64,000 nt of DNA from Spirulinaceae cyanobacterium SM2_1_0 (GTDB lineage Bacteria > Cyanobacteriota > Cyanobacteriia > Cyanobacteriales > Spirulinaceae). The position numbers and the translations under genes are program-made. How positions within the stretch are numbered: the first letter of the stretch is position 1; each line of letters opens with the position of its first letter. The DNA lies in the NCBI GenBank assembly GCA_012031265.1, contig JAAUTY010000003.1, positions 62,001 to 126,000 of the forward strand, written 5' to 3'. Shown one piece after another: positions 1 to 64,000 of this stretch. A model generated the notes under the pieces. The model was given only the letters and a program-made list of their open reading frames with translations, was not told the DNA's origin and ran no database searches.

Positions 1-1
1 C

Positions 2-112
2 GGGACTGCCGGTAATGCTAGCAAGATCAAGCAGGTCACGCTGGATGAGTTCGCTAGCAAGTATGCGAGCGGCGAGCTGGCTGCGAAGACCAAGTCTGCC
101 GTAGCCGTTTAA
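2..112 (+). CDS. C-terminal end of an unidentified protein (partial)
   Basis: The frame is open from the left edge and ends at a TAA (110-112), giving 36 residues that finish in KTKSAVAV. The stretch is rich in Lys, Ala and Ser and has no motif I recognise. A good intrinsic terminator lies about 40 bases downstream, which supports this being the true end of a transcribed gene. The start is outside the window, so no function is offered. Confidence 0.55.
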   Translation, partial: GTAGNASKIKQVTLDEFASKYASGELAAKTKSAVAV

Positions 113-150
113 TCACGCGATCGCGAATATGGCTTTGGTTTGATCGAATA

Positions 151-181
151 ACCGGACGGCGATACTGCTGTCCGGTTTTTG
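151..181 (+). terminator. Intrinsic terminator after the partial gene
   Basis: ACCGGAC (151-157) pairs with GTCCGGT (170-176) across a 12-base loop and is followed by a T run. This is a standard rho-independent terminator for the gene ending at 112. It also separates that gene from the convergent gene on the other strand. Confidence 0.85.
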
Positions 182-227
182 TTGTCTTGCCCCAATGACA
201 AGCATTCAATGCCGAGGGCGGTGACCT

Positions 228-1232
228 TTAGTGACACGCCAAGGTCGTCGATTCTAGCGGTTCTGCGCCTGTTTCTATAGCCAGGGTGCGGAGGATATTG
301 CAAGTACTGAAGCCGACAATGCCATCGACGGCCAAATTGCGATCGCGTTGAAATGCCTCCACTGCCCCTGCCGTCAGATGGCCAAAATCGCCATCAACCG
401 TGCGGTCGTAGTAGCCCAAACTTGCCAAGAGTTTCTGCAAGAGTGCCACATCGTAGCCATGATCGCCGCGTTGTAGCAGCGGTCGAAAGGTCACGCGCGG
501 CGGCAATTGTCGATAATCAATTCGGCGCTCAGGCGCAGACCCCGGCGCAGCAGGACGTGGTTGCCCACTAACGGCTGGCACCGAATGCGCCGCCGGAGGA
601 GCACCCGCTGCCGTGGCGGGTGCTGACGTTGCCGCTCTGCGCTCGCGTGGGGCACGCGCCTGCCCAGTTGCAGCGGTATCCTCCTCGCGCTCCACTGCTT
701 GCGCCGCTCCTGCCTCAGAGTCGGCAACTTCGGTATCAGCTGCCGTCTCGCCATTGTTCTCCGTTGCCGCTGTTGTCTCACCCGGCTCCGCTGCCTCTAT
801 CGGAGCGGTGGTAGCTTCCTCGTCAGCATTGTCGTCAGTCGTGATCTCCGCTTTAGGAGTTGGCTCGGGTTCGCGCGTGGGGGGGGCTGAGGTTACGGAG
901 CTGGTGTCGGGCTGACGTCCCATGGGGGGGAAAGGCGATCGCCAACTCATCACCGTCAAAGTGGCGAGGGCAATCCCCATCAGCAGAGTAATCAGGATCG
1001 TCGCGAGCGTCGAGCGCACCTCATGCACGCGACGCTTGGGCCTGAGGAGGAGAAAGCCGAGAAAGAGAAATGTGAGTCCCGTGAGTCCTAGCAAACCGAG
1101 CGTGCTCGCTGGTGAGTCAGGTGTGGTCGGTGTGTCGGTGCGTGTGGGCCGTTCTAGTAATTCCTCAACGCGGCGATCGCCCACTTGAGCCAGCCAGAAC
1201 GATGAGCGGGTCAACCGGGGCTGAGGCGGCAA
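228..1232 (-). CDS. Membrane-anchored peptidoglycan-binding domain protein
   Basis: 334 residues. Two hydrophobic segments (about 44-63 and 75-95) are followed by a long low-complexity linker rich in Ala, Thr, Glu and Pro (about 100-250). A peptidoglycan-binding type 1 domain follows (about 254-316), recognisable from the LLQRGDHGYDVALLQKLL and DGDFGHLTAGAVEAFQ blocks. The family binds cell-wall glycan; here the domain probably sits in the periplasm on a flexible tether. No catalytic domain is visible, so a structural or targeting role is inferred. It stands alone between a convergent gene end and coaE. Confidence 0.8.
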   Translation of the reverse strand: MPPQPRLTRSSFWLAQVGDRRVEELLERPTRTDTPTTPDSPASTLGLLGLTGLTFLFLGFLLLRPKRRVHEVRSTLATILITLLMGIALATLTVMSWRSPFPPMGRQPDTSSVTSAPPTREPEPTPKAEITTDDNADEEATTAPIEAAEPGETTAATENNGETAADTEVADSEAGAAQAVEREEDTAATGQARAPRERRAATSAPATAAGAPPAAHSVPAVSGQPRPAAPGSAPERRIDYRQLPPRVTFRPLLQRGDHGYDVALLQKLLASLGYYDRTVDGDFGHLTAGAVEAFQRDRNLAVDGIVGFSTCNILRTLAIETGAEPLESTTLACH

Positions 1233-1308
1233 TGCTGAGGAGGAAAATCAGAGAGTGATGACGGCATCGGTGAGGCGGGCGACGCGGCAAAGGGGAGCAT
1301 TTCAGAGC

Positions 1309-1944
1309 CTATCCTAAATTGACATCGGGAGTACGGGCGAATTGGGTAGCGGCATCCACTTGCGTCAGAAGGTGAGCGCGATCGCCCGTATTATCCAGCA
1401 CCACATCGGCGGCCGCAATTTTGGTAGCGAGCGGCAACTGACTAGCGATGCGCGCGCGGGCTTGGGCGGCTGGCAGCTGATCGCGGGCCTGCAAACGCGC
1501 CAATTGTTGAGCCGGAGTGCAAGCCACTACCCAGATCTCCGTCACCAGATCGGTCATCTCCGCCTCAAACAGGAGCGGAATTGCCAATACTGCTGTTGGT
1601 GGCTTCAGCGCCACGAGATCGCGTTGGAAACAAGCGCGCACCACGGGAAAAATTTGGGTTTCGAGCCAGTGGCGCTCGCGGGGCTGGTTGAAAATGCGAT
1701 CGCCCAACAGACGGCGATTGAGCTGTCCATCCGTTTGCAAAAGACTCACGCCGTAGCGCTCAACAATGGTGGCGAGCACCGCCGAACCGGGCGCGACGGC
1801 CTCACGAGCATAGCGATCGGCATCAAGCACCGGCCACTGGTAGCATTGCGCCAGATAATCCGAGACCGTTGATTTGCCGGTTGCAATGCCGCCCGTTAGA
1901 CCGATGCGGCGCAGTGGCCCCAGCACAGGTTGCGAGTCACTCAT
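1309..1944 (-). CDS. coaE: Dephospho-CoA kinase
   Basis: 211 residues, normal length for CoaE. It catalyses the last step of coenzyme A synthesis, phosphorylating dephospho-CoA with ATP. A P-loop reading GLTGGIATGKST lies at residues 15-26, followed by LDADRYAREAV, the usual CoaE substrate-binding region, and a LLFEAEM segment. The C-terminal helices (QLARLQARDQLPAAQARARI) match the family lid and end. It is divergent from secG, whose start lies about 110 bases away. Confidence 0.95.
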   Translation of the reverse strand: MSDSQPVLGPLRRIGLTGGIATGKSTVSDYLAQCYQWPVLDADRYAREAVAPGSAVLATIVERYGVSLLQTDGQLNRRLLGDRIFNQPRERHWLETQIFPVVRACFQRDLVALKPPTAVLAIPLLFEAEMTDLVTEIWVVACTPAQQLARLQARDQLPAAQARARIASQLPLATKIAAADVVLDNTGDRAHLLTQVDAATQFARTPDVNLG

Positions 1945-2055
1945 GATCCGATTGTACGAAGCCGCTGCTCAGACCGGCAGCTTACTGCTAGATTGAGAAG
2001 GGGGCGCGGTCGGCGATCGCGCTGCAAATTGCCAACTCTTTCCAAGCTGTTTCTG

Positions 2056-2292
2056 ATGAATGTGACGCAACTCGTCGAAATTATCTGGCTGCTGTCGGCA
2101 GTATTTCTCGTGGTTCTCGTCCTGCTCCACAGTCCCAAGGGTGATGGTATCGGCGGCATTGGCGGTCAGGCGCAGCTCTTCACGAGTACCAAGAGCGCGG
2201 AGAAAACTCTGAACCGCGTGACCTGGGTTCTTAGCCTGATCTTCATGAGCCTCAGTGTGGTGCTGAGCGGTGGCTGGCTGGCATCTTCCTAA
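2056..2292 (+). CDS. secG: Preprotein translocase subunit SecG
   Basis: 78 residues with two transmembrane segments separated by the typical SecG loop containing SPKGDGIGGIGGQ. SecG is the small accessory subunit of the SecYEG channel in the plasma and thylakoid membranes. The ATG at 2056 was chosen because it begins MNVTQLVEIIW, the usual SecG start. The frame is open farther upstream, but that part resembles no SecG. The metalloprotease gene starts 28 bases after the stop, so the two may be co-transcribed. Confidence 0.92.
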   Translation: MNVTQLVEIIWLLSAVFLVVLVLLHSPKGDGIGGIGGQAQLFTSTKSAEKTLNRVTWVLSLIFMSLSVVLSGGWLASS

Positions 2293-2320
2293 GCACACCA
2301 GCGTTTGGGTTCAGTTGCAG

Positions 2321-3079
2321 ATGGTGTCAGGAGCACGCTGGTGGTGCTGGCTCGGCTTCGCCCTCAGCTCAGCTATTCTAACGGTTGCGATGCTCGGCGG
2401 GCTGCCGGGTCGGACATCTTTAGCGGCGACTGAGGAGTTACCGGCGCTGCAAGCGCATCCCCTGCCCGCGACGCTCAGTAGCGGCGAAGATGTAGCAGCC
2501 GGAGACTATTTTGACCGCGTACAACCCACGGTCGCTGGCTACCTGCTCTGGTCATCTTTTCCGGTGAAAGTTTACTTAGAGCCAGAACCTGGTGATCGCC
2601 CGGTCGCTGCTTGGTCAATTGCGATTCGCCAAGCCATACAAGACTGGAGCGTCTATTTACCTTTAGTCGAGGTTTCGAGACCGGAGAATGCCGACATTCT
2701 CTGGCAGCGCCAAGCACCGCCCTTCCGTGTGCGGCTCGACCGCGAGCGCCGCGAGTTCATCTTCCCGGGCTCACGCACGGCTGAAACTCGCTTTGAGCTA
2801 TATTGGCAAGCCGGGACACCACCCCGCCTCGCTCACCGTTGCACGATCTTGCTCACCCCCAACCAGCGCGATCGCCAGACCCTCGGAACTGCTCGCCACG
2901 AACTGGGTCATGCGCTCGGCATTTGGGGTCATAGTCCTGAACCAACCGATGTCCTCTACGCCTCACAGGTTCGCGAGCCGCCCCCGATCTCGGCGCGCGA
3001 TCGCAACACCCTGCGGAAGGTCTACGAACAGCCCACCCGACTCGGTTGGCCCGCCCCACGCGCGGTCTCCCCAAAGTAA
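2321..3079 (+). CDS. Secreted matrixin-like zinc metalloprotease
   Basis: 252 residues from the ATG at 2321. An N-terminal hydrophobic segment (WWCWLGFALSSAILTVAML) looks like a signal peptide or anchor. The C-terminal half holds HELGHALGIWGH (from residue 193), the HExxHxxGxxGH zinc site of the metzincin/M10 class. The residue after the zinc site that normally gives the Met-turn is replaced: the segment reads DVLYAS rather than DVMY. Export across the membrane and hydrolysis of extracytoplasmic protein are inferred from the family. It lies just downstream of secG. Confidence 0.82.
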   Translation: MVSGARWWCWLGFALSSAILTVAMLGGLPGRTSLAATEELPALQAHPLPATLSSGEDVAAGDYFDRVQPTVAGYLLWSSFPVKVYLEPEPGDRPVAAWSIAIRQAIQDWSVYLPLVEVSRPENADILWQRQAPPFRVRLDRERREFIFPGSRTAETRFELYWQAGTPPRLAHRCTILLTPNQRDRQTLGTARHELGHALGIWGHSPEPTDVLYASQVREPPPISARDRNTLRKVYEQPTRLGWPAPRAVSPK

Positions 3080-3177
3080 TCCCCGCTACCCCTGCGCCGA
3101 CCCCCAGTGACGAGCGGGTTGCCTGTCAGCACGACAACCGCGATGATAAACGGAATCGCTGCCGCTGCCCTGAAGCC

Positions 3178-4410
3178 ATGTCCGATCCGCAAGCCGTTGC
3201 CAATGCTGTCGCGCGCCTCTACGACACCTACCCCTTTCCGCCGGAACCACTGCTAGACGCGCCGCCGCCAGGATACAACTGGCGCTGGCAGTGGCAGGCT
3301 GCCTACAGCTTTTGCACGGGACAACGACCCGCGCGCAGCGATATTCGGATTCTCGATGCGGGCTGTGGCACCGGTGTCGGCACGGAATATCTCGTCCATC
3401 TCAATCCTGAAGCCCAGGTCACCGCGATTGATTTGAGTGCGGGTGCGCTGGCCGTGGCACGCGAACGGTGCCAACGATCGGGAGCCGACCGGGTTGAGTT
3501 TCAGCACCTCAGCCTCTATGACGCCGCGCAACTGCCGGGCGAGTTCGAGCTGATCAATTGCGTTGGTGTATTGCACCACTTGCCTGATCCGGTGCAGGGC
3601 CTGCAAGCCTTAGCGGCCAAACTGGCTCCGGGGGGGATTTTTCACATCTTCGTCTACGCTGAGCTGGGACGCTGGGAAGTGCAGTTGATGCAACAGGCGA
3701 TCGCCCTGCTACAAGGCGAGCAGCGCGGCGACTATCGCGACGGCGTGCAGGTCGGACGCGCGATTTTTGCCACCCTACCGGCGGATAATCCGCTGGTGGA
3801 GCGCGATCACCAGCGTTGGTCACTCGAAAATCAGCGTGACGAATGCTTCGCGGATATGTACGTTCATCCGCAGGAGATTGACTACAACATCGACACCTTA
3901 TTTGATCTGGTCGCCGCCTCGGGGCTGGAGTTCGTTGGCTTTTCCAATCCTGCGCAGTGGGAGCTGAGCCGCTTGCTAGGAGGCTCGGATCTGCTGCAAG
4001 CACGGGCGGCGGCTTTGAGCGATCGCCAGCGCTACCGGTTGATCGAGTTGCTTGACCCCAAGCAGGTGACGCATTACGAATTCTTCCTTGCCCGCCCGCC
4101 GCTGCGCCGCTACGACTGGCAAGACGATGCCGAGTTGCTCGCCGCAATCCCAACCCGGCACCCCTGCCTCGAAGGTTGGCCGAGTCGCTGTCTGTTCAAC
4201 GGCAACTACGAGATTGTGAATCTGAGCGAGGCGGAGTTGACCTTTTTGCAAACTTGCGATCGCAACCTCAGCCAACAAGCCACGCTCGCCACGCTGCTGA
4301 CTACGAGCACTCTGAGTTTGCCCGAGATTCGCCGCCTCTGGCAGCAGCAACTACTGCTGCTCACCCCAAATCCCGATGAAAACAAGGCCACAGCCCCCTG
4401 CCTGCCGTAG
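3178..4410 (+). CDS. Class I SAM-dependent methyltransferase
   Basis: 410 residues from the ATG at 3178. The frame is open upstream, but that part is low-complexity and lacks homology. Motif I ILDAGCGTG is at residues 58-66, followed by an acidic AIDLS strand and the post-motif VGVLHHLPDP, all typical of class I methyltransferases. The N-terminal RLYDTYPFPPEPL block is characteristic of a cyanobacterial subgroup. The C-terminal 200 residues are a family-specific extension with no clear motif. Methyl acceptor unknown. Confidence 0.85.
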   Translation: MSDPQAVANAVARLYDTYPFPPEPLLDAPPPGYNWRWQWQAAYSFCTGQRPARSDIRILDAGCGTGVGTEYLVHLNPEAQVTAIDLSAGALAVARERCQRSGADRVEFQHLSLYDAAQLPGEFELINCVGVLHHLPDPVQGLQALAAKLAPGGIFHIFVYAELGRWEVQLMQQAIALLQGEQRGDYRDGVQVGRAIFATLPADNPLVERDHQRWSLENQRDECFADMYVHPQEIDYNIDTLFDLVAASGLEFVGFSNPAQWELSRLLGGSDLLQARAAALSDRQRYRLIELLDPKQVTHYEFFLARPPLRRYDWQDDAELLAAIPTRHPCLEGWPSRCLFNGNYEIVNLSEAELTFLQTCDRNLSQQATLATLLTTSTLSLPEIRRLWQQQLLLLTPNPDENKATAPCLP

Positions 4411-4571
4411 TCACATCGCGCGATCACGCCGTAAATATTTTTTAAGAATTGCTCCGACGCCGTGATAACATTGCTGGTGGTTCGGCGAAAGCTGAGCCGC
4501 TGACTCCGATTGACGCTGGGCTAAGCGCTCACGCACCCAGTTGTTACTTGCAGTCCAATCCTGAACCAGCC

Positions 4572-4964
4572 ATGTCTGAAGAGCAACCCGCCCTAAATCT
4601 GGAAAGCTCCATGCAGGAGTTCTATCAACTCAAGCAGAATTTACTACTGCTGACGTTGGTGGTGACGGCTGTGGTGTTTTTCTCGGTTTGGGTAGCTTAT
4701 TCACTCTCCACAGCACTCAGTTACGTTATTGGTGCTTGTGCAGGTTTAGTGTACCTGAGAATGCTGGCACGGGATGTTGAGCGCATCGGCGTCCAGAAAC
4801 AGCGACCGGGCTCGGGGCGATTTGCCATTTTTATTGGTTTGATTGTGGTTGCTACTCAGTGGCACGATCTACACATTGTCCCGATATTTTTAGGCTTTTT
4901 GACCTATAAGGCAGCTATTATCATCTACGTGGTGCAGACATCATTGGTTCCATCATCACGTTAG
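4572..4964 (+). CDS. atpI: ATP synthase protein I (AtpI)
   Basis: 130 residues from the ATG at 4572, with four hydrophobic segments. It is the first gene of the F-type ATP synthase cluster and is placed as in other cyanobacteria, just before subunit a. AtpI is thought to help assemble the c-ring or move Mg2+, and is not part of the final enzyme. The 160-base gap from the methyltransferase probably contains the operon promoter, but I could not fix a clear -35/-10 pair. Confidence 0.9.
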   Translation: MSEEQPALNLESSMQEFYQLKQNLLLLTLVVTAVVFFSVWVAYSLSTALSYVIGACAGLVYLRMLARDVERIGVQKQRPGSGRFAIFIGLIVVATQWHDLHIVPIFLGFLTYKAAIIIYVVQTSLVPSSR

Positions 4965-5043
4965 CTTGATTGCACCGCAAGGTGCTGACTGTACGATTTT
5001 ACCGAGTGCCGCTGATATTTGAAGTTGGGGAAATTACAGATTG

Positions 5044-5799
5044 ATGGATATATTGACTGGCTTCACGGCGACCCAGGTTTTTCCCCTCGCTGAGTTAGAA
5101 GTTGGCAAGCATTTTTATTGGCAAATTGGCAATTTCAATCTGCACGGGCAAGTCTTCCTGACCTCTTGGTTTGTGATTCTCGTGTTGGTCATTGCCTCGT
5201 TGCTCGCCACGCGAAATCTGCAACAAGTGCCGGGCGGGATGCAGAATTTCATGGAATATGCCTTGGAATTCATCCGCAACCTCGCCAAGGATCAGATCGG
5301 CGAAAAGGAATATCGCCCTTGGGTTCCTTTCGTTGGCACGCTGTTTCTCTTTATCTTTGTCGCGAACTGGTCGGGCGCACTCATCCCCTGGAAAGTACTC
5401 CGAATCCCTGCGAGTGAGTTGGCGGCACCGACCAATGATATCAATACGACCGTTGCCTTAGCTTTGCTAACGTCCCTGGCTTACTTCTACGCGGGCTTCC
5501 GCAAGCGAGGGCTGGGCTATCTGGCAAAGTACATTGAGCCAACGCCGATTTTGCTGCCGATCAATATTCTAGAAGACTTCACCAAGCCATTGTCGCTCAG
5601 CTTCCGTCTGTTTGGAAACATCCTGGCTGACGAATTGGTGGTGGCGGTTCTGGTGCTGCTTGTGCCACTGTTCGTCCCCTTGCCAGTGATGGCGCTGGGC
5701 TTGTTCACCAGTGCGATTCAGGCCCTGATTTTTGCCACCCTTGCGGCAGCCTACATTGGTGAGGCGCTAGAAGGGCACGGTGAGGAAGAGCACGAGTAA
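5044..5799 (+). CDS. atpB: F0F1 ATP synthase subunit a
   Basis: 251 residues. A TTG sits immediately before the chosen ATG; the ATG (MDILTGF) is preferred. The membrane protein carries the proton half-channels: the helix with [12 protein letters not shown] contains the essential Arg and the last helix ends [20 protein letters not shown], both diagnostic. It forms the stator part of F0 with b/b' around the c-ring in the thylakoid membrane. It is the second gene of the atp operon. Confidence 0.96.
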
Positions 5800-5854
5800 C
5801 GACAGTCGCTGACAAAGCCATTTGTTGGTGCTGTCCGGGCCTGATGGGGTAGCG

Positions 5855-5890
5855 TCCTCCGAGGGCCCGAATGCTCGAAAACTGCTTGAC
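5855..5890 (+). other. GC-rich hairpin in the atpB-atpE gap
   Basis: In the 153-base gap before atpE a CGGGCC/GGCCCG pair encloses a loop holding GATGGGGTAGCG. There is no T run, so it is not a simple terminator. It could stabilise or process the mRNA so that the c subunit is made in excess. This role is inferred. Confidence 0.35.
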
Positions 5891-5928
5891 GCTAAGTTGG
5901 CTACAACTTTCAAGTTGTTCATTTTTGA

Positions 5929-6198
<270 letters not shown>

Positions 6199-6277
6199 GG
6201 CGGGGCGCATCTGGCGATCGCCAGTCCCGTAACGGGCGATCGCCTTATAGTTCACTGCTTGACGAGGTTCCACATCC

Positions 6278-6763
6278 ATGACTCTTTGGACCATTCTGCT
6301 TGCGGCTGAGGCGGCAGGCGAGTCCGGCGGCTTGTTCGATTTTGACGCTACCTTACCGTTGATGGCGGTGCAGTTTTTGCTGTTGATGGTGGTGCTGAAT
6401 GCCCTGTTCTACAAGCCCTTGGGCCGCGCCATTGATGAGCGCATCGATTATGTGCGGGGCAAGCTCGCTGACGAGCGCGAACGGCGAGACAAGGCGACGG
6501 CGATCGCCACTCAATATGAACAAGCCCTGATTGACGTGCGCCGCGAGGCGCAAGCTACGATTGCCCAAGCACAGGCTGACGCTCAGCAGACCATCACGAC
6601 CGAAGTACAGCAGGCGCAACAGACGGTACAGCAACAGCGGGAAACCGCCGCCCGCGAAATTGAGGAACAGAAAGCTCAGGCTTACCAAGCCCTGGAAGGG
6701 GATGTTGAGGCATTGAGTCGCCAGATTCTTGAAAAGTTGCTCGGCCCTGAGCTGGTGAAGTAA
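6278..6763 (+). CDS. atpF2: F0F1 ATP synthase subunit b' (second b-type stalk subunit)
   Basis: 161 residues: a short N-terminus, one membrane helix ([20 protein letters not shown]) and a long Gln/Ala-rich helix that forms the peripheral stalk. Phototrophs use a b/b' heterodimer instead of two identical b subunits. Gene order c-b'-b is the cyanobacterial arrangement. Named atpG in older cyanobacterial literature, not to be confused with gamma. Confidence 0.94.
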
Positions 6764-6783
6764 GCACAGATTGAGAGACAGTA

Positions 6784-7302
6784 ATGGTCATTTGCCCCTA
6801 TCTAGTCGCGGAGGCGAGTTTCGGACTCGATTTTAATCCGCTCGAAACCAACCTGGTTAACCTGGTGATTATCATCGGCGTGCTGGTTTATTTTGGCCGC
6901 CAGTTCCTCGGTAATTTGCTGGGATCGCGGCGCGAGCGCATTCAGAGCGAGATTGCCGAGGCCGAGCAGCGGGCGGAGCGTGCCGCCGTGCAATTGGCTG
7001 ATGCCCAGCAGAAGCTGGCACAAGCTCAGGCGGAAGCCGGGCGTATCCGCCAGCAGGCAAGTGAAACGGCTGCCCAAGCAGGTGAAAAGGTACTGGCTGA
7101 AGGCCGCGCTGAAATCGAACGCATTCGCGAGGGTGCCGCTCAGGATGTCAGTTCCGAGCAGGCACGGGCGATCGCCGACCTCCGCCAGCGGGTCGCCACC
7201 CTTGCCCTAGAGCGCGCCGAAGCTAGACTGCAAGACATTTTGGATGAGTCCGCTCAGACGCAGTTAATCGAGCGCAGCATCGCGCAATTGGGAGGACGTT
7301 GA
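6784..7302 (+). CDS. atpF: F0F1 ATP synthase subunit b
   Basis: 172 residues with an N-terminal membrane helix (NLVNLVIIIGVLVYFGRQFLG) and a long coiled-coil rich in Glu, Arg, Ala and Gln. It starts 20 bases after b' and ends one base before delta, so it is clearly in the same transcript. It partners b' in the stator stalk that links F0 to F1. Confidence 0.95.
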   Translation: MVICPYLVAEASFGLDFNPLETNLVNLVIIIGVLVYFGRQFLGNLLGSRRERIQSEIAEAEQRAERAAVQLADAQQKLAQAQAEAGRIRQQASETAAQAGEKVLAEGRAEIERIREGAAQDVSSEQARAIADLRQRVATLALERAEARLQDILDESAQTQLIERSIAQLGGR

Positions 7303-7303
7303 G

Positions 7304-7855
7304 ATGAAAGGCAGTTTGATGAGTCGCGGAGTCGCCGAGCCTTATGCTCAGGCGCTGATGTCCTTGGCGCAGTCGCGCGGGCTGACGGCTGAGATTGGCG
7401 ATGAAATGCGAGCGCTGTCCCAGCTTTTGGAGGAGTCAGCGGAGCTGCGCGATTTCATTAGCAACCCAGTCATTGAGGCTGCTGACAAGAAAGCCGTACT
7501 GCGCCGGATCGCGGGAGAGCGGGCCAGTGAGATGCTGGTCAACTTCCTGATGCTGCTGGTGGACAAGCGCCGCTTGCTGTTTTTGAGCGCGATCGCCGAG
7601 CAGTATCTCGTCCTCTTGCGGGCGCGCAACGAAATTGTCTTAGCAGAAGTGGCATCCGCACAAGCTCTCAGCGAAGATCAAGCGCGTGAGATCGCCAGCC
7701 GGGTTCGCAGCATGACTGATGCCCGTGATGTTGAGCTGAAAACCAGCGTCGATGCCAGTCTCCTCGGTGGCGCTGTGATTAAAATCGGTTCGCAAGTGCT
7801 CGACTTGAGCCTGCGCGGTCAATTGCGCCGCATCGGCATCAGTCTGGCTGGCTAA
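7304..7855 (+). CDS. atpH: F0F1 ATP synthase subunit delta
   Basis: 183 residues beginning MKGSLMSRGVAEPYAQALMSLAQ, the usual OSCP/delta N-terminal domain; the conserved C-terminal part reads DASLLGGAVIKIGSQVLDLSL. It caps F1 and joins it to the b/b' stalk. The second Met (MSRGVAEPY) could be the real start, because the first few residues are not conserved. Called atpD in some cyanobacteria. Confidence 0.94.
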   Translation: MKGSLMSRGVAEPYAQALMSLAQSRGLTAEIGDEMRALSQLLEESAELRDFISNPVIEAADKKAVLRRIAGERASEMLVNFLMLLVDKRRLLFLSAIAEQYLVLLRARNEIVLAEVASAQALSEDQAREIASRVRSMTDARDVELKTSVDASLLGGAVIKIGSQVLDLSLRGQLRRIGISLAG

Positions 7856-7909
7856 CCGCTGCGAGTGTGTCGCCCTCGCGACCTGCCCCCCGTTTGTTTG
7901 ACCCACTGA

Positions 7910-9451
<1,542 letters not shown>

Positions 9452-9530
9452 TCTCCCTGCCCAGGAGTTGGGTCTAGTGGCTCAACTCCAGCTGTTTTTC
9501 TGCGTCTCCAGCTGTTTTACCGCTTTTGTC

Positions 9531-10475
9531 ATGCCCAACCTTAAAGCGATTCGCGATCGCATCCAGTCGGTCAAAAACACGCGCAAGATTACCGAAGCCA
9601 TGCGCCTCGTCGCCGCCGCCAAAGTGCGCCGCGCCCAAGAACAAGTCACCTCGACGCGGCCGTTTGCAGACTGCCTCGCGCAGGTGCTCTATGGTTTGCA
9701 GAGCCGCCTGCGATTTGAAGATGTTGACCTGCCGCTGCTGCAAGCGCGTGAAGTCGAGACTGTTGGTCTGCTAGTTGTTTCGGGCGATCGCGGTCTCTGC
9801 GGCGGCTACAACGCCAACATCATCAAACGTGCCGAAGCCCGCATCCGTGAACTGAAAGCAGAGGGCGTCAACTACAAACTGATCCCCGTTGGTCGCAAAG
9901 CGCTGCAATATTTCAAGCGCCGCGATGCGCCGATTAGCAAGTCATTCTCCGGCCTGGAGCAAATCCCCTCGGCGGCTGAAGCCTCGAATATCGCCGATTA
10001 TTTATTAGCGTTGTTTCTGTCCCAGACAGTTGATCGGGTCGAGCTGGTTTATACCAAATTCGTCTCGCTGATCAGCTCGCGCCCCGTCATCCAGACCTTG
10101 CTGCCCTTGACGCCTCAGGGCCTCGAAGTCAAAGACGATGAAATCTTTCGTCTGACTAGCAAAAGCGGCAACTTCAGCGTCGAGCGCGAGACCGTCACCG
10201 CCGAGCGGCGCGAGCTGCCGCGTGACACGATCTTTGAGCAAGATCCGACGCAAATCTTGGAAGCCTTGCTCCCCCTCTACCTCAACAACCAACTGCTGCG
10301 TGCCCTGCAAGAAGCGGCAGCGAGTGAGCTAGCGGCACGGATGACAGCCATGAACAATGCCAGCGACAACGCCAGTGACTTGCTGGTGTCCTTGACTCGC
10401 TCCTACAACAAGGCGCGGCAAGCCTCGATCACTCAGGAAATTCTTGAGGTGGTGGCTGGTGCTAATGCTCTTTGA
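9531..10475 (+). CDS. atpG: F0F1 ATP synthase subunit gamma
   Basis: 314 residues from the ATG at 9531 ([24 protein letters not shown], the invariant gamma start). The frame extends upstream to 9468, but without homology. The cyanobacterial insertion is present (around [18 protein letters not shown]) and lacks the regulatory cysteine pair of chloroplasts, as known for cyanobacteria. Gamma is the rotating central shaft. It is the last gene of the cluster and is followed by a strong terminator. Called atpC in cyanobacterial and plastid naming. Confidence 0.96.
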
Positions 10476-10526
10476 ACAGTGAGACAGCGCGGTCATCGCT
10501 GGATTCAAAGCCTAAAATCGATCGAT

Positions 10527-10569
10527 CAAAATCGGCGCAAGGCCATTGCTTGCCTTGCGCCGATTTTTT
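10527..10569. terminator. Bidirectional intrinsic terminator ending the atp operon
   Basis: A perfect 13-bp stem (10531-10543 with 10552-10564) has an 8-base loop, an A run on the left and six T on the right. It lies between the convergent ends of the gamma gene and the alr0857-like gene, so it can stop transcription from both sides. Confidence 0.93.
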
Positions 10570-10958
10570 CAGTCACTAGCTACCGAAGCGGTTGCCGCCG
10601 CTGCTTGCCAGAGCTTGTGCAAGACGAACTCCAAGTTGTAAGCCAATGTGGCGATAAACAGCCCCGTGTCACTTTCGGCACTCTCGGCAAGCCAGGTGCC
10701 ATTGAGGCTCACTTCAACATAGTCGGCATCGCAGCGGGCGATCGCCAGTGCCTCCGACGGTTGCCGCTTGTTCGCCGTCGCCAACACTGCCAACTGCGGC
10801 AAATCGGCCGGCAGCAAGAAGCAAGCCGTACTCGGTTCGACGTAGAGCGGTGTCGCTGCCCGCAATGACAGCATGACCCGCGCTGTCACCCAATCCTCCA
10901 GCACCTGCACCAGGTGCTCCATGTGGAGGCCGCGTTCCGTGTAAATCAGTTTTAACAT
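10569..10958 (-). CDS. alr0857-family conserved cyanobacterial protein
   Basis: 129 residues, soluble, with no signal or membrane segment. The sequence pattern (MLKLIYTERGLHMEHL at the start, then LEDWVTARVMLSLRAATP and FLLPADLPQLAVL) is that of a small protein found widely in cyanobacteria and named after alr0857. The name is from memory of the family. Biochemical function is unknown. It is convergent with the atp operon and transcribed alone. Confidence 0.75.
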   Translation of the reverse strand: MLKLIYTERGLHMEHLVQVLEDWVTARVMLSLRAATPLYVEPSTACFLLPADLPQLAVLATANKRQPSEALAIARCDADYVEVSLNGTWLAESAESDTGLFIATLAYNLEFVLHKLWQAAAATASVASD

Positions 10959-10999
10959 CGGCTTTCTCGATCTAGGTTCATCGCAAAAATCGTCAAGTC

Positions 11000-11102
11000 A
11001 TACCGAGTCCGAATTTTTTGCCCCAAAAATGAAATACAGGGTAGGGAGGTTCAAACCCTCCCGATGTTGCAGTTTTTGGGGATCACGATACGGGTTTGGT
11101 AT
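11000..11102. repeat. Dispersed palindromic repeat, copy A
   Basis: A block of about 100 bp between the alr0857-like gene and the HNH gene. It has imperfect inverted ends (ATACC at 11000, GGTAT ending 11102) and an inner palindrome GGGAGG-TTCAAA-CCCTCCC. It shares AGTCCGA, TTTTTGCCCCAAAAATGAAAT, TTCAAACCCTCC and CACGATACG, in the same order, with copy B at 33502-33646. This is a small non-autonomous repeat family. Confidence 0.8.
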
Positions 11103-11117
11103 CAGTCACTGGGGGAA

Positions 11118-11630
11118 TTAGCGGGGCTGGCGATCGCGCCAAAACCGATCTGCAAACGCTACAGCGGGATGAATCGGAGCCTTGGGCGGCGTTCGCAAGT
11201 GCAGGCCCACCTGTTCCGGCGGGCGATCGCCCTTACGCGAGTTGCAGGCTTCGCAAGCCGTCACGACGTTATCCCAGGTGTGTTGACCGCCCTTGGAGCG
11301 CGGCACCACGTGGTCAAGGGTCAAATGACTCTTACTGCCGCAGTACTGGCAGGTATGCCGGTCGCGGCGGAGTACCTCGCGGCGGTTCACCGCTGGCAAC
11401 TTCCACACCCGTTCGGGCGCGCGCTGCGTCAGGCGGATGTGGGCCGGGACGCGCAAGGTTTGACGGGGCGATCGCAGTACCGCCGCCGTTTCGTCAAACC
11501 AAGTCAACGGCTCCGCCTTACCCGTCACCAACAGCACCACCGCCCGTCGCAGCGCGACATAGCTCACAGGCAGATAGTTCTGCGAGAACACCACAATGGA
11601 TTGATGCAGGCTGGGAGTTACACAGGTCAC
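11118..11630 (-). CDS. HNH endonuclease family protein
   Basis: 170 residues from a GTG at 11630. GAGGAG lies 7 bases upstream of this GTG, which decides the start, although the frame stays open to 11699. The HNH domain is in the second half: CQYC (94-97), DHV with the catalytic His (107), and the second zinc pair CEAC followed by Asn (126-130). These features fit a metal-dependent nicking or cleaving nuclease. Stand-alone versions are common in cyanobacteria and their substrate is not known. No methyltransferase or other defence gene is adjacent. Confidence 0.85.
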   Translation of the reverse strand: MTCVTPSLHQSIVVFSQNYLPVSYVALRRAVVLLVTGKAEPLTWFDETAAVLRSPRQTLRVPAHIRLTQRAPERVWKLPAVNRREVLRRDRHTCQYCGSKSHLTLDHVVPRSKGGQHTWDNVVTACEACNSRKGDRPPEQVGLHLRTPPKAPIHPAVAFADRFWRDRQPR

Positions 11631-11737
11631 GACTACTCTCCTCGGGCTATCAGCCGTAAATGGATTCATGTCAACCAAAACCAAAACCCCCGCTGGCAAG
11701 GCGCGCAGCGGGGGTACAAAGAAGCGAGAGATTCACT

Positions 11738-12052
11738 TCAAGTCAGTACAGCCAGATTTGGTGGCTTGTACCGCCCACTGCTACTTATTGGGTTGGGGTC
11801 TTCAATGCTAATAAACTGATGCTTGCCCAGACCGTAACCGCCTACCAACGCAGTCATCGCCGCCTCGCCCCGCATGGCGCTCGTCCAGGCTGAGCTGAGC
11901 CAGAGGATCACGGGTAGTTTGGGCTGACCGAGCGATCGCCCGAGTCGCTGATCCCCAAAAATGGTCAACGCGCCCCACCAACCACAGCGAGCAGCGGCAG
12001 CGATGCCGGTTGCCCCGATGTGGTGTGTGTAGAACGCGTTTAAGCCTTTCAC
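11738..12052 (-). CDS. Small conserved-looking protein of unknown function
   Basis: 104 residues from a GTG start preceded by AGGAG at a good distance (about 8 bases). Residues are Gly-, Ala- and Trp-rich (for example CGWWGALTIFGDQ and RGEAAMTALVGGYGLGKHQF), with an uncharged, partly hydrophobic middle. The ribosome-binding site and protein-like composition argue for a real gene. I do not recognise the family. It is divergent from the gene at 12175. Confidence 0.55.
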   Translation of the reverse strand: MKGLNAFYTHHIGATGIAAAARCGWWGALTIFGDQRLGRSLGQPKLPVILWLSSAWTSAMRGEAAMTALVGGYGLGKHQFISIEDPNPISSSGRYKPPNLAVLT

Positions 12053-12100
12053 GGTCGAACTCCTGAGTGAAGTTAAGGAAGGGTTATGACTTTGAAAAAA

Positions 12101-12128
12101 TTGCTGTCAAAGCTGACTTTTACATACT
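12101..12128 (+). promoter_or_regulatory. Candidate sigma-70-type promoter of the 111-aa gene
   Basis: TTGCTG (12101-12106) and CATACT (12123-12128) are separated by 16 bases and lie about 45 bases before the ATG at 12175. GGAGG precedes the ATG. This is a reasonable match to the major sigma-factor consensus; there is no experimental support. Confidence 0.4.
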
Positions 12129-12174
12129 ACACTTGTGTTACTGGTATGTCCATAGTTTTGGAGGAAAATTTCTC

Positions 12175-12510
12175 ATGCGAACCTTAACGCGCACCTCGAC
12201 CACCGAGATGGAAGTCACGAGCATTAGGCTAGAGCGGGAGCTGAAAGACAAGCTCAAGTCCCTCTCCGGCAATACTGGCTATCAAGCTCTGATTCGCGAT
12301 GTGCTCTGGAATTATGTCCATCAAAAATCTGGCGACTATCGACCACAATTTTCGCGCGCCGACATCCGAGCCAGCTTCGATGCCGTGGCGCAGAAGGATG
12401 AATGCTGCGCGCTCACCGGTCAACTGATTCCCGAAGCCACCCCAATGTCCCTCGGCCTCACCACGACAGGCGACCTCGTTCCCCTCAGCCCCGGCAGCCT
12501 CGCCGTCTGA
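12175..12510 (+). CDS. Conserved cyanobacterial protein with ribbon-helix-helix-like N-terminus
   Basis: 111 residues from the ATG at 12175, which has a GGAGG site upstream. Residues about 12-50 (EVTSIRLERELKDKLKSLSGNTGYQALIRDVLWNYV) look like a ribbon-helix-helix DNA-binding fold: a short beta strand, then two helices. The second half contains CCALTGQLIPEATPMSLGLTTTGDLVPL. A DNA-binding regulator is a possibility rather than a firm call. It is divergent from the 104-aa gene with about 120 bases between. Confidence 0.75.
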   Translation: MRTLTRTSTTEMEVTSIRLERELKDKLKSLSGNTGYQALIRDVLWNYVHQKSGDYRPQFSRADIRASFDAVAQKDECCALTGQLIPEATPMSLGLTTTGDLVPLSPGSLAV

Positions 12511-12639
12511 CCCGACGACGGGAGGGGCCGCCCCGCTCCAGTTCCCTCCCGCACTGACTCGATGACCCCGCGCGGCAAATTGCCCAGCGCTGCCTCTGCA
12601 CCGGCTGGCGACTCACAAGCTTTTGACCCAGGATTCGCT

Positions 12640-13788
12640 TCACACCGTCAAACGCTGCCAACTCCCTAGCTGAGCCGTCGCGCCGCTCGACCAGCGCAGT
12701 AGACTCGCCGGTTGCCCCGGCTGCAAGTCGGGTAAACCCAGCGCCTGACGGGGTGCAGTGGTGGCTGCTGCGATCGCCGCCGCCGGTGAGCAAACGTCCC
12801 AATTCACCAGATTTTGCACGCCCGCCAGCAGCGGCCAAGTCGTCCCCGCCAGCGTCCCGTCTGGTAGCCGTGCCGTGCCCTGACTGACCTCGATCTGGCG
12901 GCTGTCCCAAGGATAAGTGCCATCAGGCAGGCCCAGGGGTGCCAACGCATCACTGACGAGGAAGAGGCCGCGATCGCCCGCTGCCCGCCACAAAAGCTGC
13001 AACATCGTCGGACAAACGTGCTGCCCATCGGCGATCACGCCCGCCCAAGTGTTGGGATGCACCAGCGCTGCACCGAGTAAACCTGGCTCGCGATGGTGCA
13101 GCGGCGGCATGGCATTAAAAGCATGAGTTACCATTGTCGCTCCCTGCTGAAAGGCTTGTTCTGCCTGGGCGGCCGTTGCCAGTGAATGACCGAGGCTGAC
13201 GGTGATGCCTTGGGAACGGAGGGTGGCGATCGCTTCCCCCCCCGTCTCCAACTCCGGTGCAAGCGTCATAATTTTGACCACCGCCGCAAAGTCGCCGAGA
13301 ACCTGCTGCAAGGTTTCTACTGACAGCGGCTGCAAATGCTCAGGCGGGTGCGCGCCGCGCTTCGCCGGGTTGAGGCAAGGCCCTTCGAGGTGGACGCCAA
13401 GGATGCGTGCTGTTTGAGGTGGCGGCTCGCGATAGAGTGGCGAGGCGGCGATCACGGCGAGGGCACGGTGAATATTCGCAATTGCTGTCGTCACCAGCGT
13501 CGGGTAAAACCCATCCACCCCTTGCTCCCAGAGGTAGCGACCGATCTTCGTCAGCACCGGCTGGTGCTCCGAGCGCAGGTCGGGAAAGGCGAGACCCAGG
13601 CCGCCATTGATCTGCAAGTCGAGGCCGCCGAGCGAGAGCCAATCCCCGGCAAGGTCGAGGGCATCGGCGGCCGGTTTCGCCGTGGACATAGGGGCGATCG
13701 CCGCGATTTGACCATCCACGACCTCGACCTGAACCAGACCGTCGCGATCGCTGAGGCGAGCATTGTTGATTGTGCAGGAAGTCGGCAT
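12640..13788 (-). CDS. nagA: N-acetylglucosamine-6-phosphate deacetylase
   Basis: 382 residues. It removes the acetyl group from GlcNAc-6-phosphate in amino-sugar recycling from cell wall. Amidohydrolase landmarks are present: LQINGG near the first metal site, GVHLEGPCLNPAKRGAH with the metal-ligand Glu, SLGHS, THAFNAMPPLHHREPG, and DG followed later by the catalytic Asp in LVSDALAPLG. Length is normal. It is monocistronic; no nagB is near. Confidence 0.92.
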   Translation of the reverse strand: MPTSCTINNARLSDRDGLVQVEVVDGQIAAIAPMSTAKPAADALDLAGDWLSLGGLDLQINGGLGLAFPDLRSEHQPVLTKIGRYLWEQGVDGFYPTLVTTAIANIHRALAVIAASPLYREPPPQTARILGVHLEGPCLNPAKRGAHPPEHLQPLSVETLQQVLGDFAAVVKIMTLAPELETGGEAIATLRSQGITVSLGHSLATAAQAEQAFQQGATMVTHAFNAMPPLHHREPGLLGAALVHPNTWAGVIADGQHVCPTMLQLLWRAAGDRGLFLVSDALAPLGLPDGTYPWDSRQIEVSQGTARLPDGTLAGTTWPLLAGVQNLVNWDVCSPAAAIAAATTAPRQALGLPDLQPGQPASLLRWSSGATAQLGSWQRLTV

Positions 13789-14275
13789 CGGGAAAACAAA
13801 TCAGCAACCATCTAGCATCCTAAGACGATTATCTCTTGCGTCAAGGGCCTTCGCAGGGTTCTCTCAAGGGGAAACGCGATCGCGCCGGTCTCGATTTATG
13901 CTGCAAATCTTGGCGGCGGCGATTCCGGATGGAGGTCGCTGGTCTGCTGTTTTGGGGCTTCTGCGGGGTCAGATTCCGGCTTTTGCGGGTCTGGATAGCG
14001 GCTTTTTCCGCTTGAACAGGATTTTACTGAGTAGTCTTGAACTTCTTTGCGGCTCTCTCGCAGAGCTTTGTTTTCTGGGGCTTCTTTCTATCTTTTTGGC
14101 TACCCTTCTATATGCATTGACCTTGGAGGTTCAGCCCCCGATCGAGACGCTAACCTTGCAAGTCGTGTAAGTGTACTGGCTTCTCCCTTGCAAGGGGAAA
14201 TGATTCAGCCGCTGTACGCTTTTTCAGATCTACGGCTCATTGACTTCCTGACACACTCCAAGCCGGGTTACCGGG
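13789..14275. other. Intergenic region, no gene recognised
   Basis: A 487-base gap between nagA, which starts here and runs leftward, and the stop of the SNF2 gene. A plus-strand open frame (13898-14170) is hydrophobic and Leu-rich, has no good ribosome-binding site and resembles nothing I know. I see no RNA gene or terminator of note. Confidence 0.5.
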
Positions 14276-17269
14276 TCAACTGCTCTCCTCATCCACCAGC
14301 GCTGCTTCACGTTCGAGCAAGAGCAAGTTCCGCAGTTGGTCGGTGTCCATTTCCGTCAACCACTGTTCGCCCGCATCGACAGTTTGCTCAGCCAGTTGGC
14401 GTTTGCTAGTAATGATGGCGTCGATTTTTTCCTCCAGCGTGCCGGTGCAGACAAATTTGTGAACCTGGACATTCTGCTTCTGACCAATGCGGAAGGCGCG
14501 GTCGGTTGCCTGATCTTCAACTGCCGGGTTCCACCAGCGATCGACATGGAAGACGTGATTGGCACGGGTCAAGTTCAGGCCCGTGCCACCTGCTTTCAGC
14601 GAGAGAATGAAGAGTTGCGGCCCCTCCGGGTCGTTCTGGAAGCGATCCACCATTGCTTCGCGTTGGTCGCGCGCTGTTGAGCCATAGAGAAACAGAACTT
14701 CGGTGCTAAATTTCTCGCTCAGGTAGGCTTGCAGGAGTTTGCCCCATTCCGCGAATTGGGTGAAGAGGAGGGCGCGATCGCCCTCGGCGATCGCTTCCTC
14801 AAGCATCTCTTGTAAACGCAACAGTTTGCCCGAGCGGTCAGCGCGACTCAGGCTGGACTCCTTGAGATACTGGGCGGGGTGATTGCAGACTTGTTTTAGC
14901 CGCAGCAGCAACGTGAGAATGAGGCCCCGTCGCTTGATACCCTCAGCCGCTTCGATTTCGGCGAGTGAGTTATCGACCAGTTTTTGGTAAATGCGAGCTT
15001 GCTCGGCGGAGAGGCCGCAGAATACGGTCATTTCCTGCTTTTCGGGCAGATCCTGAATGATTTCCTTATCGGTTTTCAAGCGGCGCAGGATGAAGGGTTG
15101 CACCAGCGAGCGCAGGGTTTGCAGCGAGTCGCGATCGCCATATTTCTCGATCGGCATCGCGAAGCGGCGCTGGAAGAACTGGCGTGTCCCCAGAAAACCA
15201 GGATTGAGAAAATCCAGGATCGACCAGAGTTCCGTCAGCCGATTTTCGACCGGGGTTCCGGTCAGGGCAATGCGGAAACCAGTCTGGAGTTCGCGCACCG
15301 CCTGGGATTGCTTGGCTTGGGGATTTTTGATGTTCTGGGCTTCATCGAGGACGACGCCTTCCCAAGTAATGCCTTTGAGGGTTTTGATGTCGCGCTGCAC
15401 CAGAGCGTAGCTGGCGATCGCCACGTCTTTATCCTGCATCGCGTTCACAAACGCTTTGCCCTTGGGCCGCTTGTCGCCGTGATAGAGCAACACCGCTAAG
15501 TCTGGGGCGAAGCGGCGCGCCTCGCGTTCCCAGTTGCCGAGGACAGAGGTGGGGCAGACAATCAGCACCGGTTTCTTCAGGCGCTTTTGCTGACGGAGGT
15601 GGAGTAAGAAAGCAAGGAGCTGCGGTGTTTTACCCAGGCCCATGTCATCCGCCAAGCAAGCACCGAGACTCCAGCGCTCCAGAAAAGCAAGCCAGCCGAC
15701 GCCGCGCGCTTGGTAGGGGCGCAGTTCGCCGTGGAAGCTTTTGGGAGTGGGGATGGGTTTGACAGCTTGGTTGTCGTGGAGATTGGTGAGCAAATCTTCC
15801 AGAACGCCCGCCGCGTCGAAATCGACCACGGGCAGCTTGGCAAGGACTTTAGTATCCCCAGTGTTCAAGCGCAGGGCATCCTCGACCGTGAGCGTCATAT
15901 CCGCGGCGTCAGTCGAACTAAGGATCGCTTGAGCGGCACGGACATCAGCCGGTTGCAGGGCGATCCACTGGCCATTGACTTCCACCAGCGGCGACTTCTG
16001 TTCCAGCAGGCGCTCGAAGTCGGCGCGCGAGAGCGTCTGGTCGCCGACAGCGATATCGAGCTTGTAGTCTAGGAGGCTGTGCAGGTTGAGGCGATCGCCC
16101 GTTTTGCCCCGCACGCTCGCCGAAATCTTGACACCGAGGCGTTGCTCGTCAGCCCCCGCATCTAGTCCTGGCGGCAGCACGACATCAAAACCGCTATCGC
16201 GCAGTTGCCAGACCCCGGCGCGGATGAATTCGTAGACTTGAATCGGGTCAAGCAAGCATTGAGTGGGCTGACTCTGTTCCAGGCTGGCAGCGATCGGTGG
16301 GTAGAGGCTAGCGGCTAAGCCGAGACCTTTCAGGAGCGTTTCCTGGGGCTGTTCGACGATCTGCCCCTGGTACTCAAACTGTTCGACCGGCTGCTTCCAG
16401 ATCGTGGCGGCGTCGATGACGACGCCGCGATCAACCGCTGAGCGCAAAGAGTAGTTGAGTTTCCAGTCCAACTTACCCCAGTTAATCTCACCCACACTGG
16501 GAGGCTCAAGCACGAAGCTGGTGTAGAAAGACTGCGTGCTGAGTTCACAGGTGTCGGGCGCAACCCGGTAGTCCTGAACGGGATATTGCCAGGTTTGCAG
16601 CGCCGCATTGAGGCGCTCGCGCTCGCCATTCAGTTCACACTGGCGCTCTGCTTGGCTCAGGGCTTCCAGCCAGGGATAAACCAGCAGGCCCTTGCTGACA
16701 CTGGCGGGCGGCTCGAGCCAGTCGCGCATCTGCACATCGGTCAAGTTGGCCAGGCAGTTGAGCAAGACAGCTTGCGGTTCGGCAAAGGCGGCTTGGGCGG
16801 CCGGCACCTCGGCAGGATGCAGGCCGGTGGCGATCGCCCGCCAGAGTGAGGGCATCCGTTGGCTGAACTGAGCGAGGCGGGCACGATCACTGGCGCTGTC
16901 GAGCAGCGGCTGCCAGATGCTTTCGGTGCCGCCGTTGCGGGCATAGAGGCCGGGCAGGACTTTGCCCCGGGCGAGCAGTGCCAGACTCCAGCGGTAGATC
17001 TGCGCCGCGTAGCGCAGCGAGTCGCCGAGGCTACTGCTAGCGCGCAGGCTGTTGAGGGGGACTTGCCGGAGCAGGGCGATCGCCGTCAGCGGGTCAAGCA
17101 CGAACCCGCCCACCTGCCACCACTGCAACTCCAGCCCAGCCGTATCAGCCATTTCCGCACTGCTGCCCGAGAGGACAGGCACGGGAGCCGGACGGGGACT
17201 GCCGCGTCGCCGCGCGGCGGCGGCTGGGGAGCGCGAACACGGGCGATCGCCAATCCGGGCTAGACTCAC
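14276..17269 (-). CDS. SNF2/HepA-family DEAD-like helicase (main frame)
   Basis: 997 codons in this frame. The C-terminal half holds an SNF2 ATPase: DDMGLGKT (motif I), a DEAQ box in VVLDEAQNIKN, TGTPVENRL, then the helicase C domain ending in QATDRAFRIGQ. The N-terminal half is the family's accessory region. These proteins move along double-stranded nucleic acid using ATP. The first about 35 residues of this frame are Arg/Pro/Ala-rich and unlike the family; the true N-terminus is in another frame (17145-17459). The gene is therefore frameshifted, or the sequence has an error. Confidence 0.9.
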   Translation of the reverse strand: MSLARIGDRPCSRSPAAAARRRGSPRPAPVPVLSGSSAEMADTAGLELQWWQVGGFVLDPLTAIALLRQVPLNSLRASSSLGDSLRYAAQIYRWSLALLARGKVLPGLYARNGGTESIWQPLLDSASDRARLAQFSQRMPSLWRAIATGLHPAEVPAAQAAFAEPQAVLLNCLANLTDVQMRDWLEPPASVSKGLLVYPWLEALSQAERQCELNGERERLNAALQTWQYPVQDYRVAPDTCELSTQSFYTSFVLEPPSVGEINWGKLDWKLNYSLRSAVDRGVVIDAATIWKQPVEQFEYQGQIVEQPQETLLKGLGLAASLYPPIAASLEQSQPTQCLLDPIQVYEFIRAGVWQLRDSGFDVVLPPGLDAGADEQRLGVKISASVRGKTGDRLNLHSLLDYKLDIAVGDQTLSRADFERLLEQKSPLVEVNGQWIALQPADVRAAQAILSSTDAADMTLTVEDALRLNTGDTKVLAKLPVVDFDAAGVLEDLLTNLHDNQAVKPIPTPKSFHGELRPYQARGVGWLAFLERWSLGACLADDMGLGKTPQLLAFLLHLRQQKRLKKPVLIVCPTSVLGNWEREARRFAPDLAVLLYHGDKRPKGKAFVNAMQDKDVAIASYALVQRDIKTLKGITWEGVVLDEAQNIKNPQAKQSQAVRELQTGFRIALTGTPVENRLTELWSILDFLNPGFLGTRQFFQRRFAMPIEKYGDRDSLQTLRSLVQPFILRRLKTDKEIIQDLPEKQEMTVFCGLSAEQARIYQKLVDNSLAEIEAAEGIKRRGLILTLLLRLKQVCNHPAQYLKESSLSRADRSGKLLRLQEMLEEAIAEGDRALLFTQFAEWGKLLQAYLSEKFSTEVLFLYGSTARDQREAMVDRFQNDPEGPQLFILSLKAGGTGLNLTRANHVFHVDRWWNPAVEDQATDRAFRIGQKQNVQVHKFVCTGTLEEKIDAIITSKRQLAEQTVDAGEQWLTEMDTDQLRNLLLLEREAALVDEESS

Positions 17270-17459
17270 GGCCGAAGTCAGGAAACTGGCGTTCGAGCAG
17301 ATCCAGCAGTTCCGCCGGCGTCAGCGCGAACGGATGCGTTGGCACGGCCCCAGCGACCTCGACGGAGGCGAGCGCCGCCTGTGCCCGCCAAGTCTCCCCC
17401 CAAATAAATAGGTAGCCCGCAGGCGGTTCCAGAATCCAACTGCTATGTAAAGTTGCCAT
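17145..17459 (-). pseudogene. Out-of-frame N-terminal part of the SNF2 helicase
   Basis: This frame begins MATLHSSWILEPPAGYLFIWGETW, the usual start of cyanobacterial SNF2 helicases (short beta strands and the FIWGE(T)W motif). It loses similarity after about residue 70 in a GC-rich stretch. The downstream frame becomes family-like from ELQWWQVGGFVLDP onward. The switch is probably within about 17200-17235, where GCC/GCG triplets repeat. The whole gene would be 14276-17459, about 1060 codons. Confidence 0.75.
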
Positions 17460-17633
17460 ACAGTTCAGTTGCTAAAACGGGCGCTGCTGCCGCTGTGCAG
17501 CCTGCTTCAAACCAATTTAGAGACCTCAGTCGCATTGCCAAATCACCCCGCTGTTCTCTCCCTCTCCCATCTTTCGGTTAAATGCTACGATTGCCAAGTA
17601 AGAAGAAAGAAGTAGGAAGGAAAAGCCTAAGCA

Positions 17634-19781
17634 ATGCAAGAATTTGACAAGTCGATATCCTTCGACGGTAGGGATATTCGACTCAGTATGGGTCTGCTTG
17701 CGCCGCAGGCCGGGGGTTCAGTCCTCATTCAGTCCGGCGAAACGGCAGTCTTAGTGACAGCAACGCGATCGGGAGGCAGAGAAGGTATTGATTTTTTACC
17801 GCTGCTCGTCGACTACGAAGAAAGGCTCTATGCTGCTGGTCGCATTCCCGGTGGCTTCCTCCGTCGCGAAGGCCGTCCCCCCGAAAAAGTAACCCTCACG
17901 AGCCGCCTCATCGATCGACCGCTCCGCCCGCTGTTCCCACAATGGTTGCGCGATGACATTCAAATTGTAGCGACAACGCTGTCCATGGACGAACATGTGC
18001 CACCAGATGTCCTCGCCGTAACCGGAGCCTCGGTCGCCGTGCTTCTCGCCGAAATCCCCTTCCAGGGGCCGATGGCAGCCGTGCGTGTTGGACTCGTGGG
18101 AGACGATTTTATCATTAACCCGACCTACAAAGAAGTCGAAGAGGGAGATCTTGACCTGGTAGTCGCTGGCACCCCGGCTGGGATCGTCATGGTTGAGGCG
18201 GGAGCCAATCAACTGCCGGAGCAGGACGTGATCGAAGCGATCGAGTTTGGCTATGAGTCGATCCAGGACTTGATTGCCGCTCAGCATGAATTACTCGCGG
18301 AAGCCGGCCTCAAGCAGGTCGAAGCTGAGCCACCGCCCGAATCGTCGGAACTCCTCGAATTTGTTCAGAAGCACGCTACTGAAGGCGTCAAGAAGACGCT
18401 GAAACATTTTGAATTTAGCAAGCCGGAGCGGGACGCAGCCTTAGATACCGTCAAGGAAGAGCAGGTGATCGCGGCGATCGCCGAACTCCCTGAAGATGAC
18501 CCCGTGCGCCTCGCGGCCGCAGACAGCAAAGCGCTCAGTAGCACCTTCAAAAAACTCACCAAACAACTGATGCGCGCTCAGATCATCGAAGATGGGGTGC
18601 GCGTCGATGGTCGTCAACTCGACGAAGTGCGTCCCGTATCTTGTCGCGTCGGTGTCCTACCACAGCGGGTGCACGGCTCCGGTCTGTTTCAACGGGGTCT
18701 GACCCAGGTACTCTCGCTCGTGACCCTCGGCACCCCTGGCGACGCTCAGGAGCTAGACGATCTACACCCCGACACCCAAAAACGCTATCTCCACCACTAC
18801 AACTTCCCGCCCTATTCCGTAGGCGAAACGAAACCAATGCGATCGCCCGGCCGCCGTGAAATCGGTCACGGCGCCCTCGCCGAACGGGCGATCATGCCGG
18901 TGCTCCCATCGAAGGACGACTTCCCCTACGTCCTACGTGTCGTTTCCGAGGTACTCTCCTCAAACGGCTCTACCTCTATGGGATCAGTCTGCGGCTCCAC
19001 ACTGGCACTGATGGACGCCGGGGTTCCCCTAAGCAAACCGGTCAGTGGCACCGCCATGGGCCTGATCAAAGAAGGCGACGAAGTACGAGTGCTCACCGAC
19101 ATCCAAGGCATTGAAGACTTCCTCGGCGACATGGACTTCAAGGTTGCGGGAACCGACACTGGCATTACCGCCCTCCAGATGGACATGAAGATCACCGGCC
19201 TGCCGGTCGAAGTCATCGCCCAAGCCATCGAACAAGCGAAGGCCGGTCGCCTGCACATCCTTGAGAAAATGCTCAGCGCCATCGACCAGCCGCGCGCCCA
19301 ACTCTCCCCCCGTGCCCCGCGCCTGCTCAGTATCCGCATTGATCCTGACCTGATCGGCACGGTCATTGGTCCGGGCGGCAAGACAATTCGTAGCATCACC
19401 GAGCAGACCGAGACCAAGATCGACATCGAAGACGATGGCAAGGTCACCATCTCCGCCCTCGATGCCGACAAAGCCGAACAAGCTCGCCGCATCGTCGAGG
19501 GAATGACCCGCAAGCTCAGCGAAGGCGACGTCTATGTCGGCAAGGTGACGCGAATTATTCCCATTGGTGCTTTTGTTGAAGTCCTGCCGAGCAAGGAAGG
19601 CATGATTCACATTTCCCAACTGGCGGACTACCGCGTGGGTAAAGTCGAAGACGAGGTCGCCGTCGGTGACGAAGTGGTGGTCAAGGTTCGCGAAATTGAT
19701 TCGCGCGGCCGGATTAACTTGACTCGCCTCGGTATTCATCCGGACGAAGCGGCAGACGCTCACGAAGCAGCGATGAAATAA
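17634..19781 (+). CDS. pnp: Polyribonucleotide nucleotidyltransferase (PNPase)
   Basis: 715 residues. Two RNase PH domains are followed by a KH domain ([20 protein letters not shown]) and an S1 domain ([20 protein letters not shown]). It degrades RNA 3' to 5' with phosphate and can add tails. In cyanobacteria it is the main polyadenylating enzyme. AAGGAAGGAAAAG precedes the ATG. The 174-base gap from the SNF2 start holds the divergent promoters. Confidence 0.97.
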
Positions 19782-19970
19782 GCCCTCCACTCACAGCAGT
19801 CTCGACCGCCACCAGAGCACCCCGGCACTGGTTGCGGTTGCTCCCAGGATTAGCTAAGGTGGTATCCTGATGTGAGCTTTCGACCCCTTTCAGTGGCTCG
19901 CATCTGCAAGCGGACTGGGTTGATAAACCTGCTGATAACTATCAATTATTGCAAGGAGACTTAGACAAAA

Positions 19971-21224
19971 TTGACTCGTCGCTATTTATTCACCTCAGAG
20001 TCTGTCACGGAAGGTCATCCCGACAAAATCTGTGATCAGATTTCTGACACCATCCTGGATGCCCTCTTAACTAAAGACCCGCTGAGCCGGGTAGCAGCTG
20101 AGGTCGTCGTGAACACCGGCTTGGTACTGATCACGGGCGAAATTACCTCGCAAGCGCAGGTCAATTATGTCGATCTCGCCCGCCAAAAAATTGCCGAGAT
20201 TGGCTATACCGATGCTAACAACGGCTTCTCTGCCAATAGCTGCTCCGTGATCGTCGCGCTGGATGAGCAATCACCAGACATCGCTCAAGGCGTCACCCGC
20301 GCTCAGGAACAGCGCGAAGCCCTGAGCGAGGATCAACTGGATCGCATCGGTGCAGGCGACCAAGGACTCATGTTCGGCTTTGCTTGCGATGAAACGCCCG
20401 AGCTGATGCCGCTACCGATCAGCTTGGCGCACCGCATCTCGCGACGGCTAGCCGTAGTTCGCAAATCAGGTCAGCTCCCCTATTTGGGGCCGGATGGCAA
20501 AACCCAGGTCAGTGTCATCTATGAAGACGATAAGCCCGTCGGCATCGACACGATTCTGATCTCTACCCAGCACACTGCTAACGTCGATGGCTTGACCGAC
20601 AACGCCGCGATCCAAGCCAAAATCAAGACTGACTTGATGAGCGCAGTGGTTGAACCGGTATTTTCTGATATTGCGGTGAAGCCGGACAGCCAAACCCGGT
20701 TCTTGGTCAACCCTACTGGTAAGTTTGTGATTGGCGGACCCCAGGGTGATTCCGGTTTGACCGGCCGCAAAATTATTGTCGATACCTATGGTGGCTACTC
20801 CCGCCACGGCGGCGGTGCATTCTCGGGCAAAGACCCCACGAAAGTGGATCGCTCAGCCGCCTATGCAGCTCGCTACGCGGCTAAGAATATTGTTGCCGCC
20901 GGTTTGGCTGAAAAATGCGAGGTTCAGCTTAGCTATGCCATCGGTGTCGCCCGACCCGTAAGCATTTTGGTCGAGACCTTCGGCACCGGCAAGGTCAGCG
21001 AGGCCCTGCTACTCGATCTCGTCCGCCAACACTTTGAGTTACGTCCTGCTGGCATTATCCAGGCCTTCAATCTCTGCGATCTCCCGGCTAAACATAATGG
21101 CCGTTTTTATCAGAATGTCGCGGCTTACGGTCATATGGGTCGTCAAGATCTGGCGCTGCCCTGGGAACAAGTGGATAAGGCGGCTCTGCTAAAAGCAGCG
21201 GCACTCGTAGGCGTAACGGCTTGA
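19971..21224 (+). CDS. metK: S-adenosylmethionine synthase
   Basis: 417 residues. It makes SAM from methionine and ATP. The start is a TTG, supported by AAGGAG 12 bases upstream and by the protein beginning [22 protein letters not shown], exactly where the family begins. [10 protein letters not shown] and [19 protein letters not shown] are the conserved signatures. The rare start codon may lower expression. Confidence 0.96.
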
Positions 21225-21283
21225 CCACATTGGCTAGCGAGCCTTGCATATCTGTGCGGAAGCCGCTGATGGTAATTTCCTGG

Positions 21284-21315
21284 CTCTCAAAACCCAAGTC
21301 TTACGGCTTTGAGAG
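21284..21315. terminator. Candidate terminator between convergent metK and rfbB
   Basis: CTCTCAAA (21284-21291) pairs with TTTGAGAG (21308-21315) across a 16-base loop, followed by TCGATTCTTTT. It overlaps the rfbB stop codon. The stem is AT-rich and the T run is interrupted, so this is a weak call. Confidence 0.4.
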
Positions 21316-22413
21316 TCGATTCTTTTCACCATACTGCTGCTGATAGTAGGCCTGATATTCCGGTGACAGCAGCGGCCGCCACCAGTCTGGATGGGTTAAA
21401 TACCAACTGACGGTCTGCCGTAACCCCTCGGCGAGGCTGACTTGTGGCCGCCAGTCCAGCTCGTGGCTCATTTTGCTCGCATTGATCGCGTAGCGGCGGT
21501 CGTGCCCTGGGCGATCGCCCACCAGTGTAATCAATTGCCGGGCGGGTTTGACCGGTAATGCGGGTGCCAACTCATCCATGAGATCGCAGAGCCTCTCCAC
21601 TAGGTCGAGATTGGTCACCTCGTTATTGCCGCCAATATTGTAGTTTTCTCCTGGCTGACCATGGCGAATGATGATCGCCAGCGCTTGGCAGTGGTCGCCG
21701 ACATAGAGCCAGTCGCGAATGTTTTGACCATCCCCGTAGACCGGAATTGGCTTGCCCAACAAAATATTGATACAGGTCAGCGGGATTAGCTTTTCTGGGA
21801 AGTGATAGGGGCCGTAATTATTGGAGCAATTCGTAATAATTGTCGGTAGTTTATAGGTGTGGTAGTAGGCACGGGCGAGGTGATCGCTCCCGGCTTTAGA
21901 AGCGGCGTAGGGGCTGTTGGGTGCGTAGGGCGTTGTCTCGGAAAATGGCGGATCTTCCGGTTCTAAACTGCCATAAACCTCATCGGTTGAAACGTGGAGA
22001 AAAAGCGGTGGGCGGCGTAGCGACTCGACGTGATGGCGAAAGGCTTCGAGGAGTGTAAAGCTGCCCACCAAGTTGGTTTGAATGAAGGCATCTGGCGCGA
22101 GAATTGAGCGGTCAACGTGGGATTCAGCCGCAAAGTGGGCAATGGTGTCGATTTGCTCTTGCTGTAGCAGCCTATCGACTAGGGCGCGATCGCCAATATC
22201 CCCCTGCACCAGACGCAGCCGCCCGTCCAGCTCCAGCTCAGCCAGGTTCGCCCGATTGCCCGCGTAGGTCAGCGCATCTAAAACAACGATGCGATCGCCC
22301 GGAGCCGTCTCACACCAGTAGCGGGCAAAGTTTGAGCCAATAAACCCCGCGCCACCAGTAATCAGCAGGCGGCGCGGCAGGCGATCAAATGGCAGCGATG
22401 ACATGAGCGACAA
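21301..22413 (-). CDS. rfbB: dTDP-glucose 4,6-dehydratase
   Basis: 370 residues. It belongs to the short-chain dehydrogenase family: TGGAGFIGSNF binds NAD near the N-terminus, and the catalytic pair is in YAASKAGSDH with the acidic partner in VSTDEVYG. It converts dTDP-glucose to the 4-keto-6-deoxy sugar on the way to rhamnose and related surface sugars. No other rfb gene is adjacent. It is divergent from aroE with only about 50 bases between. Confidence 0.94.
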   Translation of the reverse strand: MSLMSSLPFDRLPRRLLITGGAGFIGSNFARYWCETAPGDRIVVLDALTYAGNRANLAELELDGRLRLVQGDIGDRALVDRLLQQEQIDTIAHFAAESHVDRSILAPDAFIQTNLVGSFTLLEAFRHHVESLRRPPLFLHVSTDEVYGSLEPEDPPFSETTPYAPNSPYAASKAGSDHLARAYYHTYKLPTIITNCSNNYGPYHFPEKLIPLTCINILLGKPIPVYGDGQNIRDWLYVGDHCQALAIIIRHGQPGENYNIGGNNEVTNLDLVERLCDLMDELAPALPVKPARQLITLVGDRPGHDRRYAINASKMSHELDWRPQVSLAEGLRQTVSWYLTHPDWWRPLLSPEYQAYYQQQYGEKNRLSKP

Positions 22414-22467
22414 TAAGCCATAGTTGAGCCGCGAGCCGTTTTCTGGCGACGCCAGCCCGTTTCATCC

Positions 22468-23328
22468 ATGCAGATTATCACAGGGACAACCCAACTCTTG
22501 GGCGTCATCGGCGACCCCGTACAGCATTCGCGATCGCCGCTCATGCACAATGCGGCGATCGCCCAGCTCGGTGTTGATTTTGTTTACCTGCCACTACCCG
22601 TCAAAGCCAATGACCTCGCTACCGCCTTGCTCGGCTTCGTCGCGATTGGGCTGCGCGGTTTCAACATCACGATTCCCCACAAGCAAGCGATCCTGCCGTT
22701 TTTACAGGAAATTTCACCGGTTGCCGCCGCGATCGGCGCAGTCAACACGGTCTGGCGCACCGCCGACGGCTGGGCGGGCACCAATACCGATGCCGTCGGC
22801 TTCATCGCACCGCTGCGCGAACTTGAGCGCGACTGGTCAACGGTGCCGGTGCTGATTCTCGGCTGCGGTGGCGCGGCGCGAGCTGTGGTCGCCGGTTGCG
22901 CCGAACTGGGCTGTCCCAAGATTGCAGTGGCTGGCCGCGACCCGGCAAAGCTGGCTGCGTTTGCCGCCAGTTGGCAAGATTCGCCCTGGTCACCCACTCT
23001 ACAAATTATCCCTTGGTCAGACCTAGCGACTGTCTTACCCGCCACGCAACTGCTCGTCAATGCCACGCCGCTGGGGATGGCTCCCCAGGTCGAACAGTCA
23101 CCGCTGACCGTCACCGCCTTACAAAAATTGCCGACTAGCGCGATCGCCTATGACCTGATTTATACACCTCGACCCACACAATTTCTAAAACTCGCCCAAC
23201 AGCAGGGTTTCGTCACCATTGATGGCAGCGAAATGCTGGTGCAACAGGGCGCAGCCGCCCTACAAATTTGGCTCGACCAAGCCGTGCCTGTCGCCGTCAT
23301 GCGCGCAGCCTTGCTCACAGGGACTTAA
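22468..23328 (+). CDS. aroE: Shikimate dehydrogenase
   Basis: 286 residues. It reduces 3-dehydroshikimate with NADPH in aromatic amino acid synthesis. Family marks: GDPVQHSRSPLMHNAAI at the N-terminus, the catalytic Lys in NITIPHKQAI, NTVWRTADGWAGTNTDAVGF, and the nucleotide-binding LGCGGAARAVV. Complete and of normal length. Divergent from rfbB. Confidence 0.95.
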   Translation: MQIITGTTQLLGVIGDPVQHSRSPLMHNAAIAQLGVDFVYLPLPVKANDLATALLGFVAIGLRGFNITIPHKQAILPFLQEISPVAAAIGAVNTVWRTADGWAGTNTDAVGFIAPLRELERDWSTVPVLILGCGGAARAVVAGCAELGCPKIAVAGRDPAKLAAFAASWQDSPWSPTLQIIPWSDLATVLPATQLLVNATPLGMAPQVEQSPLTVTALQKLPTSAIAYDLIYTPRPTQFLKLAQQQGFVTIDGSEMLVQQGAAALQIWLDQAVPVAVMRAALLTGT

Positions 23329-23461
23329 TTCCCGCAAAGCGCAACCGCTAGGGTCTTTTCCATAAGCCCCAATTATGGGCATACTGTCGCCTGCTCAGCC
23401 TCAGCGGACGCCGTTGCCAGTGTAGCGCTCAGCACCCTGGGAGAAACCACGCACCCCAGAT

Positions 23462-24522
<1,061 letters not shown>

Positions 24523-24551
24523 AGCGGCTGTTCGTGGCTGGCAATTTGACG

Positions 24552-24983
24552 ATGAATCCGAAATTTTCTGACCTTGAGATCGCTTTGTTGTTTGTCAGTG
24601 CTGATGTCCTTAGCGCTAATCGAGCAGTAGTTTCACGGCGCACAGAGCAAATTTTCTACCTGTCTGACGTTTGCGGTGTCGAAGACGAATTGCCAGCGGA
24701 CATTGATAACCCTGCGGCTTATCTCGCGATACCGCATCGGCAGGAGCTGGATCTAGGTCGCACTTTGGTGGAGGAGTTTGTCGCTATCCATATGCCGGAG
24801 TGGGACGCTCATGTACACGACCTTTTTCGGTGGCCTGGAGCCTATCGCAACTTCAAGCGATTACTCGTGAGCCAAAACCGGCTCGACCAATGGCATCAAT
24901 TTGAAAATATGACGACGGCTCTTTGGCTGCAAGCTTGGTGTCGCCAAAACGGCCTTGATTTTGACTTGGACGAACCGATTTAG
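24552..24983 (+). CDS. UPF0158-like protein
   Basis: 143 residues from the ATG at 24552; a GTG at 24534 in frame is an alternative. The layout fits the UPF0158 family: an N-terminal FSDLEIALLFVSAD, a strand pair with EQIFYLSD, and the C-terminal PGAYRNFKRLLVSQNRLDQWHQFEN block. The function of that family is unknown. The gene starts 29 bases after hetR, so read-through transcription is likely. Confidence 0.7.
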   Translation: MNPKFSDLEIALLFVSADVLSANRAVVSRRTEQIFYLSDVCGVEDELPADIDNPAAYLAIPHRQELDLGRTLVEEFVAIHMPEWDAHVHDLFRWPGAYRNFKRLLVSQNRLDQWHQFENMTTALWLQAWCRQNGLDFDLDEPI

Positions 24984-25022
24984 CGTCGAGATCAAGTTGA
25001 ATTTCTGTCGCTGACCACTTTC

Positions 25023-28000
25023 ATGGCTCCAGGCTGGCAATTCTGGATTGATCGCGGTGGCACCTTCACCGACATCGTGGCACGCCGTCCCGATGGGCAG
25101 ATTGTGGTGCATAAGCTGCTTTCTGAAAACCCCGAACGCTACCGGGATGCCGCCATTCAGGGGATGCGTGAGCTACTCGGTTTAGACCCGGATGCTCCGT
25201 TAACGGCAGCGCCAATTGCGGCTGTGAAGATGGGGACAACGGTAGCGACCAATGCCCTCTTGGAGCGGCGGGGCGATCGCTTGGTACTCGCCATCACCCA
25301 AGGGTTTCGTGATGCCCTCCGCATCGGTCATCAAAATCGCCCCGACATCTTTGCCCGCCAGATTCAGTTGCCTGCTGTGCTCTACGAGTGCGTCATTGAG
25401 GTTGAAGCGCGCTGTGATGTCCAAGGCGGCGAGCTTGTGCCACTCAACCGTGAGCAAGTCCAGCATGATTTGCAAACCGCTTACGACGACGGGATTCGCA
25501 GTTGCGCGATCGCGCTCCTGCACGCCTACCGCTACCCCCAACATGAGCAACAGGTGGCCGCGATCGCCCGCGCCATCGGTTTTACGCAAATCTCCGTTTC
25601 GCACCAAGTCAGTCCCTTGATCGGGCTGATTGGTCGTGGCGATACCACCGTGGTCAATGCCTACTTATCACCGATTCTGCGGCGCTATGTCGAGCAGGTT
25701 AGTTCTCAGTTGGGTGGTTTAGCTGCTGACCCGGCAGAACCGAAACTAATGTTCATGCAGTCGAATGGCGGACTTGTGGCCGCAAAACAGTTTCAGGGCA
25801 AAGACAGCATTTTGTCAGGCCCAGCCGGAGGGATTGTCGGCGCAGTGAAGACGGCAGCGCTAGCGGGCTTAGAAAAAATCATCAGCTTCGACATGGGCGG
25901 CACCTCCACCGATGTCGCGCACTATGCGGGGGAGTACGAGCGGGATTGGCAGAGTGCGATCGCCGGGATTCGTCTGCAAGCGTCGATGCTGGCGATTCAC
26001 ACGGTCGCGGCGGGGGGCGGCTCGCTGGTGCAGTTTGACGGCGCGCGCTATCGCGTCGGCCCCGCCTCGGCGGGGGCAAATCCGGGACCGGCGGCCTATG
26101 GGCGCGGCGGCCCACTGACGATCACCGATTGCAATGTCCGGCTCGGCAAGTTGCAGCCCGATTTTTTCCCTGCTGTCTTCGGACCCGGCGCAGATCAACC
26201 GCTGGATGTTGCCAGCGTGCGCGAAAAGTTTGGCCGATTAACTGGCGAAATTGGTGATGGGCGCGCGCCGGAACAAGTTGCCGCTGGCTTCGTGGCGATC
26301 GCCGTTGAGAAAATGGCGAACGCGATCAAGAAAATCTCCCTGCAACGCGGCTATGACGTGTCCACCTACACGTTATGCAGCTTCGGCGGCGCAGGGGGTC
26401 AGCACGCCTGCCTGATCGCCGAGGCGCTGGGCATTCAGCAGGTTTTTCTGCACCCCTATGCCGGGGTGCTCTCGGCCTATGGCATCGGTCTCGCCGACAT
26501 CCGCGTGCTGCGCCAGCAGTCGGTGGAGGTCCAGCTAACAGCAGCGGCGTTGCCCGACTTGCAGGCAGGGTTGCAAGCCTTGGTCGTCAGTGCGCGGGTG
26601 GAGTTGGCGCAGCAGGGGGGCAGGGGTGATGTGGCGATCGCCCAACAAGTTCACTTGAAATATGCAGGCACGGATGCCGCGATCGCCGTGCGCTTCGACA
26701 ACCTCGCAACCATGTGCACCGAGTTCAGCCAACAGCACCAGCAGCGCTATGGCTTCAGTTGGCCCGGCCGCGATTTGATTGCGGCGACTTTGAGCGTCGA
26801 GCTAGTCTGTCCCACACAATCGGCGGCGGAATTGCCCTTATCGCGATCGCGCTCCAGCCCACCGCAACCGGTTGCCCATGTCCCGATTTTCACAGCCGCC
26901 AATTGGCACAGTGCGCCGGTCTACCAGCGCGCCGACTTACAGCCCGGCGATGAGTTGACCGGGCCGGCGATGATTGTCGAAGCGACGGGGACGAATATCG
27001 TCGAACCCAGTTGGCGAGCGGCAGTGAATGAGTGGGGACACTTGCTGTTGCAGCGACAACTGTTGTCAGCAGCAGCAAGGACTCAGCAATCCGCAAGGAC
27101 GACAACCAACGCAACGACGCCTGACCCGGTGCGACTAGAGATTTTTAATCATCTGTTTCGGGCGATCGCCGAGCAAATGGGCACGACGCTGCAAAATACC
27201 AGCTACTCGGTCAATATCAAGGAACGCCTCGATTTTTCCTGCGCGATTTTCGACCGCAACGGACAGTTGGTAGCGAACGCGCCCCACATTCCAGTACATC
27301 TCGGTTCGATGAGTGAGAGCGTTGCCAGCCTAATCGCGGCTCAGGGGGAAAATTTCCAGCCGGGGCAAGTCTGGGCGTCGAATAATCCCTACAACGGCGG
27401 CACGCATTTGCCTGATGTCACCGTGATCACGCCCGTTTTCGCAGGATCTAGCGCGCAACCCTTATTTTACGTCGCCTCCCGGGGTCATCATGCCGACATC
27501 GGCGGCTTGACCCCAGGGTCGATGCCTCCTCAGAGCCGTCAGATTGAGGAAGAAGGGATTTTGCTCGCTAACGTCTTGCTCGTCAGCGGCGGGCAGTTCC
27601 GCGAGGCCGAGTTACGGGCATTGCTGGCGGCAAAACCCTATCCGGCGCGCAATCCCGACCAAAATCTGGCTGACCTACAAGCCCAGATCGCGGCGAATGC
27701 CAAGGGCGCGCAGGAGTTGCAGAAGCTGGTGCAGCAATATAGCCTAGCCACGGTTGATGCCTACATGGGGCATATTCAGGACAATGCCGAAGCATCGGTG
27801 CGGCGCGCGATCGCGGCCTTGCAGGACGGGCAATTTGCCGTCGAACTCGATGATCGCAGCCGCATCCGGGTGCAGATCCAGATTGACGCCGCCGCCCAGC
27901 AAGCCCGCATTGATTTCACCGGGACATCGCCGCAGCAGGCGAGTAACTTCAATGCACCAGCGGCGATCGCCAAGGCGGTCGTCCTCTACGTTTTTCGCAC

Positions 28001-28688
28001 CCTCGTAGACGACGATATTCCCCTCAACGCCGGTTGCCTACGGCCGCTGACCATTATCCTGCCGCCGCGCAGTTTGCTCAATCCAGAACCGCCCGCCGCT
28101 GTCGTTGCCGGGAATGTCGAGACTTCACAGGCGATCGCCGACTGTCTCTACGGTGCCCTCGGCATTTTGGCCGCTTCCCAGGGCACGATGAACAATTTCA
28201 CCTTTGGCAATGCCCAGTACCAGTACTACGAAACCATCTGTGGCGGCGCGGGCGCAGGCCATGGCTTCGCGGGCGCGGACGCAGTACATACACACATGAC
28301 CAATTCGCGACTCACGGATCCGGAGGTGCTAGAGTGGCGCTTCCCGGTACAAGTGGAGCAGTTCAGTCTACGTCCCGGCAGTGGCGGCGCGGGTCAGTAT
28401 CCCGGCGGCAATGGCATCATCCGTCGCATCCGCTTCCAGGAACCGATGACGGCGGCGATTCTATCAAGTCGGCGACGGATCGCTCCTTTCGGCCTCGCGG
28501 GCGGCGCAGCAGGTGCAACCGGCCGCAACTGGATACAACGCCGTGATGGCTCCGTTGAAGAATTGGGCAGTACGGCCAGCGTCATCATGCAACCGGGCGA
28601 TGTATTCGTGATCGAAACCCCCGGCGGCGGTGGCTATGGGGCCGCTCTTGAGCAAGTGACTGACAACCCCGATGCTAAAACCGGCTAG
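25023..28688 (+). CDS. 5-oxoprolinase / hydantoinase A-B fusion
   Basis: 1221 residues, the length of ATP-hydrolysing 5-oxoprolinase, which opens 5-oxoproline to glutamate. The N-terminal half is HyuA-like: [12 protein letters not shown], the ATP-binding [14 protein letters not shown], and [18 protein letters not shown]. The C-terminal half (from about residue 705) is HyuB-like: [43 protein letters not shown], and the glycine-rich end GGGGYGAAL. Both halves are in one frame. No glutathione-cycle gene is adjacent. Confidence 0.93.
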
Positions 28689-28759
28689 GGCTACAATCGG
28701 GACAAGGAAGCTCAAAACTTGGGACGGGTCAGTGCCATGAAGATTACGCAAATATCAGT

Positions 28760-29279
28760 CATAGGCCTATGTCCACGTAGCGCCCGCGCGCAGAGGCGGA
28801 TTAAGGAGGGGTTCACCCCCGCTTCGTCCATGAAAATCAGATCTTCCGGTCGAATCAGGCGAGCGGTTTGCCATTAGACAACCCGTTGTTGCTGGACGGA
28901 CTCACTGGCTTTCTTGGCTGGGTAGAGGCTTTTTTTTGCGGCTGAAGCCGAGTTTCTTGAGCATCCGGTCGATGGTTGAACGGCTGACGTTCACTTCTAG
29001 CTTCTCGGCTACGAGTTCCCGCAGTTCATTGAGAGTCGCCTCGTTGTGAGTCCGCACGAGTTCGCTGAATTGTTCGAGCTGGGCGGGATTCAGCTTGGTG
29101 GGAGTTTGCTCGGTGCGGACTTTTGGGGCGAGGTTCCCAGTTGTTCGGTACTGTTTCAGTAACTTTTCAATGAAGCTGACAGCCACGCCGAAACGCGCCG
29201 CGAGTTGGCGCTGGGAAATGGGTTCGTTTTCGTAAGTCTCGACGATTTTCTGCCGGAAATCTATAGAGTAGGCTTTCAT
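28760..29279 (-). mobile_element. Truncated IS630-type insertion sequence remnant
   Basis: An intact first transposase frame (28902-29279) is followed, in the -1 frame, by the start of the DDE part: SESVQQQRVV, then a stop, then WQTARLIRPEDLIFMDEAGVN ending near ALRGHRP. The second frame is interrupted by TAA (28874-28876) and breaks off before the remaining catalytic residues. A run of eight A on the coding strand (28930-28937) lies at the frame junction, as expected for programmed -1 frameshifting. The element is dead. I could not find matching end repeats. Confidence 0.82.
28902..29279 (-). CDS. IS630-type transposase, N-terminal helix-turn-helix part
   Basis: 125 residues starting MKAYSIDFRQKIVETYENE, a standard helix-turn-helix start of IS630 transposases. 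A second winged-helix-like region follows (LNELRELVAEKLEVNVSRSTIDRMLKKLGFSRKKK). It lacks the DDE catalytic domain, which would come from the second frame. As the second frame is broken, the protein could at most bind element ends. Confidence 0.88.
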   Translation of the reverse strand: MKAYSIDFRQKIVETYENEPISQRQLAARFGVAVSFIEKLLKQYRTTGNLAPKVRTEQTPTKLNPAQLEQFSELVRTHNEATLNELRELVAEKLEVNVSRSTIDRMLKKLGFSRKKKPLPSQESQ

Positions 29280-29335
29280 GAATTTTATGATTCTCTATCT
29301 TTACTGCCACTGTACCTCTTTGGCTTGAGATCCGC

Positions 29336-29435
29336 TATCCCCCTCTTATGTCATATTGGGGTCAAACCCTCATTTCCTCGTTGACTGTAACAACGTGGAT
29401 TCGTCCAGAACTCCGAGCGTGACATAAGAGGGATA
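29336..29435. mobile_element. MITE-like element with inverted ends
   Basis: TATCCCCCTCTTATGTCA (29336-29353) and TGACATAAGAGGGATA (29420-29435) are inverted copies, 16 matching bases with a two-base bulge, enclosing about 66 bp with no coding sequence. This is the form of a small non-autonomous transposable element, or of two solo ends left by a lost insertion sequence. It abuts the IS630 remnant. Confidence 0.6.
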
Positions 29436-29544
29436 CCCATGCCCAATGACCGACTCAGTGATTGATGCAGATTTCATCCCCGGATTAAGCCATGCCCCTG
29501 CTGCAATCCAGAATGCTGGCTTTTGGTCACTCCAGCAGGGCAGA

Positions 29545-29994
29545 CTAATCCTGGTAGTAGAACGGGCGCACGCGGCTAGCGAAGCCCGTCGCTTTGAACT
29601 GGTCGAGGGTCAGCGGCGGCGGCTGGCTCTCGGACACCGAGATACGAATCTCAAAGTCACTCACCCCCGGCGGCACTTCCAGTAGCGTGCCCAGGCGAGT
29701 CCGGTTTTCCATCAACCGGTTGCCGTTGGCGTCATAGATGCGACCGAAAACATCAGCATCCACCACGGTTTTGCCCGATTTGTTCTCCGCTTTGCCGTAG
29801 ACCAAGAAACACTGCACCGGTCGAGCGGAGCCGCGACTGTTGACTGCACCGGTCGCTAAATCGGGTGGGCAGGGTTTGTAGCCCAGTTCCGAGAGCTTGA
29901 TCGGGGTCAAAGCGAGGGCGGTCGGCGCGATCGCCCAACTCAGCAACCATCCCAGCGCGGCGATCGCCAATACAGCTACAATTCTGAATTTCAC
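29545..29994 (-). CDS. Exported protein of unknown function
   Basis: 149 residues from a GTG at 29994, chosen because GGAGG lies 10 bases upstream and the protein then begins with a signal peptide (KFRIVAVLAIAALGWLLSW, cleavage near ALA). The mature part has two Cys (in YKPCPPDL and VQCFLVYG) that could form a disulfide. A beta-rich segment with GKTVVDADVFGRIYDANGN follows, resembling domains that describe added or changed moieties, but I cannot name the family. A periplasmic or lumenal location is likely. Confidence 0.75.
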   Translation of the reverse strand: MKFRIVAVLAIAALGWLLSWAIAPTALALTPIKLSELGYKPCPPDLATGAVNSRGSARPVQCFLVYGKAENKSGKTVVDADVFGRIYDANGNRLMENRTRLGTLLEVPPGVSDFEIRISVSESQPPPLTLDQFKATGFASRVRPFYYQD

Positions 29995-30458
29995 AGCAGG
30001 CATTCCTCCCCAGAAATAGGCGGTCAAGGGCCTGAGCAGCCACTCAGCACCTCTCACCCATACGCTACCGCGTTGCGGTTGACTTGGGGCTACACCACAG
30101 GGGCGAATCGCTAAGCAAGCTGAATTGGCTGCCCAAAGGCTGGATCATTCATTGCAATTAGTAACAAATTGCGGCCTATTTATTGCACTTTTGAGGGGAA
30201 AGTTCATAGTCGTTTGCATTCGATTCACTGAACTTCAACTTCCAGGTGTTCCACCTTACAAGAGATTGCGCGTGTGCCATCAGCCCCAACAAACCGCGAT
30301 AGGCTGCATAGCAGAGGGGCAAACGCCTCAACTGCTGTCACCGCCTCGCAACGAGCGGTTGGGGATCGCGGCCGTCACGCAGCGATCGCTTCACAGATAG
30401 CAGTTCTCGCCGCTCCCCTACTTGGTCTGAACCTGTATTTCACTTGGGGGTGAAGATA
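29995..30458. other. Intergenic region upstream of the EF-G-like gene
   Basis: 464 bases between the divergent exported-protein and EF-G-like genes. It must hold both promoters, but I see no convincing -35/-10 pair. There is no RNA gene or coding frame that I can support. Confidence 0.4.
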
Positions 30459-32486
30459 ATGACCCAAAAAGTCCCAAGCCGCGCCCGGAATGTAGCCTTA
30501 GTCGGGCCCTACTCCAGCGGCAAAACGACCCTACTCGAGAGCCTGCTCGCCGTCACGGGCGCGATCGCCCGCAAAGGCCGCATCGCTGAAGGCAATACCG
30601 TCGGTGACAGCTCGCCCGAAGCCCGTGCCCGCCAGATGAGCCTCGAAATTTCCGTTGCCAGCGCCACCTACCACGAGACTGATTTCACTTTTCTAGATTG
30701 CCCCGGCTCGATTGAGTTTAGCCAAGAGACCGCCAACCTCCTCGTTGGCGCGGGTGCTGCCGTCGTCGTCTGCGAAGCGTCGGTAGACAAAGTGCTGACC
30801 CTTTCACCCCTCTTCAAATTTCTGGACGATTGGGAAATTCCCCACCTCATTTTCATCAATAAGCTGGATCGCGCCAAGGATGACTTCACGAACGTCCTGC
30901 AAGCTCTCAAAGCCGTTTCCAGTCGCCCACTCGTGCCGCAGCAATATCCCATTCGCCAAGAGCGCGAATTGGTCGGCTACATCGACCTGATCGACGAACA
31001 AGCCTATCACTACCACCCCGGTAGTCCGGCTGATCCGGTGCCGCTCCCCGAAGCTCTGCAACTCGAGGAGCGGCTGACCCGCGAAGAAATGCTTGAAACC
31101 CTCGCCGACTTCGATGATGAACTGCTCGAAGAGCTGCTCGAAGACATCGCGCCCGACCAGGCCGAGATTCGGCGGGATCTGAAGAAAAGCCTCGGCGCTG
31201 ACTCGATCGTCCCCGTCTTCTTCGGCATCGCGGAACAAGACTACGGCGTCCGCCCGCTGCTCGAGGCACTGATCGCTGAAGCTCCTGATCCCAGTGTCAC
31301 CGCCGCCCGGCGCGGCTTGGGAACCGTCGCAGCCGAGCCGGTGATCGCCCAAGTTCTGAAAACCTACTACACTCCCCAAGGCGGCAAACTCTCGCTGGCG
31401 CGCATTTGGCAGGGCGAGCTGATCGACAATATGACCCTGAATGGCGAGCGCCTCGGCGGCCTATACCGACTCACTGGGCAACAGCAGCAACCGGTGCAAC
31501 GCGCTGGCGTGGGTGAGATTGTGGCGATCGCCCGCCTCCACAATGCCCAAACCGGCGACACGCTCAGCAGCGAGGATCATGTTCCCGACTTGCCGCGCGT
31601 CGAGCGGCTTGACCCGGTTTATGCTCTGGCGATCGCCCCCGAAAAACGCCAGGATGAGGTCAAACTCAGCGGGGCACTGAACAAGTTGCTCGAAGAAGAC
31701 CCCGCCCTAGTTTGGGAACAACACGGCGACACTCGCGAGGTCGTGCTCTGGGGACAGGGCGAAATTCATCTCCAAGTCACCCTCGACCGTCTGCGCCGCA
31801 AGTACAACCTGCCAATGGTCACCCACCTGCCGCAGATTCCCTACAAAGAAACCATCCGTAAAACCACCAACAGCCACGGCCGTTACAAGCACCAGAGCGG
31901 CGGTCATGGCGCTTTTGGCGATGTCTATCTGGACATCCGGCCACTGGAGCGCGGTGAGGGCTTCCAGTTCAGCCAGTCGATCGTCGGCGGCGTCGTGCCC
32001 AAGCAATATATTCCCGGTGTCGAGACGGGGGTGCGCGAGTATCTGGTGCGCGGGCCGTTGGGCTTCCCAGTAGTTGATGTCGGCGTCAATCTGAGCAATG
32101 GCTCCTATCACTCGGTCGATAGCTCTGAGCAAGCCTTCAGGCAAGCGGCGCGCATCGCCATGACCGAAGGGATGCCACAGTGCCAACCGGTGCTCCTGGA
32201 GCCGGTCTTGCAGATCAAGGTCGCGGCTCCCAGCGAGTTCACCGCCAAAGTGCTGCAACTATTGTCCGGGCGGCGCGGTCAGATCCTCAACTATGAGGCG
32301 TTATCCGGGTGGCAAAACTGGGACGAGGTGACTGCCCACTTGCCCCAGGCGGAGATGCAGGACTTTATTGTTGAGTTGCGATCGCTCACTTTGGGCGTCG
32401 GCTTCTTCCACTGGCAGCCCGACCACCTCAGCCCCGTCCCTGACAAGCTGGCTAATGCCGTCCTGGCACGCACTAGCGAAGCCTAA
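30459..32486 (+). CDS. Elongation factor G-like translational GTPase (paralogue)
   Basis: 675 residues from the ATG at 30459 (GGGGGTG upstream). It has all EF-G domains: a G domain with P-loop GPYSSGKTTL and NKLD in FINKLDR, then domains II-V (for example HGRYKHQSGGHGAFGD and LLSGRRGQILNYEALSGW). The G3 motif reads DCPGSIEF where true EF-G has DTPGHVDF, so the catalytic His is replaced by Ser. It is an EF-G paralogue, not the main translocase; the function of this subgroup is unclear. Confidence 0.9.
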   Translation: MTQKVPSRARNVALVGPYSSGKTTLLESLLAVTGAIARKGRIAEGNTVGDSSPEARARQMSLEISVASATYHETDFTFLDCPGSIEFSQETANLLVGAGAAVVVCEASVDKVLTLSPLFKFLDDWEIPHLIFINKLDRAKDDFTNVLQALKAVSSRPLVPQQYPIRQERELVGYIDLIDEQAYHYHPGSPADPVPLPEALQLEERLTREEMLETLADFDDELLEELLEDIAPDQAEIRRDLKKSLGADSIVPVFFGIAEQDYGVRPLLEALIAEAPDPSVTAARRGLGTVAAEPVIAQVLKTYYTPQGGKLSLARIWQGELIDNMTLNGERLGGLYRLTGQQQQPVQRAGVGEIVAIARLHNAQTGDTLSSEDHVPDLPRVERLDPVYALAIAPEKRQDEVKLSGALNKLLEEDPALVWEQHGDTREVVLWGQGEIHLQVTLDRLRRKYNLPMVTHLPQIPYKETIRKTTNSHGRYKHQSGGHGAFGDVYLDIRPLERGEGFQFSQSIVGGVVPKQYIPGVETGVREYLVRGPLGFPVVDVGVNLSNGSYHSVDSSEQAFRQAARIAMTEGMPQCQPVLLEPVLQIKVAAPSEFTAKVLQLLSGRRGQILNYEALSGWQNWDEVTAHLPQAEMQDFIVELRSLTLGVGFFHWQPDHLSPVPDKLANAVLARTSEA

Positions 32487-32989
32487 GCCGACGGGTTGAG
32501 TTCAAATTCACTGAACGAAGCAATGTGGTTGCCGTCTTCGACAACCACATTGTCTATATGTGCCTGTTTGCAATGATGCGAGCGAGCGAGCGTTGTGAAC
32601 CTCCACGACAGGGCACTGGTTTCTCAAGAGGTGACTGCTGTACGCCCATTGATCGCGACAGCGGCGGGTTCTGGCGCGGCTCTCAGGCGTACTATTGGGA
32701 ATTGTCCGCGACCAGTTTTGGGAAGCGTTTGTAAGTATCGGTCCCGCGATCGCGTAGATCGCAATCGAGTGTGGAGGCAGAGCGATGCGAAATCATGCGA
32801 GTTCAGTGCCCAGCCAGCCGCTTGCTGCGCCGATGTGCAGGGGTGCTTGGCGGGGCTTGTGCAAGTCTTGATACAGACAGCCGCTGGCGCTTCGCCGATC
32901 GTGGCAATAGCGATCGCCCCGATTGACTCATCCAGTCGCTCGCGCGATCACCCGTCATCGATTTTGTTGTGGAGGCGATCGCCGCCGTT
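32487..32989. other. Intergenic region with one hairpin
   Basis: 503 bases between the EF-G-like gene and the TPR-like gene. Apart from the hairpin at 32521-32552 I see no RNA gene or recognisable protein. A plus-strand open frame running 32595-33302 overlaps the real gene in another frame and has Arg/Ser-rich shadow composition. Confidence 0.4.
32521..32552 (+). terminator. Hairpin after the EF-G-like gene
   Basis: CAATGTGGTTG (32521-32531) and CAACCACATTG (32542-32552) form a perfect 11-bp stem with a 10-base loop, 35 bases after the stop. It is followed by TCTATATG rather than a full T run, so termination may be imperfect. It may also protect the mRNA end. Confidence 0.6.
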
Positions 32990-33496
32990 ATGCCCTTGCC
33001 CGAATCCCCCGCATCGCTGCCTAGCACCGCCGGTCTGTCTTGGTACGCCGTTCCCGAAGCCGTCAAGCAATGGCTGGCGATCGCGTCGGAACATTGGGAT
33101 GAGCCAGAAGTGGGCGATCGCTACATGGATCGCGCCCTCGAGCAGGCCAGTGATTGCCCCGATGTCTTGGTCTCGGCCTATCGTTACTTCTTCTACACCC
33201 ACAACTACCCACGGGCGCTGCAAATCACCGACACTGTGCTCGCCACCGTCAGCGCTAGCCATGCCATGCCCGCTGTGTGGTCGGAGCGGAAACTGTTCCT
33301 GAGCCAGCACCGTGAGGAACCCGCGATCCGGCTGTACATCAATGCCTACGCCGCTTCCGGTCTGATCCGCGCCCGGCTCGGCGAGGTTGACCGCGCCAAG
33401 CAAATCGCCGCGCAAGTCAGCGAACTGGAAAACCAGAACGAATTTGGCGGCAAAGTTATTCACGATATTCTCAATGCGTCGGATGAGGAAGAGTAA
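32990..33496 (+). CDS. TPR-like helical protein of unknown function
   Basis: 168 residues from the ATG at 32990; a GTG at 32969 is possible. Helical repeats are suggested by YMDRALEQASDCPDVLVSAYRYFFYTHNYPRALQITD and AASGLIRARLGEVDRAKQIA, which have tetratricopeptide spacing and the usual Ala/Gly/Tyr positions. It ends in an acidic tail. A protein-protein interaction role is inferred from the fold only. A copy of the dispersed repeat begins just after its stop. Confidence 0.65.
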   Translation: MPLPESPASLPSTAGLSWYAVPEAVKQWLAIASEHWDEPEVGDRYMDRALEQASDCPDVLVSAYRYFFYTHNYPRALQITDTVLATVSASHAMPAVWSERKLFLSQHREEPAIRLYINAYAASGLIRARLGEVDRAKQIAAQVSELENQNEFGGKVIHDILNASDEEE

Positions 33497-33501
33497 TCCC
33501 C

Positions 33502-33646
33502 AGTCCGAGTTTTTGCCCCAAAAATGAAATGCGCCGTAGGGGAAGGCTTCAAACCCTCCTACGATAAAAATGAAATGCGCCGTAGGGAAAGGTTTCAAAC
33601 CCTCCTGCGATTGTGATTTTCGGGGTTCACGATACGAATTGAGTAC
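33502..33646. repeat. Dispersed palindromic repeat, copy B with internal duplication
   Basis: Same family as 11000-11102 and in the same order of blocks. Here the middle part (AAAAATGAAATGCGCCGTAGGG with following TTTCAAACCCTCC) occurs twice in tandem, once at about 33521-33563 and again at about 33565-33608. A short frame beginning MKCAVGKGFKPS runs through the second unit. Confidence 0.82.
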
Positions 33647-33715
33647 CCGGCCCCGCCTCCGCTGTCCGCTGGCTGCCACTGGCAAACCGTCGTGCGACGG
33701 TGACCTTGCCTCCCG

Positions 33716-34777
33716 CTATAGAAACTCCTCGTATTGCGGGTCAGCTTGCAATTGCTTCAGGAGCTTCTTGATGTCTTGGGTACGATCCTTGCGGGCGACC
33801 AGCGTGACCTTGCCGTCGCGGACAATGACGATATCTTCTAGCCCCAGCGTCGCGACAATCTCGTGGTCGTCGCTGGCATAGATGATTGCGCCCTGGGTAT
33901 CGAGATCGATGTGCCGTGCCAAATCAAGATTTTTCGCCTCGCCCTGGCGCAGCCGTGCCAGCGCATTCCAGTCGCCGAGGTCGTCCCAGCCGAAGCTGAC
34001 CGGCAGCACACAAGCCAGTTGCGTCTGCTCCATCACCGCATAGTCGATGCTCTTTTTCGGCAGATTGCTGTAAGCGGCGACGCCCTGAGCGGCTAGCGGC
34101 TCCAGGATCTGCGGCGCATAAGCCTGCAACTCGGCCAGCATCGTACTGACCTGGAAAACAAACATCCCACTGTTCCAACTGAAGCGCTGGGTGGCGATAA
34201 ACTCGGCAGCGGTTTTATGATCCGGCTTTTCGGTGAAGCGCTGCACCTGGAAGGCGGGCAGCCCACCAAATTCTCCCTTCGCTGCGCCCTGCTCGATGTA
34301 GCCGTAGCCCGTTGCCGCATAGGTCGGGGTGATGCCCAGAGTGACGATCGCGCGGTCTTGGGCCGCTAAAGTGCTAGCAGCCTGGAGCGTTTGGGTAAAG
34401 CGGTCTTGATTGTCAATCCAGTGGTCGGCGGGAAAGAAACCCGCGATCGCCGCCTCCCCGTAGCGCTCGGCGATCGCCAAGCTCCCCCAAGCCACTGCGG
34501 CGGCTGTGTCGCGCCCTTCAGGTTCGATTAATAGATTGTCAGCCGGTAGCTCCGGCAGTTGCGCGCGAATGCCGTCGGCTAGGGCGGCCGAAGCGATCAC
34601 CCACATTTTTTGCCAGTCGCCCGCGAGCGGTAGGAGGCGATCGCCCGTCGCTTGCAGCAAGCTGCGGCCGCTACCATCCAGACTGAGAAATTGCTTCGGG
34701 CGCTGGCGACGACTCAGGGGCCAAAAGCGCTCACCTTTGCCGCCAGCTAGGATAACGGGGATTGGGGAATGATTCAC
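33716..34777 (-). CDS. Mannose-1-phosphate guanylyltransferase
   Basis: 353 residues from a GTG at 34777; a TTG farther upstream is less likely. The nucleotidyltransferase signature ILAGGKGERFWPLSR and RPKQFL, then PADHWI, FTEKPD and WNSGMFVF are all present. It makes GDP-mannose from mannose-1-phosphate and GTP for polysaccharides and lipoprotein glycans. The C-terminal mannose-6-phosphate isomerase domain of the longer bifunctional type is absent. Confidence 0.92.
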   Translation of the reverse strand: MNHSPIPVILAGGKGERFWPLSRRQRPKQFLSLDGSGRSLLQATGDRLLPLAGDWQKMWVIASAALADGIRAQLPELPADNLLIEPEGRDTAAAVAWGSLAIAERYGEAAIAGFFPADHWIDNQDRFTQTLQAASTLAAQDRAIVTLGITPTYAATGYGYIEQGAAKGEFGGLPAFQVQRFTEKPDHKTAAEFIATQRFSWNSGMFVFQVSTMLAELQAYAPQILEPLAAQGVAAYSNLPKKSIDYAVMEQTQLACVLPVSFGWDDLGDWNALARLRQGEAKNLDLARHIDLDTQGAIIYASDDHEIVATLGLEDIVIVRDGKVTLVARKDRTQDIKKLLKQLQADPQYEEFL

Positions 34778-34889
34778 GGTCTTTCGCTCGCGTCGATTTA
34801 ACCCTAGCAAATCCTTTCCAATAGAGAAACCCCGGTCAGCGAATACCAGTAATTCGCGGTGTGTGGAGTTCGATCCTTACAATCTATGC

Positions 34890-35299
34890 AGGTGAGCAGA
34901 TGTTCTCAACAGCGCGATCGCCGCACGACCCGCTCGAAGCAGAGCGTGACACTGGGCAGTAGTGAATGCCACCGCGATGTCAACTGGAATGTGCTGCCCG
35001 CGCCCGTGCAAACGCAATGGGAGAGTGATCTAGCTGTGCTGATTCATCCCCTGAACGAGCAGATCAAAATCGCCTAAGACGCAGAGGCGAATCTCGAAGG
35101 GCTGAAAAAAGCCGAGCACATGAAGGAGCGGACGGGCGAAAACTTCCAGGGCCTGATCGTCGGTGTGCAGTCCTACGGTTGCTTCGTAGAGATCGAGGAG
35201 TTGCTGGTCGAAGGCCTGGTTCACGTTAGCTCACTCAAGCAAGATTTTGACTTGACTGTTGTTGTCAATCACAAACTCGACCGTTGTCCGGCAAGGTAA
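34890..35299 (+). pseudogene. Ribonuclease R-like C-terminal fragment (S1 domain), inactivated
   Basis: One frame carries CSQQRDRRTTRSKQ, then WNVLPAPVQTQWESDLAVL, a stop (TAA 35075-35077), then in the same frame GLKKAEHMKERTGENF, GVQSYGCFVEIEELLVEGLV and HVSSLKQD. This is the S1-domain region near the end of cyanobacterial RNase II/R proteins. The catalytic RNB domain is absent, and similarity stops abruptly after SSLKQD. It is a decayed gene fragment, probably left by deletion or recombination. Confidence 0.72.
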
Positions 35300-35613
35300 T
35301 TTGTCCGTTATCAGTCACGGTTGTACTTAGCATCGCTGGAATGGCGGCGAGTTGATTTTTACTACAATTTTAACCCAATACTTGTGGTTGTCCCAATGTG
35401 TCGCGAAGTGCCAGCTTGTCCGCGACAGCGATACAGCATCGCGACCAAAGTGAAGAGTCTCCCAGTGTTTTTTGGCAATCCGCAGTCCGTGATCGAGGCT
35501 GAAACCGCCCACGACGACCGCCAGCAAGCGCGCAAGGCTATGGCAAGATGGGGAAGAACAAAATTTCGATGCGGCCGGAAGTGAGCAACTGGCTGGCGAT
35601 CGCAAGGGGGGAC

Positions 35614-36744
35614 ATGAACGCTGCACAAATGTTTTGGCAAACCTGGGGCCGCCGCCTACTCCGCACCGTGGCGATCGCGCTGCTGCTGGTACCGCTGTCG
35701 CTGACCCTCAGTGCAGCCTGGTGGGATACCGGTGATTCGCCCGCCCGCAGAAGTCAACTGGCGCAGGGCAATGCGGTTACCGACCCCACCGCGATCCTGC
35801 GGAATGCGCTGCCGATTGAGAACAAATCGGTGCGTCTTCTGCAAGCCCGCCTCGAAGATATTTCTGAGGGGCTGCGAAGCAAACGCTGGAGCCTCGTGAC
35901 CCGCGATGTTAAGGAGGCAGCTCTCGTCCTCAACTACGACCGCAGCAAGATCCTTGCTAGTGTTCCCGCAGATCGCCAACCCCAAGCCGAGACCTTACTC
36001 GACCAGTTGAGTGCAGGAATTGTAGACCTGCGCGCGTCTGCTGACGACCGCGATAAAAGCGCCGTTTGGAAGAGCCGCCGCGAAATGCTCAATGCCATCA
36101 CGACATTGGAAGAGTTGATGGTGACCGGATTCCCCTTTGAAGTTCCGGCTGAGTATGCTGACCTCCCCCAACTCAAGGGACGAGCGACCGTCAAGATGAT
36201 CACCGAGAAAGGCGATCTCTACATCGTCGCCGACGGCTACAATGCCCCCGTGAATGCTGGTAACTTCATCGATCTGGTTCAGCGTGGCTTCTACGATGGA
36301 CTGACCTTTCTGCCCAGCCAGGATTACGTTTTGCAGACCGGTGATCCGCCCGGCGAGGCGGTTGGCTTCATCGACCCGGACACGGGTGAATACCGCGCCA
36401 TGCCGCTCGAAGTCAAGATTGCGGATGAAGAACAGCCAATTTACAGCATCACCCTCGAAAATGCTGGGTTTTACCTCGCTCAGCCCGCCCTACCCTTCAG
36501 CGCCTATGGCACAGTAGCTCTGGCGCGTCCGGGTGATGATCCCAATGGTGGCTCGTCACAGTTCTTCTTTTTCCTCTTCGATACCGAACTCACCCCGCCG
36601 GGTTTCAATCTGCTCGACGGACGCTACTCGGTCTTCGGCTACGTCGTCGAGGGCAAAGAGACCTTGGAAAACCTGAAAGTGGGCGACAAAATCCTCAGCG
36701 CTGAGGTTGTGCGGGGTGCGGAAAATCTCGTCCAGCCCAGCTAG
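35614..36744 (+). CDS. Cyclophilin-type peptidyl-prolyl isomerase, TLP40/CYP38-like
   Basis: 376 residues from the ATG at 35614 (AAGGGGGG upstream). An N-terminal hydrophobic segment (LLRTVAIALLLVPLSLTL) is a signal for export to the lumen or periplasm. A helical domain (about 60-180) precedes the cyclophilin domain (NAPVNAGNFIDLVQRGFYDGLTF, NGGSSQFFFFLFD, FGYVVEG). This two-domain plan is that of thylakoid-lumen CYP38/TLP40, which helps photosystem II assembly. That role is inferred by family. thiL begins 12 bases later. Confidence 0.9.
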   Translation: MNAAQMFWQTWGRRLLRTVAIALLLVPLSLTLSAAWWDTGDSPARRSQLAQGNAVTDPTAILRNALPIENKSVRLLQARLEDISEGLRSKRWSLVTRDVKEAALVLNYDRSKILASVPADRQPQAETLLDQLSAGIVDLRASADDRDKSAVWKSRREMLNAITTLEELMVTGFPFEVPAEYADLPQLKGRATVKMITEKGDLYIVADGYNAPVNAGNFIDLVQRGFYDGLTFLPSQDYVLQTGDPPGEAVGFIDPDTGEYRAMPLEVKIADEEQPIYSITLENAGFYLAQPALPFSAYGTVALARPGDDPNGGSSQFFFFLFDTELTPPGFNLLDGRYSVFGYVVEGKETLENLKVGDKILSAEVVRGAENLVQPS

Positions 36745-36756
36745 TGCGCACCGTTG

Positions 36757-37755
36757 ATGAGTGCTGAGCAAACGGTCGGTGAGATCGGCGAACAAGGCTT
36801 GCTTGAACTCGTTCAGTCGTTCTGCTCCGGTGACCTCGTGGGTGACGATGCGGCGCTGTTGACGATTCCCCCGCAGCAGAGTTTGGTCGTCTCCAGCGAT
36901 ACATTGGTGGATGGCATTCACTTCAGCGATCGCACCACGCCCCCCCATGCCGCGGGCTGGCGGGCGGCTGCCGCCAACCTCTCCGACTTGGCGGCGATGG
37001 GTGCTCAGCCGCTCGCCCTGACGATCAGCCTGAGTTTGCCCCGAGAGCAATCCGTCGCCTGGGTACTGGAACTCTATCGGGGTCTGACTGCTTGCTGTCA
37101 GCGCTATGGTGCTGTAGTGGCTGGGGGTGATCTCTCGCGCTCGCCCACGGTGGCGATCGCCATCACCGCCCTCGGCAGCGTCACTCCCGCTCAGGCCCTA
37201 CGCCGTCAGACGGCCCAACCCGGAGATGCAATTGTCGCGACGGGCTGGCACGGAGCCTCGCGCGCCGGTTTAGAGCTACTTCTGCATCCGCAAGCCGGAC
37301 AAATGCTGGCGGCTGAGGCGCGCGATCGCCTCATCTGTGCCCACCAATATCCGCGCCCCCGCTTCGATGTCCTGCCCTACCTTGAAGCATTGACCCTGGA
37401 ACACCCTCCAGCAGCGATGGACAGCAGCGACGGCCTCGCCGATGCCGTCTTGCAGCTCTGCCGTACTAGTGGTGTCGGGGCGCGCCTTGATGGTGCAGCT
37501 TTACCCATGCCGCCAGAGTTGGCATCCTGGCTGGCGTCGGAAACTGCTCTGGAATGGACGCTCTATGGGGGTGAGGATTTTGAGCTTGTCCTGTGTTTGC
37601 CAGAGGGGGCAGCGCGATCGCTCGTGGCCGCGCTCGGTCACGGCGCGGCGATCATCGGGCAAATCACCGCCGGTTCCGAGGTGACCTTGAGCACTCCGGA
37701 CGGTAGCTCGCCTGAACAGACTCTGACCTTGACGCGAGGCTTCCAGCATTTCTAG
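36757..37755 (+). CDS. thiL: Thiamine-monophosphate kinase
   Basis: 332 residues. It phosphorylates thiamine monophosphate to thiamine diphosphate. Family marks: GDDAALL, SSDTLVDGIHF, AAANLSDLAAMGAQPLALT, VVAGGDLSRSP, MDSSDGLADAVLQLC, and YGGEDFELVLCLP. It follows the cyclophilin gene by 12 bases, so the two are probably one transcript. No thiamine riboswitch is seen upstream. Confidence 0.95.
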   Translation: MSAEQTVGEIGEQGLLELVQSFCSGDLVGDDAALLTIPPQQSLVVSSDTLVDGIHFSDRTTPPHAAGWRAAAANLSDLAAMGAQPLALTISLSLPREQSVAWVLELYRGLTACCQRYGAVVAGGDLSRSPTVAIAITALGSVTPAQALRRQTAQPGDAIVATGWHGASRAGLELLLHPQAGQMLAAEARDRLICAHQYPRPRFDVLPYLEALTLEHPPAAMDSSDGLADAVLQLCRTSGVGARLDGAALPMPPELASWLASETALEWTLYGGEDFELVLCLPEGAARSLVAALGHGAAIIGQITAGSEVTLSTPDGSSPEQTLTLTRGFQHF

Positions 37756-37790
37756 CACAGGTAGGCAACCCAGCCTAAATGACCAGAGTT

Positions 37791-38741
37791 CTAAACATCG
37801 TCGGTAAACCCGGCCACTTCGGCCAGCACATACAGCGGTCGGCCCTTGACCTCTTCGTAGATACGGCCGATGTATTCACCCAAGATGCCGATGCTGACCA
37901 GTTGCACCGCGCCGAGGAAGAAGATCGCGATCAAAATCGTCGCCAGTCCCGTGAGCGCTGAATCCGGAGCGACGATGCGCCAGTAGAGCACCCAAAACAC
38001 CATCACGATCGCCACAAACGCGGCAAATAGTCCCATGTAGGTCGCCAGCCGTAGGGGAACGCGCGAGAAGGAGACCAGCCCGTTGAGGGCGAGCGACAAA
38101 GATTTCCGCAGCGTATATTTCACGCTACCCGCGAAGCGTGAGTCGCGCTCGAAGTAGACGGCGGTTTGACGCAAGCCGATCCAAGCCCGCAGGCCGCGCA
38201 GGTAGCGATTGCGTTCGGGCATGGCATTCATAGCGGCGATCGCCTGCCGATCGAGCAAGCAAAAATCTCCCGTATCAGCAGGAATATCAACATTCGCCAG
38301 CCGCCGCAGCAGCCGATAAAACAGGTAGGCGAGCAGACGCTTGCCAGGGCCTTCCTGCCGCCGCTTCAGGCGCTGGGCATAGACGATATGGTAGCCCTGC
38401 TGCCAGCGCGCCACCATTTCCAGCGCCAGTTCCGGCGGGTCTTGTAGATCGGCATCGAGGATGATCGCCGCTTGCCCCCGCGCAAAGTTGAGACCGGCGG
38501 TGACAGCGATCTGGTGACCGAAGTTGCGGGCGAGGCTGAGGTAGCAGCAGCGGGGATCGCGATCGCGCAGGTCGCGCAGGAGTGACAAGGAGCGATCGCG
38601 GCTGCCATCGTCAATGAAGATAAACTCGACCTCGGCTTGGAGGCGATCGCCGGTCGCCGCCAGACGCCGATAGAGTTCGGGGATGTTGCTCTCCTCGTTA
38701 TAAATCGGGATGACAAAGGAGTAGACCGGTGGCATAGGCAT
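37791..38741 (-). CDS. Family 2 glycosyltransferase (dolichol-phosphate mannosyltransferase / GtrB type)
   Basis: 316 residues from the ATG at 38741; another ATG is two codons later and the frame is open to 39161. The GT-A domain shows [24 protein letters not shown], and the DLQDPPE nucleotide-sugar/metal motif ([11 protein letters not shown]). Two C-terminal membrane helices follow. Such enzymes transfer a sugar to a lipid carrier at the membrane. Its start region is divergent from the riboswitch-controlled genes. Confidence 0.9.
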
Positions 38742-38839
38742 GATCAGCACACTGCCGAGCATTTTAGCCCGTCTGTTGTAGCAGGTCAGACTGAGGCAAA
38801 GTCGCCGCCGCCGGATCAGAATCACTGTGTGAATTTCTG

Positions 38840-38880
38840 TAACACACTTGACAAAAACCCGAAAAACGGTAACTATAGAT
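38840..38880 (+). promoter_or_regulatory. Promoter of the first riboswitch unit with near-match NtcA site
   Basis: A perfect -35 TTGACA (38849-38854) precedes TAACTATAGA (38871-38880), which holds a TATAGA -10-like box. Spacing to that box is 20 bases, or 16 to TAACTA. The -35 box is overlapped by GTA-N8-GAC (38840-38853), one base from the NtcA consensus GTA-N8-TAC. If NtcA binds here it could block or activate transcription. This is inferred from sequence only. Confidence 0.5.
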
Positions 38881-38892
38881 ACAGAACAAAGC

Positions 38893-38990
38893 AATCGTTC
38901 ATCCCCGCCAGTCACTGGCAGTGGGACGGAAGTAGGGAGAATGTCCCGAAGGAACGCGCCTCGGAAGCTCTGCATTATTCTCAAGAGGCG
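38893..38990 (+). ncRNA. Glutamine riboswitch (glnA RNA motif), copy 1
   Basis: Stem P1 is CGTTC (38896-38900) with GAACG (38952-38956). P2 is TCCC/GGGA, carrying an extra hairpin GCCAG/CTGGC. P3 is GGGA/TCCC. The conserved joining sequences GGACGGAAGTA and GAAGGAACG match the cyanobacterial glnA RNA, which binds L-glutamine. After P1, CGCCTC (38957-38962) is the exact complement of GAGGCG (38985-38990), the ribosome-binding site of the DUF4278 gene at 38997. Translational control through this pairing is inferred. Confidence 0.88.
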
Positions 38991-38996
38991 AAAACC

Positions 38997-39173
38997 ATGA
39001 AACTCTCTTATCGCGGTCACAGCTACGAAGCCAACACCAATCCAGTTGCAGGTCAGGACATAGCCGTCCCTGGCACCTATCGCGGCACGAAGACCACCCT
39101 GCACATGACCCGCGTGCCGGTGCAGCACCAGACGCCGTTGACCTATCGCGGTGTCCGTCACCTCGGCGGCTAA
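38997..39173 (+). CDS. DUF4278 small protein, copy 1 (under glutamine riboswitch)
   Basis: 58 residues, beginning [15 protein letters not shown] and ending [11 protein letters not shown]. Three YRG motifs (residues 5-7, 28-30, 50-52) are the mark of DUF4278, small cyanobacterial proteins of unknown function. GAGGCG lies 6 bases before the ATG. The pI is basic, with several His, Arg and Lys and few acidic residues. Its position behind a glutamine sensor suggests a role in nitrogen response, perhaps as a small inhibitor or regulator like the GS-inactivating factors, although there is no sequence likeness to those. Confidence 0.88.
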
Positions 39174-39228
39174 AGCTGCAATTGAATGTGCTGATTGTCC
39201 GATTTTGATTGAATTGCATTCCGCATTG

Positions 39229-39313
39229 AGCGTTCATCCCCCTAGTGGGGACGGAAGTAAGGGCAAAACCCTGAAGGAACGCGCCTCGTCAACTCAATAT
39301 TGCCTAGGAGGCG
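39229..39313 (+). ncRNA. Glutamine riboswitch (glnA RNA motif), copy 2
   Basis: P1 is CGTTC (39231-39235) with GAACG (39277-39281). P2 is TCCCC/GGGGA with loop CTAGT. P3 is AGGG/CCCT with loop CAAAA. The same GGACGGAAGTA and GAAGGAACG cores occur as in copy 1, while P2 and P3 pair with different bases, which supports the fold. CGCCTC (39282-39287) complements GAGGCG (39308-39313) at the next ribosome-binding site. It begins about 55 bases after the first DUF4278 stop, so it may lie in the same transcript. Confidence 0.88.
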
Positions 39314-39319
39314 AAGATC

Positions 39320-39493
39320 ATGAAACTTTCTTATCGCGGTCACAGCTACGAAACCCGTAACAACGCCGTTGCGAGCAACGTTGAAGTCCAAGGTCAGTAT
39401 CGTGGTGTGAAGGCGGCGCTGCACTCGGCGCGTCTGCCAGTCCAGCACGACAATCAATTGACCTATCGCGGCGTTCGCTACACGGGCGGCTAG
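39320..39493 (+). CDS. DUF4278 small protein, copy 2 (under glutamine riboswitch)
   Basis: 57 residues, [17 protein letters not shown] to LTYRGVRYTGG. The first ten residues and the end are nearly identical to copy 1, and the middle differs (YRGVKAALHSARLPVQHDN). AGGAGGCG precedes the ATG by 6 bases. The YRG motif occurs three times. The tandem arrangement arose by duplication of the whole unit (riboswitch plus gene). Function unknown. Confidence 0.88.
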   Translation: MKLSYRGHSYETRNNAVASNVEVQGQYRGVKAALHSARLPVQHDNQLTYRGVRYTGG

Positions 39494-39634
39494 GATGCCA
39501 GTACAGAAACGCGGTTTCTTTACTGAGAAGCGTGAAATCTCGTCCACTCACCCACGAAGAAGCCGGGTTTCTATGACTACTGAACCGATACTCTCGGTTC
39601 TGCACCGCCTGCAAACTGAATGAACGACTGAATG

Positions 39635-39670
39635 AAGCCAAGCGAGGATATATCCTCCGCTTGGCTTTTA
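39635..39670. terminator. Terminator between the DUF4278 pair and larE
   Basis: AAGCCAAGCG (39635-39644) pairs with CGCTTGGCTT (39658-39667), enclosing AGGATATATCCT, itself palindromic, and is followed by TTA. The A-rich left and T-rich right sides allow use from both directions. It lies about 140 bases after the second DUF4278 stop and about 40 bases from the larE end. Confidence 0.75.
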
Positions 39671-39710
39671 TCCTGGGTCACAGTTGGGACGCTGGCTCTC
39701 GCCATTGCAG

Positions 39711-40594
39711 TCATTGAGCCGTCGCCGTGGCGACGACTTCAGGAGCGAGCACACGGTTGAGTTTGCCGCTGCGGTAACCTTCGAGGTCGAGGCTGACGTA
39801 CTGGAAGCCAAAATCTTGAAAAGCTGCAACGAGAGCGTCAAGATCAGTCTGGGCAACAAAATCACGAATCTGCGCGGGGGGAAGTTCGATGCGGGCGGTG
39901 TCTCCGGCAGAGCGCACGCGCAGACTCCGCCAGCCAAGGTTGCGGAGATACACTTCGGCACGACCGACTCGCTGGAGCTTCGCCAGGTCAATGCTCTCGC
40001 CGTAGGGAAAGCGGGAGCTAAGGCAGGGCTGAGCGGGCTTGTCCCACCAGGGGATGCCGAGGTGGCGGCTGATCTCGCGGACTTCGGCTTTACTGATGCC
40101 GATTTCGGCTAAGGGCGATCGCACCCCTCGCTCTTGAGCCGCCTGGATGCCCGGCCGATAGTCGCGGAGGTCATCGGCATTGACGCCATCGACGACGTAG
40201 GGATAGCCGCGCTCAATCGCCAGCGGCTTGAGGGTGTCGTGGAGTTCACTTTTGCAAAATAACAGCGGTTAACTGGATTGGACGCATAATTGGGGTTGGT
40301 AAGTTCGTGCGTCTCGACCAGTTCGTGCCTCAGACTGAGCGCGTCCGCTTGTTGGCAGGCTGCCTCGAGGTCTTCGGGTAATAATGAGGGAGACACGGCG
40401 GTGACGGCGAGGACGCGATCGCCCAGCACGTCCAAGGCAATCTTGGCGACGAGGGTGCTGTCAATCCCGCCCGAGTAGGCGACGAGAGCCTGCTCCATTG
40501 AGACAAAAAGTTCGCGCAGTTGCTCGAGTTTGGCTGCGATCATCGGTAAATGGCTGTCAGTCAACAGGCTTCTATTGTACTCATCGCTTACCAT
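39711..40594 (-). pseudogene. larE: LarE-type ATP-dependent sacrificial sulfur transferase, frameshifted
   Basis: Two overlapping frames together make a normal LarE of about 290 residues. The first (40109-40594) has the PP-loop YSGGIDSTLVAK and NPVNRCYF. The second (39711-40124) has SPLAEIGISKAEVREISR and PCLSSRFPYGE. The sequence coding for NRCYF-CK has four T where five are needed (plus strand AAAA near 40256-40259); restoring one base gives NRCYFCKSELHDTLKPL and rejoins the frames. LarE gives up a cysteine sulfur to make the nickel-pincer cofactor. Possibly a sequencing error. Confidence 0.85.
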
Positions 40595-40644
40595 TGGCGG
40601 CTCACAGTTCGGTTTTGATGACTTACTGCTGATTACTCACGCTC

Positions 40645-41364
40645 ATGTCAGAATCTCAAGATCGGTTTCGAGAAGCGTTGACAGAGGATCGTGAACTGCG
40701 CCGTTCGGCTATGCGCGCAGTGACGCTGAGTGATGGCGAGGTGCTCTTTCGGCGCGGTGATCCCGGCGATGCCTTTTACATCATCGAACAAGGGCAGATT
40801 CGCATCGTCACCTACGATGCAGCGGATCAGGAGATCGCCCTGAACCTGCTCGGTGCGGGCGAGAGTTTTGGCGAGCTAGCCTTGGTCGATGGGCAGCCGC
40901 GATCGGCGAGTGCGATCGCGGTCGGGGAGTGCCAATTGCTTTGCTTGCGACGGGAAACCTTTTTAGCCCGCTTGCACGCTTCGCCGCTGTTGAACCAGTG
41001 GACGATTCAGTTGCTGAGCGATCGCGCCCGCCATATGACCGATTTTGTCGAGCGGTTGGGGTTCTGGTTACACCAGATTGTGGTTGGCGATTATCAGCCG
41101 GTCATTGCGGCGTTGGCCCATGTGCAGAATCAGGAGGGCGATCGCGCCCTTATCGCGGCTGCCGCGTCGTTCCAAGCCGCGATCGACGCGATCCGCGCCA
41201 GGGAAGAACGCCTACGCCGCGAACTACGCGAGCTACGCCTCGAGGTCGATGAAGACGCTCGCCAACAGGAGGTCAACCAGATTGCTCAGGCCGACTACTT
41301 CCAGTCACTCCTCCAGTTCTCCCAGCAATATCGCCGCGATCTACTGAGCGAACGTCGGGACTAA
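40645..41364 (+). CDS. Cyclic nucleotide-binding domain protein without DNA-binding domain
   Basis: 239 residues. Residues about 22-125 form a cNMP-binding beta barrel (VLFRRGDPGDAFYIIEQGQIRI and the phosphate-binding-like cassette GESFGELALVDGQPRSASA). Instead of the helix-turn-helix of Crp/Fnr proteins, the C-terminal part is helical and charged (about 175-235, EERLRRELRELRLEVDED), likely coiled coil. It is convergent with pilQ, but the shared location with pil genes does not prove a link. Ligand may be cAMP, cGMP or none. Confidence 0.82.
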   Translation: MSESQDRFREALTEDRELRRSAMRAVTLSDGEVLFRRGDPGDAFYIIEQGQIRIVTYDAADQEIALNLLGAGESFGELALVDGQPRSASAIAVGECQLLCLRRETFLARLHASPLLNQWTIQLLSDRARHMTDFVERLGFWLHQIVVGDYQPVIAALAHVQNQEGDRALIAAAASFQAAIDAIRAREERLRRELRELRLEVDEDARQQEVNQIAQADYFQSLLQFSQQYRRDLLSERRD

Positions 41365-41405
41365 GAACAGCATGACACCTCAACCAGCCTGCCAACCCTC
41401 GCCGG

Positions 41406-43874
41406 CTACTGCTGCGGGAAGGGGAATCCCTGCTGCTGCAACATCCGCTGAGCATCTGAACCTGGTGTGTAGGTGTAGCCGAAGTTGGAGAACTGCGAGT
41501 CATCGAGAACGCGCGGGGTCACCATAATGATCACTTCAGCCCGCTCATTGTCGCGGGCGGTACGCCGAAAGAGCGCGCCAATGATCGGCAAGTCACCGAG
41601 AATGGGAATCTTTTGCACATTAACGCGATCGATGTCTTGAATCACACCGGACAAGATCAAGGTCTGTCCGTCACGCAGGCGTACCGTACCGCTGGTCAGC
41701 CGCCGCGAGTTGACCAGGGTAATCGTGTTATTGCCACCACCACTTGCGATGACCTGAGTGCCGCCAATACTGCTGACAGTCGGATTGACCGCCATAGTGA
41801 TGAAGCCATTGTCATCGACGCGCTGCACATCGATCCCCAGTTGCAAGCCCACTTCTTGCTTTTCAACGTCAACTTCTGTCGTGATCGTGCCGCCGGAAGC
41901 AGTCGTAGTGATTTCCACATCCCCCACCACTTCCTCAACCAGGTTGACACCAGCGGAGGAGCCTTCTTGAATGACCAAGGTGGGATCCGTGAGGATCTTG
42001 GCGTTGTTGTTCTGGATCGAAAACTGAAGCTGAGCCAGGAACGCATTGACAATTTCAAAGTTGCGACTGACGGGCTGCCCGGCGATCGCACCGATCCCAT
42101 CAAAACCGAGCGCTGTAGAGGCTGGCGTTCCCTCACCATCTTGTGGTGGTACAGGATTGCCGTCAGCATCGACCGGTGCAGCATCCACATCAAAGATAAA
42201 CGCCTCGTTGCGGAAGTTTGCCTCTGAAGTACCGAAGTTGATGATGCCTAGGCCGGACTGGTTCAAGACGCCCGTGTTATTGATGCCAAAGGAAAAGCTG
42301 GTGCTAAAGCGGCCGAGGTTCTGCAAGTTGACATCAATGATTTTGACATTGACCGCCACTTGGCGGCGACGAGCATCGAGTTGCGTCAAGAGCGTCGTCG
42401 CCATCTGCACCTTGACCGGCTCGCCAATCATCGTCACGCTGTTCAAGCGGTCGTCGGTGGCAATGGTCAAACCGTCCAAAACGTAGTTGCCAGCCAGTCC
42501 ACCGGCTTCTTCACGGTCAGCAGTAATACGACTCAAAGTCGGGGGTAAGGGCCGACGGCCAATGACTTCCTGGGTCTGAGGATTCACGATATCCTCCTGC
42601 TGATCCAGCAGCACCAGTTGCGTCTCAGCCCCCAGAGATGCCAGATAGGTCGCCGCAAACTCCGCTTCAACTTGGTTCAGCCGAAAGGTACGGGTCGCAA
42701 CATCGCGAGCCGACTGCGGCAGGTTGATGCCCACAAAGACCGTGCGTCCGCGCCGTGCCGCTTGCAAGTTTGAAGCTTGAATCACATAGTTGAAAACATC
42801 CTGAACGGGTTCATTTTCTAGATCCAACGAGATGGTCGGGCCAAAACCGCTAGGCGCTCCAGCGTCACCGGCAGCAGGTGCATCAGCAAAAATCAGGTTG
42901 AGATCAGCAGAGCGCGCCAGCAGCGCCAAGACATCACGCACCGGCGCATCTTGGAGGACGATGCGCGGCACCCGTGCTGCTGTGCCCAGATCAATGAAGG
43001 CTGGTGCAACATTCAGATTAGCCACAGCGATATCGCCGACTGGTGGCGGTACAGCACGCGGTAGCAGGGGGGGGGCTGGCGTGAGGGGTTGAGCTGGTTG
43101 AGCCAGCGGGGCGGGCTGGCCGTCGATGGTGATTTCTGGGTTTGGGACGAGCACGTCCGAGCGCTGCGCTAGGGGCGATGTGTCGAGTGTGAAAGGTTGG
43201 GGACTAGGCTGGGCTACCGGGGCAGATGGAGTTGATGTTGGGAGCGCAGTTGGCAGCGACTGAGTTGGGGCTGCCCCTTGTGGGTCAGGTAGGGCTGGGA
43301 AATCTTCTGTTTGGAAATCCTCGGCGGGAACGAGGGAAAGCTCGTCGGGAACGGGCGAAGCTGGCAACGGGCTAACCGTCGGGGCGGCGGGTGCCGGTTG
43401 CACACCCGTCGCAAACTCTGATGGCGGCACGGGTGAAGCACTACCGCTTGGTGCAAAGGCGAGAATCATCTGGCTAGCATCCGACGGGAAAATCTGGCCT
43501 AGCGGTGCGCCATTGATACCCGCCACGACAATTTCTACCGTGCTTGGGCTGTCCTGGCGGATTTGCACAAAGGCAATACCAGGGACAGGATTGTCCTGAC
43601 GTAGAACATTGCTGCTATTGGGCACAGCAAGTTGGGAGTTGAGTACGTTAGCTAAGAGGCGATCGCCCTGGACAGCCGTAATGACTTGGGGGCGGCCTGC
43701 GCCAGCCGTCACCAGCACGAGCTGAAAGCCAGCCCCCGCTGGTCGCACCTCAACGCCGGTAATCTGCGTCATGGCGGCTTGGGCAACCTGTACCTCAGCT
43801 GCTTGTAGCGGGGGCGCTAGCAAGAGGGCGGCAGTACCTACTAGGAATCCGAACGAACTGCGATAATCTCTCAC
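41406..43874 (-). CDS. pilQ: Type IV pilus secretin PilQ (AMIN domain)
   Basis: 822 residues from a GTG at 43874 with GAGGTG upstream. A signal peptide (ends PPLQA) is followed by an AMIN domain (ITGVEVRPAGAGFQLVLV), a Pro/Ala-rich linker (about 140-280), the STN domain (VRDVLALLARSADLNLIF), and the secretin domain (VAVNVKIIDVNLQNLGR; the C-terminal VPILGDLPIIGALFRR form reads KIPILGDLPIIGALF). It forms the outer-membrane pore for pili used in motility and DNA uptake. Last gene of pilMNOQ. Confidence 0.95.
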   Translation of the reverse strand: MRDYRSSFGFLVGTAALLLAPPLQAAEVQVAQAAMTQITGVEVRPAGAGFQLVLVTAGAGRPQVITAVQGDRLLANVLNSQLAVPNSSNVLRQDNPVPGIAFVQIRQDSPSTVEIVVAGINGAPLGQIFPSDASQMILAFAPSGSASPVPPSEFATGVQPAPAAPTVSPLPASPVPDELSLVPAEDFQTEDFPALPDPQGAAPTQSLPTALPTSTPSAPVAQPSPQPFTLDTSPLAQRSDVLVPNPEITIDGQPAPLAQPAQPLTPAPPLLPRAVPPPVGDIAVANLNVAPAFIDLGTAARVPRIVLQDAPVRDVLALLARSADLNLIFADAPAAGDAGAPSGFGPTISLDLENEPVQDVFNYVIQASNLQAARRGRTVFVGINLPQSARDVATRTFRLNQVEAEFAATYLASLGAETQLVLLDQQEDIVNPQTQEVIGRRPLPPTLSRITADREEAGGLAGNYVLDGLTIATDDRLNSVTMIGEPVKVQMATTLLTQLDARRRQVAVNVKIIDVNLQNLGRFSTSFSFGINNTGVLNQSGLGIINFGTSEANFRNEAFIFDVDAAPVDADGNPVPPQDGEGTPASTALGFDGIGAIAGQPVSRNFEIVNAFLAQLQFSIQNNNAKILTDPTLVIQEGSSAGVNLVEEVVGDVEITTTASGGTITTEVDVEKQEVGLQLGIDVQRVDDNGFITMAVNPTVSSIGGTQVIASGGGNNTITLVNSRRLTSGTVRLRDGQTLILSGVIQDIDRVNVQKIPILGDLPIIGALFRRTARDNERAEVIIMVTPRVLDDSQFSNFGYTYTPGSDAQRMLQQQGFPFPQQ

Positions 43875-43965
43875 GACTCACACCTCAAACCAACTGAAAA
43901 TCACATGAACTGAACCCAGGGGCGCTGCCAGGACGCGATCGCCCGCAACGCCCCTAGCATACAAC

Positions 43966-44748
43966 CTACTGCGCGGGTGTAGGCTGTCCATCTACCGGTT
44001 GCCCTTCAGCTGCTTGCTGCGCAGCCGCCGCCTGCGCCGCGAGTTGTTCAGCCAACTCTTCTTCCGACACCGGCAACAAAACTTCGACATCAAAGCGCGC
44101 CGTCAGCTCAGGCGGTTCGCTAGCCACCAACTGCCCCTGCTCAAAACGCAATTGTTGTGTCCCGATCGCATTCACAGCCAGATTTTCGATCGACAGAACT
44201 GCCTGCAACTGTTCAAATGAACGCAAAACATTCTGCACCCGATCGAAGGTTCCATCAACCTGCATTGACAAGCGTTTATTTTTCAATAGACCGTTGACAT
44301 CGCCCCCCCAAGAACCATCCTGCACAAGCTGTACCGGCTCCTCGGCAGGGTCATAGGTCTCGATCTGACCTTCGCGAGCCTGTACTTGCTGATTGATATC
44401 AAGCAGCAGCGTGTTCACAGCATCCTCGCTCGCGAAGAGATCGAGAACTTGTTGGCGACGTAGTTGGGCTTGCTGAGCTTGGATTTCCAGCTCTTGGCGA
44501 CGCTGAATCGTCGCGAGCAGCTCATCGCGCTCCAGAGCCTGTTGGTCGCGAGTCGTCTGCAACCCTGTCAGCGCCGTCCACGCGGGCAGGACGACATAGT
44601 AGGCTAAAGCCGCCGCACCAGCGACGCCAATGACACCGAGCAGGATACCCGTGATACGGGGTGTAAAGGTAACACCAAAAGCAACCGGCCAGGGTGATTG
44701 TGGTTCCTGCTCTTCTTCAATTGGGGCAAAATCATCAGCAAAAGTCAT
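43966..44748 (-). CDS. pilO: Type IV pilus inner-membrane protein PilO
   Basis: 260 residues with one membrane helix (ILLGVIGVAGAAALAYYVVLPAW), a coiled-coil (ERDELLATIQRRQELEIQAQQ) and a C-terminal ferredoxin-like domain. It pairs with PilN to hold the alignment complex between PilM and PilQ. Its ATG overlaps the pilN stop by four bases. The last 40 residues are Gln/Ala/Pro-rich. Confidence 0.9.
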   Translation of the reverse strand: MTFADDFAPIEEEQEPQSPWPVAFGVTFTPRITGILLGVIGVAGAAALAYYVVLPAWTALTGLQTTRDQQALERDELLATIQRRQELEIQAQQAQLRRQQVLDLFASEDAVNTLLLDINQQVQAREGQIETYDPAEEPVQLVQDGSWGGDVNGLLKNKRLSMQVDGTFDRVQNVLRSFEQLQAVLSIENLAVNAIGTQQLRFEQGQLVASEPPELTARFDVEVLLPVSEEELAEQLAAQAAAAQQAAEGQPVDGQPTPAQ

Positions 44749-45674
44749 GGCGTGGCTCCTTGCGGGTCGGGACTCGGAGAAGCGGCGGGATCGATGATTG
44801 GAGCGTCGGGTTGGGCATCAGGCGCAACTGCCTGCGTTTCGATGATACCCTGTGTTTCCAGCGTGTCCAGGCGAATGGCGAGACCCAAGGCACCCTTACG
44901 AGTCAACTCACGCCGCAAATCAGCCGCAGGCAGCGTGGCCAGGTCTGCCATCTGTACTGTAATGGTGAAATTGGCGACCTCCGGAACCTCGACATTGCCA
45001 GCGCCACCGCCCTCTATTTGAACACTCGGTTGCTGTAGGCTGGCACTCGTAAGTTGTAGGGTCTCGCCTTGCAGAAAGAAGGATTCGCTCAGGGTAAGCA
45101 TGAAATCGTTGACATCGCTAAAGCTGCTACCCGTCCCGGAGATCGTCAAGGTCGGGGGGAGAGCAACCGGAGCCACTACCAGGGGAGCCCCAGTTGCCGG
45201 GTCAACTGCCGGAGCGGCTGCCGGGGCGGCTGGTTGGGCAGCCGGATCGGGGGTTGTTTCCGCTGAGACAATGCTGTTGAGACGAATGCCAGCGGGGACG
45301 CGATCGCGAACGTCCTGCAAAATCGCCGACCAAGGCAAAATTTGCTGAAACACGGTCGCCAGCCCTTGAGTCTGGATGTTTGCCTGCTGGATCTGTGCCT
45401 CGAGCTGGATAACCTGATCAACGAGAGGCTGACTCTGGGCGATCTCAGCGTTAATCCCATCAATCTCAGCCTGGACACGTCCCTGTTGCCAACTGATGAC
45501 ACCCCAGGCAATGCCGACAATCGCCAGCGATCCCAAACCGACGCCGCCACCAATGATCGCTGGCAACAAATCTTGCAGCGTGATCACCTGCTTGGGAGTA
45601 TGCCGTCGCGGCCCATCCGGCGTTCGCTGCGCGGCGGCGCGGTCTTTGAGAAAGTTAACGTCTAAGCTATACAT
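44745..45674 (-). CDS. pilN: Type IV pilus inner-membrane protein PilN
   Basis: 309 residues. It begins MYSLDVNFLKDR, close to the conserved PilN N-terminus that binds PilM (INLLP-type motif). One membrane helix follows (LPAIIGGGVGLGSLAIVGIAW), then a coiled-coil and an Ala/Pro-rich insert (QPAAPAAAPAVDPATGAP) inside the C-terminal domain. It lies between pilM and pilO in a tight operon. Confidence 0.9.
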   Translation of the reverse strand: MYSLDVNFLKDRAAAQRTPDGPRRHTPKQVITLQDLLPAIIGGGVGLGSLAIVGIAWGVISWQQGRVQAEIDGINAEIAQSQPLVDQVIQLEAQIQQANIQTQGLATVFQQILPWSAILQDVRDRVPAGIRLNSIVSAETTPDPAAQPAAPAAAPAVDPATGAPLVVAPVALPPTLTISGTGSSFSDVNDFMLTLSESFFLQGETLQLTSASLQQPSVQIEGGGAGNVEVPEVANFTITVQMADLATLPAADLRRELTRKGALGLAIRLDTLETQGIIETQAVAPDAQPDAPIIDPAASPSPDPQGATP

Positions 45675-45680
45675 CAGGCC

Positions 45681-46778
45681 TCACACCTCTCGCAGTCCAA
45701 GTCCGAGCACAGTCCCCAAACCGGGGCGCTGCACATCGGGGATTTCTTCGTCCATCTCCAGCGACAGCGATGCCACCGGATCGATCTGCTCCGTGGGTAA
45801 GCTTAACCGGTTAGTGAAAAATTCGTCGAGCTGACCGATCCCGCCGCCCGGCCCCGCCAACAACAATTGGGCAATTTCCAGCTCACCGCTCTGGTTGAGA
45901 TAGAAGTCGATCGAACGCCGCAGCTCGTCCGCCAGCTCACCGAGAACTCGTAGCAGCGCTGCCATACCTGGATTGATCCCGGTTGCGCCCGTTCGCAGGC
46001 TATCAACCGGTGTGCTGGGAATCGTCATGCCTTGCAGCATCTCGGTATCGCGCTTGGTAGGCAGGTTCATAGCGCGTGAGAGGGCGCTCTGGAGCTGGAA
46101 GGTGCCGATCGGGACTGTGCGGGAAAACTGCGGGACGCCATCGACGACAATCGCGATTTCTGTACTCTCAAACTCGATATCGACCAATACCGCTGCTTCC
46201 TGGGGACCGAACTGCCGTAATTGCTCGCGAATCGTACGGATCAGCGCAAAACTATTGATTTCTAGCACGTCTAGCTCGAGTCCAGCTTGCTCAAAAGTGT
46301 CCAGATAGACATCTGTGACTTCGCGCTTGGTGGCGACTAGCAACACCTGCACCTTCTCAATCCCGTCCTCGTCTTCGAAGAAACCGAGCTTCTGATAATC
46401 GAGATCGACCTCCTCGCGTGGGTAGGGAAGATACAGCCCCGCTTCATGGTTCAACACCATGTCGCGCAGTTCCTGATCATCTAGCTCGGCGGGGATGGGA
46501 ATGATGCGGATAATCGCCTCGCGCATGGGTACCGAGGTTGCTACTTTCCTAGCTTTGATGCTGTTGGCAGCCAGGGTCTCCTGAATCAGCTCCGCCAGCG
46601 CGGGCGAATCGACGATGTTGCCTTCTTCAAAGATCCCTTCGGGAACCGGTTCCGAAATCAGCGTATCAAGTTTGAAGGTCTGCTTTTGCTTGTGCAGTTG
46701 CACGATATTCAGCCGTTCGGGTGCGACTTCGATACCCAAGCCTTGCGCTTGTTTTGAAAACAGGTTTTTGAAGATCAT
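45681..46778 (-). CDS. pilM: Type IV pilus assembly ATPase-like protein PilM
   Basis: 365 residues, actin-like fold: GIEVAPERLNIVQL at the N-terminus, AAVLVDIEFESTEIAIV with the phosphate-binding type turn, and LLLAGPGGGIGQLDEF near the end. It sits on the cytoplasmic side and binds the N-terminus of PilN. First gene of the pilMNOQ operon; pilN starts 6 bases after its stop. Confidence 0.93.
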   Translation of the reverse strand: MIFKNLFSKQAQGLGIEVAPERLNIVQLHKQKQTFKLDTLISEPVPEGIFEEGNIVDSPALAELIQETLAANSIKARKVATSVPMREAIIRIIPIPAELDDQELRDMVLNHEAGLYLPYPREEVDLDYQKLGFFEDEDGIEKVQVLLVATKREVTDVYLDTFEQAGLELDVLEINSFALIRTIREQLRQFGPQEAAVLVDIEFESTEIAIVVDGVPQFSRTVPIGTFQLQSALSRAMNLPTKRDTEMLQGMTIPSTPVDSLRTGATGINPGMAALLRVLGELADELRRSIDFYLNQSGELEIAQLLLAGPGGGIGQLDEFFTNRLSLPTEQIDPVASLSLEMDEEIPDVQRPGLGTVLGLGLREV

Positions 46779-46845
46779 GGGGACTCAGGACGCGAGTGTA
46801 ACAACGGCCGACCGCACTAGCGCCAGCTTAGCGGCGAGACTGATC

Positions 46846-46864
46846 AAAATCTAGCTTAGATTTT
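46846..46864. promoter_or_regulatory. Perfect inverted repeat upstream of pilM
   Basis: AAAATCTA (46846-46853), GCT, TAGATTTT (46857-46864) lies 68 bases before the pilM start, within the gap shared with the inositol phosphatase gene. The short 3-base spacer suggests a dimeric regulator site rather than a hairpin. Which factor binds is unknown. Confidence 0.4.
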
Positions 46865-47026
46865 GCTTTACTCAAAGGTTTTTGTATTTGGCGTCGCCAA
46901 CTGAGCCGCAATTCTCATTTTGGTGAATGGGCAGCCAGACGAGATTGGGAGTAGAGTAATGGCACTGGACAGCCCTCTCGTGGCTGAGAAAGTTTCAAGA
47001 CCCATGCTCCTGATCAGCGTGAACCT

Positions 47027-47857
47027 ATGCAATCTGAGCAATTGTTGATTTGGTTGGATATTGCCAGTGAGGCGGCTTTGGCTGCGGGGGCATTGGTGCG
47101 CGATCGCTGGGGCAAAGTCGAGTCAATTCGTGAGAAAGGGCAGGCGGGCGATCTAGTGACCGAAGTGGATCAGGCGGCGGAGGCGATCTTGTTGGCGGTT
47201 TTGGGCCGTCACCTCCCTGATCATGCGATCCTCGCCGAGGAGTCGGGGGCGATTGGGGCGGTGACGAATCCCTATCAATGGGCGATCGACCCGCTGGATG
47301 GCACGACGAATTTCGCCCATGGTTATCCTGTGGCTTGTGTTTCGGTGGGCTTGGCGATCGCTGGTGATCCCCAAGTTGGCGTCATCTACGATCCCTTTCG
47401 CGACGAGCTATTTCGGGCGGCGGCGGGTCATGGTGCTACTTGCAATCGCCAACCGATGCGAGTCTCGTCGATCAGCACGCTGGCGCAGAGCTTGCTAGTG
47501 ACCGGCTTCGCCTATGATCGCCGCGAGACGGCAGATAATAATTACGCCGAATTTTGTCACCTGACCCATCTCAGCCAAGGCGTGCGGCGGGGCGGCTCGG
47601 CTGCGCTCGATCTGGCAAATGTGGCTTGCGGCCGCCTTGATGGTTACTGGGAGCGGGGTCTGAAGCCCTGGGATGTAACGGCAGGGGTAGTGTTGGTGCG
47701 CGAGGCGGGCGGCTGGGTCACTGCCTATGACAGCAGCCCCCTCGAGATTGCCAGTGGCCGGGTGCTCGCAGCGAATCCGCAACTGCATCCGGTGCTCAGC
47801 CAAGCGCTGCTGAATACGCCGCCGTTGTCGCAGTGGCCGACACCGGCCGCCCAGTAG
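47027..47857 (+). CDS. Inositol monophosphatase family protein
   Basis: 276 residues. Metal-binding motifs of the family are present: EESGAI, WAIDPLDGTTNFAHGYP and KPWDVTAGVVLVREAGG. The family hydrolyses inositol phosphate and also histidinol phosphate or fructose-1,6-bisphosphate in some bacteria. The GTTNFAHG and WDVTAG versions are of the SuhB type. Divergent from pilM; monocistronic. Confidence 0.9.
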   Translation: MQSEQLLIWLDIASEAALAAGALVRDRWGKVESIREKGQAGDLVTEVDQAAEAILLAVLGRHLPDHAILAEESGAIGAVTNPYQWAIDPLDGTTNFAHGYPVACVSVGLAIAGDPQVGVIYDPFRDELFRAAAGHGATCNRQPMRVSSISTLAQSLLVTGFAYDRRETADNNYAEFCHLTHLSQGVRRGGSAALDLANVACGRLDGYWERGLKPWDVTAGVVLVREAGGWVTAYDSSPLEIASGRVLAANPQLHPVLSQALLNTPPLSQWPTPAAQ

Positions 47858-48092
47858 CCGCTCGGTCTGAATGTAGAAATTTGTGCTGCTATTTGGGGTG
47901 ATGCTGGCTCGACTCGACCGGGCAGAGACGCTGTTGCGAACAGTGGGGCGATCGCGAATTAAATCCGGGGCTTCAGCGAAGCGACGCCAGGTAATAAGTT
48001 ATAAAGGTATAAATGAGCGCGGTGCGGGCTTAGGGGAATAGATCGATCGAGGTGTGTGTCAGGGGGTTCATCCCACTTTGGCGTTGTGATCA

Positions 48093-48202
48093 GCCTCATC
48101 CCCCAACCTCTTCTCCCCAAGTGGGGCGAAGGGGAGTTAGAAGTCCCTCCTCCAGCTTGGGAGAGGGATTGAGGGTGAGGGTTGCCAATCTGGGATGCTC
48201 CC
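48093..48202. repeat. Cyanobacterial palindromic repeat ending in a shared 20-mer
   Basis: The block runs from CCTCATCCCCCAACCTCTTC to GGATTGAGGGTGAGGG, an imperfect long palindrome. It ends with TGCCAATCTGGGATGCTCCC (48183-48202), a 20-base sequence that occurs again at 61929-61948. It lies in the 425-base gap before the J-domain gene; I see no gene there. Confidence 0.65.
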
Positions 48203-48282
48203 ATGTCAGGTGACAGAAGCCGCTTGCGACGATGCCGCAACCGTGGAGAACTCTTAACTCCGTTTAGGTAGCTCTGGAGCCT

Positions 48283-49248
48283 ATGTCTTTTAAGATTCAA
48301 CAGGGGCTGTTCAAGCTCGACCTCACTGACTATCACGCCATTTTAGGGGTGTCACTCGCGGCTGACCCCAATGCCATTCGTAAACGTTACCTCAAGATTG
48401 CCCACGGCCTCCACCCCGACACTTGCAAAGCGAAGAGCGAGAGTGATCGCCGTCTAGCGAGCGAAATTCTCTCTAAACTGGTGAATCCTGCTTACGAGCA
48501 CCTCAAAGGCAAGTCGCTCCATGAGTATCAGCTCGTGCTCGGACAGATGGGCAAGCGCTTGGCGCGCGAGGGCGAGACGCCAGCCGTCACGGGCGAAGCG
48601 GCGAAGGAACTCTTGCAAACTAGTGCCTCGACTGTGGACTCTGCCTACATCAAAGCCCTCCGCGCCTTGACGGCGACGCAGTACAAGTCAATCGGCAACG
48701 TGACAGATACAATCGGTCAGATCAGCGAGCTAAACCAGGTCTATCTGCTTCGTAAGGAAGGCGAGGGCATTGGCAAGTCAGCCACATCGAGCCGTCCAGC
48801 GACGAGGAAGCCAGTGGCGACTGGTGGGAGTAGCCCAGCTCCAGCAGCGGCAGAGCCTGAGCCGCCCTCATTGCTGGATCCCTACGTTCGTCGCGCTCAG
48901 GAGTACATCACGAAAAACAACTTTTCCAAAGCGGTGCTGGAGCTGCGCGATGGTCTGAAGATTGACCCCAACGACAGCACTTGTCATGCGCTGATGGGGC
49001 TGACCTACTTCAAGCAAAGTCAGTTGAGCATGGCGAAGGTACATATCAGCAAGGCGCTCCAGGCGGATCCGAAGAATGTGATGGCGCAGAAGGTCGAACA
49101 GGCGCTGAACCGGGCGACCGGCGGCAAGTCGGCGACGAGCTCGCGCGCAACGGCTGCTGCTAGCAATAAGAACAAAGCCAGCGATAAGTCGGATAAGTCC
49201 AACGGCGGGATGTTCGGCGGTTTGTTTGGCAGCAGTAAGAAAAAGTAG
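48283..49248 (+). CDS. J-domain protein with TPR-like repeats
   Basis: 321 residues. The N-terminal J domain (about 13-70) starts DYHAILGVSLAADPNAIRKRY and has the HPD motif in HGLHPDTCKA, needed to stimulate DnaK. A linker rich in Ser, Ala and Pro leads to a helical pair with TPR spacing (YITKNNFSKAVLELRDGLKIDPND, ALMGLTYFKQSQLSMAKVHI). The Lys/Ser-rich C-terminus ends GGLFGSSKKK. A DnaK co-chaperone is inferred. hisZ starts 15 bases after. Confidence 0.85.
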   Translation: MSFKIQQGLFKLDLTDYHAILGVSLAADPNAIRKRYLKIAHGLHPDTCKAKSESDRRLASEILSKLVNPAYEHLKGKSLHEYQLVLGQMGKRLAREGETPAVTGEAAKELLQTSASTVDSAYIKALRALTATQYKSIGNVTDTIGQISELNQVYLLRKEGEGIGKSATSSRPATRKPVATGGSSPAPAAAEPEPPSLLDPYVRRAQEYITKNNFSKAVLELRDGLKIDPNDSTCHALMGLTYFKQSQLSMAKVHISKALQADPKNVMAQKVEQALNRATGGKSATSSRATAAASNKNKASDKSDKSNGGMFGGLFGSSKKK

Positions 49249-49263
49249 CGATCGCCCGTCTAT

Positions 49264-50498
49264 ATGACCGCCTATTCTCTCCAAACTGGGACGCGCGACA
49301 TCCTGCCTCTCGAAGTCGCCCAAAAACTCTGGATTGCTGAGCGCTTGCAGCAGGTCTATCAGCAATGGGGCTATCAACGCATCATCACCTCAACTCTAGA
49401 AGGGCTGGATACACTGATGGCGGGCGGTGCGATTGATCGTGCCACCGTGTTGGAAGTGGGCGATGATGTGACCAACCGCCTCGGCTTGCGCCCCGAACTG
49501 ACCGCGCCGATTGCGCGGGCGGCAGTGACCCGCATGGCGGGCGATACCGACCCCCAACGCCTCTACTACGCCGCCAATGTTTTTCGGCGGCGCCCGACAG
49601 CCAACATGGCCGCCAGATCGAGTTTTATCAGAGCGGGGTCGAGCTACTGCACGCGGCGGGTGATCGCGCTGATGCCGAAATTTTGCTGCTGCTCGCGGCC
49701 AGCCTCCAAAGCCTGGGGTTGCGTGACTGGCAAGTAGTGCTCGGCGAAGTCAGTCTGACGCGCGCTCTGCTCGCTCCCTTCCCGTCGCCGCTGCGAGCTA
49801 AGGTACGCGGCGCGATCGCCCGCCTCGACCGCATCACCCTAGAAACGCTACCGCTGAGCCAGGAATTGCGCGATCGCGCCCTCTTCATCTTCGACTTGCG
49901 CGGTCACCCGGCGACGGTGCTGCAACAAGTCGCCCGCCTCGATCTCGATCCGACCGCCCAGCAAGCCGTCACCCGCCTGAAGACCCTGCTGGAATGTCTA
50001 CAAGCCAATCAAACCACTCCCCTGCCGCTCCTGCTCGATCTCAGCCTGCTGGAGCCGATCGACTACTACACCGGTATTGTCTTCGAGATCGCCACTTGGT
50101 CGGCTCGGCAATATGACCTTTTTGGCAAGGGGGGACGCTATGATCACCTACTGGAGCTGTACGACCCCACCGGCAAAGGCGGCCCCGGTGTTGGCTTTGC
50201 CTTGAATCTAGAAATTTTGCACGCTTGTCTGCTGACCTCGGCACAACTCCCCCAAACCTCCCCCGCCAGCGATTGGCTGGTGATTCCGCAGACAGCCAAC
50301 GCGCTCCCCGCTGCCTTTGCTCACGCCGAGCAGTTGCGCGGCGCTGAGCCACGCTTGCGGGTCGAGGTGGAGCTGAGCGATCGCTCACCCGAGGCCAGCC
50401 GCGCCTACGCACGCACCAGCCGCATCCAGCACCTAGCTTGGGTTGCCGCTGATGGCACCGTCCAGGTGGAGACCTTGACCCCAACTCCCAGTCCCTGA
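49264..50498 (+). pseudogene. hisZ: HisZ, ATP phosphoribosyltransferase regulatory subunit, frameshifted
   Basis: Two frames make one HisZ of about 410 residues. The first (from 49264) has LQTGTRDILP and LRPELTAPIARAAVTRM and is normal to YYAANVFRRRP. The second is open to 50498 and has LDLSLLEPIDYYTGIVFEI and GKGGRYDHLLELY. Adding one G near 49595 (CCCGAC to CCCGGAC) gives RRRPDSQHGRQIEFYQSGVELLHAAGD and restores the conserved motif. HisZ is a catalytically inactive histidyl-tRNA-synthetase homologue that pairs with short HisG in histidine synthesis. Loss would matter unless the organism gets by otherwise, so a sequence error is likely. Confidence 0.87.
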
Positions 50499-50525
50499 AA
50501 TTTTGAGCCTGTCGGTAGGATCACC

Positions 50526-50753
50526 ATGCCCCACACGATCATCACTCAGACCTGCGAAGGCGTTGCCGACTGTGTTGCCGCCTGCCCCGTCGCCTGCATT
50601 CACCCCGGCCCCGGCAAGAACAACAAGGGCACCGACTGGTATTGGATCGATTTTGCGACCTGCATTGATTGCGGGATCTGCTTGCAAGTGTGTCCGGTGG
50701 CGGGAGCGATCGTGCCCGAAGAGCAGCCCGATTTGCAAGCGACGCCGTCATAA
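50526..50753 (+). CDS. Bacterial-type ferredoxin with two [4Fe-4S] motifs
   Basis: 75 residues. CEGVADCVAACPVAC and CIDCGICLQVCP supply the cysteines of two clusters; the first has a long spacing as in 7Fe/8Fe ferredoxins. GGTAGGA lies upstream of the ATG. It is a small soluble electron carrier; the partner is unknown. It begins 27 bases after hisZ. Confidence 0.9.
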   Translation: MPHTIITQTCEGVADCVAACPVACIHPGPGKNNKGTDWYWIDFATCIDCGICLQVCPVAGAIVPEEQPDLQATPS

Positions 50754-50917
50754 TTTCAGGCTGCAAGGGCGACAACCATTAGCCAGTGGGCGAAAACGGT
50801 GTAGATTGAGTAGAAGCGGCTAGCGACCAGGACGCTGGATCATCTTGCTTGCCGTTGACTTGTGGCAGACTTGTGGGCTGCTGCGGGGTAAAAACTTGCG
50901 GACGACTGAAGCAGAGC

Positions 50918-52699
50918 ATGGGGCCCCAGGAAAATCCGACCAACGGTAATGCTGAAGAACTTGGCGTTGCAAGCAATAGTCTGAAGGCGCTGACAGAGGA
51001 ACTCGAACACCTCAAGGGCAGCCTGCTGGCGCAACTCTCCCAAGAGATCGAACAGTTGCAGGCACGCAAACTGCGCCTGATGGCGGAAACCGAGGATCTC
51101 GAACGCCAGCGGCGCGAACAACTCGCCCAACAACAAGAGATCGCGCGACAGCTTGCCCCCGCCCTCGCGGAAGAAGTGCAGCTCGTGCTGCGCCAGCGTC
51201 TGCATGATCAGGGGTTGGCGACTAGCGACGGCTCGCTGGATCAATATGGCGATCGCGCCCGCCGCCTCATTTCCTCCTTAGACTCAACACTTAACGCCAC
51301 CTTCCGTACCCTAGAGCAAGACCTCAGCAGCTACCAAAGCTCGCTCTCGCAGCAGCTCGGCCAGATGTACAACCTCGAGCAGCAGGGAGAGGTCATCCTG
51401 GAAGCCCTAGTCGGTCGGCTCAAAGACGAACTGCGGCTCGAGACACCCCCCCTACCAGCACCGACGCCGCCGACGCCGATCGGTTTTACCGGCAACCACA
51501 CCCGCCCGCAATTGCCCGAAGCAGAGCGGGAGAATCCCGCATCGATCGTCGCCCCGCCCTCGCGACCAACGCTCGTACCGCCCTCGCTGCCTATTCCCCC
51601 CCCCGCCCTCGCCCCCGAACCCACTCCCGAACCGAAAACCCCTCCCCCCCGCCGCCCTACCGCGACCAAGATCCAATTGGGATTCTTGCTCGTGCTCTTC
51701 TCGTCGCTGGCGCTGTCGTTTCAGAATGTCGTCATTTCGATCATTCTCAACCAGTCATCGGTGCTGGGACTGTTTGAAACCGGCGGCTACATCTCACCCG
51801 GGTTTGGTAACGCACTGCTGATCCTGTTCATGCGCATGGTCGTTGTTGTGCCGACGATGGCGCTCCTAGCCCAAGTGCTCTATCCGACCAGTTGGCAGGA
51901 TATCAGACGTTTCCTCGGCAATGGCACCATAACCAGCTTTGCCAAGGTCATCGCCTGTGGCTTTTTCCTGTTCGCCTCCTCAGCACTGATCTACATGGCG
52001 TTGGGCTTACTTTCTCCCGGCGTTGCGCTGACACTCTTTTTCGTCTTTCCGATCGTCACGGTGCTGCTCTCGTGGGTGTTTTTTGGCGAGCGACCCTCGA
52101 CGATTCGCAGCTTGGCGTCGGTGACGGTTTTCTTTGGCGTCGTGCTGATCGCAGCCCCCGCTAGCGGCACAGTGGCAGGACTCGATCCCTGGGGGATCAC
52201 GACGGCCCTCGGAGCTGGTATCACCTTTGCGCTCCATGTTTTGTTGATTCAGGGCTGTACGCGCGAACTGCACCCTGTCCCCTTCAGCGTGATTAACTTC
52301 GTGGTGATTCTTGGCTTTTCGGCCCTGAGCCTGGTTTTGCCATTGCCGGGGGCGAGCTTGGATGTTGATCCGGCGATGTGGCCGAACTTGCTCGTCAGTA
52401 GTTTGGTATTGGGTGCGCTGACTCTGCTGAGTTATCTGGCGAACAATATTGGCATCAGCTACATCGGTGCGGCGCGGGCGTCGATCTTTGGGGCGACCGG
52501 CCCAGCCCTGACTTCAATCTTGGCTTGGATAATTATTGGTCGCTCGCTGGTCGGCCTGCAGGTGCTGGGGATGGTGGTGGTGACGGTTGGTGTTTTCGGG
52601 CAAAACCTGGAGCGTTTTTACAAGAAGAAACCGAAGCCGAAGCCGCCGAATGGTCGCCAGCCGCCTGCGAATGGGAATGGACGGCGGCGATCGCGCTGA
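50918..52699 (+). CDS. DMT/EamA-family transporter with coiled-coil N-terminal extension
   Basis: 593 residues from the ATG at 50918. Residues about 10-165 are a charged coiled coil (LEHLKGSLLAQLSQEIEQLQARK). A Pro-rich linker (about 175-245) follows, then ten predicted membrane helices in two EamA repeats (for example FLLVLFSSLALSFQNVVISI and SLASVTVFFGVVLIAAPASG). It ends in a basic KKKPKPKPP tail. EamA proteins export metabolites such as amino acids. The large cytoplasmic extension is unusual for the superfamily and may be a sensor or scaffold. Confidence 0.85.
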   Translation: MGPQENPTNGNAEELGVASNSLKALTEELEHLKGSLLAQLSQEIEQLQARKLRLMAETEDLERQRREQLAQQQEIARQLAPALAEEVQLVLRQRLHDQGLATSDGSLDQYGDRARRLISSLDSTLNATFRTLEQDLSSYQSSLSQQLGQMYNLEQQGEVILEALVGRLKDELRLETPPLPAPTPPTPIGFTGNHTRPQLPEAERENPASIVAPPSRPTLVPPSLPIPPPALAPEPTPEPKTPPPRRPTATKIQLGFLLVLFSSLALSFQNVVISIILNQSSVLGLFETGGYISPGFGNALLILFMRMVVVVPTMALLAQVLYPTSWQDIRRFLGNGTITSFAKVIACGFFLFASSALIYMALGLLSPGVALTLFFVFPIVTVLLSWVFFGERPSTIRSLASVTVFFGVVLIAAPASGTVAGLDPWGITTALGAGITFALHVLLIQGCTRELHPVPFSVINFVVILGFSALSLVLPLPGASLDVDPAMWPNLLVSSLVLGALTLLSYLANNIGISYIGAARASIFGATGPALTSILAWIIIGRSLVGLQVLGMVVVTVGVFGQNLERFYKKKPKPKPPNGRQPPANGNGRRRSR

Positions 52700-52836
52700 T
52701 TCTTCCTTTCAGCCAATTGCCAAGGTGATCGCGCGATTTTGCGCTTGAATTCCGCTAGAATGACCCTACCGTTCTGAGCCAAATGGCGAACGGCAGGTTA
52801 TCGTTGGACTGAAGAAACGGACGCTCTACAACGCTC

Positions 52837-53301
52837 ATGAAACGTTTTCGTGCCACTGTCATCGTGCTCGCTACTCTGGTTCCGGCGATCGCCGGTTGCG
52901 ACCTGATTAATTCGCTGAATCCCTTCGGTGGTGGTGCTGAGGAAGTGCCGGTGATCGATCCCAATGCGCCGGTCGCCGTTGACCCCAACGCCGCCCCGGC
53001 TGACCCCAACGCCGCCCCGGTCGATCCCAACGCCGCCCCACAAGCCGCACCCCAAGCGGCTCCACCCGTTACTTCTCAAACTCCATTTCGGGATGGTGTG
53101 AACGCGGCTACGAGCGCTGCTGAGGCAGTGCAGACGGCTCAATCTCCGGAGCAATGGCAGGCGGTGGTGCAACAATGGCAACAGGCGATCGCCCTGATGC
53201 AGGCGGTTCCGGCTGAAGATCCCAACTACACGGTCGCGCAGCAAAAGGTCGCGGAATACCAAGGCTACTTGCAGTACGCCCAACAAAATGCTGGTGGCTA
53301 A
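52837..53301 (+). CDS. Small lipoprotein with DPNAAP repeats
   Basis: 154 residues. The signal ends in a lipobox (AIAGC, Cys about residue 21). A low-complexity stretch follows with repeats of (V/A)DPNAAP. A helical module comes last (about 95-150; SPEQWQAVVQQWQQAIALMQAVP, then VAQQKVAEYQGYLQYAQQ), a repeat type seen in several cyanobacterial proteins. It is likely anchored to a membrane by lipid. Function unknown. Confidence 0.75.
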   Translation: MKRFRATVIVLATLVPAIAGCDLINSLNPFGGGAEEVPVIDPNAPVAVDPNAAPADPNAAPVDPNAAPQAAPQAAPPVTSQTPFRDGVNAATSAAEAVQTAQSPEQWQAVVQQWQQAIALMQAVPAEDPNYTVAQQKVAEYQGYLQYAQQNAGG

Positions 53302-53381
53302 GCTAGGCGAGCGGCTCGTTCTCAGGATCTGAATCAATGACCTCCGGCTCTCGGTTTCTGCGCTTGAGAAATTCGGGGTGG

Positions 53382-53410
53382 CTCCCTAATCGTGAACAAT
53401 GATTAGGGAG
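53382..53410 (+). terminator. Hairpin after the lipoprotein gene
   Basis: CTCCCTAATC (53382-53391) and GATTAGGGAG (53401-53410) make a perfect 10-bp stem with a 9-base loop, followed by TTCTC. There is no long T run, so termination is plausible but not certain. Confidence 0.55.
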
Positions 53411-53505
53411 TTCTCGGTGGGTATGTACAGCGCGCACGCGATCAGAGCCAATTTGTCAAGGCGATCCCTTGAACACCTATCTATTCCCCCGATGTTTTGC
53501 TATAC

Positions 53506-53535
53506 TTGTAAATCCTGCTCAATTATCGCTATACT
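53506..53535 (+). promoter_or_regulatory. Promoter of the initiator tRNA gene
   Basis: TTGTAA (53506-53511), 18-base spacer, TATACT (53530-53535). The -10 box lies 25 bases before the tRNA. This is the expected form for a constitutive tRNA promoter. Confidence 0.6.
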
Positions 53536-53559
53536 AATTGAGGGCACAAGAAAAAACGA

Positions 53560-53633
<74 letters not shown>

Positions 53634-53641
53634 CCTTAAAA

Positions 53642-53676
53642 TTAACGCCCCGTTGCTGTCAGCAACGGGGCGTTAA
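53642..53676 (+). terminator. Terminator after the initiator tRNA
   Basis: A 16-bp perfect stem (TTAACGCCCCGTTGCT, 53642-53657, with its complement at 53661-53676) has a 3-base loop, followed by CTTTG. The stem is very strong although the T run is short. Confidence 0.85.
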
Positions 53677-53696
53677 ACTTTGGGAGTGCTAGCGAA

Positions 53697-55166
53697 ATGT
53701 CGCTCCCTCCCCGCGTGCTTGACCAAACTTCCCTCCCCCTCGTTGCGGCGATCGCCCACCAGGCGCAGCGACCCCATGCCCCCTTCTACACACCAGGCCA
53801 CAAGCAGGGTCAGGGCGCGAGTTTGGCATTGCAGACCCTACTGGGCACCGCCGCCTTGCAAGCCGACTTGCCAGAATTACTGAGCATCGGCAATCTGTTC
53901 GTGCGCGACGGGGCGATCGCCACCGCCCAGAACTTAGCGGCTGATGCCTTCGGGGCGGAACAAACCTGGTTTTTGGTCAATGGCTCCAGTGGTGGCCTGA
54001 TCGCGGCGATTCTGGCGACCTGTGCGCCCGGGGACAAGCTGATCCTGCCGCGCAACGGCCACCAGTCGCTGATCACCGGCCTAATTTTCACGGGCGCACA
54101 GCCGATCTTCGTCAGTCCCGACTACGATGTCGAGCGCGACCTCGCCTACGGCATCACCCCCGCCGCCGTTGAAGCGGCCTTGCAGCAGCACCCCGACGCC
54201 AAGGCTGTGCTGGCGATCTACCCTACCTACCATGGCATCGGCTGCGATCTGGGGGCGATCGCCGCGATCGCCCACCGTCATAATTGCCCCCTGCTAGTCG
54301 ATGAAGCCCACGGCGCTCACTTTGGCTTTCACCCCGACCTGCCGCCGACGGCACTGGAACTGGGAGCTGACCTCAGCGTCCAATCCACCCACAAAGTGCT
54401 GGGCGCGCTCACCCAAGCCGCCATGCTCCACGTCCAGGGCGATCGCCTCGATCGCGATCGCCTCGACCGTGCCCTCCAGTTCGTGCAGTCCACCAGCCCC
54501 AACTATCTCCTGCTCGCCTCCCTGGATGCTGCCCGCCAGCAGATGGCTTGCCAGGGCGAAGCGCAATTAGCCGCTACCTTAGCGTTGGCGGCGGCGGCGC
54601 GATCGCAGTTGATCGAGCTTCCCCAACTCCGCCTGCTCGCACCGCCATCATCACCCACGCCCGGTTTCACCTACCACGACCCAACCCGCCTGACCGTCTT
54701 GCTCAACGACTGGGGCATTGACGGCTTCACCGCCGATCAGCAACTCGACGCGCAATTCGGAGTCGTCTGCGAGTTGCCGATGTTGCAGCACATCACCTTC
54801 ATCATCACGCTCGGCAACCGCACCGCTGACATTGAGCGATTGGTCACGGGGTTTGCCCACCTGCAAGCGCCTACCCCAACCCTGCCGCCCCCTCGCATCG
54901 CACCGCTCACTACAATCCCCGTAGCACGACTGACGCCCCGCGCCGCCCATTTTGCTCGTCCGCAGTCTGTGCCAGTCGCTCAGGCCATCGGGCAGATCAG
55001 CGCGGCGCTGATCTGCCCGTACCCGCCCGGTATTCCGGTGCTGGTGCCGGGAGAAGTGATCACGGCTGAGGCGATCGCCTATCTCCAAGCCATCCAGCAG
55101 CAAGGCGGCATCATCACGGGCAGCCGCGATCCTGACCTCCAATCCTTCGCCATTGTCAGCGAGTGA
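53697..55166 (+). CDS. PLP-dependent Orn/Lys/Arg decarboxylase-family protein
   Basis: 489 residues. The N-terminal FYTPGHKQG and the PLP lysine in STHKVLGALTQAAML match the major domain of prokaryotic Orn/Lys/Arg decarboxylases (fold type I). LLVDEAHGAHFGFHP supplies the ring-stacking and phosphate contacts. It is of the shorter cyanobacterial type lacking the N-terminal wing domain. Substrate cannot be told from sequence; arginine, lysine or ornithine are possible. Confidence 0.87.
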   Translation: MSLPPRVLDQTSLPLVAAIAHQAQRPHAPFYTPGHKQGQGASLALQTLLGTAALQADLPELLSIGNLFVRDGAIATAQNLAADAFGAEQTWFLVNGSSGGLIAAILATCAPGDKLILPRNGHQSLITGLIFTGAQPIFVSPDYDVERDLAYGITPAAVEAALQQHPDAKAVLAIYPTYHGIGCDLGAIAAIAHRHNCPLLVDEAHGAHFGFHPDLPPTALELGADLSVQSTHKVLGALTQAAMLHVQGDRLDRDRLDRALQFVQSTSPNYLLLASLDAARQQMACQGEAQLAATLALAAAARSQLIELPQLRLLAPPSSPTPGFTYHDPTRLTVLLNDWGIDGFTADQQLDAQFGVVCELPMLQHITFIITLGNRTADIERLVTGFAHLQAPTPTLPPPRIAPLTTIPVARLTPRAAHFARPQSVPVAQAIGQISAALICPYPPGIPVLVPGEVITAEAIAYLQAIQQQGGIITGSRDPDLQSFAIVSE

Positions 55167-55235
55167 AAACCTCGCAGCCCGAAAGCTTGGCGCTAAACTG
55201 GAGGGCGACCTAGACGCTTCCAGCCGCTCCGTTGC

Positions 55236-56513
55236 ATGGCCCTCAACTCCGATCTCCGCCCCTTTGTGGCTCGCCTGCCCTTTAGCCTCGATCTTCTGCC
55301 GCCCGCTGCCTATCTCGTCGGCGGTTCCGTGCGGGATGCCCTCCTCGGTCGGCAGGTCGTGCGCTTCGATTTTGATTTTGTGCTGCCTGTGGCGGCAGTG
55401 GCGACAGCGCGGCAGATTGCCGACCACCATCAGGCTGGCTTCGTCGTCTTGGATGCGGCGCGTCAAATCGCCCGCGTCGTGTTTGCCGAGGGCACGGTCG
55501 ATTTTGCCCAACAGGAGGGCGAGAGCCTAGAACAAGACCTGCGACGGCGCGATTTCCGCTGCAACGCGATCGCCTACGACCCGCGCACCCATGAGCTGAT
55601 CGATCCCCTCAACGGCTGCCGTGATCTGGCGCGGGGCGAACTCCAGGCGATTAGTCGGGCCAATCTCAGTGCTGATCCGCTGCGGTTACTGCGTGCCTAC
55701 CGGCAAGCCGCCCAATTGGACTTTGCCATTGCCCCGAAGACGCGATCGCTGCTCCGCAGTCTGGCACCTCAACTCAAAACCGTGGCGGGTGAGCGCGTGC
55801 AAGCAGAGCTGAACTATCTGCTGCAAGCCCCAAAATGTAATCCTTGGTTGGCCGCCGCCTGGGAGGATGGTCTATTCGCGTCCTGGTTGCCGGAGCTGAA
55901 TGTTGCCCAAGTGAGCTTAGTGGATTGTGTCGATCAGGCAGCTTGGTTGCTAGGGCGCATCTGGGTTGATCTGGATGCGCAACTGCAAGCGGCGGTCGGC
56001 AACAAGTCGGTAACCTGGCTGACCGTGGCGAAACTGAGCGTGATCGCCGGTACCCCGGTCACGGCGGCCGCGAATCTGGAACGGCTGAAATATTCGCGGC
56101 TAGAGCAACGGGCTGTGAGCGGAGCCTTGCAGTCCTTGCCCAGTCTGCTCGCCGCCCTGGAAACGCCGCTGAGTTTGCGCGAGCAGTATTTTTGGTTTCA
56201 AACCGTCGGCGATCTGTTTCCGTTGGTGGCGGTGCTGGCAGTGGCGACGATCGCTCGCCGGGAGCCACTGCGCGAAACGCGAGCGGTGGCGGCGATCGCC
56301 CCCCTAGTCAATCGCTACCTCGACCCCGAGAGCCAGATCACCCACCCGACACCGCTGCTCACTGGCGATGATTTGATCCGCGAACTCTCGCTCTCACCGT
56401 CGCCGCAGATCGGCCACCTGCTGACCGAAATTCAGTTGGCGCGCATTGAGGGCAAGATTGCCACCGTCGCCGAAGCGTTACAATTTGCGGCGACGCAGCT
56501 CGAGTCGGTCTAG
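55236..56513 (+). CDS. CCA tRNA nucleotidyltransferase / poly(A) polymerase family
   Basis: 425 residues, class II nucleotidyltransferase: YLVGGSVRDALLGR and the DxD pair in RFDFDFVLP at the start, then RRRDFRCNAIAYDP and the neck helix SADPLRLLRAYRQAAQLDF. It adds or repairs tRNA 3' CCA. This is consistent with the adjacent initiator tRNA lacking encoded CCA. Convergent with the ABC transporter genes. Confidence 0.92.
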   Translation: MALNSDLRPFVARLPFSLDLLPPAAYLVGGSVRDALLGRQVVRFDFDFVLPVAAVATARQIADHHQAGFVVLDAARQIARVVFAEGTVDFAQQEGESLEQDLRRRDFRCNAIAYDPRTHELIDPLNGCRDLARGELQAISRANLSADPLRLLRAYRQAAQLDFAIAPKTRSLLRSLAPQLKTVAGERVQAELNYLLQAPKCNPWLAAAWEDGLFASWLPELNVAQVSLVDCVDQAAWLLGRIWVDLDAQLQAAVGNKSVTWLTVAKLSVIAGTPVTAAANLERLKYSRLEQRAVSGALQSLPSLLAALETPLSLREQYFWFQTVGDLFPLVAVLAVATIARREPLRETRAVAAIAPLVNRYLDPESQITHPTPLLTGDDLIRELSLSPSPQIGHLLTEIQLARIEGKIATVAEALQFAATQLESV

Positions 56514-56614
56514 ATGGCACTGGTGCCGCTATGCGGAGTTCTGGGTTTTGAGTTATGAGTGCCGGCAATCCGGGAATCCTGCTCGCCGCTCTTAAGAAAC
56601 CAGTGCCGAGCACT

Positions 56615-57247
56615 CTAAGCTTTAGCCAGAGAAGCCGGGATGCTATCTATCAACAGTTTGATGGTGTGGCCCTGACAGATGCGTGTCAGTAGAGGTCGGT
56701 CATGACTAATCGCCATCACACCGACGTGATGTTGACAGGCAAACTCCAAAACCACTTTCCAGATCAATGCTTGGGTGTTCGCATCCAGCATCGCGGTCAT
56801 TTCATCAGCGATCAGGTAACGAGTATTGCGATTGAGGACGCGGGCGATCGCCACCCGTTGCAGTTCTCCCCCGCTCAGCTCATGGGGATAGCGGGTCATC
56901 AAGCCGGGATAAATACCGAGGGCATCTAGGTAGTGGCGTTGGGGTGGGTGTCCCTCCCGCAGGATGCGGGCAATGCGCCAGCGAGGGTTGACCGATAGTT
57001 CCGGATTTTGAAAGACAAGCTGTACGGGACAATAACCTCGGCTGGGGAGCAGTTGCTTGTTCAACGTTACTCGTCCTCGGGTAGGCATCAGATAGCCTGC
57101 CAGCAGTTTACCGAGGGTGGTTTTGCCATAGCCCGAGGGAGCCATGAGTCCAACAACTTCCCCTGGCAGGACAGAGAGGGTGCGATCGCGCACCACCCAC
57201 GGCAGTCGCGCGCCATAGCGAAACCAAAGCCCTTCACCTTTCAGCAT
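56615..57247 (-). CDS. ABC transporter ATPase, peptide/nickel type (second ATPase)
   Basis: 210 residues, short for this class. Walker A APSGYGKTT, signature LSGGELQRVAIAR and Walker B YLIADEMTAML are present; the C-terminal oligopeptide extension is missing. It overlaps the preceding ATPase gene by 14 bases and is the last gene of the five-gene importer operon. Confidence 0.9.
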   Translation of the reverse strand: MLKGEGLWFRYGARLPWVVRDRTLSVLPGEVVGLMAPSGYGKTTLGKLLAGYLMPTRGRVTLNKQLLPSRGYCPVQLVFQNPELSVNPRWRIARILREGHPPQRHYLDALGIYPGLMTRYPHELSGGELQRVAIARVLNRNTRYLIADEMTAMLDANTQALIWKVVLEFACQHHVGVMAISHDRPLLTRICQGHTIKLLIDSIPASLAKA

Positions 57248-58163
57248 GGATACATCTCACCCAACCTTGACGGACAAAACGGAGTTCCGGACGCGCCTGT
57301 TCACACTCTGACGTGACCCAGGCACAGCGATCGCGATATAGACACCCAACGGGCAGATTTTCAGGACTCGGCTGATTTCCTGGCACGGGTACGAAGTCGT
57401 TCTGAGGCAGCGATCGCCACAAAGCCTGAGTATAAGGATGACGCAGATTACCCCGCGCAAAGTCCTCGGCAGCGGCAATTTCAACGGTTGTTCCAGCGTA
57501 GAAAACTGCCACCCGGTCAGCGACCTGCAATGCCGCTTCGATGTCATGAGTAATCAGCATCACACCCCGACCCTCCCGGGCCAATTCTCGCAGATGGTTC
57601 AGGGTTTCAGTGACCACATCGGGATGCAGACCTGGCGTTGGTTCATCGGCAATCACCAACTGAGCCTGGGTCAACACCGCCGTCGAGACGAGCACCCGTC
57701 GCGCCATGCCACCCGAGAGTTGAAAGGGATAGCGCTGCCGGGTGGTCGGGGGCAAGTCATAGCGGGCAAAGGTGCGATTTGCAAGGGTTCTGGCAGCTCC
57801 CGAAGACAGCCCATTGAGCTGTCCCACTCGCTGCACCTGTCGTCCGACGGTCATCAGCGGGTCCAGGTAGCCCACTGACTGAGGAATGAGGGCGATCGCC
57901 TTGCCTCGCAATGCCTCACAGCGCTTTGGGGTCAACGGTTCTCCCTGAAACTCCATCGTCCCTGATAGCTGAGCATTGTCCGGCAAAATCCCCAACAGCG
58001 CATGGGCTAACAAGCTTTTCCCAGAGCCACTCGCGCCCATCACCGCGACGACCTCACCCGCCTGAATGGTCAAATCCAGATCCGTAATCACGGTGAGCTG
58101 CTTGCGACGGAGTCCTTGGTCATATTGAGTGAAGGTGATGCCGAGATTGGAGATGCTGAGCAT
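57234..58163 (-). CDS. ABC transporter ATPase, peptide/nickel type (first ATPase)
   Basis: 309 residues. Walker A MGASGSGKS, signature LSGGMARRVLVSTA, Walker B LVIADEPTPGL, and the C-terminal Cys-containing extension typical of DppD/OppD (NLPVGCLYRDRCAWVTSECEQARPEL). The signature second half (MARRV) is a slight variant. It follows the inner-membrane subunit gene by 87 bases. Confidence 0.93.
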   Translation of the reverse strand: MLSISNLGITFTQYDQGLRRKQLTVITDLDLTIQAGEVVAVMGASGSGKSLLAHALLGILPDNAQLSGTMEFQGEPLTPKRCEALRGKAIALIPQSVGYLDPLMTVGRQVQRVGQLNGLSSGAARTLANRTFARYDLPPTTRQRYPFQLSGGMARRVLVSTAVLTQAQLVIADEPTPGLHPDVVTETLNHLRELAREGRGVMLITHDIEAALQVADRVAVFYAGTTVEIAAAEDFARGNLRHPYTQALWRSLPQNDFVPVPGNQPSPENLPVGCLYRDRCAWVTSECEQARPELRFVRQGWVRCIHAER

Positions 58164-58250
58164 GGGTGAGAGGTTTAGATGAGTGAGCAGCTTGGGGTTT
58201 CAGTGAGCGTCGAGTACATCGCTTTGCCGATGCACCCTTGCGAAAACGGT

Positions 58251-59111
58251 TCACCCCTGACTCGTCTTAGGATCAAGCAGCGATCGCACATTTTCCCCCA
58301 ACCAATCAAACGCCTTGACCGAGAGCAGTAGCAGCAGCCCGGGCATGACACCAAGCCACCAGTAGCCGGTCGATAGATGGCGCATCGATTCTGCCAGAAT
58401 GATCCCGATCGCTGGAATGTGGGGTGATAATCCGATGCCGATAAACGACAGCGCCGCTTCATGCAAAATGGCATGAGGAAACAGCAGAATCAGCCCCACC
58501 AACAATTGCGGAATGACGTGAGGCACCATGTGGTGACGGGCAATCCAGATGGGCGATCGCCCAAAGCGGTAAGAGAGTCGCACATAATCAGAGCTATTGA
58601 CCTGCAAGACTTCAGCGCGAATCACCCGTGCCAGACTCGTCCAGTGGGTCACGGCTACGGCAATGATCACGCCAGTAGTGCCGCCGCCCACCGCAAAGGC
58701 AATCAAAATCAGCAGTACCAAGTGGGGTAGGCTGAAGAATACATCAATAATCCAAGTCACCACAGCATCGACCCAGCCCCCCAAAGTGCCAGCGGCTAAC
58801 CCCAAGCCAGTGCCAATCAAAGCACTGATGCCCGCTGCCAACAGCCCGATGCGTAAGCTGAGGGACATCCCATGAAGGGAACGGCTGAGCATATCTCGTC
58901 CCAACCAGTCCGTACCGAAGGCATGAACCAGCGATGGCGGTTGATTCCGCTGAACCAGCACCGGACTGAGGCCATCATCGCCAATCACCCAAGGGCTGAG
59001 GATCATCGCCACCAGCAACAAGGCACACCAGGCAATACCCCACAAGATTCTTTGGCGGCGATTGCTGCGGAACCTCTGCATCGGTTTAGAAATAGGTGAC
59101 GTAACTGTCAT
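58251..59111 (-). CDS. ABC transporter permease, DppC/NikC type
   Basis: 286 residues. Several membrane helices and the EAA-like loop in EVLQVNSSDYVRLSYRFGRSPIWI place it in the BPD transport inner-membrane component family (second permease). Its ATG overlaps the stop of the first permease by four bases. Confidence 0.92.
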   Translation of the reverse strand: MTVTSPISKPMQRFRSNRRQRILWGIAWCALLLVAMILSPWVIGDDGLSPVLVQRNQPPSLVHAFGTDWLGRDMLSRSLHGMSLSLRIGLLAAGISALIGTGLGLAAGTLGGWVDAVVTWIIDVFFSLPHLVLLILIAFAVGGGTTGVIIAVAVTHWTSLARVIRAEVLQVNSSDYVRLSYRFGRSPIWIARHHMVPHVIPQLLVGLILLFPHAILHEAALSFIGIGLSPHIPAIGIILAESMRHLSTGYWWLGVMPGLLLLLSVKAFDWLGENVRSLLDPKTSQG

Positions 59112-60109
59112 GTCTGCCAGCCTCCTAACCGGATGCGCGGATCAACGATGGGATAGGTCAAATCAGCCAAAGTGTTGCCGGTATACACAAACAGCGCACT
59201 AAAAAATACGATGCCGACTAACAGTGGGACATCGCTCCGCAGGGCTGCCTGCACCGTTGCTGCTCCCAAGCCGGGATAGGCGAAGACCTGCTCCACCAAC
59301 ACGGAACCTCCAAACAGCTCGCTTAAAGAGGCGAATTGCAGAGTCAAGGCTGGCAAAATCAGGTTGCGAAAGCCGTGATGGCGAACGACACCCCAGAGGC
59401 TTTCTCCCTGGGCACGGGCAAACAGGATGTAGTCGCTGTGCAGAACATCAATCAGCTTCTGCCGCGTGTGCAGCGCGATGTTGGCGATGCCGATAATACT
59501 GAGGGCGATCGCGGGCAGCAGCAGGTGATGGAGGTGCTGCCAGAGGGTGACATCTGCCGCCAATATGCCGGGCGGGGCAGCACAGCAGATGGGTGTCACT
59601 CTCAGCGCCACAGAAAAGACAATCAGCAGCAGCAGGGCAACCCAAAAGGTGGGCGATGAGGCTAGGGTGTAGGCATAGAGCCGCACCACGCGATCAATCC
59701 AGGAGCCAGCCAATGCCCCCGAGAGGATGCCGAGTCCCAGGCCGAGAATTCCGGAGAGCAGCCAGGCGATCGCCAGCATTGGCAGCGACACCCAAAAGCG
59801 ACTGGCAATCACCTCGCTCACGGGCTGGTTAAATACCATTGATGTGCCCCAGTTGCCCTGCACAAGCTGCCCTAGCCAGTCCCAAAACCGGATGATCATC
59901 GGCTGATCCAGCCCCCAGCGCTCAGCAATGAGTTGTCGCTGCTCAGAGCTGATCTGCATCATGTCAGCACCGATATAAGCCTGCACCGGGTCAATGGGAG
60001 ACAGACTCAGCAGCACAAAAGTGAATATCGCGACCGCCAGCAGCAACAGCCCCAACCGCAGCAGCTTACGAGCCACAAAAGTAAATACAGACCTCAGTTG
60101 CATGTCCAT
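59108..60109 (-). CDS. ABC transporter permease, DppB/NikB type
   Basis: 333 residues from the ATG at 60109, which overlaps the end of the substrate-binding gene; an ATG two codons later is also possible. The frame is open farther up but without homology. Helices and the LIDVLHSDYILFARAQGESLWGV loop are typical of the first permease in peptide/nickel importers. The segment MIRFWDWLGQLVQGNWGTS also matches the family. Confidence 0.92.
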   Translation of the reverse strand: MDMQLRSVFTFVARKLLRLGLLLLAVAIFTFVLLSLSPIDPVQAYIGADMMQISSEQRQLIAERWGLDQPMIIRFWDWLGQLVQGNWGTSMVFNQPVSEVIASRFWVSLPMLAIAWLLSGILGLGLGILSGALAGSWIDRVVRLYAYTLASSPTFWVALLLLIVFSVALRVTPICCAAPPGILAADVTLWQHLHHLLLPAIALSIIGIANIALHTRQKLIDVLHSDYILFARAQGESLWGVVRHHGFRNLILPALTLQFASLSELFGGSVLVEQVFAYPGLGAATVQAALRSDVPLLVGIVFFSALFVYTGNTLADLTYPIVDPRIRLGGWQT

Positions 60110-61743
60110 TGCCACGCAGCGATGTTGGCGGTAATCGGCCAGCCATGACCATGAGGTTCTACTTGGGGTTGACCGATATCGAGGCAATCGCTGACAAAGT
60201 AGGTGTGATCCAGATTCACCAGCCACGCCCAAGCAGCATCCCCCTTGGCGGTAAAGCCTTGGTTGCCATCCCACTGAGCGGCTTTCCAGAAGGCGATCGC
60301 CTCCGCCTCTGAAGATGCGCCCATCGCCAAGTCCAGTGCTTCGTCAATGGTCTGGTTGGCGTAGTAGCCTGCGTTGTAGAAATCTCCCTGAGCCGCTCGA
60401 CTGTGATAAAGGTTGTACAACTCGGTCTGGTCATGACTGCCCCAGCCAAACAGCACCACGTTGCTGTGCATAGCCGGTTCAATTTCGTCCCAGCTTCTGC
60501 CCTCAACATTAGCCTGGATGCCAATGGGCTTCAGCATTGCCGCGACCGATAGGGCGAGCGCTTGCCGGGTACTATCGTTAGCCGGATAAAGCAGGGTGAA
60601 TTCGGCCGTCAGCCCCTCCTTTGCCAACACGCCATCGCCATCGCTATCAGTCCAGCCCCCTGCGGCGAGAATCTCTTGAGCTTTCTCTGGCTGAGCATCT
60701 TCAATCGCCGCGCTCGGTTCTTCCCAAGCCAAGCCGCTGACAGGCCCATAAGCAATCGAGCCGTAGCCTTCGAGAACGCCTTCTACTAGGGCTTGGCGAT
60801 CGATGGCATAGTTCACCGCCTGCCGAATCGCCGGATCTGCCGTCACATCATTGCCAATCGGGTCCCCGTCCGGTGTGGTGGTTCCCGTGACCGGAACATA
60901 GGGAAACATCAGTCCCCGATTATCGACGCTAGTCACATCGTAGAGCGTCATGCCGTCGATCGTCTGCACCGCCAGAGCTTGGGGAACGCTCGCCACCTGA
61001 GCCTGACCAGCTTTCGCCGCAGCAAAGGCGGCATCTTCTTCTACGAACAAAAAGACAAGTCGTTCGATGCCAGGAGTTTCCCCGTAGTAGTTGGGGTTGG
61101 CTTCCACAATCAGCTGTTGTCCTTCATCCCACTGCACCAGTTGGTACGGACCAGAGCCAATGGGATTGCGAGCGTAGTCCGGACCGTGGGCATGTTCCGG
61201 AACAATGCCCAGCGTAATCAGGCGATTGACGAAGGTGCTTTGGGGTTCTTTGAGCCGCAATTCGACGGTGGTGTCATCCAGAGCAACCGCTTCCTCCAGC
61301 ACGGTCACATCGGTCAGACCGCCGCTCTCCGCTGCCTGATTAAAGGTGTAGGCGACATCCGTTGCGGTCAGGGGTTCACCATCAGAAAACACCGCATCGT
61401 TGCGAATCGTCACCGTCCAGGTCAGCCCGTCCTCGCTGACCGTGTAATCTGTCGCCAGGTCATTGACGATATTGAGTTTCTCATCTCGCTTCAGCAGGGT
61501 GCTTTGAAAAAGGGGAGAGCCATAGCGGCCCCAGCCTAGGGTCGGGTCGTAGCCCTCTTCGCTTTCTCCTCCGATCGCCAGCACAATCTGCTCGGTTGAG
61601 CCGGTTTGGGCTGGAGTCGCGGTCGGGTTGGAACCGTCTGTGGATTCTGTGGAGCCGAAGCCACAGCTCACCAACACCTGACTCAGTAAAAGCATCCTTA
61701 AGGGCCAAACAGAAAATTTCATGAGCTGATGCATTGCCTGCAA
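60094..61743 (-). CDS. Extracellular solute-binding protein, family 5 (peptide/nickel)
   Basis: 549 residues. The lipoprotein signal has a lipobox (VLVSCG, Cys about residue 27), so it is anchored outside the plasma membrane. SBP family 5 features: NDAVFSDGEPLTATDVAYTF, DPAIRQAVNYAIDRQALVEGVL, and the C-terminal LDIGQPQVEPHGHGWPITANI. The HGHGW motif is seen in nickel/peptide-binding members of a Dpp/Opp/Nik-like subgroup. Ligand (peptide, Ni or Ni chelate) is undecided. First gene of the importer operon. Confidence 0.92.
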   Translation of the reverse strand: MQAMHQLMKFSVWPLRMLLLSQVLVSCGFGSTESTDGSNPTATPAQTGSTEQIVLAIGGESEEGYDPTLGWGRYGSPLFQSTLLKRDEKLNIVNDLATDYTVSEDGLTWTVTIRNDAVFSDGEPLTATDVAYTFNQAAESGGLTDVTVLEEAVALDDTTVELRLKEPQSTFVNRLITLGIVPEHAHGPDYARNPIGSGPYQLVQWDEGQQLIVEANPNYYGETPGIERLVFLFVEEDAAFAAAKAGQAQVASVPQALAVQTIDGMTLYDVTSVDNRGLMFPYVPVTGTTTPDGDPIGNDVTADPAIRQAVNYAIDRQALVEGVLEGYGSIAYGPVSGLAWEEPSAAIEDAQPEKAQEILAAGGWTDSDGDGVLAKEGLTAEFTLLYPANDSTRQALALSVAAMLKPIGIQANVEGRSWDEIEPAMHSNVVLFGWGSHDQTELYNLYHSRAAQGDFYNAGYYANQTIDEALDLAMGASSEAEAIAFWKAAQWDGNQGFTAKGDAAWAWLVNLDHTYFVSDCLDIGQPQVEPHGHGWPITANIAAWQWTCN

Positions 61744-62189
61744 AAACCGGTTGGGTCACGGCGCAATTTGAAAGCGCCTAAATCTAGATGGAGATTACCA
61801 CTGCACCTTTTGAGGAAACAATCCAGGGGGGAGGGATAGGTAGCGGCAGACAATCCAGAGTTTTCCTCACCCGGCGATTCATGCCACGACTCCTGCCAAA
61901 CGCCTGACCGGCTCTTCATCAGGAGGGCTGCCAATCTGGGATGCTCCCCATCGTTACCCGTTTTCAATCCCCGTAAACAGAAGTGAGCGGAGCATTTTGT
62001 CTGGCTAGATCAGGGCGTTGTAATCAAAGGAACTGCACCAATTGGTCGCGTGAGCGGCTGGGTTCCAGCGCAGATCATTGAAATCATTAATGCCAATACT
62101 GTCCGTGCTCGTGAGGGCTACATGGCGTCAAGCGATCAGCTGCTGTAGCTTTTTTAAGCGTCTGGGTCATTTATGCTTCCTGAAGTACT
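61744..62189. other. Intergenic region with shared 20-mer and an open fragment
   Basis: 446 bases upstream of the importer operon and downstream of the folate transporter. It contains TGCCAATCTGGGATGCTCCC (61929-61948), also at 48183. A plus-strand open stretch up to a stop at about 62147 reads KGTAPIGRVSGWVPAQIIEI, then RAREGYM; it may be a decayed gene end that I cannot name. No cobalamin or nickel riboswitch is visible. Confidence 0.4.
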
Positions 62190-63593
62190 CTAAGACGACA
62201 ATGCTGCCGGACGCGCTGAACCTTGGGGCAATTGCTCGGTTGCTACTGCTTCGAGCCTGGCGTCGCGCTGGGCTTCATCTTCGCGCGAGGGCAGCCAGTT
62301 GAGGAATGGTAGCGGCAGCAGGCTAGAAAGATTGGCAATCGTCACCAGGAGCCAGAGATTCTCAAAGTTGGTCTCGGTGATCCCCAGCCAGTGCGTGAGC
62401 AGTGCGCCGGACTCGTGGGAGAGCAAGCCTGCTAAGTTCCAAATCGACATTAGCAAGGCGAAGAGTGTGGCTTCGATTCCTGGTGGGCAGATGCGGGCTG
62501 AGAGCACCAAGATGGGCATGAAGGCGATTTGACCCATTACTGTTAGGATCAGGCTGTCGCCGAGACTGAACCAGTGGTCGTCGATGCCTAGATTGCGATT
62601 GGCATGGGTGACTAGCAGCAGTGTCGTCAAGCCGAGCAGGGACGAAAATAGGGTTGTCCAGCCGAGGATGACGCGGAAGGGCAGTTGGCGGAGGAAACGC
62701 TGGTAGAGCCAGACACCGACTAGCGACGCTAGACTGGTCACGAGGCGGACGCGACCGAGAAATTCGGGTTCAAAACCCAACTCGTTGGTCATGAAAAAGA
62801 AGAGTGCTGAATCGCTACTGGGCGTTGCTTGCCAGATGAAGACAAAGGCGGTGGGTAACCAGATCGAGCGGCGACGGATGGCTTGCCAGAGGCGCATGAG
62901 CTGCGATCGCTCCTCGCTCGCCTTGCCGTTACCGGTCGTGGTCGGTATCGTCACCGGTTCCTCTGCGATCAACCAGGCGATCGCTGTGACGATCAGCGGG
63001 AAGCTCGCGACAATCGCGAAGACGACGCGGGTGCTGACTTGCTCCAGCAGCCAGCCACTGAGGTAGGCTGTGACCAAACTGCCGAGGGCGGCTGTGCCCC
63101 AAGTCAGGGCCTGGAGTGAACCGGCATTGCTGTAGGATTCAGCGCGCACCCGCTCCACGACTAGGGAATCGGCAATGACATCGGCGATCGCCATCGAGAG
63201 CGAGGTGACCAAAATCGCCAACGTCGCCGACCAGGTGCTGTCTACCAGCCAAGCCAGCGCCAGCCAGGAGAGCATTCCCAGCACCCCCGACAGCACCAGA
63301 TAGGGACGGCGGCGATAGTTGAACAGCGGCAGCCCGTCGGAGAGAAATCCAAACACTGGTTTCACCACCCAGGGAATCGCCGCAATGCCCACCAGCGCTG
63401 AAACCTGAGCGGGGCTTAAACCCAACTCATCCTTGAGAAAAAAGCTGACTGCCAGCCGCGCCAAGCCCAAGATTCCTTGGACAAAATAAACGGTTAAGAT
63501 AGCGATGAGTTCCGGTGTCGGTTCATTGCCAAAGAGCAGTCTCGCCGTCACCGTACGCTTGAGCTTGTCGAGCCGCAGTTCAGAAGCAGCCAT
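62190..63593 (-). CDS. Folate/biopterin transporter (BT1/FBT family)
   Basis: 467 residues from the ATG at 63593 (MAASELRLDK); the frame is open to 63668. Twelve membrane helices in the MFS fold, with family blocks YFVQGILGLARLAVSFFLKDELGLSPAQ, KPVFGFLSDG, RRRPYLVLSG, and DVIADSLVVERVRAES. Cyanobacterial members transport folates. Divergent from the CHASE2 gene. Confidence 0.92.
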   Translation of the reverse strand: MAASELRLDKLKRTVTARLLFGNEPTPELIAILTVYFVQGILGLARLAVSFFLKDELGLSPAQVSALVGIAAIPWVVKPVFGFLSDGLPLFNYRRRPYLVLSGVLGMLSWLALAWLVDSTWSATLAILVTSLSMAIADVIADSLVVERVRAESYSNAGSLQALTWGTAALGSLVTAYLSGWLLEQVSTRVVFAIVASFPLIVTAIAWLIAEEPVTIPTTTGNGKASEERSQLMRLWQAIRRRSIWLPTAFVFIWQATPSSDSALFFFMTNELGFEPEFLGRVRLVTSLASLVGVWLYQRFLRQLPFRVILGWTTLFSSLLGLTTLLLVTHANRNLGIDDHWFSLGDSLILTVMGQIAFMPILVLSARICPPGIEATLFALLMSIWNLAGLLSHESGALLTHWLGITETNFENLWLLVTIANLSSLLPLPFLNWLPSREDEAQRDARLEAVATEQLPQGSARPAALSS

Positions 63594-63744
63594 GCAGTTC
63601 TTTAAGTTTTGTTGCTTTGTTATAGCATAACGGCTGGATTGGGCATTGCGATGCGGCTCGCGATTCAACCGCGTTGCTTGGGGGCTCTGTCGTATTTGGA
63701 GCTGTCTTGATCGTCAGCCAAATCCTTTATCTCGCCGGGCATTC

Positions 63745-64000
63745 ATGACCGAAACGCACCGATCTAGGCTATTGCGGCTTGCCAAGCAGGTGCACGCTTC
63801 ACTCCCCGATTTCGCTAGCCTGCGTGTCGCGGGAGTTGGCGTGGGCATTGCGATCGCCCTGGTCTTTGGTCTGCGGTCGCTGGGCGGTCTCGAGCCGCTT
63901 GAACTGGGCTACTACGACTGGCTGATGCGATCGCGCCCCCACCGCGAACCCGACTCACGCCTGCTGATCATCAGCGTTACGGAAGCCGACCTCCGCACCC
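63745..64000 (+). CDS. CHASE2-domain protein, N-terminal part (runs off the window)
   Basis: 85 residues from the ATG at 63745 to the window edge. A membrane helix (VAGVGVGIAIALVFGLRSL) is followed by GLEPLELGYYDWLMRSRPHREPDSRLLIISVTEADLR, the usual start of an extracytoplasmic CHASE2 sensor domain. The output domain (cyclase, histidine kinase or protein kinase) is beyond the edge. Confidence 0.85.
   Translation, partial: MTETHRSRLLRLAKQVHASLPDFASLRVAGVGVGIAIALVFGLRSLGGLEPLELGYYDWLMRSRPHREPDSRLLIISVTEADLRT

Follow-up and report, generated by a model that had tools for sequence, protein, structure and literature searches.

Two glutamine riboswitch-DUF4278 units of a Spirulinaceae cyanobacterium look like one dicistronic transcript with a switch for each cistron

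Introduction

The glutamine riboswitch is a unique RNA-based means of glutamine sensing in cyanobacteria and raises the expression of the genes that it controls, according to a review from 2018 (PMC6316151). Type-1 glutamine aptamers mainly precede genes for DUF4278 proteins, and DUF4278 is also the N-terminal moiety of IF17, where it is dispensable for function and promotes stability (PMC6316151). In Synechocystis, the leader of gifB, the gene for IF17, combines an aptamer of the family described below with the NtcA repression to which the gif genes are subject and with a product that starts with DUF4278 (PMC6316151). IF17, however, has an IF7-homologous C-terminal part, whereas the proteins described here end after DUF4278 and are encoded by two cistrons. 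A preliminary description of the locus had set the Synechocystis factor against DUF4278 as a contrast, mistakenly so, since DUF4278 is part of that factor. A second close system is Prochlorococcus MED4 PMM1846, a 7-kDa DUF4278 protein with an expression-raising glutamine riboswitch and an NtcA motif (PMC6316151). Its setting differs in being that of the marine picocyanobacteria, whose DUF4278 genes are under type-2 switches, and the excerpt describes multiple copies, with no mention of a single operon in which every gene has a switch.

Glutamine riboswitches in a row have been described before. Tandem glnA RNAs were mentioned in 2010 (PMC2864571), and a survey from 2022 counted 157 doublets and 4 triplets, for which the aptamers had to lie less than 300 nt apart with no open reading frame (ORF) between them (PMC9481103); at the present locus, by contrast, a 58-amino-acid DUF4278 gene separates the two aptamers. 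The PII-interacting PirA of Synechocystis is likewise a small protein under nitrogen control and has NtcA binding motifs (PMC8092223). An identity of DUF4278 with PirA was considered and dropped; the string “DUF” occurs 0 times in the main text of the PirA paper (PMC8092223).

The association between the glutamine riboswitch and DUF4278 is thus already published. What our computational analysis adds is an apparent single-promoter layout, the overlap of aptamer base C60 with the pairing partner of the Shine-Dalgarno (SD) sequence, a clade of stand-alone proteins, and relatives that lack glutamine synthetase I (GS-I), parts of which may already be in the primary paper, Klahn 2018. In the open literature searched, we found no account of dicistronic glutamine riboswitch genes, and no title on such a layout was among those listed there for cyanobacterial intercistronic riboswitches.

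Two glutamine aptamers, each preceding a stand-alone DUF4278 gene

The window is a 64,000-nucleotide stretch (positions 62,001 to 126,000 of contig JAAUTY010000003.1) of Spirulinaceae cyanobacterium SM2_1_0, whose genome assembly comprises 5.03 Mb in 149 contigs. A cmscan of the entire 64-kb window on both strands, with 4227 families at the gathering threshold, returned two matches to the glutamine riboswitch family RF01739, both on the plus strand, and no further RF01739 match at gathering score (Table 1). The preliminary description had recognized a pair of glnA-type RNAs, both directly followed by a DUF4278 gene of 57 to 58 residues, and this was borne out: in the Rfam covariance model, both aptamers exceed the gathering cut-off of 35 bits (E values of 3.3e-9 for aptamer 1 and 4e-10 for aptamer 2) and are full length (model positions 1 to 53 of 53), while both products score well above the curated PF14105 cut-off of 25.3 bits. 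The aptamers end 36 nt (unit 1) and 34 nt (unit 2) before their genes and are 268 nt apart.

Table 1. Features of the two-unit locus (coordinates are those of the window)
Feature	Position	Strand	Remark
TTGACA, -35-like hexamer	38848..38853	+	only promoter seen for the pair
Exact NtcA-type box GTAACTATAGATAC (GTAN8TAC)	38869..38882	+	encloses -10-like TATAGA
Aptamer 1, type-1 glutamine riboswitch (glnA RNA)	38894..38960	+	RF01739, 54.5 bits
Aptamer 1, P1	38896-38900 with 38952-38956	+	
Aptamer 1, G22/G23	38928-38929	+	
Aptamer 1, C60	38957	+	
Anti-SD CGCCTC, unit 1	38957..38962	+	directly 3' of P1; complementary to 38985-38990
SD GAGGCG, gene 1	38985..38990	+	6 nt 5' of ATG
Gene 1, stand-alone DUF4278, 58 aa	38997..39173	+	PF14105, 49.1 bits
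55-nt spacer between units	39174..39228	+	without NtcA box
Aptamer 2, glutamine riboswitch	39229..39285	+	RF01739, 57.7 bits
Aptamer 2, P1	39231-39235 with 39277-39281	+	
Aptamer 2, G22/G23	39253-39254	+	
Aptamer 2, C60	39282	+	
Anti-SD CGCCTC, unit 2	39282..39287	+	directly 3' of P1; complementary to 39308-39313
SD GAGGCG, gene 2	39308..39313	+	6 nt 5' of ATG
Gene 2, stand-alone DUF4278, 57 aa	39320..39493	+	PF14105, 52.6 bits
Terminator-like hairpin and short U tract	39634..39668	+	likely transcript end

Both aptamers possess G22-G23 within GGAAGTA and a C60 that adjoins P1, the numbering having been verified against the crystal sequence. The earlier statement that the copies use different bases in P2 and P3 holds for P3, which is GGG/CCC in unit 1 and AGG/CCU in unit 2 in the RF01739 alignments. 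It does not hold for P2, the core of which is nearly alike in both; unit 1 stands out there by an extension at the apex and a single mismatch. Folded singly, neither leader was more stable than its shuffles (z of -0.46 and -0.51), so that it is the covariance model and the relatives, not folding energy, that carry the case for riboswitches. Both leaders are probably glutamine responsive, and to call the products “glutamine-responsive small regulators,” as was done before, appears to be a fair guess.

The two proteins are identical at 36 of 57 aligned residues, and their genes differ with a dN of 0.27 and a dS of 0.96 (NG86), a dN/dS of about 0.28. Together with the clade across several genera described below, this argues that both ORFs are real genes, and by sequence the two products are stand-alone DUF4278 copies that have diverged. 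Neither has a C-terminal IF7-type domain or an NCBIfam match up to an E value of 1, IF7A included. The gene 2 protein found no match among solved structures in a sequence search (up to an E value of 10) and none, by protein, in a phage collection. Its AlphaFold model, built on 53 aligned rows, is of such low confidence (pLDDT 66.9, pTM 0.22) that it gives no evidence on the fold. Downstream, on the minus strand (39711-40594), what is presumably a LarE-like sulfur transferase seems to be spread over two overlapping frames, through a frameshift or an assembly error.

Glutamine riboswitch genes in the source genome and its relatives

The source genome (G000) has four RF01739 matches, the two of the window and one each on contigs C43 and C20. 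The C43 riboswitch precedes a short IF7-type gene with the same kind of promoter as that in the window. This gene scores 34.6 bits with NF052599, below the cut-off of 70, and its protein has two weak matches among solved structures (E values of 0.88 and 0.97) with coiled-coil-like names. Besides this short gene, there is one full IF7-type match (100.3 bits), as well as GS-I (692.9 bits) and a further GS-like match that is weaker (229.5 bits). DUF4278 also matches four times, twice in the window and in a pair on another contig; by reading, the latter two are not IF7 fusions, and no IF7 match in the genome adjoins DUF4278. The second DUF4278 pair (59 and 136 aa; contig C83, L119 3036-3215 and 3468-3878) is without RF01739, and similar short-plus-long pairs were observed in several relatives.

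Among 99 genomes, that of the source included, 68 carry RF01739, with 119 matches listed, one of which (G002:C43, 30.6 bits) is below the cut-off. We classed the genes behind all 119 riboswitches with patterns of our own and then corrected the classes by hand, moving one gene of G065 to the gifB-like class, those of G030, G008, and G002 to the small membrane proteins, and a truncated one of G010 to the stand-alone class. About 45 of the 119 encode DUF4278-IF7 fusions (one added by hand), 15 encode stand-alone DUF4278 (one cut at a contig end), 15 encode an IF7-type protein alone, and 22 encode small membrane-type proteins; the remainder are of other kinds. The label of a DUF4278 fragment with IF7 in G057 was discarded as a pattern artifact; NF052599 finds nothing in that genome. 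In G095, the riboswitch on contig C4 stands before an apparent Rieske-type gene (by reading), which may be chance.

The membrane-type proteins, found behind 22 of the 119 riboswitches in 22 genomes, have about 65 to 80 aa, hydrophobic stretches, and an NTKEE-like motif, and two examples gave no Pfam or NCBIfam match above the cut-off. After hand correction, 4 of the 22 have an exact NtcA-type box, and several leaders are without a GAGG core. The C20 riboswitch of the source genome (G000:C20:36176-36248, L004 1501-1573, minus strand) belongs to a small membrane-type protein. We also observed at least 120 loci on viral contigs that match a strict glutamine-I aptamer pattern. Eighty (L187 to L266) were read and 70 had a gene that could be guessed; 12 of these 70 genes encode mini-proteins with two YRG-like motifs, like a shortened DUF4278.

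An apparently single NtcA-type promoter for the pair

An exact GTAN8TAC box, which we take to be the NtcA consensus, precedes unit 1. Over the 100 nt upstream, 70 of the 119 glutamine riboswitches have such a box, mostly at 21 to 32 nt, and 49 have none. Single-base shuffles gave a mean of 3.4 and a maximum of 8 (200 shuffles), and a control stretch from -300 to -200 gave 2 of 119. The box is found with 12 of the 14 complete stand-alone DUF4278 genes, 40 of the 44 gifB-like genes, 6 of the 15 IF7-alone genes, and 3 of the 19 membrane-type genes (original pattern labels). The two stand-alone units without it are second tandem units, one in the window genome and one in G001.

Six tandem pairs were found in 5 of the 99 genomes. 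Two are complete stand-alone DUF4278 tandems (the window genome and G001), one is a stand-alone tandem cut at a contig end (G010), and three are gifB-like (G010, G048, and G070), those of G048 and G070 being of one genus with products predicted to be identical. From the first stop codon to the second aptamer, the tandems measure 55 to 103 nt. The exact box is absent at 5 of the 6 second units, the exception being the gifB-like second unit of G010; the second stand-alone unit of G010 has a TTGACA nearby. A single promoter per tandem is therefore not a rule.

A generic scan gave no promoter-like site on the plus strand and no terminator-like site in the spacer between the units, which also folds no better than shuffles. 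The scan missed the unit 1 promoter as well, so the lack of a unit 2 promoter in it is weak evidence. A promoter of its own for unit 2 was nonetheless set aside, as unit 2 has no exact NtcA box and no promoter-like site on its strand in this weak scan. Behind gene 2, the terminator-like hairpin (-22.8 kcal/mol, z of -4.63) was equaled by 0 of 200 shuffles; a consensus terminator scan reported no terminator-like site in the region, this hairpin likewise. With an NtcA-box promoter only at unit 1, and with second units mostly box-less across the tandems, the pair looks like a dicistronic transcript with a translational switch for each cistron. The preliminary description had passed over the box, this layout, the SD-masking helix, and the two further riboswitches of the genome.

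A predicted masking helix that starts at C60

In both units, the first base of the anti-SD is C60 of the aptamer. Of the 119 riboswitches, 111 could be scored, the other 8 having no usable start. The best helix begins exactly at the first base 3' of P1 in 75 of the 111. Helix scores average 15.3, versus 11.1 in shuffles. A GAGG core is present in 97 and absent in 14 of the 111 leaders. When the SD is placed by this core alone, all six pairs are complete in 66 of the 97 and incomplete in 31. Anti-SD base 2 covaries with its SD partner (G-C in 73, A-T in 11, G-T in 4, and nonstandard in 9 of the 97; Fisher p of 1.9e-11 with kinship ignored).

C60 is a C in 118 of the 119 riboswitches, a figure that is partly built in because the search model includes this base. 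The stronger point is that it is a C in 18 of the 19 leaders in which its SD partner is not a G, as expected if the aptamer needs it. A G23-C60 “linchpin” pair forms on glutamine binding (PMC11477058), and a restraint that had been placed on G23-C60 in modeling turned out to be right for the bound form (PMC5393176). Since C60 is both the foot of the masking helix and the partner of G23 in the bound state, glutamine would take the foot pair, and the bound G23-C60 pair would be the ON mechanism of these leaders. The ON direction of the window switches is itself carried over from other genes, and because the masking helix abuts P1, coaxial stacking could equally stabilize it. No anti-anti-SD inside the aptamer was seen by eye in the output of the helix search, and a mechanism of that kind was dropped for the C60 idea.

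The window proteins belong to a clade of stand-alone DUF4278 proteins

In a tree of 83 DUF4278 domains, which has 58 columns only and in which many forks do not resolve, both window copies fall in a stand-alone clade with proteins of G001, G003, G006, G010, G011, and G055 (94/95; inner fork without G055, 98/95), to which proteins of Oscillatoria, Halomicronema (two), and Leptolyngbya also belong. This clade spans several genera and is apart from the gifB-like domains, that is, the IF17 N-terminal ones, and the window proteins are without the DWRF stretch typical of IF17 N-domains. Within it, the tree neither joins the two window copies as clear sisters nor clearly separates them. Stand-alone proteins of G053, G078, G081, and G097 branch elsewhere, so that the stand-alone form was gained, or retained, on more than one occasion. 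An origin of the window proteins as truncated IF17 is disfavored by the clade and the missing DWRF stretch, as far as 58 columns allow.

The four Oscillatoria, Halomicronema, and Leptolyngbya loci (L162 to L165) have no RF01739 match above the gathering score. The 150 nt upstream of these stand-alone DUF4278 genes contain a GTAN8TAC box in all four cases, at a distance of 60 to 68 nt from the start codon.

Stand-alone DUF4278 genes in genomes without a GS-I match

Ten of the 99 genomes have no GS-I match at an E value of 1e-150. Two of these are incomplete (G039, 75%; G041, 61%), and the other eight (G031, G042, G057, G064, G081, G082, G097, and G098) are well completed and also have no IF7 match at an E value of 0.01. 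The converse fails, as G011, G030, G034, G060, G076, and G080 have GS-I and no IF7 match. G031, G057, G081, and G097 keep 11 glutamine riboswitches in total, including those of three stand-alone DUF4278 genes with NtcA boxes (G081 and G097) and of three genes for longer proteins with a DUF4278-like start, by reading, and no exact box (G031 and G057). The riboswitch and DUF4278 are thus both kept in these genomes without GS-I or a detectable IF7.

All four have GSIII. With the limit relaxed, G057 shows GS-like matches that reach 240 bits and so fall short of the GS-I cut-off. The weak GS matches of G031, G081, and G097 (51 to 56 bits) adjoin the GSIII match and sit in an equally long open frame, and thus most likely lie within the GSIII gene. 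The stand-alone DUF4278 proteins of G081 and G097 likely have a target other than GS-I. They are on a different branch and come from one genus, which makes them weak evidence for the target of the window proteins; unlike G081 and G097, the source genome itself has GS-I and two IF7-type matches. The target of the window proteins is probably not GS-I itself.

Discussion

We consider it fairly likely that the locus is one dicistronic unit that needs two signals of nitrogen surplus, release by NtcA and the presence of glutamine, and whose products have a target that is probably not GS-I. When nitrogen is poor and 2-oxoglutarate is high, NtcA would occupy the box, within which the -10 element lies, and keep transcription off. 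Under ample nitrogen, a single mRNA would run from the promoter to the hairpin. On this mRNA, without glutamine, both starts would be masked by pairing of the CGCCUC 3' of P1 with the SD sequence GAGGCG; with glutamine bound, P1 would be locked, C60 would be taken by G23, the foot of the masking helix would be lost, and ribosomes could start. As each switch governs only the adjacent start codon, the second cistron would need a copy of its own. Like other small nitrogen regulators of cyanobacteria, the products most likely act by binding to a protein involved in nitrogen metabolism.

That a known riboswitch-gene unit was simply duplicated in tandem here, with gene dose as the sole effect, is plausible, if somewhat short of an even chance. 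The repeat runs from aptamer to stop codon while the flanks align poorly, and the six tandem pairs in 5 of the 99 genomes, with the G001 copies grouping together in the tree (100/98), fit repeated local duplication. The divergence at 21 of the 57 positions at a dN/dS of about 0.28 speaks against gene dose as the whole account, suggesting that both copies were kept and may have diverged in role.

A further reading, which we consider less likely than not, is that glutamine signaling in cyanobacteria originally worked through stand-alone DUF4278 proteins as effectors, with a target other than GS-I, and that IF17 is one later fusion of the module with a GS inhibitor.

Stand-alone DUF4278 could instead act in trans as a detached N-half of IF17 that stabilizes an IF7-type protein or steers it onto GS-I. 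This is rather unlikely, despite the abundance of DUF4278-IF7 fusions behind the riboswitches and the stabilizing part played by the IF17 N-terminus (PMC6316151); the source genome, moreover, has no such fusion, yet has the riboswitch-controlled short IF7-type gene with the same kind of promoter. Against it stand the separation of the window clade from the IF17 N-domains and the missing DWRF stretch, the coexistence of stand-alone proteins with fusions in G006, G010, and G078, and the stand-alone proteins of G081 and G097, which have no GS-I or IF7 match.

It is very improbable that the two aptamers act jointly as a pseudo-cooperative switch, be it on gene 2 or on the mRNA: glutamine riboswitch doublets are frequent and the gap here is below the 300-nt limit of the survey, but the survey demands that no ORF lie between the aptamers (PMC9481103), where here a DUF4278 gene with a masked start is found, and the scan gave no terminator-like site in the spacer.

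DUF4278 is the commonest partner of the riboswitch and has been assigned no role of its own in the literature examined. Both the doubled layout and the hints that the target is not GS-I make useful leads. Through the overlap at C60, the way in which the switch turns on can be tested at a single base, and the genomes that lack GS-I and IF7 matches but have riboswitch-controlled stand-alone DUF4278 genes are a clean place in which to seek the target of the domain. If stand-alone DUF4278 proteins were indeed the original effectors, the window would hold a duplicated, separately gated pair of them, made only in nitrogen surplus.
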